Below are positions 1-42,111 of a stretch of DNA of 42,111 bases, in pieces. The notes under the pieces were generated by a model, which saw nothing but the letters and a program-made list of their open reading frames with translations, had not been told where the DNA came from and searched no databases. Origin of the DNA: Armatimonadota bacterium (GTDB lineage Bacteria > Armatimonadota > Zipacnadia > Zipacnadales > VGFC01); assembly GCA_016869045.1 (NCBI GenBank), contig VGFC01000013.1, forward strand, positions 1 through 42,111, written 5' to 3'. The position numbers were made by a program, and so were the translations under genes. Position 1 is the first letter of the stretch. Every line of letters starts with the position of its first letter.

Positions 1-570
1 CAGGTCCTCGAAGATCGGCCGCCGGCGCAGCCGGTCCGGCTCGAACCCGTTGATCGTCTCGACCCGCAGGAGCGAGTGATAGCGCTCGTTCTCCTTGGGA
101 GGACGCACGGGTCCGCTCACGGTGTCGCCGGTACGCAGATTGAACCGCCGGATCTGCGTCTCCGCGACGTAGACGTCCGTGCGCGGATCGGACGTGTACG
201 AGCCCGACCGCAGATACCCGCGGTTATCCGGCAGCACATCCAGTATCCCGTAGCGGCGTTGCAGCCCATCGTCGTCGCCCCGGGACGCGAGCAGGATGTT
301 CATCAGCAGGTCCTGCTTCTTCAGCGCCTGCACGTCCGGGATGCCGAGGCCCGCGCAGATCTCCCGCAGCTCCGGCGGCGTCTTGCCCACCAGTTCCGGA
401 TAGGCGAGACCCTTCGGCCGCACTGAGACGCGCGGCAGCTCATCCACCGGCTCCTCGGCAGGCGCCGGCTCGGGCTCCGGCTCCGGCTCTTCGGCCTCGG
501 CCTCGAATACGGGCTCCAGGGAAACGTCCTCGTCTGCGACCGGTTGTCTACTCCTGCGTGGGGGACTCAT
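1..570 (-). CDS. rho: Transcription termination factor Rho, N-terminal 190 residues (gene runs off the window)
   Basis: This encodes the ATP-dependent RNA helicase that ends transcription. Only the N-terminal part is inside the window. After an acidic, Pro/Glu-rich leader of ~50 residues (EAEAEEPEPEPEPAPAEEP) comes the Rho N-terminal helical domain (KTPPELREICAGLGI, KKQDLLMNIL). The cold-shock-like RNA-binding domain follows (YGILDVLPDNRGYLRS, DVYVAETQIRRFNLRTGD, GPVRPPKENERYHSLLRVE), matching the family closely. The acidic insert is longer than in E. coli Rho, as in many high-GC bacteria. The ATG at 570 lies inside the 3' end of hpt (23 nt overlap), with a short AGAGG upstream, so translation is probably coupled. 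The ATPase domain lies outside the window. Confidence 0.95.
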   Translation of the reverse strand, partial: MSPPRRSRQPVADEDVSLEPVFEAEAEEPEPEPEPAPAEEPVDELPRVSVRPKGLAYPELVGKTPPELREICAGLGIPDVQALKKQDLLMNILLASRGDDDGLQRRYGILDVLPDNRGYLRSGSYTSDPRTDVYVAETQIRRFNLRTGDTVSGPVRPPKENERYHSLLRVETINGFEPDRLRRRPIFEDL

Positions 571-1126
571 AGGCCTCTGGCTTCAGGACTGCGACATAGG
601 GCAGTCCGCGGTAGTGTTGGGCAAAGTCCAGCCCGTAACCTACGACGAACCTGTCTGGGATCTCGAAACCGACGTATCGAGGGTGGAACTCCACCGCTCG
701 GCGTGAGGGCTTATCGAGTAGCACGCACACCTCGACCGAGGCCGCACCCTTGGCTCGCAGGCACTCCGCGAGGGCGGCGAGGGTCCGCCCCGTGTCCACG
801 ATGTCCTCTACCACAAGCGCGTGTATTCCCTCAATGGGACGGTCCAGGTCCTTTGTCAGCTCACACGCGCCCCGCGAGACCGTGCCGTCGCAGTAGCTCG
901 ACGCGCCCACGAACTCAACCGTAGCGGGCACCGTCAGCCTGCGCAGCAGGTCCGACAGGAACACCGCCGATCCGTTCAGGACGCCCACGACCACCAGCGG
1001 CCGTTCCGCATAGTCCCGGGAGACCTCCGCCGCGAGTTCAGCCACCTTCCCCGCGATCTGCTCCTCCGTGAGCAAGACCTCAGCGATGTGCTCCGTGTAC
1101 GCGGCAGGCCCCGCCAGGGCGCTCAT
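548..1126 (-). CDS. hpt: Hypoxanthine(-guanine) phosphoribosyltransferase
   Basis: Purine salvage enzyme of the cytoplasm that joins hypoxanthine or guanine to PRPP to give IMP or GMP. The PRPP-binding loop VVEDIVDTGRTL is intact. Other family landmarks are GVLNGSAVFLSDLLR, the VEFVGASSY flexible-loop region, LLDKPSRR, and the C-terminal base-binding stretch VGFEIPDRFVVGYGLDF. Length (~192 residues) is normal. The frame opens at 1144 inside guaA, but the ATG at 1126 is the better start because GGGAG lies about 11 nt before it and the first ATG has no ribosome site. It sits between guaA and rho in one transcription unit, and the guaA-hpt pairing fits purine nucleotide supply. Confidence 0.93.
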   Translation of the reverse strand: MSALAGPAAYTEHIAEVLLTEEQIAGKVAELAAEVSRDYAERPLVVVGVLNGSAVFLSDLLRRLTVPATVEFVGASSYCDGTVSRGACELTKDLDRPIEGIHALVVEDIVDTGRTLAALAECLRAKGAASVEVCVLLDKPSRRAVEFHPRYVGFEIPDRFVVGYGLDFAQHYRGLPYVAVLKPEAYESPTQE

Positions 1127-1134
1127 CGTCGCCG

Positions 1135-2688
1135 CTACTCCCATTCGATGGTGGCCGGCGGCTTCGTGGTGACGTCGTACAGGACGCGGCTGACCCCTCG
1201 CACCTCGTTCACGATTCGCGTCGCAATCCGCCCGAGCACGTCGTACGGAATCCGCGCCCAGTCCGCGGTCATGAAGTCATCGGTGACGACCGCCCGGATG
1301 ACCACCGGATACCCGTGCACTCGGTCGTCGCCCAGCACACCGACTGTGCGCACATCCGGCAGCGCCGCCAAGTACTGGCTGATCTCGCGCTGCAGCCCCG
1401 CCGCCTCGATCTCCTGCCGCACGATCGCGTCCGCCCGCTTCCCGATGTCTAGCTTCTCCGGGGTAACCTCGCCATTGACGCGCACCGCAAACCCGGGCCC
1501 GGGGAACGGCTGCCGATAGGCGATCTCCTCGGGCAGGTCCAGGGCGAGAGCGACCTGTCGAACCTCGTCCTTGAACAGGAGCCGAAGTGGCTCAACATTC
1601 GTCAGCCGCATGTCCTCCGGCAGCCCCTCCACGTTGTGGTGGCTCTTGATGCGGGCGGTCGCCCCTCCCCCACTCTCGATCACGTCGGGGTACAGCGTGC
1701 CATGGGCGATGAACTCGAAGTCCCCGAGCTTCGCGGACTCCTCCTCAAAGACGCGGATGAAGGTCTCCCCCACCACCTTGCGCTTGCGCTCCGGGTCCGA
1801 GATGCCCGCAAGGTTGTGCAAGAACCGCTCGGAAGCCTCGACAGCGACGAACGACTCACCCAGCAGCGGGGCAAAGGTCGCCCTGACCTGCTGCGGTTCA
1901 CCCAGGCGCATCAGGCCCGTATCGATGAACATGCAGACGGCGCGCTCACCCACAGCCCGCCGGGCCAGCAGAGCGACGACCGCCGAGTCCACCCCCCCGG
2001 ACATGGCGCACAGGATGCGCCGGTCCCCGACTGTCTCGCGAATGCGCGCGACAGCCTCATCGACGAAGTCCGCGCTGGTCCAGTCGCCCCTACACCCGGC
2101 GGCGTTGTACAGGAAGTTGCGCAGTAACTTGGGCCCGAAGGGCGTGTGCGAAACCTCAGGGTGGAACTGAACGCCGTACAGCCGCCGGTCCGGGTCGCCC
2201 ATCGCCGCCAGGATGCCGTCCGCGCTGACCGCGAGCCGCCGGAACCCGGTCGGCGGCGCCGTAACGTGGTCGCCATGGCTCATCCAGCAGGTCGGCTGTC
2301 GCTCGATGCCCTCGAACAGCCCGTCGCTTCCGTCTTCCTCGATCGCGATCTGCGACAGGCCGTACTCGCGCGTCGTCCCCGGCTCCACGTTCCCGTCCAT
2401 CACGTGCGCCATGAGCTGGTGCCCGTAGCAGATGCCCAGCACCGGTATCCCCGCCTCGAACAGCTTCGGGTCCACCGTCGGCGCGCCCTCGCCGTACACG
2501 CTGGCCGGCCCGCCCGACAGGATGATCGCCTTCGGCCGCTCCGCCAGCAACTCCGCCAGCGGGACGTCGTGCCGCCGCATCTCGCAGTACACGTTCTGCT
2601 CGCGAACCTTGCGCACGATCAGTTGCACATACTGCGCCCCGAAATCGAGGACGACCGCCAGTTCGTGCGAACGGGAATCCGGCGTCAT
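1135..2688 (-). CDS. guaA: GMP synthase (glutamine-hydrolysing)
   Basis: Converts XMP, ATP and glutamine to GMP, the last step of guanine nucleotide synthesis. The class I amidotransferase domain comes first: nucleophile Cys87 in GICYGHQLM, then His176 and Glu178 in [11 protein letters not shown]. The ATP-pyrophosphatase domain carries the P-loop SGGVDS (about 230-235). The dimerisation domain ends in the family signature [19 protein letters not shown]. Length is 517 residues, as usual. The frame can be opened 27 nt earlier (2715), but AAGAGGG is well placed before the ATG at 2688, so that start was chosen. It is the first gene of the guaA-hpt-rho unit, with a long leader and consensus promoter upstream. 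Confidence 0.97.
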
Positions 2689-3011
2689 GCGTGGTGCGAC
2701 CCTCTTGTGATGCACTGCGGCGCGTCGGCCGGGCTGGGGTTCATCCGGATCACTCTACGTGGGCGCTGCCATGTGGTCTCGCTGCCGAGGCACGCGGCGG
2801 TCTCATCCGGTCACGCCATCGGGGATTCACAACCGTCCAAGATCGACACGCTCGAACCTGCCGTGGGGCACAAGACGACGGCCGACCCTACTGCGTCTCG
2901 TTGCCACCAACGTTCACGGGCAAGTCAGCCGGGGAATCGCTCTGGATGCGAGTCTGGCGTCGCGGTGTACGCTCAATGACGCTCGACGAGGCCCAACCGA
3001 TCCGGCCTCTA
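2689..3011 (-). other. Long untranslated leader of guaA (~320 nt), no recognised riboswitch
   Basis: The stretch between the guaA start and its consensus promoter holds no credible gene. The transcript would have a ~320 nt leader. I looked for a purine-riboswitch core and a T-box antiterminator and found neither. A small hairpin (CGTTGGTGGCAACG) is visible near 2900. Leaders this long often carry regulation, but nothing here proves it. Confidence 0.4.
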
Positions 3012-3017
3012 CGGTCG

Positions 3018-3046
3018 AGTATACCAAGTGGGTCAAGGCTTGTCAA
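3018..3046 (-). promoter_or_regulatory. Consensus sigma-70 type promoter of the guaA-hpt-rho unit
   Basis: On the minus strand TTGACA (3041-3046) is followed after exactly 17 nt by TATACT (3018-3023). In GC-rich DNA this is a strong match. The predicted start of transcription is near 3011, and it reads into guaA. Confidence 0.8.
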
Positions 3047-3085
3047 CGAGGCCGCGCACGATTCTCACCGCGTCCGAGGGCCAGG

Positions 3086-3982
3086 CTACTCAAGCCGTAC
3101 GGTGTAGCCGAGGGCCGACTCCTGAGGCGGACCCAGCGTCTCCGCCAGCGCACGCACAGCGGGCGACCTCTCACTCCAACAGACTCGTTGCGCGGCGACC
3201 ATGCCCGTAGCCATGTACGGGTAGCGAAGGTCGTAGCAGTCGTAGAGTCTGCAGAGAAACGACTCGAAGCGCAGCAGGCTGTCCGGAGGGGGAAACGCGC
3301 TGTAGACCTCCCCGGCGTGCTCCTCCTCCGGATCGACCAACACGAGGCCCACGGACTCGTAGCGCGAGGACTCGTTCCGCACGAACCTGCGCCCGGTGAG
3401 GTTCGCGAGCACACTATGGTACCGGACGACGCTGGCCACAACCGCGGCCGCATCTCCCTCGCCGACCACGCACACATCGTTCTGCGCAATGCCCGGCCTC
3501 GTTGAGCGGTTCGCCCGTATCAGCGACAGGAAGCCATAGACCAGTCCCGGATACATCATGTGGACGTTGGTACAGTCGCCAATCGCCTCTTCCATCCGGT
3601 TGGTCAGATTGCGGAACGCACCCCCCGTGCCCTTCACCGAGACCGCCAGCACCGGCCCGAGGTCAGGCTTGGTGACCACGACATCGATGCCTTTGGTCCT
3701 CAGTCCGCCGATCACTGTCCGCTCTGACACCGTCGCTACGGAGGGGTCGAACTCCAGCAGGTGTTGCCCCGCTGCCCGCCGGTACGTGAGCGGCGGATGG
3801 GGCGTAACCTCATCCGGCAGGAATCCTCCCTCCAGGACCAGTCGCAGCGCGATGTACTGGTGGATGGGTCGGATGTGAGCTTGGCTCTGGGTCTCGCTGC
3901 TGCGTGCGAAGACCTCCAGGGCCGGCCGCAGGCACAGGTAGGGCGGCGTGCCCTCAAGCCACGTGTCGCCACTGTCGGGCAA
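3086..3982 (-). CDS. Probable type II restriction endonuclease, PD-(D/E)XK-like
   Basis: A 298-residue protein encoded directly after, and overlapping, an adenine methylase, so it is most likely the nuclease partner. A candidate catalytic core is Asp100 in KGIDVVVT followed by Lys117 in LAVSVKGT. This fits the D-x(n)-(E/S)xK pattern of PD-(D/E)XK nucleases with Ser in place of the usual acidic residue. No other family is recognisable. The start is an unusual TTG at 3982, inside the last codons of the methylase, with GGAGGGG at good spacing; the 29 nt overlap implies translational coupling. Delayed synthesis of nuclease after methylase would protect the host DNA. The function is inferred mainly from context. 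Confidence 0.6.
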   Translation of the reverse strand: MPDSGDTWLEGTPPYLCLRPALEVFARSSETQSQAHIRPIHQYIALRLVLEGGFLPDEVTPHPPLTYRRAAGQHLLEFDPSVATVSERTVIGGLRTKGIDVVVTKPDLGPVLAVSVKGTGGAFRNLTNRMEEAIGDCTNVHMMYPGLVYGFLSLIRANRSTRPGIAQNDVCVVGEGDAAAVVASVVRYHSVLANLTGRRFVRNESSRYESVGLVLVDPEEEHAGEVYSAFPPPDSLLRFESFLCRLYDCYDLRYPYMATGMVAAQRVCWSERSPAVRALAETLGPPQESALGYTVRLE

Positions 3983-5414
3983 AGTCGATCCCCTCCAGAA
4001 GAACGTCCAGGTCCTGACGGTTCAGCGCAAGGCCGCCCCAGGGGACGACCACGCGCCCCGCCTCTCTGGGCTCCAGCTTCAGCAGGCCCCCTCCCAAGGG
4101 GTGCCCTTCCACCTCTTGGCTCAGCCGACTCAACGGCGTACACCAGGCCTCCTGCAGCTTGCCGAACGCCTCGCCGTTACGCATCCGCACCGTGTGGACC
4201 GAGTTGGTGCACACACAGGCCGCGAGGTTCTGGACCAGCGCCGTCTCCTTGCCACTCATCACGGAAAGAAAAGCATCGGGCACCACGACCCCCGGGACGC
4301 TGTACCACGGATCGCGCACGCGGCACTTGTAGCGGCGCCCAGCCTCTCGTCCCTCGGCCGAGTCCAGGTACCGGCGCACGCCGTCCGGCAGCGGGCCCGT
4401 AGGCGGCAGCGCAAGGAGGAGCACGGGAAGGTCACTCCGCAGCCACTCCTCCACCGTCGCCTCATCGACAACGCGAGGCGGAAGCTGCTCGCCGCGACGC
4501 ACGGCAACGCGGGTGAACGCCCGCGGCACGCCCCACAGGTCGGCCGCGCGAAGGGTCAGATGGAAGAAGTCATTCGCGCCGGTCACGTACCCGATGCTGA
4601 CGTCCGCGACATCGGCCAGCCGTTTCGTGCCGGGGTCCGCACTGAGTCGCTCGTAGAGCCCGAGCACGGCCGGCGGAAGAAGGTGCTTCCGCAGCCTCGC
4701 CCCATCCCGTGTCACTTCGCTCACGGGCACGCGCCGCGACGCAGAGGGGGGAGCCTCGGAGCAGTCGAACCGGTCTACGACGGCGAGGTCCACCCCGTCC
4801 GTCTTCCCACCGCAGCCCTCGGCGTACAGCACCCATGTGTCCTCCGAAAGCTCCGGGAACAGCTTGTGGCGCACCGCCACCACCAGAACCCGGCTGAAGT
4901 GCGCGCAGAGCGCGCCCAGCAGTGTACGGGCGTACGTGGCGTGCCCTATCTCCGCCGGCACGACGAACCCCAACCGCCCTCCCGGTCTCAGCAGACCTGC
5001 GGCCACGGCCACGAAGGGCGCCCACGACGACGTGAGCTGCGAGAAGCTCGCCCCCAGTCTGCGCGATAGCGCAAGGGCCATCTCCCGCGTCTTGCCGGTG
5101 AAGTGCTGGTACCGGATGAAGGGTGGATTGCCCCCAACCGCGTCGAAACGGTGCTCGCAGCGGAGGGCCCACTGGAAGAAGTCGGCGTGATGGACCGTCG
5201 CGTGCGGCGCCCGCTCTCGCGCAGCCCTCCATGACGACTCGCAGGACTCGACCCCCGTGGACTCGCGGTGCGCCTCGAGAAAGCGACCATCCCCGCACGA
5301 CGGATCGAGAAGCGAGTCAGTCCGGTCGCGGACCAGCCACTTGGTGAGCGACGCCACCACATGGGGCGGCGTGTAGTACTGGCCGAGTCGCTTCTTCGCG
5401 TCCGTGAGGGCCAT
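3954..5414 (-). CDS. N6-adenine DNA methyltransferase, gamma-type (restriction-modification)
   Basis: A 486-residue S-adenosylmethionine-dependent methylase that modifies adenine in DNA. Motif X lies at the N-terminus (LGQYYTPPHVVASL), motif I is LLDPSCGDGRFL, and the catalytic motif IV is GGNPPFIRY. The order X-I-IV with target recognition in the C-terminal half is that of gamma-class enzymes such as those of the PstI/Eco57I type. The open frame extends upstream to 5855 across the neighbouring gene, but the true start is the ATG at 5414, preceded by GGAGACAGAGG. The nuclease gene begins inside its 3' end. The recognition sequence cannot be told from the sequence. Confidence 0.9.
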   Translation of the reverse strand: MALTDAKKRLGQYYTPPHVVASLTKWLVRDRTDSLLDPSCGDGRFLEAHRESTGVESCESSWRAARERAPHATVHHADFFQWALRCEHRFDAVGGNPPFIRYQHFTGKTREMALALSRRLGASFSQLTSSWAPFVAVAAGLLRPGGRLGFVVPAEIGHATYARTLLGALCAHFSRVLVVAVRHKLFPELSEDTWVLYAEGCGGKTDGVDLAVVDRFDCSEAPPSASRRVPVSEVTRDGARLRKHLLPPAVLGLYERLSADPGTKRLADVADVSIGYVTGANDFFHLTLRAADLWGVPRAFTRVAVRRGEQLPPRVVDEATVEEWLRSDLPVLLLALPPTGPLPDGVRRYLDSAEGREAGRRYKCRVRDPWYSVPGVVVPDAFLSVMSGKETALVQNLAACVCTNSVHTVRMRNGEAFGKLQEAWCTPLSRLSQEVEGHPLGGGLLKLEPREAGRVVVPWGGLALNRQDLDVLLEGIDFARQWRHVA

Positions 5415-5497
5415 CCTCTGTCTCCGCGGCTGGGCAGCCGGCGACCTCACTGTAAGCCGCCTGTCTGTTGGTGTCAAGGAGTGCGGCTCCCTCCGCC

Positions 5498-6364
5498 TCA
5501 GACCACCGGCGGCACGCCCGTCTCCGCGAGGGGGTGTGTCGGCAGGGGCTCCCAGACGCACTCCTCGTCGGCCGGGCCGCTCTCCTGCGAGAAGACGTGC
5601 CGCCAGCGCTTCTTGAAGGTCATCCCGTTCTTGATCGTGACGTAGCGGAAGTTCACGTCTACGGAGCCGTCGGTGGTGACGTTCTCGAAGTGGTACAGCT
5701 CGGCGACCGGCTCGTAGAGGACGCGGAAGCCGTTCTGCCGGGCGTGGTAGCAGTAGTCGAAGTCCTCGAACTGTGCGGGGTTGAAGATCTCGTCGAGCCC
5801 CCCGATGGCGTCCGGCACGGCGCGCTTCATCAGCCACGCGGCGCTGATGAGGCACTGCACTTCCCGGCGGACGTTGTGCTCGGGATCATCCAGAGGTCGA
5901 CCGCGGCCAAGGTACTTCGGGCGGCCGTTCGGCGAGATGGCTGCGCCCGCGTGCTCGATGTCGTAGGGCGGAAAGGGGTACACGAGCTTCGGCCCGACGA
6001 TCCCCGCGCTCGGCTCGTCCTCCAGCGTTCGCATGAGCGTGCTCAGCCACCCTCGGCTGCGCATCGCCGTGTCGTTGTCCAGGAAGCCGATGTACGCGCC
6101 CGCCGCAATCTTCAGCCCCTGGTTCCGCGCCGTGCACGCTCCCACGTTGGAGTCGTTCTCGATCAGGTGGAAGGCTACGCCCGCCTGCTCCGCGAGAGCC
6201 GGGAACGAGTCTCGCAGGTAATCGACCGAGCCGTCCTGCGAGCCGTTGTCGATGACGATGATCTCGCCCGGAAGCGGCTCGCCCTTCAGCAAGGACTCAA
6301 GGCAGAGGGCGGTGTAGGGCTGCTTGTTGTAGGAGACGACGATCAGCGAGGTCTGCGGCGGCAT
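5498..6364 (-). CDS. GT2 family glycosyltransferase
   Basis: A 288-residue GT-A fold transferase that would move a sugar from a nucleotide donor to a cell-surface polysaccharide or glycoprotein. The N-terminus SLIVVSYNKQPYTALCLESL and the nucleotide-binding VIDNGSQDGSVDYL are typical. The metal-binding DxD-like motif is GFLDNDTAM, and the acceptor-side acid motif is FEDFDYCYHARQNGF. The protein has no membrane segment. The ATG at 6364 has GGGAG 6 nt upstream. It ends 83 nt before the methylase gene. An insertion sequence lies only 51 nt upstream and may have cut it off from an earlier promoter. Confidence 0.88.
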   Translation of the reverse strand: MPPQTSLIVVSYNKQPYTALCLESLLKGEPLPGEIIVIDNGSQDGSVDYLRDSFPALAEQAGVAFHLIENDSNVGACTARNQGLKIAAGAYIGFLDNDTAMRSRGWLSTLMRTLEDEPSAGIVGPKLVYPFPPYDIEHAGAAISPNGRPKYLGRGRPLDDPEHNVRREVQCLISAAWLMKRAVPDAIGGLDEIFNPAQFEDFDYCYHARQNGFRVLYEPVAELYHFENVTTDGSVDVNFRYVTIKNGMTFKKRWRHVFSQESGPADEECVWEPLPTHPLAETGVPPVV

Positions 6365-6415
6365 CTGAGGCTCCCAGTCTCAGGACCTTCCCCCGCGGGC
6401 CCCCGCCGGGGCCTT

Positions 6416-6484
6416 TGGAGGACAGGCATTCCTGTTGCTTGCCGCAGGCGCGTAACGGTCAGCGCTTGCCAGATTGTCGTAACG
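6416..6484. repeat. Left end of the insertion sequence with two tandem inner repeats
   Basis: It starts TGGAGGACAGGCA. It then contains two related 19-mers of the form TTGCC(N)7CGTAACG at 6439-6457 and 6466-6484, 27 nt apart. These are likely transposase-binding sites. The second copy lies inside the 3' end of the transposase gene. Confidence 0.75.
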
Positions 6485-7745
6485 CTGCCCGGCGGTTGTT
6501 CTGGATGTCGAGGATGTCGTGAGCGTCCAGCCCGCGGGCCGGGCAGCGGAGCGTGACGGTGCCGTCGGGCGTCTGGAAGACGAAGTGTCGGTCGGCCGGG
6601 TCGAAGGTGACGTCGAAGAGGCGTTCGCGATGCTCGCGGCCAAAGGAGTAGTCGCAGCCGGCGATGGAGGTCTTGCCCACGCGATCGGTGCGTCGCTGCC
6701 AGCGGAACCGGGCGAGGTACTGATCGACACGGTCGAGGGAGAAGGACTGCGACTCACGATCCGGCGTGTAGGGTCGTCGGGGCCCGGCGGCTTCGGGATG
6801 GGCCTGCAAGGGCGAACGTCCGGTGCACGAACCGGCGCGGGACGGATAGGTATGGTTGAGGAAATCGACCGTCTGGCGGGAGAGTTCCCGAAGTTCGTCG
6901 AGCGAGGCGAACGGTCCGCCACGCAGGACGAGGCTGTTGTAGGTGCGGTTGAACCGCTCGACACAGCCGTTCTGCGTGACTTGGCCTTTGGTGATCGTCT
7001 CGTGGGCGATGCCCAGGCCGACGAGCCAGAGAGTGAAATGCGAGGGGAAGCCGGTCTGCGGCATGGTGCCGACGAAGCAGGAGCCTTTGTCGGTGCGCAG
7101 GATGTCGGGCAGCCCCCAGCGAGCGAAGCAGGCGCGGCAGGCGCCCTGCATGTCGCGGCCGGTCAGCGTGGCGTTGGTGCGCTGCAGCTGGAAGACCTCC
7201 GCGCCCACGGTCACCGAGGAGTAGACGTCGCGCACGTTGGCCACCGTGACCTGGTGCGGCAGACCCGCGACGCGGCACTTCTCCTTCAGGTCCATCTGCC
7301 AGAGGTGGTGGGCGTGTTGCGTCTGCCGCGCCAACGGCGTCACGGGCACCTGTTGCCGCAGCGGCACTTTGGGGGGGCGATTCTCCCAGTCCCGCACATA
7401 CCGATAGAAGGACGACAAGGCGGGAACCGCGGCGCGCAGTTCGGGGGTCAGCTTCGGATCGGCCAAGACGTGCTGGCGCAAATACGGCAGGCCCCACTGC
7501 GGGTGCTGTTGCCGCAACCGTCGCACCACCTCGATCACCTCCGACGGAGTCCGATGCCACAGACCGATCGGCTTCCGGGGGCGGTCGGCCAGGGCCTGGC
7601 GGCCCTTCGCCCGCCCCTCGCGCCACCACTTGCGGGCCGTCTCATAGTGAATGCCCAGGTCTGCCGCGATCGCGGCCAACGACTCGCCGGCTCGATGGCG
7701 GTCCAGAATAGCCACGCGCTGCTCCGGCGTCAACGGTGAACGCAT
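6459..7745 (-). CDS. DDE (rve/integrase-core) transposase, IS481-like
   Basis: A 428-residue transposase. The N-terminus is a helix-turn-helix (LTPEQRVAILDRHRAGESLAAIAADLGI...ARKWW). The integrase core supplies Asp152 in LWQMDLKEK, Asp219 in LRTDKGSCF and Glu263 in NGCVERFNRTY. The second spacing (43 residues) is longer than the usual 35. A C-terminal beta-rich domain (YSFGREHRERLFDVTFD) is as in IS481 relatives. The frame opens at 7811, but the ATG at 7745 with GGGAGGG 7-8 nt upstream is preferred. No stops or frameshifts were seen, so the gene looks intact. Confidence 0.88.
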   Translation of the reverse strand: MRSPLTPEQRVAILDRHRAGESLAAIAADLGIHYETARKWWREGRAKGRQALADRPRKPIGLWHRTPSEVIEVVRRLRQQHPQWGLPYLRQHVLADPKLTPELRAAVPALSSFYRYVRDWENRPPKVPLRQQVPVTPLARQTQHAHHLWQMDLKEKCRVAGLPHQVTVANVRDVYSSVTVGAEVFQLQRTNATLTGRDMQGACRACFARWGLPDILRTDKGSCFVGTMPQTGFPSHFTLWLVGLGIAHETITKGQVTQNGCVERFNRTYNSLVLRGGPFASLDELRELSRQTVDFLNHTYPSRAGSCTGRSPLQAHPEAAGPRRPYTPDRESQSFSLDRVDQYLARFRWQRRTDRVGKTSIAGCDYSFGREHRERLFDVTFDPADRHFVFQTPDGTVTLRCPARGLDAHDILDIQNNRRAALRQSGKR

Positions 7746-7818
7746 GAGAATCCCTCCCTGAGTGGCCAGCTCACGGAGAGAGTTCGACGCCGAGTCCCAA
7801 TTCACCTGCATGTTATAC

Positions 7819-7885
7819 CGTTACGATACTGTGGCAATTCGACCGATACGCGCCTTTGACAAACAACAATCCTGCCTGTCCTCCA
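7819..7885. repeat. Right end of the insertion sequence
   Basis: On the minus strand it reads inward from TGGAGGACAGGCA, then a GGCGCGTATCGGTC block matching the left end, then TTGCCACAGTATCGTAACG, which is 16/19 identical to the left inner repeat. It contains an outward TTGACA at 7856-7861, but no -10 box stands at the right distance. Confidence 0.75.
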
Positions 7886-7901
7886 CATACGGAGCCCGCC
7901 C

Positions 7902-8348
7902 ATGCAATACAGCGAGGGCACGGTCGGTCGGGTGTTCGCAGTTCGGCTGGAACACGGAGAGCCGATGCCGGAGTCACTGGAGCGCCTGGCTCTGGAGAAG
8001 GGCGTCCAGTGTGGGCTGGCGATCATGGTGGGCGGCGCGGAGGAGGGAAGTCGATTCGTCGTCGGCCCTCGGGACGGAGCGGCGACGCCGGTCGTACCGA
8101 TGGTCGGCGTCCTGTCGGGCGCACACGAGGTAGTGGCGGTCGGCACCCTCTTCCCGGACGAGGCGGGGCGTCCGGTCCTGCACATGCACGCCGCTTTCGG
8201 GCGGGGCGATCGCACACTCAGCGGCTGCATCCGCGAGGGGATCGTCGCGTGGCAGGTCCTGGAGGTCATCCTGCTCGAACTCGTCGGCCTCGACGCCACG
8301 CGCGTCCCCGATGAGGCGACGGGCTTCCGCCTGCTTCAGTGCCGGTAG
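7902..8348 (+). CDS. PPC/DUF296 domain protein
   Basis: A 148-residue single-domain protein of the PPC (plants and prokaryotes conserved, DUF296) family. The fold has a metal-binding His pair, seen here as His94 and His96 in VLHMHAAFGRGD, and the typical GVLSGAHEVVAVGT strand region. In plants the domain accompanies AT-hooks; free bacterial forms are trimers of unknown reaction. GGAG stands before the ATG. The gene starts 16 nt beyond the insertion sequence. It converges on the next gene with a 10 nt gap, so no room for a separate terminator exists. Confidence 0.8.
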   Translation: MQYSEGTVGRVFAVRLEHGEPMPESLERLALEKGVQCGLAIMVGGAEEGSRFVVGPRDGAATPVVPMVGVLSGAHEVVAVGTLFPDEAGRPVLHMHAAFGRGDRTLSGCIREGIVAWQVLEVILLELVGLDATRVPDEATGFRLLQCR

Positions 8349-8358
8349 TCACGGCGCC

Positions 8359-9975
8359 CTACGGCACCTCGTTGGCTTTGACCGCCTCGGTGGCCCGGTC
8401 AAACCAGGCGGTTCCCAGGTAGAGGTTCGTCACCGGGTCCTTATCGGCGAGCCTCCGCCACTCGCGCAGGGCCTCCGCGCGATTGCCCGCCTTGAGCAGG
8501 ATCTCCCCCGCATGGAACAGCGCCTCACCCGCGCGCTCCGTGCCCGGGTACTGCTTGGCGAACGCGCGCAGGGTCTCCACGGCTTCGTCCGTCTTCTTGT
8601 CGCGGACCAGCCGGTCCACTTCCTTCGTGAAGGCGCCCCAGGCCTCCTCCGCGGCTCCCTCCAGGACCGCCCGGTCATGCCAGACGCTTGCGGCGCAGGG
8701 ATTGGCCTTGGGGTCGGGGTCAGCCAGCTTCCTCCATTGCGCCACAGCCTCCGCGCGCTTGCCGGCCTTCATGAGGACCTGGCCCGCGTAGTAGAGCGCC
8801 TGGCAGCCGCGGTCCGTGCCCTCGAAGTCCTTGTGACCCTGGGCGTCCTGGTGCTGCGCGAACGCGCGCAGCCGCTCCGCGGCCGCATCGGGCTTCCCCT
8901 CCTTCAGGAGCGCTTCGACCTCGTCGGCGACCGGGCCGTACGCGATCTCGGCCCGCAATTCCCGGAGGGCGCCCAGGGAGTAGCCGGCCCATTCCGTGTC
9001 CTCGCACGGCACCTTCCCCTTCGCCCCCTCGAACCATGCCCACGCCTCCTCCGCCTGCCGTTGCCCGTCCAGTAGGCGTTTGGCTGCCGCGGCTGCCTCT
9101 GCCGCCTTGCCCTGCGCCGTCAGCGCCTCCTTGGCCAGGCGGTCCGGCTCCACCGAGGCCAGCAACGCACCCCCCAACAGGAACTGCGCTTTGCACCGCA
9201 GCTTGCTCTCGGGGTACGCGCCGATGTGCTTGGAGATGGCCTCGACGGCCTGTTGCGCCTGTCCGTCGGCCAGGTGGGCGATGCCCAGGTCAAGCCACGC
9301 CGTCTCACCGATCCCGAGGGCGTTGTTCTTGTCCAGGTCGAGAGCCTTCGTCAGTGTCTCCCGACCGGCCGCGTAGCGCTGCAGCTCCACGTACAGCCCC
9401 CCGAGCTCGGCCAGGGCGCGCGCATCGTTCGCGTTCCCGCGCAGCTTCTCATGGACGCCCATGATCGCCTGGACCTGTTGGAGCACCTGCAGGAAAACCT
9501 CCGGCTTCGCGTACCCGTACACCATGTGCTCCAACTCGCCGTCGGGGTTGATGAACAGCGTGATGGGGTATGCCTGACCGCGGCCCTGGCCCTCGACCTT
9601 GAAGTCCTCGTGGCCCGGCTCAACCTGGAAGCCCACCTCCTTGCGGCCTGCGCCGTAGGCGTCGAGGAACGGTTGGTTTGCCGCGGCGAGCGCATCGACG
9701 CGCACACAGAGGAAGTCGCGCAAGGCCTTGTCCACCTCGATGTGGCCGAAGGTGTGCTGCTCCATCAGGAGCGTGAGTTGCTGGTTCTCAAGGCACACGA
9801 AGGCCATGATCGGCTCGCGCGCGGCCGGGGCTCGGTCGAGGGCCGCCCGCCACGGCTCGCGCGCATCGGCCGCCAGCAGCCAGTTGGGCCCCGCGTGCCC
9901 CGGCGATCCAACAAGCAGCGTCCCGGATGCAAGAAGAAGGGCAAGCCCCACCAACCGCACAATGCGCGCCAACAT
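8359..9975 (-). CDS. Exported thioredoxin-like protein with TPR repeats
   Basis: A 538-residue protein. Residues 1-30 are a signal peptide (MLARIVRLVGLALLLASG...GHAG). Residues ~40-160 look like a thioredoxin-fold domain (EPIMAFVCLENQQLTLLMEQ; AYPITLFINPDGELEHMVYGY) without a CxxC pair, so redox activity is unlikely. The rest is helical repeats of TPR type (LDLGIAHLADGQAQQAVEAI; ALYYAGQVLMKAGKRAEAVAQWRKLAD; ALFHAGEILLKAGNRAEALREWRRLAD), the last two nearly copies of each other. The frame extends to 10029 but the ATG at 9975 starts the signal peptide. It probably acts as a scaffold in the periplasm; partners are unknown. Confidence 0.72.
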   Translation of the reverse strand: MLARIVRLVGLALLLASGTLLVGSPGHAGPNWLLAADAREPWRAALDRAPAAREPIMAFVCLENQQLTLLMEQHTFGHIEVDKALRDFLCVRVDALAAANQPFLDAYGAGRKEVGFQVEPGHEDFKVEGQGRGQAYPITLFINPDGELEHMVYGYAKPEVFLQVLQQVQAIMGVHEKLRGNANDARALAELGGLYVELQRYAAGRETLTKALDLDKNNALGIGETAWLDLGIAHLADGQAQQAVEAISKHIGAYPESKLRCKAQFLLGGALLASVEPDRLAKEALTAQGKAAEAAAAAKRLLDGQRQAEEAWAWFEGAKGKVPCEDTEWAGYSLGALRELRAEIAYGPVADEVEALLKEGKPDAAAERLRAFAQHQDAQGHKDFEGTDRGCQALYYAGQVLMKAGKRAEAVAQWRKLADPDPKANPCAASVWHDRAVLEGAAEEAWGAFTKEVDRLVRDKKTDEAVETLRAFAKQYPGTERAGEALFHAGEILLKAGNRAEALREWRRLADKDPVTNLYLGTAWFDRATEAVKANEVP

Positions 9976-10113
9976 GCTCACCGCCTTCGCTGACGGCCGA
10001 AACCCCGGCCGTCGGATTCGCGCCCACATGGTTCAGTGCCCTCCCCCGGAATCCTCTCTGCGACGTGACCCGTCCAGGCACGTTCTCTACGAGCGTGCAT
10101 GGGAAGCGTGGGC

Positions 10114-10216
10114 GGGCGCGATGAATCGCGCCCCTACGCCACAAACGACCGCAGACTGCCGTCATGTAGGGGCACGATTCATCGTGCCCGCGTGTAGGGG
10201 CGTGATTCATCACGCC
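10114..10216. repeat. Three ATGAAT-core palindromes
   Basis: Units lie at 10114-10137, 10165-10188 and 10193-10216. Each is a 20-nt hairpin with a CTAC/GTAG tail. The stems differ (GCGC, GCAC, GCGT) but stay fully paired. The rest of the 10030-10427 gap holds no gene. Confidence 0.85.
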
Positions 10217-10350
10217 CCATGTCGTGCTTCTCATGCACCCTCTCTACGAACACCCTTGCCGCCCGTCCGTTTCCGTAGGCGTCACCTTGCGTAGAAGGCC
10301 CGGATAGCATGGGGGTTACCACTCAGTAGCGTGCGCCGCCCCTCCGTGAA

Positions 10351-10370
10351 AATCCCCCAAATGGGGGATT
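10351..10370. promoter_or_regulatory. Perfect 8-bp inverted repeat upstream of the Rrf2 gene
   Basis: AATCCCCCAAATGGGGGATT has 8-bp arms around AAAT. It lies 15 nt upstream of a second inverted repeat in the same promoter region. It could be an operator or a hairpin. Confidence 0.4.
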
Positions 10371-10384
10371 GATCTGGCCTCCCA

Positions 10385-10408
10385 GATTTGGTACCATAAT
10401 GCCAAATC
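10385..10408 (+). promoter_or_regulatory. Candidate Rrf2 operator/promoter
   Basis: GATTTGG and CCAAATC form perfect 7-bp arms spaced by 10 nt, 20 nt before the start codon. A -10-like CATAAT (10395-10400) lies between the arms, so binding here would block RNA polymerase. Autoregulation is usual for the family and is inferred here. Confidence 0.5.
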
Positions 10409-10427
10409 CAACGCGAGAGGCAGCGCG

Positions 10428-10856
10428 ATGAGAACTGCTCTGCGGGTATCCGAAGCCACATCCCTCGCTTTGCATGCCATGGCGCTCTTGGCTCAGAACG
10501 GTCGGCACTCGTTGTCCTGCAATGACATGGCCTCCACGCTCAGCGTGTCGGAGGCCCACCTGTCCAAGGTCCTGCAGCGATTGGGGAAGCAGGGCTTCGT
10601 GTCCTCCACCCGGGGCCCCAAGGGGGGGTTCCGTCTTGCTCGGTCGGCGGCAGAGGTCTCCCTGTTGGACGTGTACGAGGCCATCGACGGGCCCGCGCAC
10701 TTCGGCAACTGCCTCTTCGAGCAACCGGTGTGCGAGGACCACACCAAGTGCATCATGGGCGACCTGCTGTCCTCCGTGGACCAGGAGGTCATGCGCTATC
10801 TCCAGCGCACGAAGCTGACCGACCTGATGCCGCTAGAGGCCGTCGCGGCGAAGTAG
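10428..10856 (+). CDS. Rrf2 family regulator with three cysteines
   Basis: A 142-residue winged-helix regulator. The DNA-binding part is at ~30-70 (MASTLSVSEAHLSKVLQRLGKQGFVSSTRGPKGGFRL). The C-terminal half carries Cys95, Cys102 and Cys108 (C-x6-C-x5-C), close to IscR/NsrR spacing, so it probably senses iron-sulfur, NO or redox state through a cluster. GAGAGG stands before the ATG. It is convergent with the sulfite reductase gene that ends the sulfur cluster, and it is the second Rrf2 gene at this locus. Its target is not proven; the palindrome just upstream suggests self-control. Confidence 0.88.
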   Translation: MRTALRVSEATSLALHAMALLAQNGRHSLSCNDMASTLSVSEAHLSKVLQRLGKQGFVSSTRGPKGGFRLARSAAEVSLLDVYEAIDGPAHFGNCLFEQPVCEDHTKCIMGDLLSSVDQEVMRYLQRTKLTDLMPLEAVAAK

Positions 10857-10885
10857 AGCCTGTCCCCAGACTCGTGGTGGCCGTT

Positions 10886-10935
10886 GGGACTGTCCCATTT
10901 CCTGCCTGTCGTTGGCAGGAAATGAGGACTGTCCC
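10886..10935. repeat. Long hairpin between convergent genes (GGGACTGTCC family), possible two-way terminator
   Basis: A 21-22 nt arm starting GGGACTGTCC and ending TTCCTGCC is repeated inverted after a 7 nt loop with one mismatch and one bulge. It lies between the Rrf2 stop (10856) and the sulfite reductase stop (11004). It has no T-tract, so termination is a guess. It belongs to the same loose family as the repeats near 14599, 19393 and 31264. Confidence 0.6.
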
Positions 10936-11003
10936 TTGTTGGCGGTGGCGTCTTGGGATAGGCTCGTAGGGGACGCGACGGCAGCGGCCGAGGTCGTCCC
11001 GCG

Positions 11004-12017
11004 TCACGTCTCGGTTCGCGCGAAGTGGATGTCGTTGCGCCACGGAGGGGGTGGGTCCGCGAGAGCGTGGTCGCCCAGAACGGGTCGCAGCGTCGTCAGG
11101 AACTCCCGCCAGGTGGCGTCCTCAAGGAGTAGCTCCCCCATCCGCGTTCGGCCCTTGCCGGCGGCGGCTCGCTGATACCACGACAGCACCGCCTCAATGA
11201 CCTCGTGCACCTTCTCGTCGGGAAGGAACTCCGCAATGCGCTGCGCAGTGATCGGGTGCCGCCCGTGCTTGCCGCCCACGCGCACGATCCAGCCGGTCTC
11301 CTCCGCTTCCCACGCCTCCGTCGGGCAACTACGAATGCAGTCGCCGCAGTACAGGCACTTGTCGGGGTGGTAGACGGGCTCGCCCGTCTCGGGGTCGCTC
11401 TCGATTGCCCCCTCTCGGCAGGCCTCGGCGCAGATGCGACAGCCGATGCACTTCGCCTGATCCCACGCCGGCCGCACCGCCCCCTGGAACCCCAGATCGG
11501 CGCTGCTGGTGCGCACGCAGTCGCTGGGGCAGCCCGAGAACGAGATCTTGAACTTGTGCGCCAGCGACCACTTGCCGAAGAAGCGCTCCGTGACTTCCTG
11601 CGCCATCCGCTGCGTATCCGTCAGGCCGTTCGGGTTGTACTCGCACCCTCCGCAGGCGGTTGGCACGCGCACACGCGCCCCGCACGAGGCAATCTCCTGA
11701 CCGGCTTCGGCCAGCTCCTGCTGCACCTTGCCGATGTCGCGGAAGCTCACGTAGGGAATCTCGACCGACTGGCGCACGGACAGGTGCACGTAGTCGCGCC
11801 CGTACCTCTCCGCCACCTCCGCGATCTTCGCCAGCCGCTTCAGCGGCACGCGCCCACCCGGGCACTTCAGCCGGATCGTGAACAGGTCTTTCTGCCGCTG
11901 CTTGATGATCCCACCGCTCTTCAGCGTGGGAAAGTCCAGCTCGCCGCTCTTCCCCTCGACGTCCGCCTCCACGACGGCGGTGCCCTTGGTGTCCTCAATG
12001 TAGCGATCGACAGACAT
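11004..12017 (-). CDS. Siroheme sulfite reductase-like protein with two [4Fe-4S] ferredoxin motifs
   Basis: A 337-residue enzyme likely reducing sulfite to sulfide for assimilation. The N-terminal half has the sulfite/nitrite reductase ferredoxin-like fold (FTIRLKCPGGRVPLKRL; HLSVRQSVEIPYV). The siroheme-cluster region follows: Cys122 and Cys125 in PTACGGCEYNPNG, Cys163 and Cys167 in SGCPSDC. The first pair (C-x2-C) differs from the classic C-x5-C. A ferredoxin insert then supplies CIGCRICAEAC and CLYCGDCIRSCP, two [4Fe-4S] sites for electron entry. It is smaller than CysI and resembles the compact one-subunit or Asr/Dsr-type enzymes. It is the last gene of the unit, 12 nt after the JAMM gene. 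Confidence 0.85.
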   Translation of the reverse strand: MSVDRYIEDTKGTAVVEADVEGKSGELDFPTLKSGGIIKQRQKDLFTIRLKCPGGRVPLKRLAKIAEVAERYGRDYVHLSVRQSVEIPYVSFRDIGKVQQELAEAGQEIASCGARVRVPTACGGCEYNPNGLTDTQRMAQEVTERFFGKWSLAHKFKISFSGCPSDCVRTSSADLGFQGAVRPAWDQAKCIGCRICAEACREGAIESDPETGEPVYHPDKCLYCGDCIRSCPTEAWEAEETGWIVRVGGKHGRHPITAQRIAEFLPDEKVHEVIEAVLSWYQRAAAGKGRTRMGELLLEDATWREFLTTLRPVLGDHALADPPPPWRNDIHFARTET

Positions 12018-12029
12018 GACGGCGTTCCC

Positions 12030-12443
12030 TCACTCCACGATTTCCATCGGTTCCGGCGTCAGGCCGTTCCGGCCCGACCGCCAGGCAGCGAACGTCGGCT
12101 CGGCCTGAGCCAGGCCGCAGATGACATACACCGTGTCCTCGACTGCTTCCTGCTCGTCGGTGGGCGACGGCTCCGACCCGCCTCGGGGGTGCGAGTGGTA
12201 ATACCCGGCGGTCTCCGACTCCCCCGCGATCTCCAGCTCCAACGCAGCGAGCTGTGTCCCGTGATCGACGGCGTAGCGTTCCGTCGGACTTCGCTTCTCG
12301 GCGTTCCGTGCACGCAAGAGACCGGTCACGGTCGTCGGATCCCCAGGCGCCCCCAGAAGTACGCCGCAGCACTCGTGCGGGGCGCTTGCGCGTGCGTGCA
12401 GCGCGATCTCGTCCAGCACGGCGCGCGTCACTCGGAGAGCCAC
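12030..12443 (-). CDS. JAMM/MPN+ metalloprotease (Mec/HcyD-like)
   Basis: A 137-residue zinc isopeptidase. The full JAMM motif is present: Glu24 in PHECCGVLLG, His83 and His85 in YYHSHPRGG, Ser93 and Asp96 in EPSPTDEQ. Relatives remove an amino acid from a sulfur-carrier protein (Mec in M. tuberculosis) or trim the carrier (HcyD in Wolinella). Here both jobs are conceivable because the carrier gene in the same unit has its Gly-Gly followed by a NIL domain. It starts with GTG at 12443, inside the 3' end of the ThiF-like gene (16 nt overlap), with GGGGG upstream. It acts in the cytoplasm. Confidence 0.88.
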   Translation of the reverse strand: MALRVTRAVLDEIALHARASAPHECCGVLLGAPGDPTTVTGLLRARNAEKRSPTERYAVDHGTQLAALELEIAGESETAGYYHSHPRGGSEPSPTDEQEAVEDTVYVICGLAQAEPTFAAWRSGRNGLTPEPMEIVE

Positions 12444-13270
12444 TCGGCGGCCCCCTCCGCGTCCGTCTCGCAGCTCACCTCATACTCCACGAGGTCGGTG
12501 ATCGTCCGGTCCGGGCCACAGAGAGCGCACTCCGGATCGCGGCCGCGCTTCGCTTTGGTGAAGGTGCAGTCGAGCGCCTCATAGATTAGCAGCCGATCCG
12601 CCAACGAGACCTCGAAACCCAGCAGCAAGTTCAGCGCCTCGACGGCCTGCAGCGTTCCGATGACACCCACAACCGCTCCGAGAATCCCCGCCTCGCGGCA
12701 GCTGGGGATCACACCCGGCGGCGGTGGCTCCGGAACGTAGCAGCGGTAACACGGGCTCGCCCCGCCCGGCAGCACCGTCAGCAGCTGCCCCTCGAAGCGC
12801 AGCACCGCGCCCGAGACCAGCGGCACGCCCTCCAGCCAGCACGCATCGGCTACCAGGAAGCGCGTCGGGAAGTTGTCCGAGCCGTCGAGCACCACATCGT
12901 ACTGCGCGACGGCCTCGCGGGTGTTCGCCGCCGTCAGCCGCTCGGCGATAATGTCCACCCGGCAGTCGGGGTTCAGCCCCCCCACGAACTCGGCGGCGCT
13001 CACGGCCTTCGACCGGCCGACGTCTGCCGTCCCGTGCACGATCTGCCGCTGGAGATTGGACAACTCGACCACGTCACCGTCGGCGATGCCGATGCGTCCC
13101 ACGCCCGCCGCCGCCAGGTACTGGATGATCGGTGAGCCCAGACCCCCGGCGCCGACCACGAGCGCGCTGGAGTTCAACAGCCGCCGCTGCCCCTCGACAC
13201 CCACCTCCTTCAGGAGAATGTGGCGCGAGTAGCGCTCGATCTGCTCGGTGGTGAAGTCGAAGCCCGGCAT
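12428..13270 (-). CDS. ThiF/MoeB-type E1-like sulfur-carrier adenylyltransferase
   Basis: A 280-residue enzyme that adenylates the C-terminal glycine of a small carrier as the first step to a thiocarboxylate. The nucleotide-binding loop VVGAGGLGSPIIQYLAAAGVG, the ELSNLQRQIVH motif with the adenylation arginine, and VLDGSDNFPTRFLVAD are all intact. Zinc cysteines are CYRCY and, near the end, CALCG. There is no rhodanese domain, unlike MoeZ/MOCS3, so sulfur must arrive from another donor, perhaps free sulfide or the TusA-like protein. The ATG at 13270 comes 2 nt after the carrier stop codon. The frame is open further upstream only by chance. Confidence 0.93.
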   Translation of the reverse strand: MPGFDFTTEQIERYSRHILLKEVGVEGQRRLLNSSALVVGAGGLGSPIIQYLAAAGVGRIGIADGDVVELSNLQRQIVHGTADVGRSKAVSAAEFVGGLNPDCRVDIIAERLTAANTREAVAQYDVVLDGSDNFPTRFLVADACWLEGVPLVSGAVLRFEGQLLTVLPGGASPCYRCYVPEPPPPGVIPSCREAGILGAVVGVIGTLQAVEALNLLLGFEVSLADRLLIYEALDCTFTKAKRGRDPECALCGPDRTITDLVEYEVSCETDAEGAAEWLSE

Positions 13271-13272
13271 CG

Positions 13273-13776
13273 CTATTCCACCACTCCCAGTTCCACGGGT
13301 TCGACCGACACGCCCGCCTCCGTCAGGAAGGCGATGGCCTGTCGCACCTCGTCCTCCTCGCCCGACAGCTCCAGCCCGACGATGCCGACCTCCTTCGAGA
13401 CGCTGGCCTGGCGGATGTTGGTGACCACCTCGAACTTGCGCCCGACCTCCCAGATCAGCGGTCGCTCGACGAGGTCGTGGGGGAAGGTGAGCCACACCTT
13501 GCGGGCCACCGTCCCTCCCCCGGCAATCGCCGACAGGACCGCCACCTCATCGCCGTCGCTCACCGGCGTGTCCAGGCCGCCCAGCAGGCGGACATCCTCG
13601 CCGCCGTTGATGTGGATGTTGAAGTGCCGTCGGACCTGGCCCGTCCCATCGCACAGCCGCTCGCGCAGGCCCAGGCTGTCCAGCACTTCACCGATCGTCG
13701 CGCCCTGGGTCTCGACGACGCGGCGCCCGTCGAGCAGCCGCGCGAGCGCCGTTCCGGTCTTCACAGTAATCGCCAT
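13273..13776 (-). CDS. CysO/ThiS-like sulfur carrier fused to a C-terminal NIL domain
   Basis: A 167-residue two-domain protein. Residues 1-87 are a beta-grasp carrier: MAITVKTGT, then NIHINGGEDVRLLGGLDTP, then DGDEVAVLSAIAGGG. This is very close in pattern to mycobacterial CysO. In CysO the protein ends at Gly-Gly; here Gly86-Gly87-Gly88 is followed directly by a NIL domain (~90-165: KVWLTFPHDLVERPLIWEVG; VVTNIRQASVSKEVGIVGLE). NIL domains occur at the end of MetN methionine transporters, where they bind methionine, and in archaeal homocysteine-synthesis proteins. To work as a carrier the NIL part must be cut off, presumably by the JAMM protease two genes downstream. The ATG at 13776 follows GGAGACC, which is the edge of a tandem repeat. 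Confidence 0.88.
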   Translation of the reverse strand: MAITVKTGTALARLLDGRRVVETQGATIGEVLDSLGLRERLCDGTGQVRRHFNIHINGGEDVRLLGGLDTPVSDGDEVAVLSAIAGGGTVARKVWLTFPHDLVERPLIWEVGRKFEVVTNIRQASVSKEVGIVGLELSGEEDEVRQAIAFLTEAGVSVEPVELGVVE

Positions 13777-13781
13777 TGAGG

Positions 13782-14062
13782 TCTCCGTTTCCTGGATAGG
13801 AATCCGCAATCCTCGTCCGAGCCGTTCCCGTGTGGGGCCCCCGTCTCCCGGACAGGAATCCGCAATCCTCGTCCGAGCCGTTCCCGTGTGGGGTCTCCGT
13901 TTCCTGGATAGGAATCCGCAATCCTCGTCCGAGCCGTTCCCGTGTGGGGTCTCCGTCTCCCGGACAGGAGTCCGCGATCCTCGTCCGAGCCGTTCCCGTG
14001 TAGGGTCTCCGTCTCCCGGACAGGAGTCCGCGATCCTCGTCCGAGCCGTTCCCGTGTAGGGG
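13782..14062. repeat. Five tandem 56-bp repeats
   Basis: The phrase CCTCGTCCGAGCCG recurs at 13811, 13867, 13923, 13979 and 14035, exactly 56 nt apart. Each unit holds a small hairpin GGAYAGGARTCC. The arms change together (GGAT/ATCC and GGAC/GTCC), with one mixed copy. On the minus strand each unit ends with GGAGAC; in the unit next to the carrier gene this is its ribosome-binding site. 56 is not a multiple of 3 and there is no conserved reading frame, so it is not coding. Confidence 0.9.
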
Positions 14063-14275
14063 CGCGATTCATCGCGCCCACCCATGTAGGGGTTAACATG
14101 AAACGGTCCGCCGTTGGGGAAGACTCAGAGCAATGACGCACCGAATCCCCCACGAAAGGCGGACCGTTGATTCATCGCGCCCACCCATGTAGGGGCGCGA
14201 TTCATCGCGCCCACCCATGTAGGGGCGTGATTCATCACGCCCACCCATGTAGGGGCGTGATTCATCACGCCCTAT
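14056..14275. repeat. Array of ATGAAT-core palindromes at 30-bp period, one disrupted
   Basis: Intact units lie at 14056-14079, 14189-14212, 14219-14242 and 14249-14272, each GTAGGGGC...GCCC. A fifth begins at 14086 but is split by the hairpin element at 14102-14168. Two units have GCGC stems and two have GCGT/ACGC stems, all fully paired. Confidence 0.88.
14102..14168. repeat. Small hairpin element inserted in a palindrome unit
   Basis: AACGGTCCGCC (14102-14112) and GGCGGACCGTT (14158-14168) are perfect 11-bp inverted ends. Inner GGGG and CCCC could extend the pairing. The element replaces the CGC between GTAGGGG and GATTCATC of one palindrome unit, so it looks like an insertion. Confidence 0.65.
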
Positions 14276-14317
14276 GCCATGCTTCTCATACACCCTCTTA
14301 CTGGGCCTTTCGTAGGT

Positions 14318-14393
14318 ACGGAAACAGTGGGGCGGGCATTCCTGCCCGCCACGCCCCGCTGGCGGGCAAGAATGCCCGCCCCACTGTTTCCGT
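14318..14393. repeat. Long near-perfect hairpin, 33-bp arms
   Basis: The arms 14318-14350 and 14361-14393 differ at one base and are separated by 10 nt. They start ACGGAAACAGTGGGG and contain an inner GGCGGGCATTC palindrome. This belongs to a different family from the ATGAAT units. Apart from the listed repeats, 13777-14758 has no gene. Confidence 0.88.
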
Positions 14394-14598
14394 GTTTCTG
14401 CAAGGCTCTGTAGAGCCCATCCTCAGACCCGGCGGACAGGCTTCCTATTGCGGTCATAGGAGAGTATACGCGTCGTTGCCGTGCCTGGGACCGCGCGCAC
14501 CCTTGCGCGCACTGTCGTGTCGTCTTCCGTGCACGCAAAGCGCGTCGGCCCGGAGGGCCGCTTGGTGCCCTGTCACCCGTGGATCGTGGGGTGAAGGG

Positions 14599-14680
14599 AA
14601 ATCAGGGACTGTCAGCCCATTCCCGCGCACACCCTCTCCCCATCACTTGCCCGGCGGGAATGGGTGAGTGTCCCTGATTT
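14599..14680. repeat. Inverted repeat downstream of the thrC-like gene
   Basis: AAATCAGGGACTGTCAGCC...TTCCCGC (14599-14626) is repeated inverted at 14654-14680 with few mismatches. It lies 79 nt beyond the thrC-like stop codon and might act as a hairpin terminator that separates the two halves of the sulfur cluster. No T-tract follows. Confidence 0.7.
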
Positions 14681-14758
14681 CGCCCTCGCGGCGCACGCCC
14701 CAAGGTTGACGGTTGGCAGAGCACCAGCCTGTCGCCGTTCGAGCTTCAGGCCAGGCTG

Positions 14759-16012
14759 TCATGCGCCCACCAGCGCACACAGCGCTTCCAGCAGCTCGTC
14801 GAATGCGTCGGCCTCGGCCTCGATGATTGGGCGCTCGCGCAGGTGATCGACGACCGCCTCCTGGGTCTTCAGGCCGTTGCCGGTGATGCTGATGACGACC
14901 GACTCGTCGGCGGGGATGTGCCCCTGCTCGATCAGCTTCTTCGTCACCCCTACCGTCACACCGCCGGCGGTCTCTGTGAAGATGCCCTCCGTCTCGGCCA
15001 ACAAGCGGATGCCCTCCACCAGTTCCTCGTCGGTCACATCCTCGGCCCAGCCGCCCGAGTGGCGGATCGTGTCGATCGCATAGAAGCCGTCCGCCGGGTT
15101 CCCGATCGCGATCGAGCGTGCGATGGTGTCGGGACGCTGGGGGGTGAACAGCTCCTCCCCGGCCTTCACGGCCGCGGTGATCGGGCTGCAGCCGGTAGCC
15201 TGTGCGCCGTGGACCCTTGTGTGTGCCTCGCCGATGAGGCCCACCCGCGCCAGCTCCCGGATGGCCTTGTCGATCTTGGTGATGAGCGAGCCCCCGGCCA
15301 TGGGCGCGACCACGTGCTGCGGCGCCCGCCAGCCAAGCTGCTCGACGATCTCGAAGCCGAAGGCCTTTGAGCCCTCCGCGTAGTAAGGTCGGAGGTTGAT
15401 GTTCACGAAGGCCCACGGGTAGCGGTCTGCGACCTCGGTGCAGAAGCGGTTCACCGCGTCGTAGTTGCCGGAGATGCCAACGACGTTCACCCCGTAGATC
15501 GAGGTTCCCACGATCTTGCCCGCCTCCAGGTCGGCGGGCATGAAGATGAAGCAGCGCAGCCCCGCCTGCACGGCCTGCGCAGCCACGCTGTTGCCGAGGT
15601 TGCCCGTGGTGGCGCAGGCCACCGTGTCGAAACCGAACTCCCTGGCCTTCGACAGCGCCACCGACACCACCCGGTCCTTGAAGGAGAGGGTTGGGTAGTT
15701 CACCGCATCGTTCTTCACGTACACTTCGCTGTGCCCGAGGGCCCGCTCCAGGTTCCGCGCGCGCAGGAGCGGCGTGAAGCCGACGTCACACCCGACGGTC
15801 GGCTCCTCATCCAGGGGCAGCAGCTCCCGGTAGCGCCACATGTTGGGCGCACGACGCTCGATCAGCTTCCGCGAGAGGGCGCCGCCGATGGCCTCGTAGT
15901 CGTAAGCGACCTCGAGCTTCCCGAAGCAGTACTCGCAGATGTGGATCGGCTGGTTCGGGTACTCCTCATGGCAATCCGCCTCGCGGCACTTCAGCCCGGT
16001 GACGTAGCTCAT
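14759..16012 (-). CDS. thrC: Threonine synthase-like PLP enzyme in the sulfur cluster
   Basis: A 417-residue fold-type II PLP enzyme. A zinc-ribbon-like N-terminus has Cys9, Cys14, Cys26 and Cys29. The PLP lysine is Lys112 in PTLSFKDRVV. The phosphate-binding loop is TTGNLGNSVAAQA, and MAGGSLITK and SITGNGLKT are typical of threonine synthases. The ordinary reaction is O-phosphohomoserine to threonine. Its place between tusA-like and carrier genes suggests it could instead use the carrier thiocarboxylate, as CysM uses CysO, to make homocysteine or cysteine; that is inference. GTG at 16024 opens the frame within the tusA stop, but ATG at 16012 with GAGGG upstream is better. Confidence 0.85.
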   Translation of the reverse strand: MSYVTGLKCREADCHEEYPNQPIHICEYCFGKLEVAYDYEAIGGALSRKLIERRAPNMWRYRELLPLDEEPTVGCDVGFTPLLRARNLERALGHSEVYVKNDAVNYPTLSFKDRVVSVALSKAREFGFDTVACATTGNLGNSVAAQAVQAGLRCFIFMPADLEAGKIVGTSIYGVNVVGISGNYDAVNRFCTEVADRYPWAFVNINLRPYYAEGSKAFGFEIVEQLGWRAPQHVVAPMAGGSLITKIDKAIRELARVGLIGEAHTRVHGAQATGCSPITAAVKAGEELFTPQRPDTIARSIAIGNPADGFYAIDTIRHSGGWAEDVTDEELVEGIRLLAETEGIFTETAGGVTVGVTKKLIEQGHIPADESVVISITGNGLKTQEAVVDHLRERPIIEAEADAFDELLEALCALVGA

Positions 16013-16020
16013 GGCGACCC

Positions 16021-16266
16021 TCACTCCCCCTTGCGCACCAGCAGGTGGTAGCGGTCGCCCTCTCGGCGCACGGCCTCGATTCGATGTCCTTCGTCCCGGA
16101 GGCTTCGCGGGACGTTACGAATCTGCTCCCCGGCCTTCAGCGTCAGCGTCAGCGCGTCACCAACCGCGATCGCGTCCAGGTGCAGCTTCGCCTTGACGAA
16201 CGTCATCGGGCAGACCTCGCCCGTCAGGTCCACTTCGCGCACTCCCAGCTCTTGCTCCGTTGCCAT
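16021..16266 (-). CDS. TusA/SirA-like sulfur-transfer protein
   Basis: An 81-residue protein with the TusA fold and its signature VDLTGEVCPMTFVKAKL, where Cys19 of the CPxxxxK motif would carry a persulfide. Homologues pass sulfur between enzymes in tRNA thiolation, sulfur oxidation and assimilation. It lies 68 nt after cysH and 8 nt before thrC-like ATG. In this unit it could deliver sulfur to the carrier, because the ThiF-like protein has no rhodanese domain. Start ATG at 16266. Confidence 0.88.
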   Translation of the reverse strand: MATEQELGVREVDLTGEVCPMTFVKAKLHLDAIAVGDALTLTLKAGEQIRNVPRSLRDEGHRIEAVRREGDRYHLLVRKGE

Positions 16267-16334
16267 TGTCGTGCTCCCTACCGTTGATCGTTGCCGTTCC
16301 CTGTCACCTGTGACCTGTCACCCGTCACCTGCCG

Positions 16335-17051
16335 TCAGATCTGGTAGTCGGCCTGCAACGGCCGCGTGTGGATGCCGCACTCGCCGCCGCACTTGCTGGT
16401 GCCGATCCACCGTCCGGCGCGCTCGTCGGGGTCGGCGGTGATGTGCGTGCAGGGCCAGCAGCCGAGTGACCGGTAGCCCAGCTTGTAGAGTGGGTTCACG
16501 GGAACTTCGTACAGCGCCAAGTACTGCCAGATCTCCCGCTCGTGCCACACCAACACCGGGTTCAGCTTCAGGAGGCCTACGTCGCGTTCCTCGATCTCCT
16601 GGAAGTCGGTCCGCGTGCGCCCCTCCGTGCAGCGCAAGCCGGTGACCCAGCAGGCGACGTTCATCTCGGCAATCGCCTGCCGCGTCGGCTCGACCTTCAG
16701 GACCTCACAGCACTCGTCCGGGTCCGTCTCATACAGCCGCTCCGGGATCTCGGCCTCGTTGGAGAAGACCCGCAGCTCCGGGTACCGCTCAACCGTCTCC
16801 ACCATGAACCGTTTCGTCTCCGGCGGCTTGAATCGCGTGGTGATGATGAACCCACGGATGCTCGCGCTGACCCGCTTCGCCAGGTCCCACACCACGCACG
16901 AGTCCTTTCCGAGGCTGTTCGCGACCACCAGGCGGTCGCCGAACTCCTCGTACGCCTCCCGGATCAGCCCCAGCGCCCGGTCCACCTTCTCCGCGAAGTT
17001 CAGTCCGTCAACCAGCTCTCGCACATCCACCTGCGTTGCTGTCACCGGCAT
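16335..17051 (-). CDS. cysH: APS/PAPS reductase with [4Fe-4S] cysteines
   Basis: A 238-residue enzyme that reduces activated sulfate to sulfite. The PP-loop is NSLGKDSCVVWD. The [4Fe-4S] ligands of the adenylylsulfate (APS) type are all present: Cys114-Cys115 in PDECCEVLKVEP and Cys198/Cys201 in RSLGCWPCT. The catalytic Cys225 is in GGECGIH. The iron-sulfur ligands favour APS over PAPS as substrate. The frame opens at 17105, but ATG at 17051 with AAGGA nearby was chosen. It is the first enzyme gene after the Rrf2 regulator, 108 nt away; the gap holds a putative regulator site. Confidence 0.93.
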   Translation of the reverse strand: MPVTATQVDVRELVDGLNFAEKVDRALGLIREAYEEFGDRLVVANSLGKDSCVVWDLAKRVSASIRGFIITTRFKPPETKRFMVETVERYPELRVFSNEAEIPERLYETDPDECCEVLKVEPTRQAIAEMNVACWVTGLRCTEGRTRTDFQEIEERDVGLLKLNPVLVWHEREIWQYLALYEVPVNPLYKLGYRSLGCWPCTHITADPDERAGRWIGTSKCGGECGIHTRPLQADYQI

Positions 17052-17116
17052 GGTCCTTGCCTCCCTGCACCGGGCGCCTTCCCGCGCCCCGTGTGTTGTC
17101 AGCATATCGATTGAAT

Positions 17117-17132
17117 TAGTCGACTTGGGTCG
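17117..17132. promoter_or_regulatory. Putative Rrf2 site upstream of cysH
   Basis: TAGTCGA followed by TTGGGTCG resembles the site downstream of the Rrf2 gene's own promoter (17619-17637), with a 3-nt shorter spacer. It lies in the 108 nt between the Rrf2 and cysH genes. Confidence 0.35.
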
Positions 17133-17159
17133 AAAAAGAAGCCCGACCGTCCAGTCCTC

Positions 17160-17609
17160 TCAGATCGCGTAGTCAGGTGCGAACTGCCGCTCCTGTGCCC
17201 GCTCCTTCTCTACCAGGTCCTGCAGTGTGGTGTTGTCGTACACCTCTTCCACCTGGTCTCGGACCTGCTCCCACATCGGCATGAACACACACCGGCCGCG
17301 GAGGGGGCAGTTCTCCTTGGCGTCGCCGGCCATACAGCCGACCGGCCCGATTGGCCCCTCGACGAAACGAATGATCTCGCCGACGGTGAGGCCGCTCGGG
17401 TCTCGGTCGAGCACATAGCCTCCCTCGTTGCCCCGGTGCGAAGCCACGAAGCCTCCCTGCTTCAGCTGGCCCAGGATGACTTCCAGGAAGCGCTTCGGGA
17501 TGGCCTGGGCCTCGGCCACGTCCGCGATCCTCACCGGGCCCTGACCGTAGCACTTCGCCAGATGGAAGCTCGCACGCAAGGCGTACTGGCACTTCTGTGA
17601 CAGCAACAT
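17160..17609 (-). CDS. Rrf2 family regulator at the head of the sulfur cluster
   Basis: A 149-residue winged-helix regulator (MLLSQKCQYALRASFHLAK; IPKRFLEVILGQLKQGGFV; SHRGNEGGYVLDRDP). Cys92, Cys101 and Cys107 (C-x8-C-x5-C) suggest an iron-sulfur cluster, with spacing near that of NsrR. In Gram-positives the Rrf2 protein CymR controls cysteine synthesis; here the position before cysH suggests a similar task. The ATG at 17609 lies just downstream of a perfect promoter and a candidate operator, so autoregulation is likely. The open frame upstream of 17609 crosses the promoter and is not coding. Confidence 0.9.
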   Translation of the reverse strand: MLLSQKCQYALRASFHLAKCYGQGPVRIADVAEAQAIPKRFLEVILGQLKQGGFVASHRGNEGGYVLDRDPSGLTVGEIIRFVEGPIGPVGCMAGDAKENCPLRGRCVFMPMWEQVRDQVEEVYDNTTLQDLVEKERAQERQFAPDYAI

Positions 17610-17618
17610 CGTCGCACC

Positions 17619-17637
17619 TAGTCGATCAAGTTGGTCG
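17619..17637. promoter_or_regulatory. Putative Rrf2 operator in its own promoter
   Basis: TAGTCGA...TTGGTCG lies 2 nt downstream of the -10 box of the promoter at 17640-17668. The same two half-words recur before cysH. Bound protein would block transcription start. Confidence 0.4.
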
Positions 17638-17639
17638 GG

Positions 17640-17668
17640 ATTATAGCCATTCCGTCTGCCTGTGTCAA
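17640..17668 (-). promoter_or_regulatory. Perfect consensus promoter for the Rrf2/sulfur unit
   Basis: On the minus strand TTGACA (17663-17668), 17 nt, TATAAT (17640-17645). A second TTGACA lies at 17675-17680. It is the best promoter match in the window, and such strong promoters are often kept silent by a repressor. Confidence 0.88.
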
Positions 17669-17798
17669 GAGGCATGTCAAGAGGTGGGGTCACATCTTTA
17701 GATTTCAATCTTCGCGCCCCCGCCTGCGGACCGACAGTCGTGCGCGTCCGGGTTGAGGTGCTGGTTCGTGGAGGTTGTCGCGACCACGATTCCCGTCA

Positions 17799-17828
17799 TT
17801 GACAATGGCCTTGCCGCGAGTGTATGTT
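17799..17828 (+). promoter_or_regulatory. Promoter candidate for the prepilin-like gene
   Basis: TTGACA (17799-17804), 18 nt, TATGTT (17823-17828). Transcription would start near 17835, giving a ~143 nt leader. Confidence 0.5.
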
Positions 17829-17836
17829 TGGTCACA

Positions 17837-17883
17837 TTCCGGGGTGGGCAGACTGGAGACAGGGACCTAAGCCACGGCCGGAA
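17837..17883 (+). promoter_or_regulatory. Structured leader RNA, partly like a GEMM (c-di-GMP-I) riboswitch
   Basis: TTCCGG (17837-17842) pairs with CCGGAA (17878-17883). Inside, GTGGGC can pair with GCCAC, and CTG-GAGA-CAG makes a GNRA-capped stem. GGGCAGAC...GAGA...GGGACCTAAGCC parallels the GEMM pattern GGCAAAC...GNRA...GGGACGCAAAGCC. However, the second GEMM domain is not recognisable, and several conserved bases differ. A further helix could form between GACGACGA (~17892) and TCGTCGTC (~17934). Pilin genes are known GEMM targets. This is a hypothesis. Confidence 0.3.
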
Positions 17884-17977
17884 CGTTCGTAGACGACGAG
17901 CGCGGACTACCCAGAGGCTGCGCTGCAGTCTTGTCGTCGTCGGTTGGATGCTCAGGGCTTCGCAGGAGGCAATTGCC

Positions 17978-18598
17978 ATGCGTATCGGGACGGGTCGCGG
18001 GTTCACCCTCATCGAGTTGCTGGTGGTCATCGCCATCATCTCGATCCTGGCTTCCATCCTGTTCCCCGTGTTCTCGCGGGCGCGTGCCAAGGGTCGGGCG
18101 ACCGCCTGTCTCTCCAATGAGAGCCAGATCCTCAAAGCGATCATGATGTACAGCCAGGACTACGATGAGACCCTCCCGATCGTGCAGGGCCCGGGCACGG
18201 GGCACTATGTGACCACACCGACTCTTGTCGGGTACCAGTGGTATGACGGTATCTACCAGTACATGCGGAACTGGGACATCCTCATCTGCCCCGAGATCAA
18301 GACGATCATCCCGGGCTACGGTATGAACTCGCGGTTGAGCGCCGAGTCCGTGGGCTCGTTGTGGGACCCCGTCAAGAAGGTCACCATCATCGACTTCTGT
18401 CCCGGCGGCGTGCCCAGCCAGCACGGCCAGGCTGCGGTGGACGGGAATCTGGGGATCACCGACCCCTCGCTGAACAACCAGTATGCGCAACGGCACAACG
18501 GCGGGTACAATGTCGGCTTCGGGGATGGGCACGTGAAGTTCCAGAACCCAAGCTCGATCCAGGCCAGCGTCTTCTGGAACCCCTACGAACAGAGCTAG
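17978..18598 (+). CDS. Type IV prepilin-like protein with H-x9-DG motif
   Basis: A 206-residue exported pseudopilin. A short basic leader MRIGTGRG is cut before Phe by a prepilin peptidase (G-FTLIELL with Glu5). The hydrophobic helix is VVIAIISILASILFPVFSRA. The C-terminus has HNGGYNVGFGDGHVKF, the H-x9-DG box found in large prepilin families of Planctomycetes, Lentisphaerae and Armatimonadota. ARAKGRATACLSNESQ and YSQDYDETLP are the Armatimonadota style. AGGAGG 8 nt before the ATG fixes the start at 17978, although the frame is open from 17753. A promoter and structured leader lie upstream. Its role may be surface structures or secretion; the exact use is unknown. Confidence 0.9.
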   Translation: MRIGTGRGFTLIELLVVIAIISILASILFPVFSRARAKGRATACLSNESQILKAIMMYSQDYDETLPIVQGPGTGHYVTTPTLVGYQWYDGIYQYMRNWDILICPEIKTIIPGYGMNSRLSAESVGSLWDPVKKVTIIDFCPGGVPSQHGQAAVDGNLGITDPSLNNQYAQRHNGGYNVGFGDGHVKFQNPSSIQASVFWNPYEQS

Positions 18599-18630
18599 CG
18601 GGCCTGCCGCGAGGCCTGTAGGCGCGAATG

Positions 18631-18659
18631 GCGAACCACTCCCTTCGGGGGTGGTTCGC
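18631..18659. terminator. Strong hairpin touching the next start codon
   Basis: GCGAACCAC and GTGGTTCGC are perfect 9-bp arms around TCCCTTCGGGG, with CCC/GGG extending the pairing around a TTCG loop. The hairpin ends 1 nt before the ATG at 18660. It can terminate prepilin mRNA (no T-tract) or mask the ribosome site of the giant gene. Confidence 0.5.
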
Positions 18660-21600
18660 ATGGTTCTCCTAGCCGGTCTAGTGACGATCAACGCCTTCTC
18701 TGCAGGGGCCCAGCCGGACGCTGAGCCCCTGTTTGACCGGGTGATCGCGGACTTCGAGACCGGCTCCCTCGACCGCTGGCAATCTAGCATGTCGGGGGAG
18801 TACTACCGCGGCGGGCAGGGGCAGAAGGGCCTGGCCGTCGTCCGGGACGAAGCCCGGGGCTCCAACGTCTTGGCGGCGCAGATTCGGTGGACGAATCCGC
18901 AGGCCTCCGAACCCGCGTTTATTACCTACTTCTTGCCTCAGCCCATCCCGCGCCAGCTCATCACCTCGGTCTCCTTTGCCTACCGCCTCTCGGCCTACCA
19001 CCTCGACGATGCCGCCGGCTTCAAGGTCAGGCTGCGCTACTCGGACACCGAGTTCACCGACTACGATGTCTCGACCGGCCGGCCCCTCCCGGTCGGCGAG
19101 TGGCAGTCGGTGACGCTGAACACCCGCTCCGGGCCCAACGTGCGCAACATCTACAACTCGCTCTTCGGCTCGGTAAGGGAGATCACGTTCCGGCTGGATG
19201 ACATCGATGCCGAGAACGCGGAGTTCGAGCTGCGCCTCGACGACGTGAAGCTCACCCTGCGCTCGCCCGCCGAGGAGCAGTACACGCCCCGGGCGACGGC
19301 GCGCCCGACCGATGAGCGCCTCGACGTGCTCTACCTGAAGCACTCGGCCGAGGGGTTCTTCCCGCTGGAGGAGGCAGCGCGGTTCGCCGGGAGCGCCCTA
19401 GAGCGCGTGCGGGAAGGCCACCGCCAACAGGGGACAGTCCCGCTTTCGGCGGTGAGGCTGCCGAAAACTGGGACAGTCCCAGCATCTCCACCCCCCTCTT
19501 CGCACACGCTATTGGGTGATCGACCGCCGCGCATCGACACGCAGCTCTTCCGTGGGCTCCACTTCCCTTTCTTCGACTTCCCGCGCACCCGCGACGATGT
19601 ACTCGCCCACGACCTGATCGTGATGCTGGATGTGGACCCGTACGTCCTGACCTGGCAGCAGTCCACGTGGATCGCCGACGCCGTCGCCTCGGGCGCCGGG
19701 CTGCTGTTCCTGGCCGGCCCGAACACGCTCTCCCACTCGAGGGACCTCAAAGCTCCCATCGCCGCCATCCTTCCCGTCAGCTTCGAGCCAGAGGCCAAGG
19801 ACCAGAGCGGAGGCCCGGTCAGCATACCGAGCCCCGACCATTCCGCCGTGACCGGGCTCGACCCGGACCGACTCGGACGCGTGGGCGCCGTCGCGACGGT
19901 TGTGCCCAAGCCCGGCGCCGAAGTCGCGCTGCTCTCCGGCGATCGCCCCCTGCTCGTGCTCGGGCAGGTCGGCGTGGGTCGCACGGCCCTCCTCGCCACT
20001 TGGCCGCAGGTCTCCACATCTCGCGACCGGTGGTTCTACACTGACGACTGCTGCGACGCCCTCCTGCAGCAGCTCCTGCTCTGGCTGGTGAAGGCAGACC
20101 CTCCCGTGCGCGTGGCCACCGTCACCCCTCCGCCCCGCACGGTCATCGGCCCGACCGAGGTCGAGTGCAGACTCGAACTGCGCTCCGCGAAGCCCCAGCG
20201 TGTCGCGGTCAGATGGGCCTCAGGGGAGTCTGCCACTCCCGCCGAGGGGCTTGGCGCTAGCTTGGGGCTCTCGGGCGCGATGGAGATTGTGTTGAAGAAG
20301 GCGGGGTCGGGATTGGCATCCCGACCTACGAGATACGTGGGGCGCGTAGGAGAGGGTTCTTCCTTTGACGGGGCCCTTTCTCAACACAATCTGAATGGCG
20401 CCCCTACACGGTCGGGCGCGATGGAGATTGCGTTGAGAAAGGCGGGGTCGGGATTGGCATCCCGACCTACGAGATACGTGGGGCGCGTAGGGGAGGCGTC
20501 CTTCCTCGATAGAGCCCTTCTTCAACACAATCTGAATCGCGCCCCTACACGGTCGGGCGCGATGAATCGCGCCCCTACGCAGGGCCCGGGCCGGCCCAAG
20601 TTGGCGCCGACACCCGCCGAGGGAGAGGCGGTCACTGTGGACGGTCTGGCAACCGTCTCGCGCAAGTTCACCTTGCAGCCTCCGCGCGGGCCGCAACGCC
20701 CGGTCGATATATCCGCCACCGTGGTGGATGGGCGAGGCAGGCCGCTCGCCGAACGTCGCTTCCGTACGCAGGTGCTCAGCCCGATCACGCTCGCCGGCTA
20801 TGCCCAGCACGGACGCTGTGCGTTCGCTCCGGGCTGGCCTGTGCAAGTGGGGGCTGAACTCTCGATGCCGGGCCTGCCGCGCGCGGCGGCCTCGGGTGTC
20901 GGCGCGACGGTGTCGGCCCCCGATGGCTCGTGGACCATCGGCTTGCCCACGATGGCCGACGTCTGGGCGTACAAGCCGGGTAGCGACGAGGTCTACCATA
21001 GCTTCAGCGGCGGCGAAGTGCTGAACGAGACCCAGACCTCCGAGGGCCTGCTGCCGGTCTTCACCACCGACGCCCTCATCCGCGCCACGCGCACCGACGG
21101 CAACGTGTTCGACGCCGACAACCGAATCGCGAAGGTGAATCGGAGGCTCACTGCGCGCCCGGGTGGTATCGTGAACTGCACGTACCAGTACGAGTTCCTC
21201 CGCGACGTGCGCCTCCAGCGCATGCCGCTGCTGCTCACGCTCCCCGTGAGCCAGTGGGCCGGCACACCGTTCCGCCTGCGCTGCGATGAGGGCGAACGGG
21301 AGGGCACTGGCGCTAACGTAGGGCTCTCGGGCGCCATGAATGGCGCCCCTACACGGCCGGGCGCGATGAATCGCGCCCCTACACGCGGCCCCGGGCGGCG
21401 TGAGTTGGCGCCAATGGAGCGGGAGGGTGTCCTACCCGCCGACGAGGACGCCAACCGCGACGGCCTCGCCGACGTGCACGGCCTGGACCTCACGCTGGAG
21501 ACCCCCGAGGGCCCCGTGCGCATCGAGTGGCAGCAGCCCGGCCTGCGCGCGTGGATCCGCGACCTCCGCAAGTACGGAAGCGCCGAATACCGAATCGAGC

Positions 21601-24218
21601 TGGAGTGCCCCTTCGCCGGCGCCGAGGTGAAGGCCGGGGACACGTACTCGGTGGGTCTCACCATCGCATTCCCCGCCGCCCAGGTGGACGTGCCGCCTCT
21701 CGATGGCCTGATGGTGTCCGCGTGTCTGCGGCAGGGGGAGGACCTCGATCGTGTTGACAAAGGCAGTGTCGGGATTGGAATCCCGACCTACGAGCTACGT
21801 GGGGCGGGGAGGAGAGGGGTGCTTCCTCGACAGAGCCCTTCTTCAACACAGTCCTTCGCGCGCTCGACTCCCGTCTGGGAGATCGGCTCCGCGCCTGCCG
21901 CGGCGCAGGTGCACCTCGCCGGCGTCCTCCCGAACCTCGAGAGTGGGCCGTACTGGCTGGAGTTCGCCCTCGGCAAGCCCGGGGCCGAGCCGGTGGCGAC
22001 GGATGCAACCCAATGCTGGGTCGTGGACAACCTCGACCGCGAGCGGTTCTTCCCGCTGATCTCCATTCTGGGCAGCAACGGCGGGGGGCATCAGCTCGAC
22101 GAGGCCGGCGTCCGGGCGCGCGCCGATGACCTCTGGCGCGCCGGCTTCAACACCATCGCGTACGGCGGGGCGACCCGCTTCGCGCCGGCGCATGTCACCA
22201 ACCTCGCCTCGCAGATCGACGCCTATGCCGAGGGCTATGCCTTCAGTCGCGGCATGGCGAGCATCCTGGAGTACACGCACTACACGCGCCTGGAGCAGGA
22301 GGGCAAGGGTGACCCGAGCCCCTTCTCGCCCGACTCGAGGGCGGCGACCCGCGCCCACGTCCAGCCGTACCTCGACGTGGCCGACGCGAACCCGCGCCTC
22401 CTCAGCGTGAAGGTCATCGACGAGCCCACCGTCTCCGAGTCATCGCTCACCTTCAGCGACGATGAGAAGCGCGCCTTCGCCGAACGCTACGGCGGCGAGC
22501 TGCGCCCCCTCAAGGAGATCGGCGACGACCCCCTCGCGCGCCTACATCTCACGCAGTTCATCGGCGACCAGGTCGCTGAGGAGTACCGGCAGGGGTGGGA
22601 GATCAAGCACGAGCAGGACCGCCGGTGGGACCTCCTGCTCACCTACATGTCGCCGGGCTTGGGCTATGGTCGGTCCTTCAGCGGGCAGGAGGATGCGCTG
22701 AAGTGGTCACGGTACGCGGACCGGATCGACTTCGACGTGTATCCCTACTTCTACCCGACCTCGCAGAAGCTCCGCATGGTGCAGGCCAACTACTGCCACG
22801 CCTTCCAGCGCTGCATTGCGCAGCACCTGCATCGGCCCTTCGGCTTCTACGTGGAGCTGGATGACCGCAACTACCCCTTCCAGATCAACCCGCCCGAGGC
22901 GTCGGCCGAGTGCGCCTACACCGCCGTCGGCCAGGGCGTGAGCTACCTGAACTCCTTCATCAACCAGGCCTTCGGCACGGGCGTGCAGTCCCGCCCCGAG
23001 CGTTGGGAATACCTCGCGTCCGAACTGCCGCGCATCCGCCGCCTCGGCCCGCTGCTCAACAAGCTCCCGCGCCCGCCCGCGCCCGTCGCCCTGCTCTACC
23101 CGATGACCCAGGCACGAATCCGCAACGGCTACGCCGTGCCGCACTACGCCTTCGCGCTGCTGAACAGCGCCTTCGGCGACACCGACCTCCTCCACGAGGA
23201 GGTCCTCCTCGAAGCCGGCATCCCGCAGACGTGCCGCGCGCTCGTGCTGCTGCGCACGGAGCTGCTCGCGCGCAAGACCTTCGAGGCGATCCTCTCCTTC
23301 GTCGAAGGCGGGGGATTGCTGCTGGCGGATGGCTCGCTGCCCGCCACCGACGAGACCGGCGCGCCGCTCGCCTGGGCCTTGGACCCCGCCACTGCGCAGG
23401 CCGTGACTACCCCCGGGCCCGGCGTGCCCGTTCGTCTGCACCGCCTCGGAGAGGGCGCGATCCTCCGCCTGGACGCAGATGTCGAAGCCCTCGTGAAGGA
23501 GACCGTCGAGGGTGCCGATCCGCAAAGCCCAGAGATCGCCGCCCCCGTGCGGTTCGCCCAGTGGCACAAGCTGATCCGCACGCTCTTCGAGGGCAGCGTG
23601 ACCGGCGCGCAACCGATCCTGCCGACGGTCGTGACCGACGACGACACCGCGGAGATCGAGGTCGGCGTGCGCTCCGGCGAGAACACCACGCTGCTCGTCG
23701 TCACCAACCACGACTCCCGTGAGCGCACCGCAAGCCTGGCGCTGCCTGGCCTCTCTGAGCGCCCCGGCTTCGTGTGTGACCTCCGCGAGATGAAGCCGAT
23801 CGAGGACGGGGAATTGCGGGGACACGATCGCAATTCGATACGACCGAATTGGGTCATGTCCCCGGAACTCACCCTCGCCGCGCGCCACTCGGCCCTGCTC
23901 GGCCTCTACCCCGAGCGGCCCGCTGGGATCGGCCTGCAACTGAAGCGCGACAAGGCGAAGCCCGGCGAGGGGTTGGCTTACGGGATCGTGGTCCGCAACG
24001 CGCAAGGCAAGCCTGCGCGCGGCCTGCACCTGGTGGAGGTGACGGTGACCGACCCGACCGGCGTCGTCCGCGAACGTTACGGCGGCGGCTTCGCAGTCGC
24101 GGGCACCCTCAACTTCCGCGCGCCCCTCGCGATCAACGCCGCCCCCGGCGAGTGGCGATTCGAGGCCAGGCTGCCCGTCGTCGGGAAATCCGCCACGGCC
24201 ACGCTGATAGTCAGGTAA
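18660..24218 (+). CDS. Giant exported glycosidase-like protein (1852 residues) carrying palindromic-element inserts
   Basis: Signal peptide (MVLLAGLVTINAFSAGAQ). Residues ~25-200 form a carbohydrate-binding-like sandwich (IADFETGSLDRW...FRLDDIDAENAEFELRLDDVKLT). Residues ~313-478 look like an amidotransferase/ThuA-type fold (WIADAVASGAGLLFLAGPN). After ~1120 there is a TIM-barrel-like glycosidase region (FNTIAYGGATRF, VKVIDEPTVSES near 1253, FYVELDDRNYPF) and a further flavodoxin-like domain (VALLYPMTQARIRNGYAVPHY...FVEGGGLLLADGSLP). It recalls beta-galactosidase trimer-type proteins, but the family is not certain. Five stretches (about 244-284, 530-650, 883-918, 1030-1065, 1715-1736) are encoded by palindromic repeats and are low-complexity. 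GTG at 18651 lies in a hairpin, so ATG at 18660 was chosen. The frame is unbroken for 5.5 kb. Confidence 0.72.
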   Translation: MVLLAGLVTINAFSAGAQPDAEPLFDRVIADFETGSLDRWQSSMSGEYYRGGQGQKGLAVVRDEARGSNVLAAQIRWTNPQASEPAFITYFLPQPIPRQLITSVSFAYRLSAYHLDDAAGFKVRLRYSDTEFTDYDVSTGRPLPVGEWQSVTLNTRSGPNVRNIYNSLFGSVREITFRLDDIDAENAEFELRLDDVKLTLRSPAEEQYTPRATARPTDERLDVLYLKHSAEGFFPLEEAARFAGSALERVREGHRQQGTVPLSAVRLPKTGTVPASPPPSSHTLLGDRPPRIDTQLFRGLHFPFFDFPRTRDDVLAHDLIVMLDVDPYVLTWQQSTWIADAVASGAGLLFLAGPNTLSHSRDLKAPIAAILPVSFEPEAKDQSGGPVSIPSPDHSAVTGLDPDRLGRVGAVATVVPKPGAEVALLSGDRPLLVLGQVGVGRTALLATWPQVSTSRDRWFYTDDCCDALLQQLLLWLVKADPPVRVATVTPPPRTVIGPTEVECRLELRSAKPQRVAVRWASGESATPAEGLGASLGLSGAMEIVLKKAGSGLASRPTRYVGRVGEGSSFDGALSQHNLNGAPTRSGAMEIALRKAGSGLASRPTRYVGRVGEASFLDRALLQHNLNRAPTRSGAMNRAPTQGPGRPKLAPTPAEGEAVTVDGLATVSRKFTLQPPRGPQRPVDISATVVDGRGRPLAERRFRTQVLSPITLAGYAQHGRCAFAPGWPVQVGAELSMPGLPRAAASGVGATVSAPDGSWTIGLPTMADVWAYKPGSDEVYHSFSGGEVLNETQTSEGLLPVFTTDALIRATRTDGNVFDADNRIAKVNRRLTARPGGIVNCTYQYEFLRDVRLQRMPLLLTLPVSQWAGTPFRLRCDEGEREGTGANVGLSGAMNGAPTRPGAMNRAPTRGPGRRELAPMEREGVLPADEDANRDGLADVHGLDLTLETPEGPVRIEWQQPGLRAWIRDLRKYGSAEYRIELECPFAGAEVKAGDTYSVGLTIAFPAAQVDVPPLDGLMVSACLRQGEDLDRVDKGSVGIGIPTYELRGAGRRGVLPRQSPSSTQSFARSTPVWEIGSAPAAAQVHLAGVLPNLESGPYWLEFALGKPGAEPVATDATQCWVVDNLDRERFFPLISILGSNGGGHQLDEAGVRARADDLWRAGFNTIAYGGATRFAPAHVTNLASQIDAYAEGYAFSRGMASILEYTHYTRLEQEGKGDPSPFSPDSRAATRAHVQPYLDVADANPRLLSVKVIDEPTVSESSLTFSDDEKRAFAERYGGELRPLKEIGDDPLARLHLTQFIGDQVAEEYRQGWEIKHEQDRRWDLLLTYMSPGLGYGRSFSGQEDALKWSRYADRIDFDVYPYFYPTSQKLRMVQANYCHAFQRCIAQHLHRPFGFYVELDDRNYPFQINPPEASAECAYTAVGQGVSYLNSFINQAFGTGVQSRPERWEYLASELPRIRRLGPLLNKLPRPPAPVALLYPMTQARIRNGYAVPHYAFALLNSAFGDTDLLHEEVLLEAGIPQTCRALVLLRTELLARKTFEAILSFVEGGGLLLADGSLPATDETGAPLAWALDPATAQAVTTPGPGVPVRLHRLGEGAILRLDADVEALVKETVEGADPQSPEIAAPVRFAQWHKLIRTLFEGSVTGAQPILPTVVTDDDTAEIEVGVRSGENTTLLVVTNHDSRERTASLALPGLSERPGFVCDLREMKPIEDGELRGHDRNSIRPNWVMSPELTLAARHSALLGLYPERPAGIGLQLKRDKAKPGEGLAYGIVVRNAQGKPARGLHLVEVTVTDPTGVVRERYGGGFAVAGTLNFRAPLAINAAPGEWRFEARLPVVGKSATATLIVR
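19393..19512. repeat. In-frame palindromic element I (GGGACAGTCCC family)
   Basis: About 115 nt, nearly the same as the intergenic copy at 31264-31376. GGGACAGTCCC occurs twice around a CGGCGGTGAGGCTGCCG hairpin, with outer GTGCGGGAAGG and CTTCGCACAC ends. Inside the gene it encodes VREGHRQQGTVPLSAVRL and PKTGTVPASPPPSSHT without a stop. Confidence 0.85.
20251..20608. repeat. In-frame nested element cluster II
   Basis: Outer inverted ends GGCGCTAGCTTGGG and CCCAAGTTGGCGCC enclose three ATGAAT palindromes starting at 20273, 20414 and 20555. The first two are split at their centre by a 111-nt element (20283-20393 and 20424-20534) that begins GAGATTG(T/C)GTTGA and ends TCAACACAATCTG. The period of the split units is 141 nt, that of the bare unit 30 nt; both are multiples of 3. 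Confidence 0.88.
21308..21413. repeat. In-frame element cluster III
   Basis: Two ATGAAT palindromes (21328 and 21358, 30 nt apart) within the same outer frame as cluster II (TGGCGCTAAC... and ...GAGTTGGCGCC). The first has a GGGCGCC stem, the second GGGCGCG. Neither carries the 111-nt insert. The encoded text is SGAMNGAPTRPGAMNRAPTR. Confidence 0.85.
21750..21855. repeat. In-frame element IV: free copy of the 111-nt element in another frame
   Basis: TGTTGACAAAGG...GTCGGGATTGGAATCCCGACCTACGAG...CTTCTTCAACACAG matches the inserts of cluster II but lies outside any ATGAAT palindrome. It is read in a different frame: VGIGIPTYELRG here, against GSGLASRPTRYVGR in cluster II. Confidence 0.82.
23806..23866. 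repeat. In-frame palindrome V (GGGGACA family)
   Basis: GGGGACACGATCGCAATTCG and CGAATTGGGTCATGTCCCC form arms of ~19 nt around ATACGAC. The encoded insert is GELRGHDRNSIRPNWVMSPE, out of character with its surroundings. Confidence 0.7.
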
Positions 24219-24227
24219 CGGCAGGCG

Positions 24228-24602
24228 TCTTAGAGGGTGTATGAGAAGGACGGCATTGGGCGTGATGAATCACGCCCCTACACTGGGGCACGATGAATCG
24301 TGCCCCTACATGACGGCGATCTACGGTCGTTTGTGATGTAGGGGCGCGATTCATCGCGCCCGATCGAGTAGGGGCGCCATTCATGGCGCCCGCGCACCCT
24401 TCTCACCCACGCTCTTAGAGGGTGTATGAGAAGGACGGCATTGGGCGTGATGAATCACGCCCCTACACTGGGGCACGATGAATCGTGCCCCTACATGACG
24501 GCGATCTACGGTCGTTTGTGATGTAGGGGCGCGATTCATCGCGCCCGATCGAGTAGGGGCGCCATTCATGGCGCCCGCGCACCCTTCTCACCCACGCTCT
24601 TA
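24228..24602. repeat. Perfect 185-bp tandem duplication, each copy holding four ATGAAT palindromes
   Basis: Copies are 24228-24412 and 24413-24597, then TCTTA of a third. I see no difference between them. Each copy has hairpins with stems GGGCGTG, GGGCACG, GGGCGCG and GGGCGCC, the first two in one orientation and the last two in the other. The gap 24219-24730 has no gene. Confidence 0.9.
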
Positions 24603-24730
24603 CAGGCAATGCTGTTGAGTTGGCCCGAGCGGTGAACGGCAGGCGATGCGCGCAAGGGTGCGCGCGGTCCCAGGAACGGCACGAACCACCCCTATCTCAG
24701 CAGCATTGGTCCCACAAGGGAGGGCCGACA

Positions 24731-25444
24731 ATGGAGTCAGAGTTCGAGTTCACGCTGAACGGCCGCACGCATCACGCCAGCCGCGAGCGGGTGATCGAGG
24801 CCCTGCGCGACGTGGACCCTGAGCCGTCCACGCGTCACATGGTCACGGTCGAGGGAGGCACCTACCCCGTCGTGCAAGCGTTCGCCGAGACCTTCGGCCT
24901 CGACCGCCGCCGCTTCACCACGCCGAAGGCTCGCAGCATCTTCTCGCGCCTCGGGTTCGAAGTCACATCGGGGCACAAGATGGAGCCGCGTCCCCGTCCC
25001 GCCCCGCCGCGGAAGCTGCCGCGTCCGATCTTCCACGCCAGCAAACTCCCGCAGGACCTCGTCCAGGAGGTCATTGAGCTTCCCCCCATCATCCTCAACT
25101 GGTCCTACTTCTGGGACTGGGACGAGATCGCCAACGGCACCGACGATGACGAGGACATCGACCTGCCGCCGTCTGAGCCCGGGGTCTATCGAGTCATTGG
25201 CGGGCGCGAAGTCGAGACCCTGTGCATCGGCCGCGCCGCGAACCTCCGGCAGCGCATCTGCTCCGCGCTGATTGCCGGCAAGGCCCCCCATACCGCGGGG
25301 TGCAAGATCCGCGAGAACGAGGACCTCTCCACCGTGCGCATCGCCTGGGCCGTCACCAACCGCCCCGCCGCCGCCGAAGAGGAACTCCACCGCCGCCACG
25401 TCGAGCGCAACGGCCACTGGCCCAAGTACACCCAGCGCACGTAG
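24731..25444 (+). CDS. GIY-YIG-like domain protein
   Basis: A 237-residue protein. The C-terminal part (~148-235) has the outline of a GIY-YIG nuclease: GVYRV (151), then ETLCIGRAANLRQRI with the second motif as CIG and Arg173/Arg175, and an acidic AAEEELHRRHV near the end. Tyr of the YIG motif is replaced by Cys, so activity is uncertain. The N-terminal part (GGTYPVVQAFAETFGLDRRRFTTPKARSIFSRLGFEVTSG, about 42-81) is a small helical module that I associate with HNH and related nucleases. The middle is acidic (GTDDDEDIDLP). AAGGGAGGG 7 nt before the ATG sets the start. Target unknown; it could be a house-cleaning or defence nuclease. Confidence 0.6.
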   Translation: MESEFEFTLNGRTHHASRERVIEALRDVDPEPSTRHMVTVEGGTYPVVQAFAETFGLDRRRFTTPKARSIFSRLGFEVTSGHKMEPRPRPAPPRKLPRPIFHASKLPQDLVQEVIELPPIILNWSYFWDWDEIANGTDDDEDIDLPPSEPGVYRVIGGREVETLCIGRAANLRQRICSALIAGKAPHTAGCKIRENEDLSTVRIAWAVTNRPAAAEEELHRRHVERNGHWPKYTQRT

Positions 25445-25454
25445 GCGTGGTTGC

Positions 25455-25916
25455 CTACCGGGCCTTGACCTTCTCGCTCTTCTTGATCTCCCCGTCGTCG
25501 TTGATGCAGATAGGGTCGCTGCCGTCGGCGAGCTTGATGTCGGAGTTGTACTCGCCGATCTCGATGTGGCTGCCCTCGAGGACGAAGTCACTTGTATCGA
25601 TGGTCACATCCGAGGTCTCGACCTTGAACTCACTCGAAGCGTCAATGGTGACGCGAGAGCCCTCGATCTTCAGGTCCTCGCCGGGTCCGCCGACGACGAT
25701 GCGCTCGGGCGAGGTGACCCGCACGGTGCCGTCCGGCGTGAGGACGAGCGTGGTGCTCCTCGCCGAGATGACGACCGAGCCGTCCGCTTGCGGAGTCAGT
25801 CGGCCGAGGGCGGCCTGGGCGTAGGCCGGGGTGGGTTGCAGACAGGTCTGGATGGCGAGCGCGCCGAGCGCCCCCATCAGGCCGGCGACTGCCAGGAGTG
25901 CGAGTTGACGCTTCAT
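25455..25916 (-). CDS. Exported protein with beta-solenoid-like repeats
   Basis: A 153-residue protein with signal peptide (MKRQLALLAVAGLMGALGALA...AYAQ). The mature part has short repeats of ~10-12 residues (VVISARSTTLVL, IDASSEFKVETS, VTIDTSDFVLEGSHIEIGEY), likely stacked strands of a beta-solenoid, then a basic tail. No family was recognised. Start ATG with GGAGGG upstream; a TACAAT -10 box at 25949-25954 (minus) is a possible promoter. It converges on the GIY-YIG gene with only 10 nt between stops. Confidence 0.7.
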   Translation of the reverse strand: MKRQLALLAVAGLMGALGALAIQTCLQPTPAYAQAALGRLTPQADGSVVISARSTTLVLTPDGTVRVTSPERIVVGGPGEDLKIEGSRVTIDASSEFKVETSDVTIDTSDFVLEGSHIEIGEYNSDIKLADGSDPICINDDGEIKKSEKVKAR

Positions 25917-26023
25917 CGAAGCACCCTCCGTTTCTCGGTGTTTCTACTATTGTACCTCGTAGCACCGCCCCGCAAACGCGCAACGGCAGTTCGCAGGCCC
26001 CAACCCGAGACTCGAGCCCGCCG

Positions 26024-27427
26024 TCACGGCGTGGCTTCGATCAGCTTGAACGACTTGAACGCCTCGTCGAAGAGGGGCGCGAGGCGGTTCCACTTGTCGG
26101 CGGGAGCGGCGTCGGCGAACATGAAGAAGAGGCGGTCGTTGTCCACGAGGTAGACGCGGTGACGCTGGCGCTTCTGGCCGCCGAAGTCGAAGGTGGTGAG
26201 GCTCTCGTACGCAGGGAGGTCGCCGAGCGTGGTCTCCCCGGTCCGGATCAGCTTGTAGCCCTCGAAGGCCTGGGAAGCGATGTTGTCATCGCCCTTGACC
26301 GCCATCTCGGCGGTGATGTCCGGTCTGGGGAGCTGGACCATCGCCAGGGTGAGGCTGCTATCGCCGCCGGGCTCGGACATGGTCACCTGCAGCCTGAACT
26401 GCCCCTGGCCGATGCGCACCGTCCAGTCCGGGGGCGCAGTGATCTGGCAGCCATACACGTCGTTGATATACTTCTGCCCGTCCAGGCGACCCGCTTCGGG
26501 GGGTAGCTGTGTTGCCGCAGCCTCAATGATCATGGTGGCCGCCACGGCACGGTTGATCGCCTGCTCGTAGGTCGGATAGGTGTTCGGGGGAATCGCCGAA
26601 CGCGAAAGGACGTAGACCGTCGGGCCCACCACGCAATAGGTCAGATCGGAGTAGACCTCCAGGCCGTCCTGCGTGGCGACGGTGGAGCGCACGCGAAAGG
26701 CCGATCGGCCCCCCAGCGTGTCGGCCGCCATCGCCACGTCGCGGAACTCAAGGCCCAGCGTCGGCGCGAGCTTGGTCAGCGCGTCCTGCTGGCCGCGCGC
26801 GAGTTGCTCGGCAGTGAAGGTCCCTGGGAGGTCCGCCACCACCCAGTTCAACGTGGCGTTCAGGTCGGGGGAGAACGCGGCCACGGACGCCTTGGCTCCG
26901 GCCTCGACGAACATCCTCCAACCGCCTGGGGCGACTGCCTCCAGGCCCGTGTCGGCATCGGCGAACCGGCCCTCGACGATCTTGCTCTTGGTGGCCTCCT
27001 GATCGATCGCGTCGCTGCCGAGCATCTGCCAGCGCGGGCCCTTCTGCACGAGGAGATCGACCCGCTGCTCGGTCTGGCTCCACGGCTCGCCGGTCTCGGT
27101 GGTCTTGCCGCTGAACGCCCAGGTCACGAGGATGAGGGCCTTCTGGCCGATCACCTGGTTCTCGTCGAACCGCATCTCGACGGCGATGTTCTCGCGCTGG
27201 GTGAACATCGTGCTCAGCTCACCGAGCCAGCCGGCCTGTGCCGAGGCCTGGAGCTGCATCAGCGGCGCGAAGACGCCGAGGACCGCATTCGTGTCCTCCG
27301 TCTCGATCGCCATGCGCAGCTCCTCATACAGGCCCGTGATGGCCGCGGGCTGAGCTCCGGCGCCGCAGCCGACGCCCACCAGGACGGCGGCCATGAGGAG
27401 CCTGGGTAACCGGCGGAGGGTCATCAT
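26024..27427 (-). CDS. Exported protein with PsbP-like C-terminal domain
   Basis: A 467-residue protein. The signal peptide is MMTLRRLPRLLMAAVLVGVGCGAGA, and the Cys could be a lipoprotein site. Residues ~30-140 resemble an NTF2-like (DUF4440) module (LYEELRMAIETEDTNAVLGVF...WQMLGSDAID). Two similar PsbP/DcrB-like modules follow (GGWRMFVEAG...FTAEQLARGQ and YGCQITAPPDWTVRIG...MAVKGDDNIASQAF), each ending in a trafficking-type strand pattern. Function unknown. ATG at 27427 has GGAG upstream; the frame opens at 27478 only by chance. It is 57 nt downstream of a glycosidase gene and probably in the same unit. Confidence 0.62.
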   Translation of the reverse strand: MMTLRRLPRLLMAAVLVGVGCGAGAQPAAITGLYEELRMAIETEDTNAVLGVFAPLMQLQASAQAGWLGELSTMFTQRENIAVEMRFDENQVIGQKALILVTWAFSGKTTETGEPWSQTEQRVDLLVQKGPRWQMLGSDAIDQEATKSKIVEGRFADADTGLEAVAPGGWRMFVEAGAKASVAAFSPDLNATLNWVVADLPGTFTAEQLARGQQDALTKLAPTLGLEFRDVAMAADTLGGRSAFRVRSTVATQDGLEVYSDLTYCVVGPTVYVLSRSAIPPNTYPTYEQAINRAVAATMIIEAAATQLPPEAGRLDGQKYINDVYGCQITAPPDWTVRIGQGQFRLQVTMSEPGGDSSLTLAMVQLPRPDITAEMAVKGDDNIASQAFEGYKLIRTGETTLGDLPAYESLTTFDFGGQKRQRHRVYLVDNDRLFFMFADAAPADKWNRLAPLFDEAFKSFKLIEATP

Positions 27428-27484
27428 CGAGACACACTCCCATGCAAGACAGGTTGTGGACCCACGGCCGCGCGCCACGGCATC

Positions 27485-30142
27485 CTACCCGGAGGCGCCC
27501 CCAATGGCCGCCTGGCAGGCAGCCGCGAGCTGGTCCGCGTCCGTCTTCGCGGAGACCACGAACAGCGGGGTGAGGCCGATCTCCCAGTCGCGCGTACCGG
27601 CACGGCGCGGATCGTTGCCCATGACATCCAGCACCTGGTCCTCCGACGGTAACTTCGCCAGCTTGAGGCGCATGCGCCCCGGCGCCCCGCCGTCGTCGTA
27701 GACCGCCCAGCAGGAGCGGTGGTCGCCGGCGAAGAGCGCCTGAACGACGCCCTCGACGTCGGCGCAGGGGCGGAACCGGAGCCCGTCGATGGCATAGGCG
27801 GTGACCGCCGCCGCGACCGCCGCGGGGGTGGGCGTTCGGTCGTACTGAATCAGCAGCGACTGGTAGCCGCCATAGTAGCTCATGGTGTCCACGTTGTGCA
27901 TCTGGTACACGAAGTACTTGGCGGCCCCCACGCGGGCGTGCTCCAGCCACACCCGCGAGGCGAAGGCGGTGGCGCGCCGGTTCGTCTCCGGTGTGGCCAG
28001 GGCCATGTGGCTGTAGAACCCGTTGCCGCAGACATCGCCGTTGGTGCCCTCGGTGTTCCAGCACTCGGTGACGTGGGCGGGCCAGAGCTTGCGGTGGTCG
28101 GGCAGCTCAGCGGCAAAGGGCAGCGTGCCGCCCCCGCACAGGTTGTTGGCGTAGTTGTGGAACGAGAAGATGTCGATGCACGCGCGGGCCTGCTCCGGGA
28201 TGCTCGCGCCCCACGCGGGGTTGCTCACGTCGGCGCACCAGCCCAGCACCCGGCAGTCCGGGTTCCCGCGCTTCAGGCCGCGGTAGCCCGCCTGGAGCAG
28301 CTCGCCGAAGAGTTCCGCACCGCCGCTGTACGAACCCGGCATGTACGGCTCGTTCCAGACCTCCCAGTAGTCGATTCGCCCGGCATAGTGACGCGCCAGG
28401 GCCTTGCAGTAGGCCTCGAACGCCGCCACGTTCACCGGGTTGGCGCCCGCGGTCTCTACCTTCGCCCACTCGGGCTCGTGGTCGGGCAGGCCCAGGATGT
28501 TCAGGCCTTCCCGGCGGACGCCCTCGACCACGTCGTCGTGCCACAGGAGCTGGCCCGGTGCGCGCTCGGTCGCCGACCACTTGGTCAGCAGGCTACAGTC
28601 ATGCAGTCGCGTCCAGGTGAACCCCAACTGCCGCACGTAGCGCACGAGGGCCGGACGCACGGCGAGGTGGGCGCCGAACATGCCCTGCAGGCCGGTGGCG
28701 CGCGGGGGCGGCACGATCGCCATGACCATCTCCTGCGGCGCGGCCAGCGCGCCGTCCGCGGTGCGCACCTCCACCCGCAGCAGGCCGCGATGCCGGAGAT
28801 CGAGGTTCAGCAGCGTCTCCCGCCCCACCGGCACGTCGAGCGTTCGCTTCCACACGACCCCATCGGGATAGCCACGAACCGTGACCTCCACCCGAGCTTC
28901 ACGGAGTGGCGCGGCATCTGCGGCGGCGACCAGGAGGTTCAGGGGAATCCGGTCGCCCCATTGCACGAGGTTGCCGCCGTCCTGCCCGATGTCGGCATAC
29001 AGCTCCAGCGGGTAGGCGGGCCGGTACTCACCCGCGGTTGCCCCGGGCTCGAGGGTGATCCCGTCCACGTAGACCGTGCCATGCTGCGTCGCGGCGGGTG
29101 CGATCTGGAGAGCCACCTGCACGGGGGCGTCGGCGTCCGTCGCGCCCGGGTCGGGCTCCGGCGTCGTGGTGAAGGAGACGCGTTGCCAGTCGCCCGTCAG
29201 CTTCGGGTAGGCGCCTCCGTCCTTCAGGCCCTGTTGATGCCGGCCGCTCAGGTAGTACTGCAGTGAGAGGCTGGCGGGGAAGCCCGGCGGGTCGGTCTTC
29301 ATCCACGCGGAGACCGTGTAGGGCCTCCCGGGACGCACGCTGAAGGGAAGGCTCAGCGTCCCCGCCTGGCCCGCATGCCGAGCGCTGGGCACCGCCAGGC
29401 AGGACTGCCCCACCTTACCGCCCGGAGCGCGGTACGCCTGCGGGTCCTCCCAGTCGCCCTCCACGCCCTCCCAGATGCCGTCGCGGCTCCAGCCGAAGAA
29501 CAGCGTGGACCACAGATGGTCACGCCGGCCCTCGAAGGACGAACGGGGCAGGAGGTTGCCCGAAGTGGGCAGGTCCGCCGGCCGGGCCGACGCGGTTTGG
29601 AGCGGCCGGTCGGCCTCCTCCACCCTCAGATCGTCGATCCAGATCGTCCCCAACGAGCCACCCTCCCAGCACACACCCACATCCTCGTTGACGTCCTCCG
29701 GGCACTTGCCCGTGAGGCTGTACTCCTGCCACGCCGGGTTGGTCGGCTGATAGGGCCCTCCGACGTAGACCGTCCACGGGTAGCCGATCTTGCGCACATA
29801 GCACCGCACAGGCCCCTCCAGCCCATCGCTCCGGAGCCAGTAGGAGATGCGGTAGTAGCGGTCCTTCTTGAGCTTCAGGTTCGTGTAGAAGAACTGCATG
29901 CCGCCGGAGGCGATGCCCCGCACGCGGATCATCTGGACCGTGCCGGGTCGTCCGGCCTCCGCGTCGCTGCGCAGGAGCATGTCCTTACGCCCCCACTGCC
30001 AGTTGTTGACGCAGCCGGACTGGATCTGCTGGTCTCCCTCGGAGTAGGGGCCCTCGAAGTCGCACGACGCGACCAGGACTGACTGCTCCTGCGCGCGGGC
30101 CGTGGCGAGGAAGGCGATCGGCAAGGCAAGCGAGACGAGCAT
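27485..30142 (-). CDS. Exported clan GH-A-like glycoside hydrolase with carbohydrate-binding modules
   Basis: An 885-residue protein with signal peptide (MLVSLALPIAFLATARAQ). Two jelly-roll modules lie at ~20-170 and ~195-370 (RISYWLRSDGLEGPV; YTVSAWMKTDPPG; GTVYVDGITLEPG). A beta-sandwich leads to a TIM barrel from ~490. The acid/base Glu is in YWEVWNEPYMPG near 597, and a candidate nucleophile Glu is in HVTECWNTEG near 690. This is GH39/GH5-like; the substrate is not clear. Start ATG at 30142, 41 nt after the dehydrogenase stop; the pair are likely one unit for uptake and use of a sugar polymer. Confidence 0.8.
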   Translation of the reverse strand: MLVSLALPIAFLATARAQEQSVLVASCDFEGPYSEGDQQIQSGCVNNWQWGRKDMLLRSDAEAGRPGTVQMIRVRGIASGGMQFFYTNLKLKKDRYYRISYWLRSDGLEGPVRCYVRKIGYPWTVYVGGPYQPTNPAWQEYSLTGKCPEDVNEDVGVCWEGGSLGTIWIDDLRVEEADRPLQTASARPADLPTSGNLLPRSSFEGRRDHLWSTLFFGWSRDGIWEGVEGDWEDPQAYRAPGGKVGQSCLAVPSARHAGQAGTLSLPFSVRPGRPYTVSAWMKTDPPGFPASLSLQYYLSGRHQQGLKDGGAYPKLTGDWQRVSFTTTPEPDPGATDADAPVQVALQIAPAATQHGTVYVDGITLEPGATAGEYRPAYPLELYADIGQDGGNLVQWGDRIPLNLLVAAADAAPLREARVEVTVRGYPDGVVWKRTLDVPVGRETLLNLDLRHRGLLRVEVRTADGALAAPQEMVMAIVPPPRATGLQGMFGAHLAVRPALVRYVRQLGFTWTRLHDCSLLTKWSATERAPGQLLWHDDVVEGVRREGLNILGLPDHEPEWAKVETAGANPVNVAAFEAYCKALARHYAGRIDYWEVWNEPYMPGSYSGGAELFGELLQAGYRGLKRGNPDCRVLGWCADVSNPAWGASIPEQARACIDIFSFHNYANNLCGGGTLPFAAELPDHRKLWPAHVTECWNTEGTNGDVCGNGFYSHMALATPETNRRATAFASRVWLEHARVGAAKYFVYQMHNVDTMSYYGGYQSLLIQYDRTPTPAAVAAAVTAYAIDGLRFRPCADVEGVVQALFAGDHRSCWAVYDDGGAPGRMRLKLAKLPSEDQVLDVMGNDPRRAGTRDWEIGLTPLFVVSAKTDADQLAAACQAAIGGASG

Positions 30143-30183
30143 GGATGAGAAAACCGTTCCTGCGGCCGCGTATGGCCGGGCGG

Positions 30184-31245
30184 CTACGGCTTGACCACCG
30201 GCTTCATGGGATTGCCCTTGCGCTCCTTGACCTCGTGCAAGGCGGTCACGAGGTCTGCGAGCGCATAGGTGTGGCTCACCAGCGGCGCCACGTTGACCAG
30301 CCCCGTCGCCAGGGCCTGCAGGGCGGCGGGCCAGGTGTTCGGCGCGAGCCAGGAGAAGCGAATCCCCTTGTCCCAGAGGATCTGGTTCAGGACCGGAACG
30401 CTCAGCCGGTCCTTGTCGCCGGGCAGGCCAAAGTAGACGATGGTCGCACGGCGGCCCGTCACCTCCAGGGCCTGCTCCATCGCCGCCAGGCCACTGGTGG
30501 CGGTCACCGCGCCGTTGGCCATCCTGCCCCCGGTCTGATCGCTGATGAAGCCCGGGATGTCCTCGCAGTAGTAGGCCGAACCCGCCTCGGTGCTCAGAGC
30601 ATGATCGGCGCCGAGCTGCTTGCCGATCTGCAGGCGGTAGTCGCGCGTGCCGACGAGCGCCACGGTGCGCGCGCCGCGCGCCTTCGCGAGCTGCACCATC
30701 ATCAGCCCGATCGCCCCCGGTCCGTAGACCACGATGAAGTCCCCAGGCTCGACCTTCAGGTTCTTGATCGCATACGTCGCGCACGCCAGCGGCTCGGTGA
30801 GCGCCCCCTCCTCGAAGGAGACATTGTCCGGCAGCTTGTGCACGCCCGTGTAGCTGCTCCGTGCCAGCTCCGCGAAGCCCCCGTCGGTCGAGACGCCGAG
30901 CACAGCCTTATTCTCACACAGGTTCGGCTGCGCCCGCTTGCACACCTCACACGCATTGCAGTATTGGACGGGGTCGAGCACGACGCGGTCGCCGGGGGAG
31001 AAGAGGCCGAGGGTCTTGGGGATCTCGCCGACCTCGACGACTTCGCCGGAGAACTCGTGGCCGAGGACGCAGGGGCCCTTGCCGTCGGGGGTCTCGAGGC
31101 TGCTGTTGCCGAGGTAGTAGGCCACGTCGGAGCCGCAGATGCCGCAGGCCTTGACGCGGATGACGACGTCCGCCGGCCCGCACTCCGGGTCCGGCGCGTC
31201 CACCAGCTCCATCTTCAGGGGTTCGTAGAACACTTGGGCTTTCAT
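30184..31245 (-). CDS. Zinc-dependent alcohol/polyol dehydrogenase (MDR family)
   Basis: A 353-residue cytoplasmic NAD(P)-dependent enzyme. Catalytic zinc ligands are Cys37 in CGICGSD and His63-Glu64 in GHEFSGEV. Structural zinc ligands are Cys96, Cys99, Cys102 and Cys110 in YCNACEVCKRAQPNLC. The cofactor loop is VVYGPGAIGLMMVQLA. It resembles sorbitol, xylitol and threonine dehydrogenases. GGAGG 7 nt before the ATG at 31245 is ideal. The frame runs on to 31632 through a repeat, but that part is not coding. Next to a glycosidase, it may oxidise a released sugar or polyol. Confidence 0.9.
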   Translation of the reverse strand: MKAQVFYEPLKMELVDAPDPECGPADVVIRVKACGICGSDVAYYLGNSSLETPDGKGPCVLGHEFSGEVVEVGEIPKTLGLFSPGDRVVLDPVQYCNACEVCKRAQPNLCENKAVLGVSTDGGFAELARSSYTGVHKLPDNVSFEEGALTEPLACATYAIKNLKVEPGDFIVVYGPGAIGLMMVQLAKARGARTVALVGTRDYRLQIGKQLGADHALSTEAGSAYYCEDIPGFISDQTGGRMANGAVTATSGLAAMEQALEVTGRRATIVYFGLPGDKDRLSVPVLNQILWDKGIRFSWLAPNTWPAALQALATGLVNVAPLVSHTYALADLVTALHEVKERKGNPMKPVVKP

Positions 31246-31263
31246 GGGGTGACCTCCGTTATC

Positions 31264-31376
31264 TTGGAGCGTGTGCGGAAGGGCCACCGCCAACAGGGGA
31301 CAGTCCCGTTTTCGGCGGTGAGGCTGCCGAAAACTGGGACAGTCCCAACGTCTCCGCCCCCTCTTCGCACACGCCC
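31264..31376. repeat. Intergenic copy of the GGGACAGTCCC element
   Basis: About 110 nt, ~90% like the in-gene copy at 19393-19512 by eye. Outer GTGTGCGGAAGG and CTCTTCGCACAC ends pair; inner GGGACAGTCCC repeats flank a GTTTTCGGC...GCCGAAAAC hairpin. It fills the gap between two minus-strand genes. Confidence 0.85.
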
Positions 31377-32765
31377 CTATTGCGGCGCGGGCGCCGGTGC
31401 GGACTCCTCGCCGGCCCGCTTGGTGCGGTTCGACGGCACTTCGATGCGAACGGTGTAGGTGAGCGTGACGGACGCCTCGTCGGCCTTGATCGGGACGGTG
31501 AACTCCACCCGGTTGCCGGGCCGCGCAACATGGGGGTGGCTCGACTCCGCGATGCGCCACTTGCCCGACATCGTCACGCCGCAGGTGACCGTCTGGGCGG
31601 CCTTGGTGGCGCTCCTGATGGTCATCTCGCACTTGCGCTCGATGTCCTCGGGGCTGAGCTCGCGCCAGCTCTCCTGCCGCGAGCTGCCCCGCAGACCGCC
31701 GGCCTCGCCCAGCACGAGATCGACGGTCTGGGTCGGAAGCGAGTCGGGCATGGCGCTGCGGCTAACCAGTTTCGATGTCCCGGCCTCCGATACCTGGTAC
31801 ACATAGGCGTCGCCGCCGGGAAGGGAGACGCCCAGCCCGCCGGGCTCTGCGTTGTCGAAGCGCGTCACCCGTTGCACGGAGCCGGTCGCGGCATCGCCCT
31901 TCGCGAGCGCGTCGAGTTGACCGCCGTCGAACAGCAGCAGATTGGTGACCGGCACGCCGGTCGCGCTCGCCAGGCAGAGCCGCACCTGGCCGTCCGGGCC
32001 AAACGTCGTCGCGCGCGGGAGGTCGTAGACATAAGGACCGGCGGCCAAGGCCGATGTTCCCGCGACCAGGCGTAGGCCGGAGACGCTCAGCCCCACGACC
32101 CCCGGCACGGACACGCAGGCCCACGACGCGAGGCTCATCGCCGCGCCATCGGCCCGGAGGGAGACGCTGTGCTCGGCCGACCACGCGGCCTTGGGCACCA
32201 GGTAGGCGATCAGCAGATCGGCCTCGCCCGCCGCCGGACTCTCGACCCGCAGGACCGCGGCGGCCGGGCGCGACAAGAGCGCCAACTGCTCCGGCGAGAC
32301 CTCGATCTCCCCGCGCGGATCGAGGACCACGCGGCCACCGACCTGCAAGGCGGCAATCGCACCGTTGTCCGACACGCGCAGCAACGTGCCCTCCAGGCGC
32401 TCGGCGGTCTGCCCGTCAGGACCCCGGCGGACGACCGCAATCGACTGACCGATGAGCGCCGCCAGCGCCGCGCTAGGGCGGTCCTGGCGGGGAGTATCGA
32501 CCCTCTCCAGCAGACGCGCGGCCGGCCCGGCCAACACCTGGACGTCGAACGAGCCGGGCGTGGCCGAGGCGGGCACGCCCTCCAGCCGGAGCTCGTTCGT
32601 CCCGGCCACGAGAGCCGTGCGACGATGGTCCGAGAACAGCGCGCCCTGGCCCTCGTAGACCGTCACGCGTAGGTCCCCCGAAGGAGGCACACTCACGACG
32701 TTCTGCGCCTGCGCGGTCGCGGGAGGCACGGCGGCCAATAGCGCAACGACCAAAGACCCCAACAT
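31377..32765 (-). CDS. Exported DUF4139-like protein
   Basis: A 462-residue protein with signal peptide (MLGSLVVALLAAVPPATAQAQ). The pattern VTVYEGQGALFSDHRRTALVAGTNELRLEGVPA, then DLLIAYLVPKAAWSAEHSVSL in the middle and a long beta-rich C-terminal half, fits DUF4139 proteins with their mucoidy-inhibitor-like N-terminus. The C-terminal RKCEMTIRSATKAAQTVT strand and VTLTYTVRIEVPS end are typical. The biochemical role of the family is unknown. ATG at 32765 follows a G-rich ribosome site. The downstream gap to the dehydrogenase carries a palindromic element. Confidence 0.7.
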   Translation of the reverse strand: MLGSLVVALLAAVPPATAQAQNVVSVPPSGDLRVTVYEGQGALFSDHRRTALVAGTNELRLEGVPASATPGSFDVQVLAGPAARLLERVDTPRQDRPSAALAALIGQSIAVVRRGPDGQTAERLEGTLLRVSDNGAIAALQVGGRVVLDPRGEIEVSPEQLALLSRPAAAVLRVESPAAGEADLLIAYLVPKAAWSAEHSVSLRADGAAMSLASWACVSVPGVVGLSVSGLRLVAGTSALAAGPYVYDLPRATTFGPDGQVRLCLASATGVPVTNLLLFDGGQLDALAKGDAATGSVQRVTRFDNAEPGGLGVSLPGGDAYVYQVSEAGTSKLVSRSAMPDSLPTQTVDLVLGEAGGLRGSSRQESWRELSPEDIERKCEMTIRSATKAAQTVTCGVTMSGKWRIAESSHPHVARPGNRVEFTVPIKADEASVTLTYTVRIEVPSNRTKRAGEESAPAPAPQ

Positions 32766-32844
32766 TCGCGATCCCCCCCGAGGACGGCAACTTCGGGGAC
32801 AGACAACGAAACTCGCAGACGACGCCAGTTTCGTCGTCAGTCCC

Positions 32845-35217
32845 CTACTTGCGGATGACGCGGACGTAGCGAGTTGCGACATTCCCCGCGCCATCCACCG
32901 CGGTGATGGTCAGCGGATTCTCGCCCAGCTCAAGGTGGCGCACGAAGACGAAGCCGAATCCCTTGCCGCTCGGCCCGTCGATCGGATAGGTCGCGCCTCC
33001 GACGATCGTGGCGTTGTTCAGAGTCAGCTTCGCCACGCCGCTCGCGTCCACCGCATACCCGCGGACGGTGATCGTCTCAGACTTCACGCTCACCACGCGA
33101 CCGGCCGGTCGCGCGATCGTGAGCAGCGGCGGCGTGTTGTCATGCCAGACGCGCTCGAGGTGGAAGCCGGCGATCTTCGAGAAGCTCGGCACGCCCGTCG
33201 CGCCGAGCACGACCCGCAAGCGCACCTGGGTCCCCGTCGCGTTCTCGGCGATCCGCAGGTGGAACTTGCCCGTCGCGGTGCCGGCCGGTCGCAGGTCGCC
33301 CAGGTCCGCCGCGCCCACGATGACGAGCACATTCCGGTCGATGGCCTCGATCCGGGCTTTGAGGCTCTTGGCGGTGCCGTTGGCGGTGTTGTGGACGGAG
33401 AGATACAGCAAGGCCTCCTCGCCGAGGCCGAGCACGCCGTTCCCGTTCCCCGTCGTGAAGGCGGTCTGGCTGTCATCCACCTTCGCCTTCACGATCTTCA
33501 GCGTGGGCTCGAGGAAGGGCGCCACGCCGACGTCGGCCGTGGCCAGGGCCACCGACACGCCGCTCTCCTTGGCCGCGAAGGTCAGCTTCGCATGGTGGGA
33601 GGGCACGTCACGCGGGGCGCCGAGGGTGAAGCGCACCCGCTTCGTCGCCCCGGGCGGCACGCGGCCCAGGTACATCGAGCCCGGATACATCACGACACCC
33701 TTGCCCTCGATCTTGGGGGCGATCAGCAGGTCGCGGAAGATGCCGTCACTGTCGTTGCGGAAGAACACGTCGAGCGTCGCCCGCTCCGCCCCGTCGAGCA
33801 GCCCGTTCCCGGTCTCGGTATCGTCCAGCCGGTCGGCGACCCACATCGAGGCGGTGGTCTTGATCTGGGGCACGACGGGCACGAAGCGCGTCTGGAAGGG
33901 CTCCCAGGCCGTGCCGTAGTCGAAGCCCTTCGCCAAGGCGTTGCTGTAGCTCAGCGCGTTCGCAAAGCACCCCGTCCGGGCCTGGTCGCCGTGGAAGCAG
34001 CGCCACGGCGCCGAGGACGAGGGCATCGTCAGCTCGTACTGGTAGAAGTAGCCCTCGGGGCGCTCCTCGTCGCGGCGGATGCCCACGTAGAGTTCGAGCT
34101 TGCCGTCCCGATCCAGGTCCACCGCCAGGGGCGTGGACCAGCACTGGAATCCGAGCTTCACCGTGAACAGCCTGCCGCCGTAGGAGGCGAGCCCCACTAA
34201 CTCCCCTGAGGTGGTCGTGAGGATCAGGCCAGGCCGGTCGCCACCGAGATCGACGACGAGCGGGCTGGCAACACACGCCCCGCCAGTCGACCCGCCATAC
34301 GTCCGGCCTCCATAGGCGGAGTAGCACCCGACGCTGCCGCCCTCGCTTGCCGCCACGACCTCTAGCGGCCCGCCGGGCTGGATGTCCGCGACCACCGGGC
34401 TCGCGCGCTGGTGCTCCGACTCGCCCAGGCCGACGTTCCACTTCCGCCGCCCCTCGCAGTTCAGGCAGTAGAGGTTGTTGTCGTCCGAGACAACCAACAC
34501 CTCAGCGCAGCCCTCGCCATCCAGGTCCGCGATCGCGGGTGAGCTTTGCACCCAGCCGGCGGTCTCGTACGTCCACAGCACGGAGCCGTCGCCCTTGAGT
34601 GCGTAGACCTTGTAGTCCATCGACCCGAAGACGATCTCGGGCGCGCCGTCGCCGGTCAGGTCGCCGACAGCCGCCGTCCCCACCACCCAGCTATCGGTCT
34701 CATGCCGCCACCGCTCCTCGCCCTTCCCGGTCAGGCAATACAGCGAGTTGTCCTGCGAGCCGATGACGATCTCCTTCGACCCGTCCAGGTCCACGTCGGC
34801 GATCACCGGGCTGGCCGGCACGGAGTCGCCCGTGGCGAAGCGCCACTCGACCTCGGCCTCCGGCGAGAGGCAGTAGACCGCCCCATCCATCGAGCCGACG
34901 ACGACCTCCAGCGCGCCGTCGCCATCCACGTCGCCGATGGCGGGGCTGGATAGCACCTCCCCGCCGAGGTTCACGCGCCAGAGCACGCGGCCGGAGGGCT
35001 GGAGGCAGTACAGGTGGCCGTCGGTCGAGCCGACCAACAGCTCCATGTAACCGTCGAGGTCAAGGTCAGCAACGGCGGGGCAGGCGTTCCAGCCGGTCCC
35101 GAGCTCCAGACGCCACTTGAGAGAGGCCGAGATGCCGGCGGAAGCGGGCGACCAGGGAACGACAGCGGCGGCGACGGCGATGAAGAGGACGAGAGGCACT
35201 CGACGATCTGCCACCAT
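32845..35217 (-). CDS. Exported FG-GAP/PQQ-like beta-propeller protein
   Basis: A 790-residue protein. After the signal peptide (VPLVLFIAVAAAVVPWSPASAG) come seven or so blades of ~44 residues with the pattern SPAIADLDGDG..EVVVGS.D..LYCL (VNLGGEVLSSPAIGDVDGDG; ASPVIADVDLDGSKEIVIGS). Their Asp clusters would bind calcium. Residues ~450-700 hold two CARDB-like modules, each starting with a GNGLLDGAE or GNGNGVLGLGEE calcium-type loop. A bacterial Ig-like domain closes the protein. The likely role is adhesion or binding at the cell surface. GTG at 35226 opens the frame; ATG at 35217 has better spacing from GGGGGTG. It is divergent from the DUF4091 gene. Confidence 0.82.
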   Translation of the reverse strand: MVADRRVPLVLFIAVAAAVVPWSPASAGISASLKWRLELGTGWNACPAVADLDLDGYMELLVGSTDGHLYCLQPSGRVLWRVNLGGEVLSSPAIGDVDGDGALEVVVGSMDGAVYCLSPEAEVEWRFATGDSVPASPVIADVDLDGSKEIVIGSQDNSLYCLTGKGEERWRHETDSWVVGTAAVGDLTGDGAPEIVFGSMDYKVYALKGDGSVLWTYETAGWVQSSPAIADLDGEGCAEVLVVSDDNNLYCLNCEGRRKWNVGLGESEHQRASPVVADIQPGGPLEVVAASEGGSVGCYSAYGGRTYGGSTGGACVASPLVVDLGGDRPGLILTTTSGELVGLASYGGRLFTVKLGFQCWSTPLAVDLDRDGKLELYVGIRRDEERPEGYFYQYELTMPSSSAPWRCFHGDQARTGCFANALSYSNALAKGFDYGTAWEPFQTRFVPVVPQIKTTASMWVADRLDDTETGNGLLDGAERATLDVFFRNDSDGIFRDLLIAPKIEGKGVVMYPGSMYLGRVPPGATKRVRFTLGAPRDVPSHHAKLTFAAKESGVSVALATADVGVAPFLEPTLKIVKAKVDDSQTAFTTGNGNGVLGLGEEALLYLSVHNTANGTAKSLKARIEAIDRNVLVIVGAADLGDLRPAGTATGKFHLRIAENATGTQVRLRVVLGATGVPSFSKIAGFHLERVWHDNTPPLLTIARPAGRVVSVKSETITVRGYAVDASGVAKLTLNNATIVGGATYPIDGPSGKGFGFVFVRHLELGENPLTITAVDGAGNVATRYVRVIRK

Positions 35218-35379
35218 CACCAACACCCCCTGACGAGGACCGAACGTGCGGAGGGACGACAGTTCGAGTTCCCCGCCAGCGGTTGTGCCTCCTCCATGGG
35301 TCGCAGCACCAAGGTCGTGAGCAGGTGTGTGTCGAAGGGTATGGGAGACCAGTGGGTCACGGCGGCGGGCATGTTGTTG

Positions 35380-35406
35380 CTGGGAGCGCCGGCACCCTTG
35401 CCGGCT
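35380..35406. repeat. Inverted single copy of the GCCGGCACCCTTGCCGGC palindrome
   Basis: Opposite in orientation to the four copies at 35472-35636, so the region can form a long hairpin. The 35218-35676 gap between divergent genes has no gene and no clear promoter. Confidence 0.8.
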
Positions 35407-35471
35407 GAGGTGGCTGCCGTGGACGTGGCGGTCGACAAGGCGATGCCGCTCTGGAGCATAGCGGGGTCACC

Positions 35472-35636
35472 CCAGCCGGCAAGGGTGCCGGCGCTCCCAG
35501 CAACGGCTGGCACAGCAGCCGGCAAGGGTGCCGGCGCTCCCAGCAACGGCTGCCACAGCAGCCGGCAAGGGTGCCGGCGCTCCCAGCAACGGCTGCCACA
35601 GCAGCCGGCAAGGGTGCCGGCGCTCCCAGCAAGGAC
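35472..35636. repeat. Four tandem 43-bp repeats
   Basis: GCCGGCAAGGGTGCCGGCGC recurs at 35475, 35518, 35561 and 35604. Each unit contains a GCCGGCAAGGGTGCCGGC palindrome and a CTCCCAGCAACGGCTG linker. It lies just before the start of the DUF4091 gene. Confidence 0.88.
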
Positions 35637-35676
35637 GCTCTCCGAGCGCGAGTCGCCGGACCAGCGGAGGCTTGCC

Positions 35677-38562
35677 GTGAAACGGTTCGCCGCGGTCGCA
35701 GTGCTGTCGGCAACGCTTGCCGGGGCGTGCGGGACCGCCTGGGCGGAAGTGGTGGTCACGTGCCCGCGCGCGCCGGCGCCGCCGATCCTGGACGGCAACG
35801 TGACGCTCGATGAGTGGATCCAGGCCGGTCGCCTGAGCCCGTTCGTGCTGCTGCACAACGAGGGCCTGCCTCGCGAGGCGACCGACGTGCGTGTGATGTA
35901 CGACGACGAGGCCCTGTATGTCGCGGCGATCTTGTACGACTCGGATACCGATCACCTGCGGGCCCAGGTGACGGAGACCGACGACGAGGTGTACCGGGAC
36001 GACTGCTTCGAGGTGTTCATCGACGCCATCGGCACGGCGCAGTCGTACGTTCACCTCGTCATCAACTCCATCGGGACGCGCTTCGACGAGGTGGACGGGA
36101 GCCGGGAGGCCGCCGTGGTGTGGAACGCAGGAGTCGCGGTGAGGCTGACCGAGTGGTCGGTCGAGTTGTCGATTCCGTTCACCAGTGGGCGCCCGCCGGC
36201 CGAGGGAGCGACCTGGAAGATCGGGGCGGCGCGCTATCAGTCGCGGCTGGAGGAGTACACCAGCTGGAACGGCTTCCTGGACGGCTTCTACGAGCCGGCG
36301 CGCTTCGGCACGATGCGCTTCGGCGGACCGGCGGTGTCCTTCAGCCTCGTGGACGTGGGCGCCATGAAGCTGGGGCACAACGCCGCCGTGCTGTTCGCCG
36401 ACAACGCGACGGCCGAGCCGGTGACCCTGAAGACCAACCTGCGGGTCAGCGGGCGCGATCGCGCCGGGCACTTCTTCGGGACCTCCAGGTTCGTCGCTCT
36501 GCCCGGCGCGCGGACGCCGGTCGAAGCGTCCTACGAGGTCACGCAAGACGGGGAGGGGAGCCTGCTGATCTCGGTCACCGACGCGCAGGGCCAGGCGGTC
36601 TACCGAACCGCGCCCTTCCCTCTGTCCACCCCCCCTGTCTCAACCGAGTTGTTCGCGGTGGAGTCGGCGCTGGCCGAGGCCAGCCGGGAGTGGCTCCGTG
36701 TCCCTGCCTCACCGGCCAGGGACCAGTTGCGCAAGGACCTCGACGCCCTCGCCGGCGAGCGGGAGGAGCTGAACGACCTCGTGCGACAGCGCACGTCCCT
36801 GAGCCTGGCGCAGCTGAAGGAGGTCGAGAGGGCGCTCAGTAGCCTGCGCGGGCGTGTCGAGGAGCTGACGATCAGGCTGCGGGCCGCGGCGCTCGCGGGG
36901 GGGCAGTTGGGCTCGTTCATGGCGGCGCCGGTCGGCTCGCTGACGAAGGTCTTCCCCGACCAGCCGCTTCCGATCGGCGAGGCCGAGGCGCGCCTCGAAG
37001 CGTGCCGCAACGAGTGGGAGTCGTTTCAGATCGCGCTGACCCCGCTTGCCGACCACGTGGTGAAGCTGTCAGCCCGCGCGAGCGATCTGGTCGGGCCCTC
37101 GTCCGCAATCCCCGCCGGGCAACTGGGAATCCGGGTCGTCGGCAACGTTCCGGCGGCCGATCATCTGACGCGCAATGCGCCAAAGCGCCTCTGGCCGGAC
37201 ATCCTCACGCCGGCGCTGGCGGACACGGAGACGATCGAGCTTCGGCCCGGAGAAGTGCGCGCGCTATGGGTGTCGGTTCACGTGCCGCCCGAGACGGCGC
37301 CCGGGGAGTACGCCGGCACGGTGAGTCTCGCCGAGGATGGCGGCCTGGCGATCGACGTCCCCGTGCGCGTGGTTGTACATCATCCGGTGCTGCCCTCGCC
37401 GGGCGACTACCACGTGTCGGTGGGCTTCTGGCAGGCGCCGCGCCGGATCGCCGAGCAGTATGGCCTGGAGGTGTGGAGCCGCGAGCACTGGGACCTCCTG
37501 GGGACCTACTTGGCGGACCTGGCGGCCCACGGGGAGAAGCTCGCGAGCGTCACGCGGGACATGTTCGAGTGGCGGATGGATGAGAGCGGGCAGCCGGTCT
37601 TCCAGTACACGGTCTTCGACCGCTACATCGAACTGTGCCGGGAGGCGGGGATCGACGAGGGGATCGAGTACTACTCCATGTTCGACGGCGGCGGGGATAG
37701 CTCGGTCTCGTGGGCCGACGCTGCAGGGGACATGCACCGCGAGACGGCCAACCCGGGCGACGAGCGCTTCGACTCGCTCTGGAGCGCTTTCCTGACCGAC
37801 TTCGCGAGGCACCTGGAGGAAAAGGGCTGGCTGAGCAATGTCTTCATCTGTCCGACCGACGAGCCGCGCGACAGCGCGAACGTACCGACCCTCCAGCGCT
37901 TCGCGCGTTGCGCCGACCTTGTGCACGCCGCGAACCCGGCTCTGAAGACCACGGTCGCGCTCGACTCGCTCGACTCGGCCCGCACTCTCGCGCCGTGCGT
38001 GGACCGCATGGTCTTCAAGCTGCGGGACGATGTGTACGACCGGGAGGTGGCCGCCGCCAAGCGGGATGAGGGCGGGCGCGTCGAGGCGTACATCTGCTGC
38101 CATCCCGACCGGCCGAACACGTTCATCACTTCCCCGAACATCGACAGCCGCGTGATCGGCTGGCTGCTGTTCCGCGAGCAGCTGAGCGGTCTGCTGCGCT
38201 GGTCGTACGAGCGCTGGCCGCCCGACCCGATGGGCCAACCCGAAGGCGACGGGCGCTACGCCGCCGGGGACCTGTTCATCGTCTACCCGGGCGAGGAGGG
38301 GCCGTACGCCTCGCCCCGCTGGGAGATTCTGCGGGACGGCTTCGAGGATTACGGACTGCTTACCCTCCTGCAAGACGCGATCGGCGCGGCGCGCGCGGGC
38401 GGTCGGGCGGAGCAGGCGGACGCCGCTCAGAAGACGCTCGATGAGGCGATCGCCCGCGTCGTGGGCGCTGGTCCGGGGCTCGCGGAGTTCACGAATGACC
38501 CGCAGGAGTTGGGGCTGGCGCGGGTGAAGGTGCTGACGACGCTGGACTGGCTGGGGGAGTAA
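35677..38562 (+). CDS. Exported DUF4091/GH123-like glycoside hydrolase with CBM9-like domain
   Basis: A 961-residue protein. After the signal peptide (KRFAAVAVLSATLAGACGTAWA) a CBM9-like domain (~28-220: ILDGNVTLDEWIQAG; VRVMYDDEALYVAAI; DDCFEVFIDAIG) binds sugar. A helical, coiled-coil-like stretch follows (~330-400). The catalytic half has the DUF4091 hallmarks FICPTDEPRD near 727 (an Asp-Glu pair as in GH123 hexosaminidases) and GWLLFREQLSGLLRWSYERW...DLFIVYPG...RWEILRDGFEDYGLL. GH123 enzymes release N-acetylgalactosamine; here the substrate is inferred only. The start is GTG at 35677 with GGAGG 6 nt upstream; the frame upstream passes through tandem repeats. Confidence 0.85.
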   Translation: MKRFAAVAVLSATLAGACGTAWAEVVVTCPRAPAPPILDGNVTLDEWIQAGRLSPFVLLHNEGLPREATDVRVMYDDEALYVAAILYDSDTDHLRAQVTETDDEVYRDDCFEVFIDAIGTAQSYVHLVINSIGTRFDEVDGSREAAVVWNAGVAVRLTEWSVELSIPFTSGRPPAEGATWKIGAARYQSRLEEYTSWNGFLDGFYEPARFGTMRFGGPAVSFSLVDVGAMKLGHNAAVLFADNATAEPVTLKTNLRVSGRDRAGHFFGTSRFVALPGARTPVEASYEVTQDGEGSLLISVTDAQGQAVYRTAPFPLSTPPVSTELFAVESALAEASREWLRVPASPARDQLRKDLDALAGEREELNDLVRQRTSLSLAQLKEVERALSSLRGRVEELTIRLRAAALAGGQLGSFMAAPVGSLTKVFPDQPLPIGEAEARLEACRNEWESFQIALTPLADHVVKLSARASDLVGPSSAIPAGQLGIRVVGNVPAADHLTRNAPKRLWPDILTPALADTETIELRPGEVRALWVSVHVPPETAPGEYAGTVSLAEDGGLAIDVPVRVVVHHPVLPSPGDYHVSVGFWQAPRRIAEQYGLEVWSREHWDLLGTYLADLAAHGEKLASVTRDMFEWRMDESGQPVFQYTVFDRYIELCREAGIDEGIEYYSMFDGGGDSSVSWADAAGDMHRETANPGDERFDSLWSAFLTDFARHLEEKGWLSNVFICPTDEPRDSANVPTLQRFARCADLVHAANPALKTTVALDSLDSARTLAPCVDRMVFKLRDDVYDREVAAAKRDEGGRVEAYICCHPDRPNTFITSPNIDSRVIGWLLFREQLSGLLRWSYERWPPDPMGQPEGDGRYAAGDLFIVYPGEEGPYASPRWEILRDGFEDYGLLTLLQDAIGAARAGGRAEQADAAQKTLDEAIARVVGAGPGLAEFTNDPQELGLARVKVLTTLDWLGE

Positions 38563-38617
38563 CGGCAAGAAAGGGGAAGATTCTAAGATTCGAAGAACGG
38601 CGAAGACGGCAACGGCA

Positions 38618-40480
38618 ATGAGGACGGCGGCGGCGATTGGGCTCCTGGGTCTTGCATGGGGCGCGGCGACGCAGCCCGTGCCTCCGGTTGTGGACGACTT
38701 CGAGGCGGGCGTCGGAGGCTGGACCGTGAACGACGGCCTGGCGCCGAAGCTCGGCAAGGCGACGCTTCCGCAGGTCTACTCGATCAGCCCGGGGGCTCCG
38801 GAGACGAAGGGCAAGCGGGCGGCACTCATCGAGTTCGCGGCCGGCGAGAGCACGTGGGCGAGCGTCACGAAGTCGGTGAGCGGCGCGGCGTGGGTGGACC
38901 ACGGGTGCACGGGCCTCGCGCTATGGCTGCGCGGCGACGGGTCGCGGCGCTCGGTGTCGCTCGTGCTGCGCTCCTACCTCAAGTTCGGCGAGACGGTCAC
39001 GGATACGTCCTACGCGAAGGAGATCGCGCTGACCACGCCGGGTTGGACGAAGCTACACACACCCTTCCCGGCCTTCAAGGACAAGCAGGGGCAGCCGATC
39101 GACGAGGCCCACCTGCGCGCGGTGAAGCTACTGCAGTTCGTGAAGACGGGCACCTGGGAGCCGCTGCGGTTCACCGTGGATGACGTCGAGGCCGAGACCG
39201 TCGCCCCGCCCCAGCCGCCCGCCGTCCCCGCCGAGGCCCTCCTGGTGGACTTCAGCGGCCTCGACCGCCTCAGCCGCCTGCGCCAGGGCGTGTGCCTGGG
39301 CAGCGGCTGGGCGGCGGTACTGCACGATGAGGCCTTCGCGGCGAAGGTGAAGGGCGCGCTGGCGGCGTGCGGGCGGCCGATGGTGCGGGTCAAGCTCTCG
39401 GACTTCTTCCTCCCCGGGAACCTGGGGCTGCGCAGCGGGGAACTGCACCAGACGCTCGGCTGGATTCGCTCCGCCGGGGGCGATCCGTTGCTCTGCCTGG
39501 ACGCGCCGCTGACGGCGAAGGGCGTGACCCCCGAGGCGGGGTGGCGGAACTTCGGGGCGTTCTGTGCGGAGATCGCCGCTCGCCGGCGATCTGAGCCGGG
39601 AGCGCGCATCTACGAGATCGGCTGCGAGCCGGTCGAGAGCGGGCAGTTCCGCACGGTCGAGGCGGCCACCGAGGCGTACAACGCCCTCGCCGCGCAGGTT
39701 CTGCTCGTCGATCCGGCGGCGGAGGTCGGCGGCATGGGGTTTGCGTCACCGTGGGACGAGTACCTGCGCTACTTCATCGCGAATGCCCGCACGCTGAAGT
39801 TCGTCTCGTTCCACTTCTATGGCGCGCATACGCCGGTCGCGACCGATGAGGACCTGTTCGAGGCGGCCTGCCGCGCGGAAGCGCGGGACCTGCCCCATCA
39901 GCTTACGCCAAGACAAGTGCGCGAGCTGCTGGACGCTCGGCCGGGCGCGCGCCCGGAACTGTGGATCACGGAATGCGCGCTGAGTTCGGCGCGCGAGTCG
40001 AACGGGGACGCCCGCGATCCGCGCATTCGCAGTCACTTCGCGGCCGCGTGGACGACCGCGCTCTCGCTGGCCGTCGCGGCGGACGTGGACCGCGTGCTGT
40101 GGTTCAAGGCCTACGGGAACGGCTGGGGGCTGCTGAACGATGACGGGACGAGCATGCCGGCCATGCAGGCGCTCTCCCTGCTCTCCCGCGCCCTGCCCGT
40201 CGGTTGCGGCATCGGCTCGCCCACGAACTTCGGCAAGCCGCTCTTCATCCTTGCCAGCGAGACCAAGGACGCGCGCTACGTCATCATCGCCAACGCGGCG
40301 AAGTCCTCCGCCCTCAACCTCCACCTCAGCGGCACACCCCCCGTCCAGCCCACGCGCCTCCGCCGCCTCGATCCCACCGTGACCTCACCGACCTTCATCC
40401 CCCTCGCGCCCGCCTCCATCGAGAAGCTCACCCTCAGCGGGCCGGGTGTCGCGATGCTGGAGGCCCCGACTGCGAGGTGA
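38618..40480 (+). CDS. Exported clan GH-A-like glycosidase with CBM11-like domain
   Basis: A 620-residue protein with signal peptide (MRTAAAIGLLGLAWGAATQP). Residues ~25-195 form a CBM11/CBM30-like jelly roll (VDDFEAGVGGWTVNDG; GLALWLRGDGSRRSVSLVLR; FTVDDVEAE). The TIM barrel spans ~205-540. The expected acid/base motif NEP reads IYEIGCEPVESG near 335, with Glu kept but Asn changed to Cys. The nucleophile region is LWITECALSS near 451. The odd NEP motif makes activity uncertain. It follows the DUF4091 gene by 55 nt on the same strand and probably shares its transcript. Confidence 0.72.
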   Translation: MRTAAAIGLLGLAWGAATQPVPPVVDDFEAGVGGWTVNDGLAPKLGKATLPQVYSISPGAPETKGKRAALIEFAAGESTWASVTKSVSGAAWVDHGCTGLALWLRGDGSRRSVSLVLRSYLKFGETVTDTSYAKEIALTTPGWTKLHTPFPAFKDKQGQPIDEAHLRAVKLLQFVKTGTWEPLRFTVDDVEAETVAPPQPPAVPAEALLVDFSGLDRLSRLRQGVCLGSGWAAVLHDEAFAAKVKGALAACGRPMVRVKLSDFFLPGNLGLRSGELHQTLGWIRSAGGDPLLCLDAPLTAKGVTPEAGWRNFGAFCAEIAARRRSEPGARIYEIGCEPVESGQFRTVEAATEAYNALAAQVLLVDPAAEVGGMGFASPWDEYLRYFIANARTLKFVSFHFYGAHTPVATDEDLFEAACRAEARDLPHQLTPRQVRELLDARPGARPELWITECALSSARESNGDARDPRIRSHFAAAWTTALSLAVAADVDRVLWFKAYGNGWGLLNDDGTSMPAMQALSLLSRALPVGCGIGSPTNFGKPLFILASETKDARYVIIANAAKSSALNLHLSGTPPVQPTRLRRLDPTVTSPTFIPLAPASIEKLTLSGPGVAMLEAPTAR

Positions 40481-40516
40481 CCGGAGGGGACTCTGAGGCC
40501 TCGGCACGCAGGATCA

Positions 40517-41521
40517 TCACGGAAAACGGTCCGTGAGGGCCGCACCAAACACTGTCCACAGGGCATCCAGCAGGGCGGCAGTACGGTCGATCCATTCGCG
40601 CGCAAGAGGAGTGAACGGCACCGAGAAGCAGCGCCCCCGCGGCAGGTCCCCATCCTGGCTGTAGTGAGCCGTGGCGAGTTCCGGGGGTAGGTAGGGCTTG
40701 GCCAGGTACCACTCAGCGGGCGTAAGCCCCTCGTACCGGAAATGGAGTGCGCGGTTGTGGATTACATCGTTCCGCACTCGCCTCAGTTGATCGCACCATT
40801 GGCCCCTCGGGCAGCTGCTCGACAAGATCCGCACCGCCTCGTCGCACGCCGTGCCGAGTGGCGTGCCTCGCGGTGGTCGCAGCCTCCCATGGCGGAGAGC
40901 GGGCCACCGCTGCCTGGGAGCCTTCTGGTCCCCCCACTTGCCGTTTGGCTGCTTCACCTTGTCGCAGACCGTGTGGAAGTAGAGCTTGCTGTCGATCGCC
41001 GCTGCCGCCAGGAACATGATGTTCAGTTGGTGGCCCACCGAGTCAAGAGCCGAGGTGAGCGCGGCGATGATCGTGCGCCCAAACCGACGTACGTCCGGCT
41101 TGGACTTCGCGTTTGCGAGGTGCTCGAAGGTCAGCTCCGCTTCGCAGACGGCCGACAGGGCGTAGTAGGCTGTCCACTTGAGCGCATGGAAGCCAGGCGG
41201 TGCAGTCGTCGGTTGGGCCCGCCACCGGCGCTGGTCCTCCAAGGAACGCAGGCTATCGTGGAGGGGCCAGTAGGCAGGACACAGCCTAAGCGATATGGGC
41301 CTCTCAATGGACAAGCACGCTCGTTCGAGTTCCCGAAGCACAGCTTGGCGCGACGTCGGGCGACGGCCGCGCGGGGCCTGCTCTGCGCCTTCGAGTTGCT
41401 CCAGTCGGCGCGCCAGGTCGCCCAAGGCCGACCTGAGGAGCACCGTGTCGTCTTCCAGGCGCTCGACGCGGGTGCGCAACTCAGCCACTGCCGCGTCGGT
41501 CCTGATGTTCGTGCGGCTCAT
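40517..41521 (-). CDS. Coiled-coil protein with HEPN-like Rx4H motif
   Basis: A 334-residue protein without signal peptide. Residues ~8-47 are a coiled coil (AELRTRVERLEDDTVLLRSAL...LARRLEQLEG). The rest is helical (ALKWTAYYALSAVCEAELTFEHL; RTIIAALTSALDSVGHQLNIMF). Near the end comes RRVRNDVIHNRALHF, where Arg250-x4-His255 fits the catalytic Rx4-6H motif of HEPN ribonucleases (Cthe_2314-like look). HEPN proteins serve as RNase toxins and in defence. No antitoxin partner is adjacent, and no wider homology was recognised. Start ATG at 41521. It faces the glycosidase gene. Confidence 0.5.
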   Translation of the reverse strand: MSRTNIRTDAAVAELRTRVERLEDDTVLLRSALGDLARRLEQLEGAEQAPRGRRPTSRQAVLRELERACLSIERPISLRLCPAYWPLHDSLRSLEDQRRWRAQPTTAPPGFHALKWTAYYALSAVCEAELTFEHLANAKSKPDVRRFGRTIIAALTSALDSVGHQLNIMFLAAAAIDSKLYFHTVCDKVKQPNGKWGDQKAPRQRWPALRHGRLRPPRGTPLGTACDEAVRILSSSCPRGQWCDQLRRVRNDVIHNRALHFRYEGLTPAEWYLAKPYLPPELATAHYSQDGDLPRGRCFSVPFTPLAREWIDRTAALLDALWTVFGAALTDRFP

Positions 41522-41592
41522 TGCCCAGCCTCCTCCCGCCGCCGTATCCTACAGTACCGCAACGCGGACGTCCAGGCCTGCGACGCTCGGCG

Positions 41593-41801
41593 GCAGGGCC
41601 TTTGCATTGTCGATGGGAGCCCGCCGGGATAGCCGACCGGCGGACGCGGTGAAGGCCCGGCACCTGTCGTTGTAGGGGCAGAGCGTGCTCTGCCCACGTC
41701 CAGAACGGCGGGCAGAGCACGCTCTGCCCCTACAACGACCCGACCAGGGCCCGCCTTGCGCGGTGCCTGCGGTGATGTCGCCGACAATGCAATGGCCCTG
41801 C
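41593..41801. repeat. Large inverted repeat with an inner 30-bp perfect hairpin
   Basis: Outer arms 41593-41612 and 41782-41801 differ at one base (GCAGGGCC(T/A)TTGCATTGTCG). Inside, 41666-41695 and 41710-41739 are perfect 30-nt arms starting GTCGTTGTAGGGGCAGAGCG, separated by 14 nt. The GTAGGGGC tail is shared with the ATGAAT units. Confidence 0.85.
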
Positions 41802-41836
41802 GCTCGGCGGGCGGGACCACGGATGGCGGATTGGTC

Positions 41837-41963
41837 GTTCCGTGGGAGCGCGGACGCCCGCGTCCGCTGGCTTGGTTCGTGGTGGCCCCGGGGTGGCTTC
41901 CGCAAACGTCCCCTCGCGGGCGACCCACCCCTGCGGACGAGGGCGTCCGCGCTCCAACGGCAC
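41837..41963. repeat. Inverted repeat with 31-bp arms
   Basis: Arms 41837-41867 and 41933-41963 agree at 28 of 31 positions (GTTCCGTGGGAGCGCGGACG in the left arm). A 65-nt loop separates them. Each arm itself contains a GCGGACG...CGTCCGC palindrome. No gene lies in 41522-42083. Confidence 0.8.
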
Positions 41964-42083
41964 CACCACCCGTCGCCCGCTAGGCCGAAGTTCCCCGATC
42001 TGAGGGGGTGTTTGGCCTGTGATCTGGGGCTTTTGGGCTGATTGGCCTGCGATTTGGTACCCATGTAGAGTATAAGTTTATGC

Positions 42084-42111
42084 TTGACAGGGTTGAGATA
42101 GTATGCTATAT
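42084..42111 (+). promoter_or_regulatory. Strong promoter reading out of the window
   Basis: TTGACA (42084-42089), 17 nt, TATAT at the last bases (the hexamer is cut by the window end), with an AT-rich surround that is unusual here. It would drive a gene beyond 42111. Confidence 0.65.

Follow-up and report, generated by a model that had tools for sequence, protein, structure and literature searches.

The window, a stretch of 42,111 nucleotides of armatimonad DNA, was found to carry a gene in which a ThiS/MoaD-type beta-grasp sulfur carrier with an internal Gly-Gly runs on, in the same frame, into a NIL domain. The gene lies in an operon with an E1-like adenylyltransferase, a JAMM metallopeptidase and a paralog of threonine synthase (ThrC2), its Gly-Gly is conserved, and the fusion recurs beside relatives in which carrier and NIL are separate genes. 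The protein is probably a masked pro-form of a MetO/HcyS/CysO-type carrier, which would be cut by the JAMM enzyme of its own operon and feed a homocysteine route through ThrC2, the NIL part then being regulatory. The best reading of the whole operon is a thiocarboxylate pathway resembling both MetM/MetO and HcyS/HcyF/HcyD, with the carrier masked by NIL.

The thiS-NIL gene and its operon

The original prediction of a carrier fused to NIL at 13273-13776 was confirmed in its coordinates and in both domains, with the correction that the gene reads on the minus strand, from 13776 to 13273 (Table 1). The plus-strand reading was rejected as an anti-sense frame; the minus strand gives the 167-residue protein. 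Against the Pfam ThiS profile residues 15-87 scored 44.2 bits (curated cut-off 22.5), and residues 95-159 scored 49.6 bits against NIL (curated cut-off 24). The best PDB profile match of the carrier domain is CysO of Mycobacterium tuberculosis (3dwg, E 6e-22), which it also matches in fold. The motif AIAGGG, numbered one position off in the earlier description, consists of A83, I84, A85, G86, G87 and G88, with the Gly-Gly inside the chain and not at the free C-terminus with which such carriers normally work. In the window genome three more ThiS-family proteins (L001, L003, L004) occur, and all of them end precisely with Gly-Gly followed by the stop codon. To judge by its sequence, the carrier half almost certainly needs separating from the NIL half before it can serve sulfur amino acid synthesis.

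The ATG at 13776 is preceded by a Shine-Dalgarno-like GGAGA, and a longer upstream open frame, reaching to 14085 across a repeat array, is therefore probably non-coding. Related fused ORFs from independent assemblies are 83, 71, 70 and 70% identical to the window protein and each 167 residues long; this equal length across several assemblies ruled out an assembly error. Roughly 1 kb separates the ThrC paralog from the thiS-NIL gene, and part of this gap is taken up by tandem repeats (56 bp×5 and 30 bp×3.5) at 13780-14272. In loci L058-L060 the same gap measures just tens of bases. Peptides like those derived from the repeats (GRDESRPY, GAMNRAPT) are encoded elsewhere in the window genome (L001, L003).

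Table 1. Features of the thiS-NIL operon in the window.
Feature	Position	Strand	Basis or remark
Sulfite reductase with 4Fe-4S ferredoxin domain	11004..12017	-	
JAMM/MPN+ metallopeptidase (Mec/HcyD-like)	12030..12443	-	Prok-JAB E 1.5e-19; motif HSHPRGGSEPSPTD and PHECCG
E1-like ThiF/MoeB adenylyltransferase, without rhodanese domain	12428..13270	-	Pfam ThiF E 1e-77
thiS-NIL fusion gene	13273..13776	-	167 aa and stop TAG
NIL domain, residues 95-159	13300..13494	-	Pfam NIL; profile and fold matches to MetN C2 domains
Asn120 codon, equivalent of E. coli MetN Asn295	13417..13419	-	Alignment ungapped up to that position
Conserved Gly86-Gly87, predicted JAMM cut after Gly87	13516..13521	-	Conservation in aligned fusions; drop in model confidence
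ThiS/MoaD (CysO-like) beta-grasp carrier domain, residues 1-87	13516..13776	-	Pfam ThiS and PDB profile match
Threonine-synthase paralog (ThrC2, MetM-like)	14759..16024	-	Clade separate from canonical ThrC of related genomes
TusA sulfurtransferase	16021..16266	-	
PAPS/APS reductase (CysH family)	16335..17105	-	
Rrf2-family regulator (CymR/IscR-like)	17160..17708	-	

The genes follow each other on one strand in the order Rrf2 regulator, PAPS reductase, TusA, ThrC paralog, ThiS-NIL, ThiF, JAMM and sulfite reductase, and ThiF starts 2 bp past the stop codon TAG of thiS-NIL. A JAMM gene had been claimed for this unit and is indeed present (12443-12030), with its zinc-site motif E...HSHPx6SxxD complete, that is, with the Glu and the HxHP-x6-S-x2-D pattern of such enzymes. 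It is the sole JAMM match in the window genome. JAMM and sulfite reductase abut at 12017-12030 in the window. In the closest relatives of the window (L090-L092) CysM, a cysteine synthase, sits between these two genes and adjoins JAMM; it has therefore been lost or moved in the window.

Recurrence of the fusion

A search of the phylum covered 291 genomes, after which loci were read, and a wider scan of 84,980 species genomes led to 80 named loci that were read. The usual arrangement in the phylum is ThrC paralog, carrier and NIL, with carrier and NIL as separate adjacent genes; the split carriers end with AIAGG and the stop codon or bear 1-9 extra residues. The fusion was found in at least three separate backgrounds. 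One group consists of the window and L090-L093 (Armatimonadota, with one record labelled Planctomycetota and one unassigned), a second of L094, L095 and L102 with L096, L097 and L112 (labelled mostly Deltaproteobacteria or Desulfuromonadales). Further fusions occur in genomes G067 (L061) and G015 (L062, identical with L129).

In the ThrC tree, both groups fall into one supported clade of 20 rows together with short-tailed deltaproteobacterial loci, and two changes between the fused and unfused states suffice within it. The fusions of the window and of the Deltaproteobacteria may go back to one origin with re-splitting, or to two. Those of G067 and G015, which have no adjoining ThrC paralog and were left out of the tree, look like further origins. 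Split and fused deltaproteobacterial loci differ very little in DNA; in the split loci the TTG start of the NIL gene overlaps the TGA of the carrier, which has a two-residue tail, for example GG-Ala-Phe. In L061 (9603-12227) the thiS-NIL fusion is followed by one gene of 313 residues and then by a PF01053 enzyme, and no match to ThrC was found in the G067 genome. Separate NIL proteins with two tandem NIL-like copies were seen in L046, L049, L051, L068 and L070.

Conservation at the Gly-Gly junction

Across six aligned fusions A83, I84, A85, G86 and G87 are invariant and the next residue varies; at this position the closest relatives of the window have G, A, D or A. Among 13 fusions of any type, a count that includes one carrier fused to ThiF and leaves out Gly88 of the window itself, the residue after Gly-Gly is Ala in 10 and Asp, Asn or Ser in the others. 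Since the Gly-Gly is kept while its neighbour varies, the cut is expected after Gly87. Cleavage after Gly87 or Gly88 had been proposed; the first of these is the predicted site and the second is disfavoured, as residue 88 is not conserved. In the AlphaFold2 model of the fusion both domains are predicted with confidence (mean pLDDT 90.8), which drops to about 70 in block 81-90. The domains have no fixed mutual arrangement (pTM 0.54), and the Gly-Gly lies in the lowest-confidence inner stretch between them. A run of about 10 A stands directly behind the Gly-Gly codons in the fusions of L096, L097 and L112, where slippage could yield both fused and short products.

A Gly-Gly kept in all aligned fusion lineages is expected only if it becomes a C-terminus, and this invariance makes it very unlikely that the fusion works uncut, as a scaffold or inhibitor instead of a carrier, with its Gly-Gly never activated. 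Moreover, the E1 enzyme of the operon requires a free C-terminal Gly, and no carrier gene besides thiS-NIL was found in the window operon. Two observations point the other way. No JAMM was found in two genomes with the fusion (G295 and G297, at 1.8 Mb probably incomplete assemblies), and a related two-domain MoaD protein has been crystallised (1v8c), whose compared chain has 160 residues and was apparently uncut as expressed.

The role of the JAMM enzyme

The proposal that JAMM frees the carrier held as a likely protease function, for which there is precedent, and failed as far as it tied the enzyme to the fusion. DRJAMM of Deinococcus radiodurans splits MoaD-MoaE so that a Gly is left at the C-terminus (PMC8832034), activity of MoaX of M. 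tuberculosis needs a cut after Gly82 by a protease that was not identified (PMC4326299), and JAB as the liberator of fused ThiS/MoaD was proposed in 2006 by Iyer, Burroughs and Aravind (PMC1779556). However, JAMM co-occurs with separate carrier and NIL genes in L043, L053, L054 and deltaproteobacterial loci (carrier tails of 1-8 residues), and the deltaproteobacterial loci have JAMM and CysM within one operon, as L090-L092 have them side by side. The enzyme therefore has roles besides any cutting of this fusion, and its presence solely because of the fusion was ruled out by its occurrence with split and short-tailed carriers.

The same occurrences, together with locus L041, where the carrier of a JAMM locus ends with Gly-Gly and the stop codon, favour an alternative in which JAMM is a hydrolase of the Mec/HcyD type that detaches cysteine or homocysteine from the carrier. 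Cutting of the fusion would then fall to another or a general protease, or happen only incidentally through JAMM. We regard this as rather unlikely. JAMM enzymes elsewhere cut linear fusions after Gly-Gly (PMC8832034), and at a threshold of >50 bits JAMM was present in 41 of the 45 genomes whose carrier is masked by a tail or a fusion, as against 11 of 41 with a carrier ending in Gly-Gly (Fisher p 5.4e-10, kinship being ignored and the JAMM of L093, cut off at a contig end, being counted as present). Verrucomicrobia, poor in JAMM, have carriers ending with Gly-Gly and the stop codon in nearly every locus read. The association was rejected as proof: the ThrC tree offers about seven independent contrasts, most showing no difference, and the significance is gone. 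The raw association is mostly one contrast of Verrucomicrobia with the rest, and the counts are therefore compatible with JAMM cutting masked carriers, without going further. HcyD of Wolinella reportedly combines both activities, uncovering the carrier and releasing the product. Another natural masked carrier was seen in L050 (G179) and L056 (G045), where a carrier with internal Gly-Gly is fused to its own ThiF-rhodanese enzyme and a JAMM gene adjoins.

Link to homocysteine and methionine

In 18 of 22 scanned loci from outside the Armatimonadota a SAM riboswitch (RF00162) was located directly 5' of the ThrC paralog (L095, L099, L100, L102, L108, L114-L116, L119, L121, L122, L126, L131, L133, L137, L138, L169 and L170), and in two of these, L095 and L102, the carrier is fused to NIL. 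In the fused locus L096 the riboswitch lies 5' of the CysM homolog with which the operon begins; the three scanned loci without a riboswitch match include two, L136 and L154, that are truncated near that point. Neither a SAM riboswitch nor any other known RNA was found in the window, and the known RNAs in scanned armatimonad loci were limited to tRNAs in L068 and a T-box in L070. This T-box leader lies 5' of the ThrC paralog, at 15883-16152.

ThrC2 forms a clade apart from canonical ThrC (100/100, in a tree without MetM of Streptomyces albulus). Most genomes with ThrC2 carry a canonical ThrC as well, which ruled out ThrC2 as their sole threonine synthase. In the actinobacterium Nonomuraea (L170) riboswitch, ThrC and carrier are consecutive, and this ThrC lies on the ThrC2 side of the tree. 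Neither a strong PF01053 enzyme nor HcyBio/DUF39 was detected in 44 of the 89 genomes checked, nearly all of them with carrier or NIL genes. These genomes therefore lack a homocysteine synthase of those families, and they are candidates for MetM/MetO in that role. On sequence grounds, the trio of paralog, carrier and NIL is a methionine module. The link to methionine in the original prediction is thus upheld by the SAM riboswitches that precede this module in other phyla and by the MetM-like ThrC paralog.

For the window genome itself the case for homocysteine is weaker. Its operon lacks the riboswitch, and relatives retain CysM in theirs. Another homocysteine route is encoded by an HcyBio/DUF39 gene adjoining a NIL-ferredoxin gene (L035, G000:C564), and there is one strong PF01053 enzyme, so the operon is not the sole possible source of homocysteine. 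Cysteine may be a second or the main product in this genome.

The NIL domain as a possible methionine sensor

The window NIL matches the C2 domains of MetN by profile and by fold. In an ungapped alignment Asn120 stands opposite Asn295 of E. coli MetN, and it is invariant across the six fusions; the Asn is absent from some separate NIL proteins (L044, L055, L067, L066 and L057). With the exchange N295A the regulatory domain of MetN no longer binds L-Met (PMC12357092), and the NIL domain of L-aspartate semialdehyde sulfurtransferase has been described as methionine-binding (PMC12068725). Sensing of methionine by the window NIL is plausible.

The original prediction went further and suggested that the tail could gate maturation. 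Methionine bound to the NIL of the uncut fusion would hide the Gly-Gly linker from JAMM, and the end product would thereby control activation of the carrier. The NIL family with N120 in the place of MetN N295, the SAM riboswitches that show methionine or SAM control of the pathway elsewhere, and the methionine-binding NIL of the sulfurtransferase speak for such gating. We nevertheless consider it unlikely: the separate NIL protein of most relatives cannot work via a linker, the Asn is not kept in all separate NILs, and the ligand site of MetN lies between two C2 domains. As NIL is separate in most relatives, its basic job is independent of attachment, and control over the cut would be something that the fused lineages have added. 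Its full form, in which the attached NIL senses methionine and blocks or permits the JAMM cut so that the carrier is matured only at low methionine, is decidedly doubtful. If true, it would be end-product feedback on the processing of a ubiquitin-like sulfur carrier.

Proposed pathway

The pathway that we infer, from cleavage and its site through the enzymatic steps to the sensing of methionine, would run as follows. PAPS reductase and sulfite reductase, perhaps with TusA, would supply reduced sulfur. JAMM would cut the fusion after Gly87 into a carrier of 87 residues and a NIL protein of 80 residues. Gly87 would be adenylated by ThiF and then turned into a thiocarboxylate, whose sulfur the MetM-like ThrC2 would join to O-phosphohomoserine, giving homocysteine on the way to methionine. 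The carrier may also serve a cysteine synthase, as CysM is still part of the operon in close relatives. The released NIL would act as the separate NIL of relatives does, most likely by regulating this pathway in response to methionine. The fusion in one frame would either derive from two adjacent genes or be interconvertible with them; it would ensure equal amounts of both parts and keep the carrier inert before cleavage.

Such a pathway would join two described homocysteine routes, one with a thiocarboxylate carrier uncovered by JAMM and one with a ThrC-like synthase and its own carrier. To our knowledge, NIL has not been assigned before as a conserved partner of these two routes. Many Verrucomicrobia, Armatimonadota and Deltaproteobacteria without PF01053 enzymes and HcyBio have the trio, which may explain their methionine synthesis; in split form it is also carried by a cultured relative, Chthoniobacter flavus (L121). 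Natural fused, short-tailed and free-ended carriers, some otherwise near-identical, form a set for testing carrier uncovering and methionine control.

Comparison with known systems

The HcyS/HcyF/HcyD system, which is cited in PMC6225789, likewise has a covered Gly-Gly carrier, an E1-like enzyme and a JAMM, clustered with sulfite reductase and sulfate-reduction genes; its JAMM removes the cover and its product is homocysteine, as is predicted for the window. Its cover is a single Ala, whereas that of the window carrier is a whole NIL domain, and its PLP enzyme is MetY, in place of which the window cluster has the ThrC paralog.

Streptomyces has a MetM/MetO route via O-phosphohomoserine (Hasebe 2024, as cited in PMC12172450). 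According to that account, a ThrC-like homocysteine synthase and a ThiS-family carrier are encoded side by side, and in Streptomyces a SAM riboswitch is present as well. In the window, too, a ThrC-like enzyme placed off the canonical ThrC clade, in a comparison without S. albulus MetM, lies beside a carrier. The window differs from L170, which has the MetM/MetO arrangement, in that the L170 carrier ends with Gly-Gly and the stop codon, with no adjoining NIL detected, and in lacking the riboswitch of L170. The CysO/CysM/Mec system of M. tuberculosis is related through CysO, the best PDB sequence match of the window carrier, and through the adjacency of JAMM and CysM in close relatives of the window, but CysO ends with Gly-Gly, has no NIL, and the product is cysteine.

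A beta-grasp carrier with internal Gly-Gly is likewise joined to a second domain in MoaX (M. tuberculosis) and MoaD-MoaE (D. radiodurans). These two are cut after the second Gly, as is predicted for the window protein; their partner is the catalytic MoaE subunit and their pathway that of molybdopterin, whereas the window partner is NIL. The MoaD-related protein 1v8c of Thermus thermophilus (168 residues) has two domains, both matching in fold (E 3e-8), and an internal Gly-Gly that ends its ThiS match; it was rejected as a solved NIL fusion, as the NIL profile misses its C-terminal domain despite the fold match. Operon type 4e (PMC1779556), in whose description NIL and threonine synthase, both present in the window operon, are not mentioned, shares with the window ThiS/MoaD, JAB, an E1-like enzyme without rhodanese, SirA/TusA, PAPS reductase and sulfite reductase.

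Follow-up and report, generated by a model that had tools for sequence, protein, structure and literature searches.

The gene examined lies at positions 18660–24218 of the window, by which we mean the whole 42,111-nt stretch of DNA that was analysed, in an Armatimonadota assembly of 7.87 Mb in 723 contigs. On the forward strand, its frame was open over 1,852 codons, ending with a stop codon at 24216–24218 and containing no internal stop. A sequence-only reading had placed five clusters of palindromic repeats within this 5.5-kb stop-free frame, and all five were located where it had put them. The features are as follows.

18660–24218, + strand: host gene, for a 1,852-aa multidomain protein of uncertain function (basis: open frame, Pfam, 2gk3 profile and dN/dS)
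~19401–19509, + strand: cluster 1, family C, a GGGACAGTCCC hairpin between GAGCGYGTGCG..CGCACACGC ends; homologues gapped
20235–20249, + strand: left direct repeat of cluster 2, ACTCCCGCCGAGGGG, coding for TPAEG; 13/15 matches with 20610–20624
20252–20608, + strand: cluster 2, outer unit TGGCGCTA..TTGGCGCC with family A REPs, two B MITEs and a 141-bp tandem duplication
20285–20391, + strand: B MITE copy 1 of cluster 2, in a family A REP loop; internal GTAG REP at 20306–20329
20426–20532, + strand: B MITE copy 2 of cluster 2, in a family A REP loop; internal GTAG REP at 20447–20470
20555–20578, − strand: intact family A REP of cluster 2, exact match
20610–20624, + strand: right direct repeat of cluster 2, ACACCCGCCGAGGGA, coding for TPAEG
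21294–21305, + strand: left direct repeat of cluster 3, GAACGGGAGGGC, coding for EREG; 10/12 matches with 21417–21428
21308–21412, + strand: cluster 3, outer unit as in cluster 2, with a family A REP pair; homologue gap of 41 residues
21329–21352, − strand: family A REP of cluster 3, GCGCCA subtype, exact match
21359–21382, − strand: family A REP of cluster 3, GCGCGA subtype, exact match
21417–21428, + strand: right direct repeat of cluster 3, GAGCGGGAGGGT, coding for EREG
21747–21853, + strand: cluster 4, a B MITE apparently inserted directly in gene sequence, 87% identical to B copy 2, with no host REP stem
23806–23866, + strand: cluster 5, a family D hairpin

The N-terminus of the deduced protein is hydrophobic and resembles a signal peptide. 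Pfam returned GATase1_like, MG2 (C-terminal) and GLMA_2nd, all of them weak and under the curated cut-offs, and the 2gk3 profile matched with an E value of 2.2e-7. When the protein was compared with its own genome, 149 matches were obtained, nearly all of which fell on the element-encoded segments. An Rfam search of the window gave no match.

Folding as single-stranded DNA was in every cluster better than that of dinucleotide shuffles, with z values of −2.6 for cluster 1, −3.5 for cluster 2 (second B copy), −4.2 for cluster 3, −2.9 for cluster 4 and −3.2 for cluster 5. Clusters 2 and 3 proved to be copies of one outer unit, cluster 2 being composite, and the left end of this unit had no other occurrence in the assembly. 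The direct repeats flanking them have empirical p values of ~3e-4 (cluster 2) and ~3e-3 (cluster 3), and because they differ from each other, the two clusters represent two insertions rather than one duplication. The net inserts, 375 bp (125 codons) for cluster 2 and 123 bp (41 codons) for cluster 3, are both multiples of three and free of stops. The B copy of cluster 4 is read in a frame different from that of the B copies in cluster 2; its candidate target duplication, CCTC/CTTC, matches at 3 of 4 positions, which is not significant alone. No target duplication was evident for cluster 1.

A scan of genome contigs yielded a sole relative, the same-genus Armatimonadetes MAG K_DeepCast_150m_m2_147, in which the orthologue (L087, G001:C6) shared 60–73% identity with the host protein over the main shared parts. 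The element segments had been predicted to be absent from homologues; this was clearly so for clusters 1 to 4, with gaps of ~126 residues at cluster 2 (same-genus orthologue), 41 residues at cluster 3, exactly the 41 codons inserted, and 40–41 residues at cluster 4, whereas cluster 5 aligned less cleanly, its net gain being ~9–13 residues relative to homologues for an element that encodes ~20. In the same alignment, the segments were looked for as conserved protein sequence in distant relatives and were not found. The elements are dispersed repeats which the homologues lack, and together they have added ~250 residues to the host protein. The sequence-only reading had further placed the inserts between folded domains, which probably does not hold for clusters 1 and 3, at least; judged from the alignment, the inserts probably lie in loops, those of these two clusters inside conserved regions. 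It was also noticed that the same-genus orthologue is without ~300 residues common to most other full-length homologues (P0001 ~770–1065).

Relatives elsewhere had been proposed for the first three clusters, and this could be extended to all five. Family A, common to clusters 2 and 3, is a GTAG-tagged REP, GTAGGGGCGCGATTCATCGCGCCC, with 762 matches in the genome versus 1 for a reversed-pattern control; its stem subtypes are compensated (GCGCGA/TCGCGC, GCGTGA/TCACGC, GCGCCA/TGGCGC and GCACGA/TCGTGC), and its units occur in pairs 28 or 30 bp apart and also in four-unit arrays. Family C, that of cluster 1, was represented by six copies, full or nearly so, in the loci examined, including those at L251, L252, L253 and L151 in addition to the one in the window. 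Family D, that of cluster 5, is a GGGGACATGACC hairpin with 30 hits in a 2.4-Mb sample. Ends of the TIR type (GGGGWSAS-type) are present in both of the latter, as GGGGACAG in family C and GGGGACAC in family D. The relatives in the window and the family A pairs found inside genes are listed below.

24228–24412 and 24413–24597, + strand: two 185-bp arrays, each of four family A REPs, in tandem, 100% identical, directly downstream of the host gene
31267–31374, + strand: relative of cluster 1, family C, 93% identity, apparently intergenic
L123, 14149–14223: in-gene family A pair
L141, 13153–13254: in-gene family A pair
L143, 4091–4185: in-gene family A pair
Window, 21320–21399: in-gene family A pair

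Other repeats were noticed in passing. Tandem copies of another palindromic family (CTGGGAGCGCCGGCACCCTTGCCGGC) are located at 35376–35428 and 35473–35632 of the window, within an ORF at 35014–38562 and possibly upstream of its true start, and a similar repeat flanks the Y1_Tnp gene at L023. Short non-palindromic repeats of the CTTCTTCGCCGTTCTTCGAATCTTC and GGAGTCAGGAGCCAGGAGTCAGGAG types are also dispersed genome-wide, for example at L102 (18970–19019) and L115 (9726–9781).

Genome statistics were taken from the 2.4-Mb sample of stretches, ~31% of the genome. In it, 23 of 312 scorable palindromic clusters (~7%) were open, in frame and inside genes, versus 59% of random positions. The in-gene share was higher for family D (9/26 scorable clusters, about one third) than for family A (4/84; Fisher p=2.5e-4). 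Selection of the frame through the length of the family D core was considered and, being weak (47-nt cores in 6/9 cases in genes versus 3/17 outside), was not used. Genes hosting elements include those for GH2 enzymes, an amidohydrolase, an enolase-like protein and a mannosyltransferase-like protein. In the GH2 gene of L143, an element occupies residues 290–322, and the match to the same-genus genome is interrupted around it, at 298/323; in L227, which encodes a 936-aa protein, the same-genus matches stop at 438 and restart at 473, the two being separated by 3 nt in that genome. With these two, empty sites in the same-genus genome are available for three genes, including the host gene. All four in-gene family A pairs were in one orientation and frame (GAMNxAPT), though four of the six frames are open; the frame in which B and D were read varied from site to site.

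The element of family B is 107 bp long, has GATTGTGTTGA and TCAACACAATC as its ends and contains a GTAG-tagged REP. It gave 50 matches; terminal inverted repeats, target duplication, multiple copies and a non-coding sequence assign it to the MITEs. After rejoining of the flanks, a hairpin stem score of at least 6 was reached for 23 of 30 distinct B copies as compared with 3.8% of random sites, and inspection by eye revealed REP arms on both sides of 28 of the 30. A 4-bp target duplication was exact in 17/30 copies and matched at three or more of the 4 positions in 25/30. MITE B prefers REP hairpin loops, where it inserts with a 4-bp target duplication, and the REPs of cluster 2 were therefore its landing sites. 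Since the REPs hosting B are of several sequences and the duplicated tetranucleotides differ, B has spread by repeated insertions and not solely by amplification of one composite. B was found in none of the 100 further genomes searched, among them that of the same genus, which suggests that the spread was recent. One insertion amounts to 107 + 4 = 111 bp, or 37 codons, and we tentatively consider it possible that REP loops act as landing pads, such that an in-frame REP pair is tolerated, B homes to its loop and the protein grows stepwise, in frame.

An IS with ends TGCACATTCCGCA occupies the loop of the internal REP of B at several contig ends. This IS is present in L260–L270 (contig ends C563, C6, C211, C136, C316, C158, C145, C131, C320, C199 and C364), and the contigs break within it. 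Lone B ends, which were considered as candidates for an autonomous partner of B, were ruled out, as they run into this IS inside the internal REP; no autonomous partner sharing the ends of B was found in the fragmented assembly.

Ten Y1_Tnp genes were found in the genome, several of them flanked by palindromes of dispersed families: those of L017, L018 and L019 have GGGACA-type palindromes on both sides, that of L020 is flanked by GGGGACAG/GGGGACAC hairpins, and other dispersed families flank those of L023 and L025. Flanking of Y1_Tnp genes by palindromes is the arrangement described for REPtrons and TIRtrons (PMC3733652). The Y1_Tnp gene at 1501–1827 of L017 has an in-frame TGA and appears inactivated, and its flanking palindromes are intact. 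In the fragmented assembly, no family A element was found within ~1.5 kb of the ten genes, nor did families C and D flank any of them; because neither A nor D flanks a Y1_Tnp gene, RAYT-driven movement of these two families is something that we infer.

Based on these results, the five clusters are very probably insertions of miniature non-autonomous mobile elements, namely GTAG REPs, TIR-type hairpins and a MITE, into a conserved gene. Selfish REP and MITE elements would have hit the gene repeatedly, with the REP and TIR families presumably being moved by HUH transposases of the RAYT/TIRYT type; insertions that broke the frame would have been removed by selection and frame-preserving copies would have survived, the added peptides being translated, as we suppose, into loops that are for the most part neutral and serve no function themselves. 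Alternatively, the gene may be decaying or under relaxed selection, so that elements pile up unremoved and the open frame is luck or very recent. The number of clusters fits such a view, as 0.054 would be expected in 5.6 kb (P(≥5) ~4e-9); like for like, with the three clusters detected by the classifier, P(≥3) is ~2.6e-5 per gene of this size, or ~0.03 when corrected for the genome with coding DNA taken as ~1,200 genes of this length (our estimate). As the classifier detected 3 of the 5 clusters, the hot-spot argument is kept modest and the excess is regarded as suggestive. Loss of ~300 residues by the same-genus orthologue itself also fits decay. However, all five inserts preserve the frame, no stop has arisen across the 1,852 codons, and dN/dS between the host gene and that orthologue, inserts excluded, is 0.20–0.42, a value that averages both lineages and includes the time before the insertions. 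We therefore consider decay unlikely.

The inserted peptides could also have been co-opted and retained for some role, such as that of flexible linkers or binding segments, to which their combined length and the uniform orientation and frame of the family A pairs in four unrelated genes would lend themselves. This uniformity is not strongly predicted by a purely neutral reading and weighs against it; on the other hand, the frame available to family A is also limited by its stop codons. Family B in two frames within the host gene and family D in several across genes give unrelated peptides, which argues against a conserved peptide function, and no homologue carries the elements, so that co-option appears very improbable. 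An artefact of assembly or binning, in which metagenome repeats were collapsed or misjoined, might be suspected from the 723 contigs, many of which end in repeats, but it would have to account for five separate inserts all in frame, two of them with flanking direct repeats, and for similar insertions with empty sites in two other genes, and is scarcely credible. That the segments are ancestral protein sequence lost by the homologues has in its favour only that the gap pattern is symmetrical in principle; since hundreds of intergenic elements scattered over the genome are nearly identical to the segments and all homologues lack the latter, we give this next to no weight. Insertion of mobile elements is thus retained as the explanation.

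Events of this type are already known, and the present case stands out by how heavily the gene was hit and by its nesting, in which one element lies in another's hairpin loop. What appears to be new is the number of families that share one gene, together with a MITE that prefers REP loops. Palindromic elements inside genes, familiar above all from Rickettsia, are now documented in Armatimonadota as well, with empty sites in three genes as evidence, and the host gene allows several element families and levels of nesting to be ordered within one gene. The most unusual part is the targeting of REP loops by MITE B. The literature searched contained no description of a MITE that targets REP loops, which does not prove that none exists, and a text search for GTAGGGGC returned nothing relevant. 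If true, such a preference would connect two systems of mobile elements, and stepwise nested growth of a protein would become directly testable.

Rickettsia palindromic elements, to which the clusters had been likened, are mobile and have entered unrelated protein genes without disrupting the frame (Ogata et al. 2000, 2002, as reviewed in PMC10969869). The parallel is a fair one, as both are palindromic, lie in frame within protein genes that are not related to one another, as family D does for about one third of its clusters, and are absent from homologues. The sequences had been taken to be unrelated, and the end tags agree with this: repeats of R. conorii carry a CGTC tag (PMC3733652), whereas family A ends in GTAG and no CGTC end is present in A, B or D. 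In contrast to the Rickettsia elements, there is no conserved peptide here, B and D using several frames and only A a single one in four genes, and most families are mainly extragenic. Closer relatives are the GTAG REPs and the TIR elements of RAYT/TIRYT transposases, which have already been reported inside genes (PMC3733652). GTAG REPs are palindromes of 20–40 bp with an unpaired GTAG end, high copy number, a mostly extragenic location and paired units, and some lie in frame within ORFs of several bacteria, sometimes two per ORF (Di Nocera et al. 2013; PMC3733652). Family A resembles them in its short palindrome, unpaired GTAG end, high copy number, mostly extragenic location and occurrence in pairs or clusters; the host gene differs in that it holds five clusters, drawn from four families, and MITEs nested in REP loops, no RAYT was found flanked by family A, and the phylum is new for in-gene cases according to the list in PMC3733652. 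TIR elements of TIRYT transposases have a GGGGWSAS motif (PMC3733652); ends of the GGGGACAG/GGGGACAC type are carried by C, D and several other families, and Y1_Tnp genes here are flanked by such palindromes, although none was found flanked by C or D themselves. REPs are also known targets of insertion sequences, among them IS1397, ISKpn1, IS621 and ISPpu9 (PMC1525189). Like these, MITE B inserts inside the REP palindrome with high target selectivity; it differs in being a 107-bp non-coding element with no partner IS found and in accepting several REP sequences.
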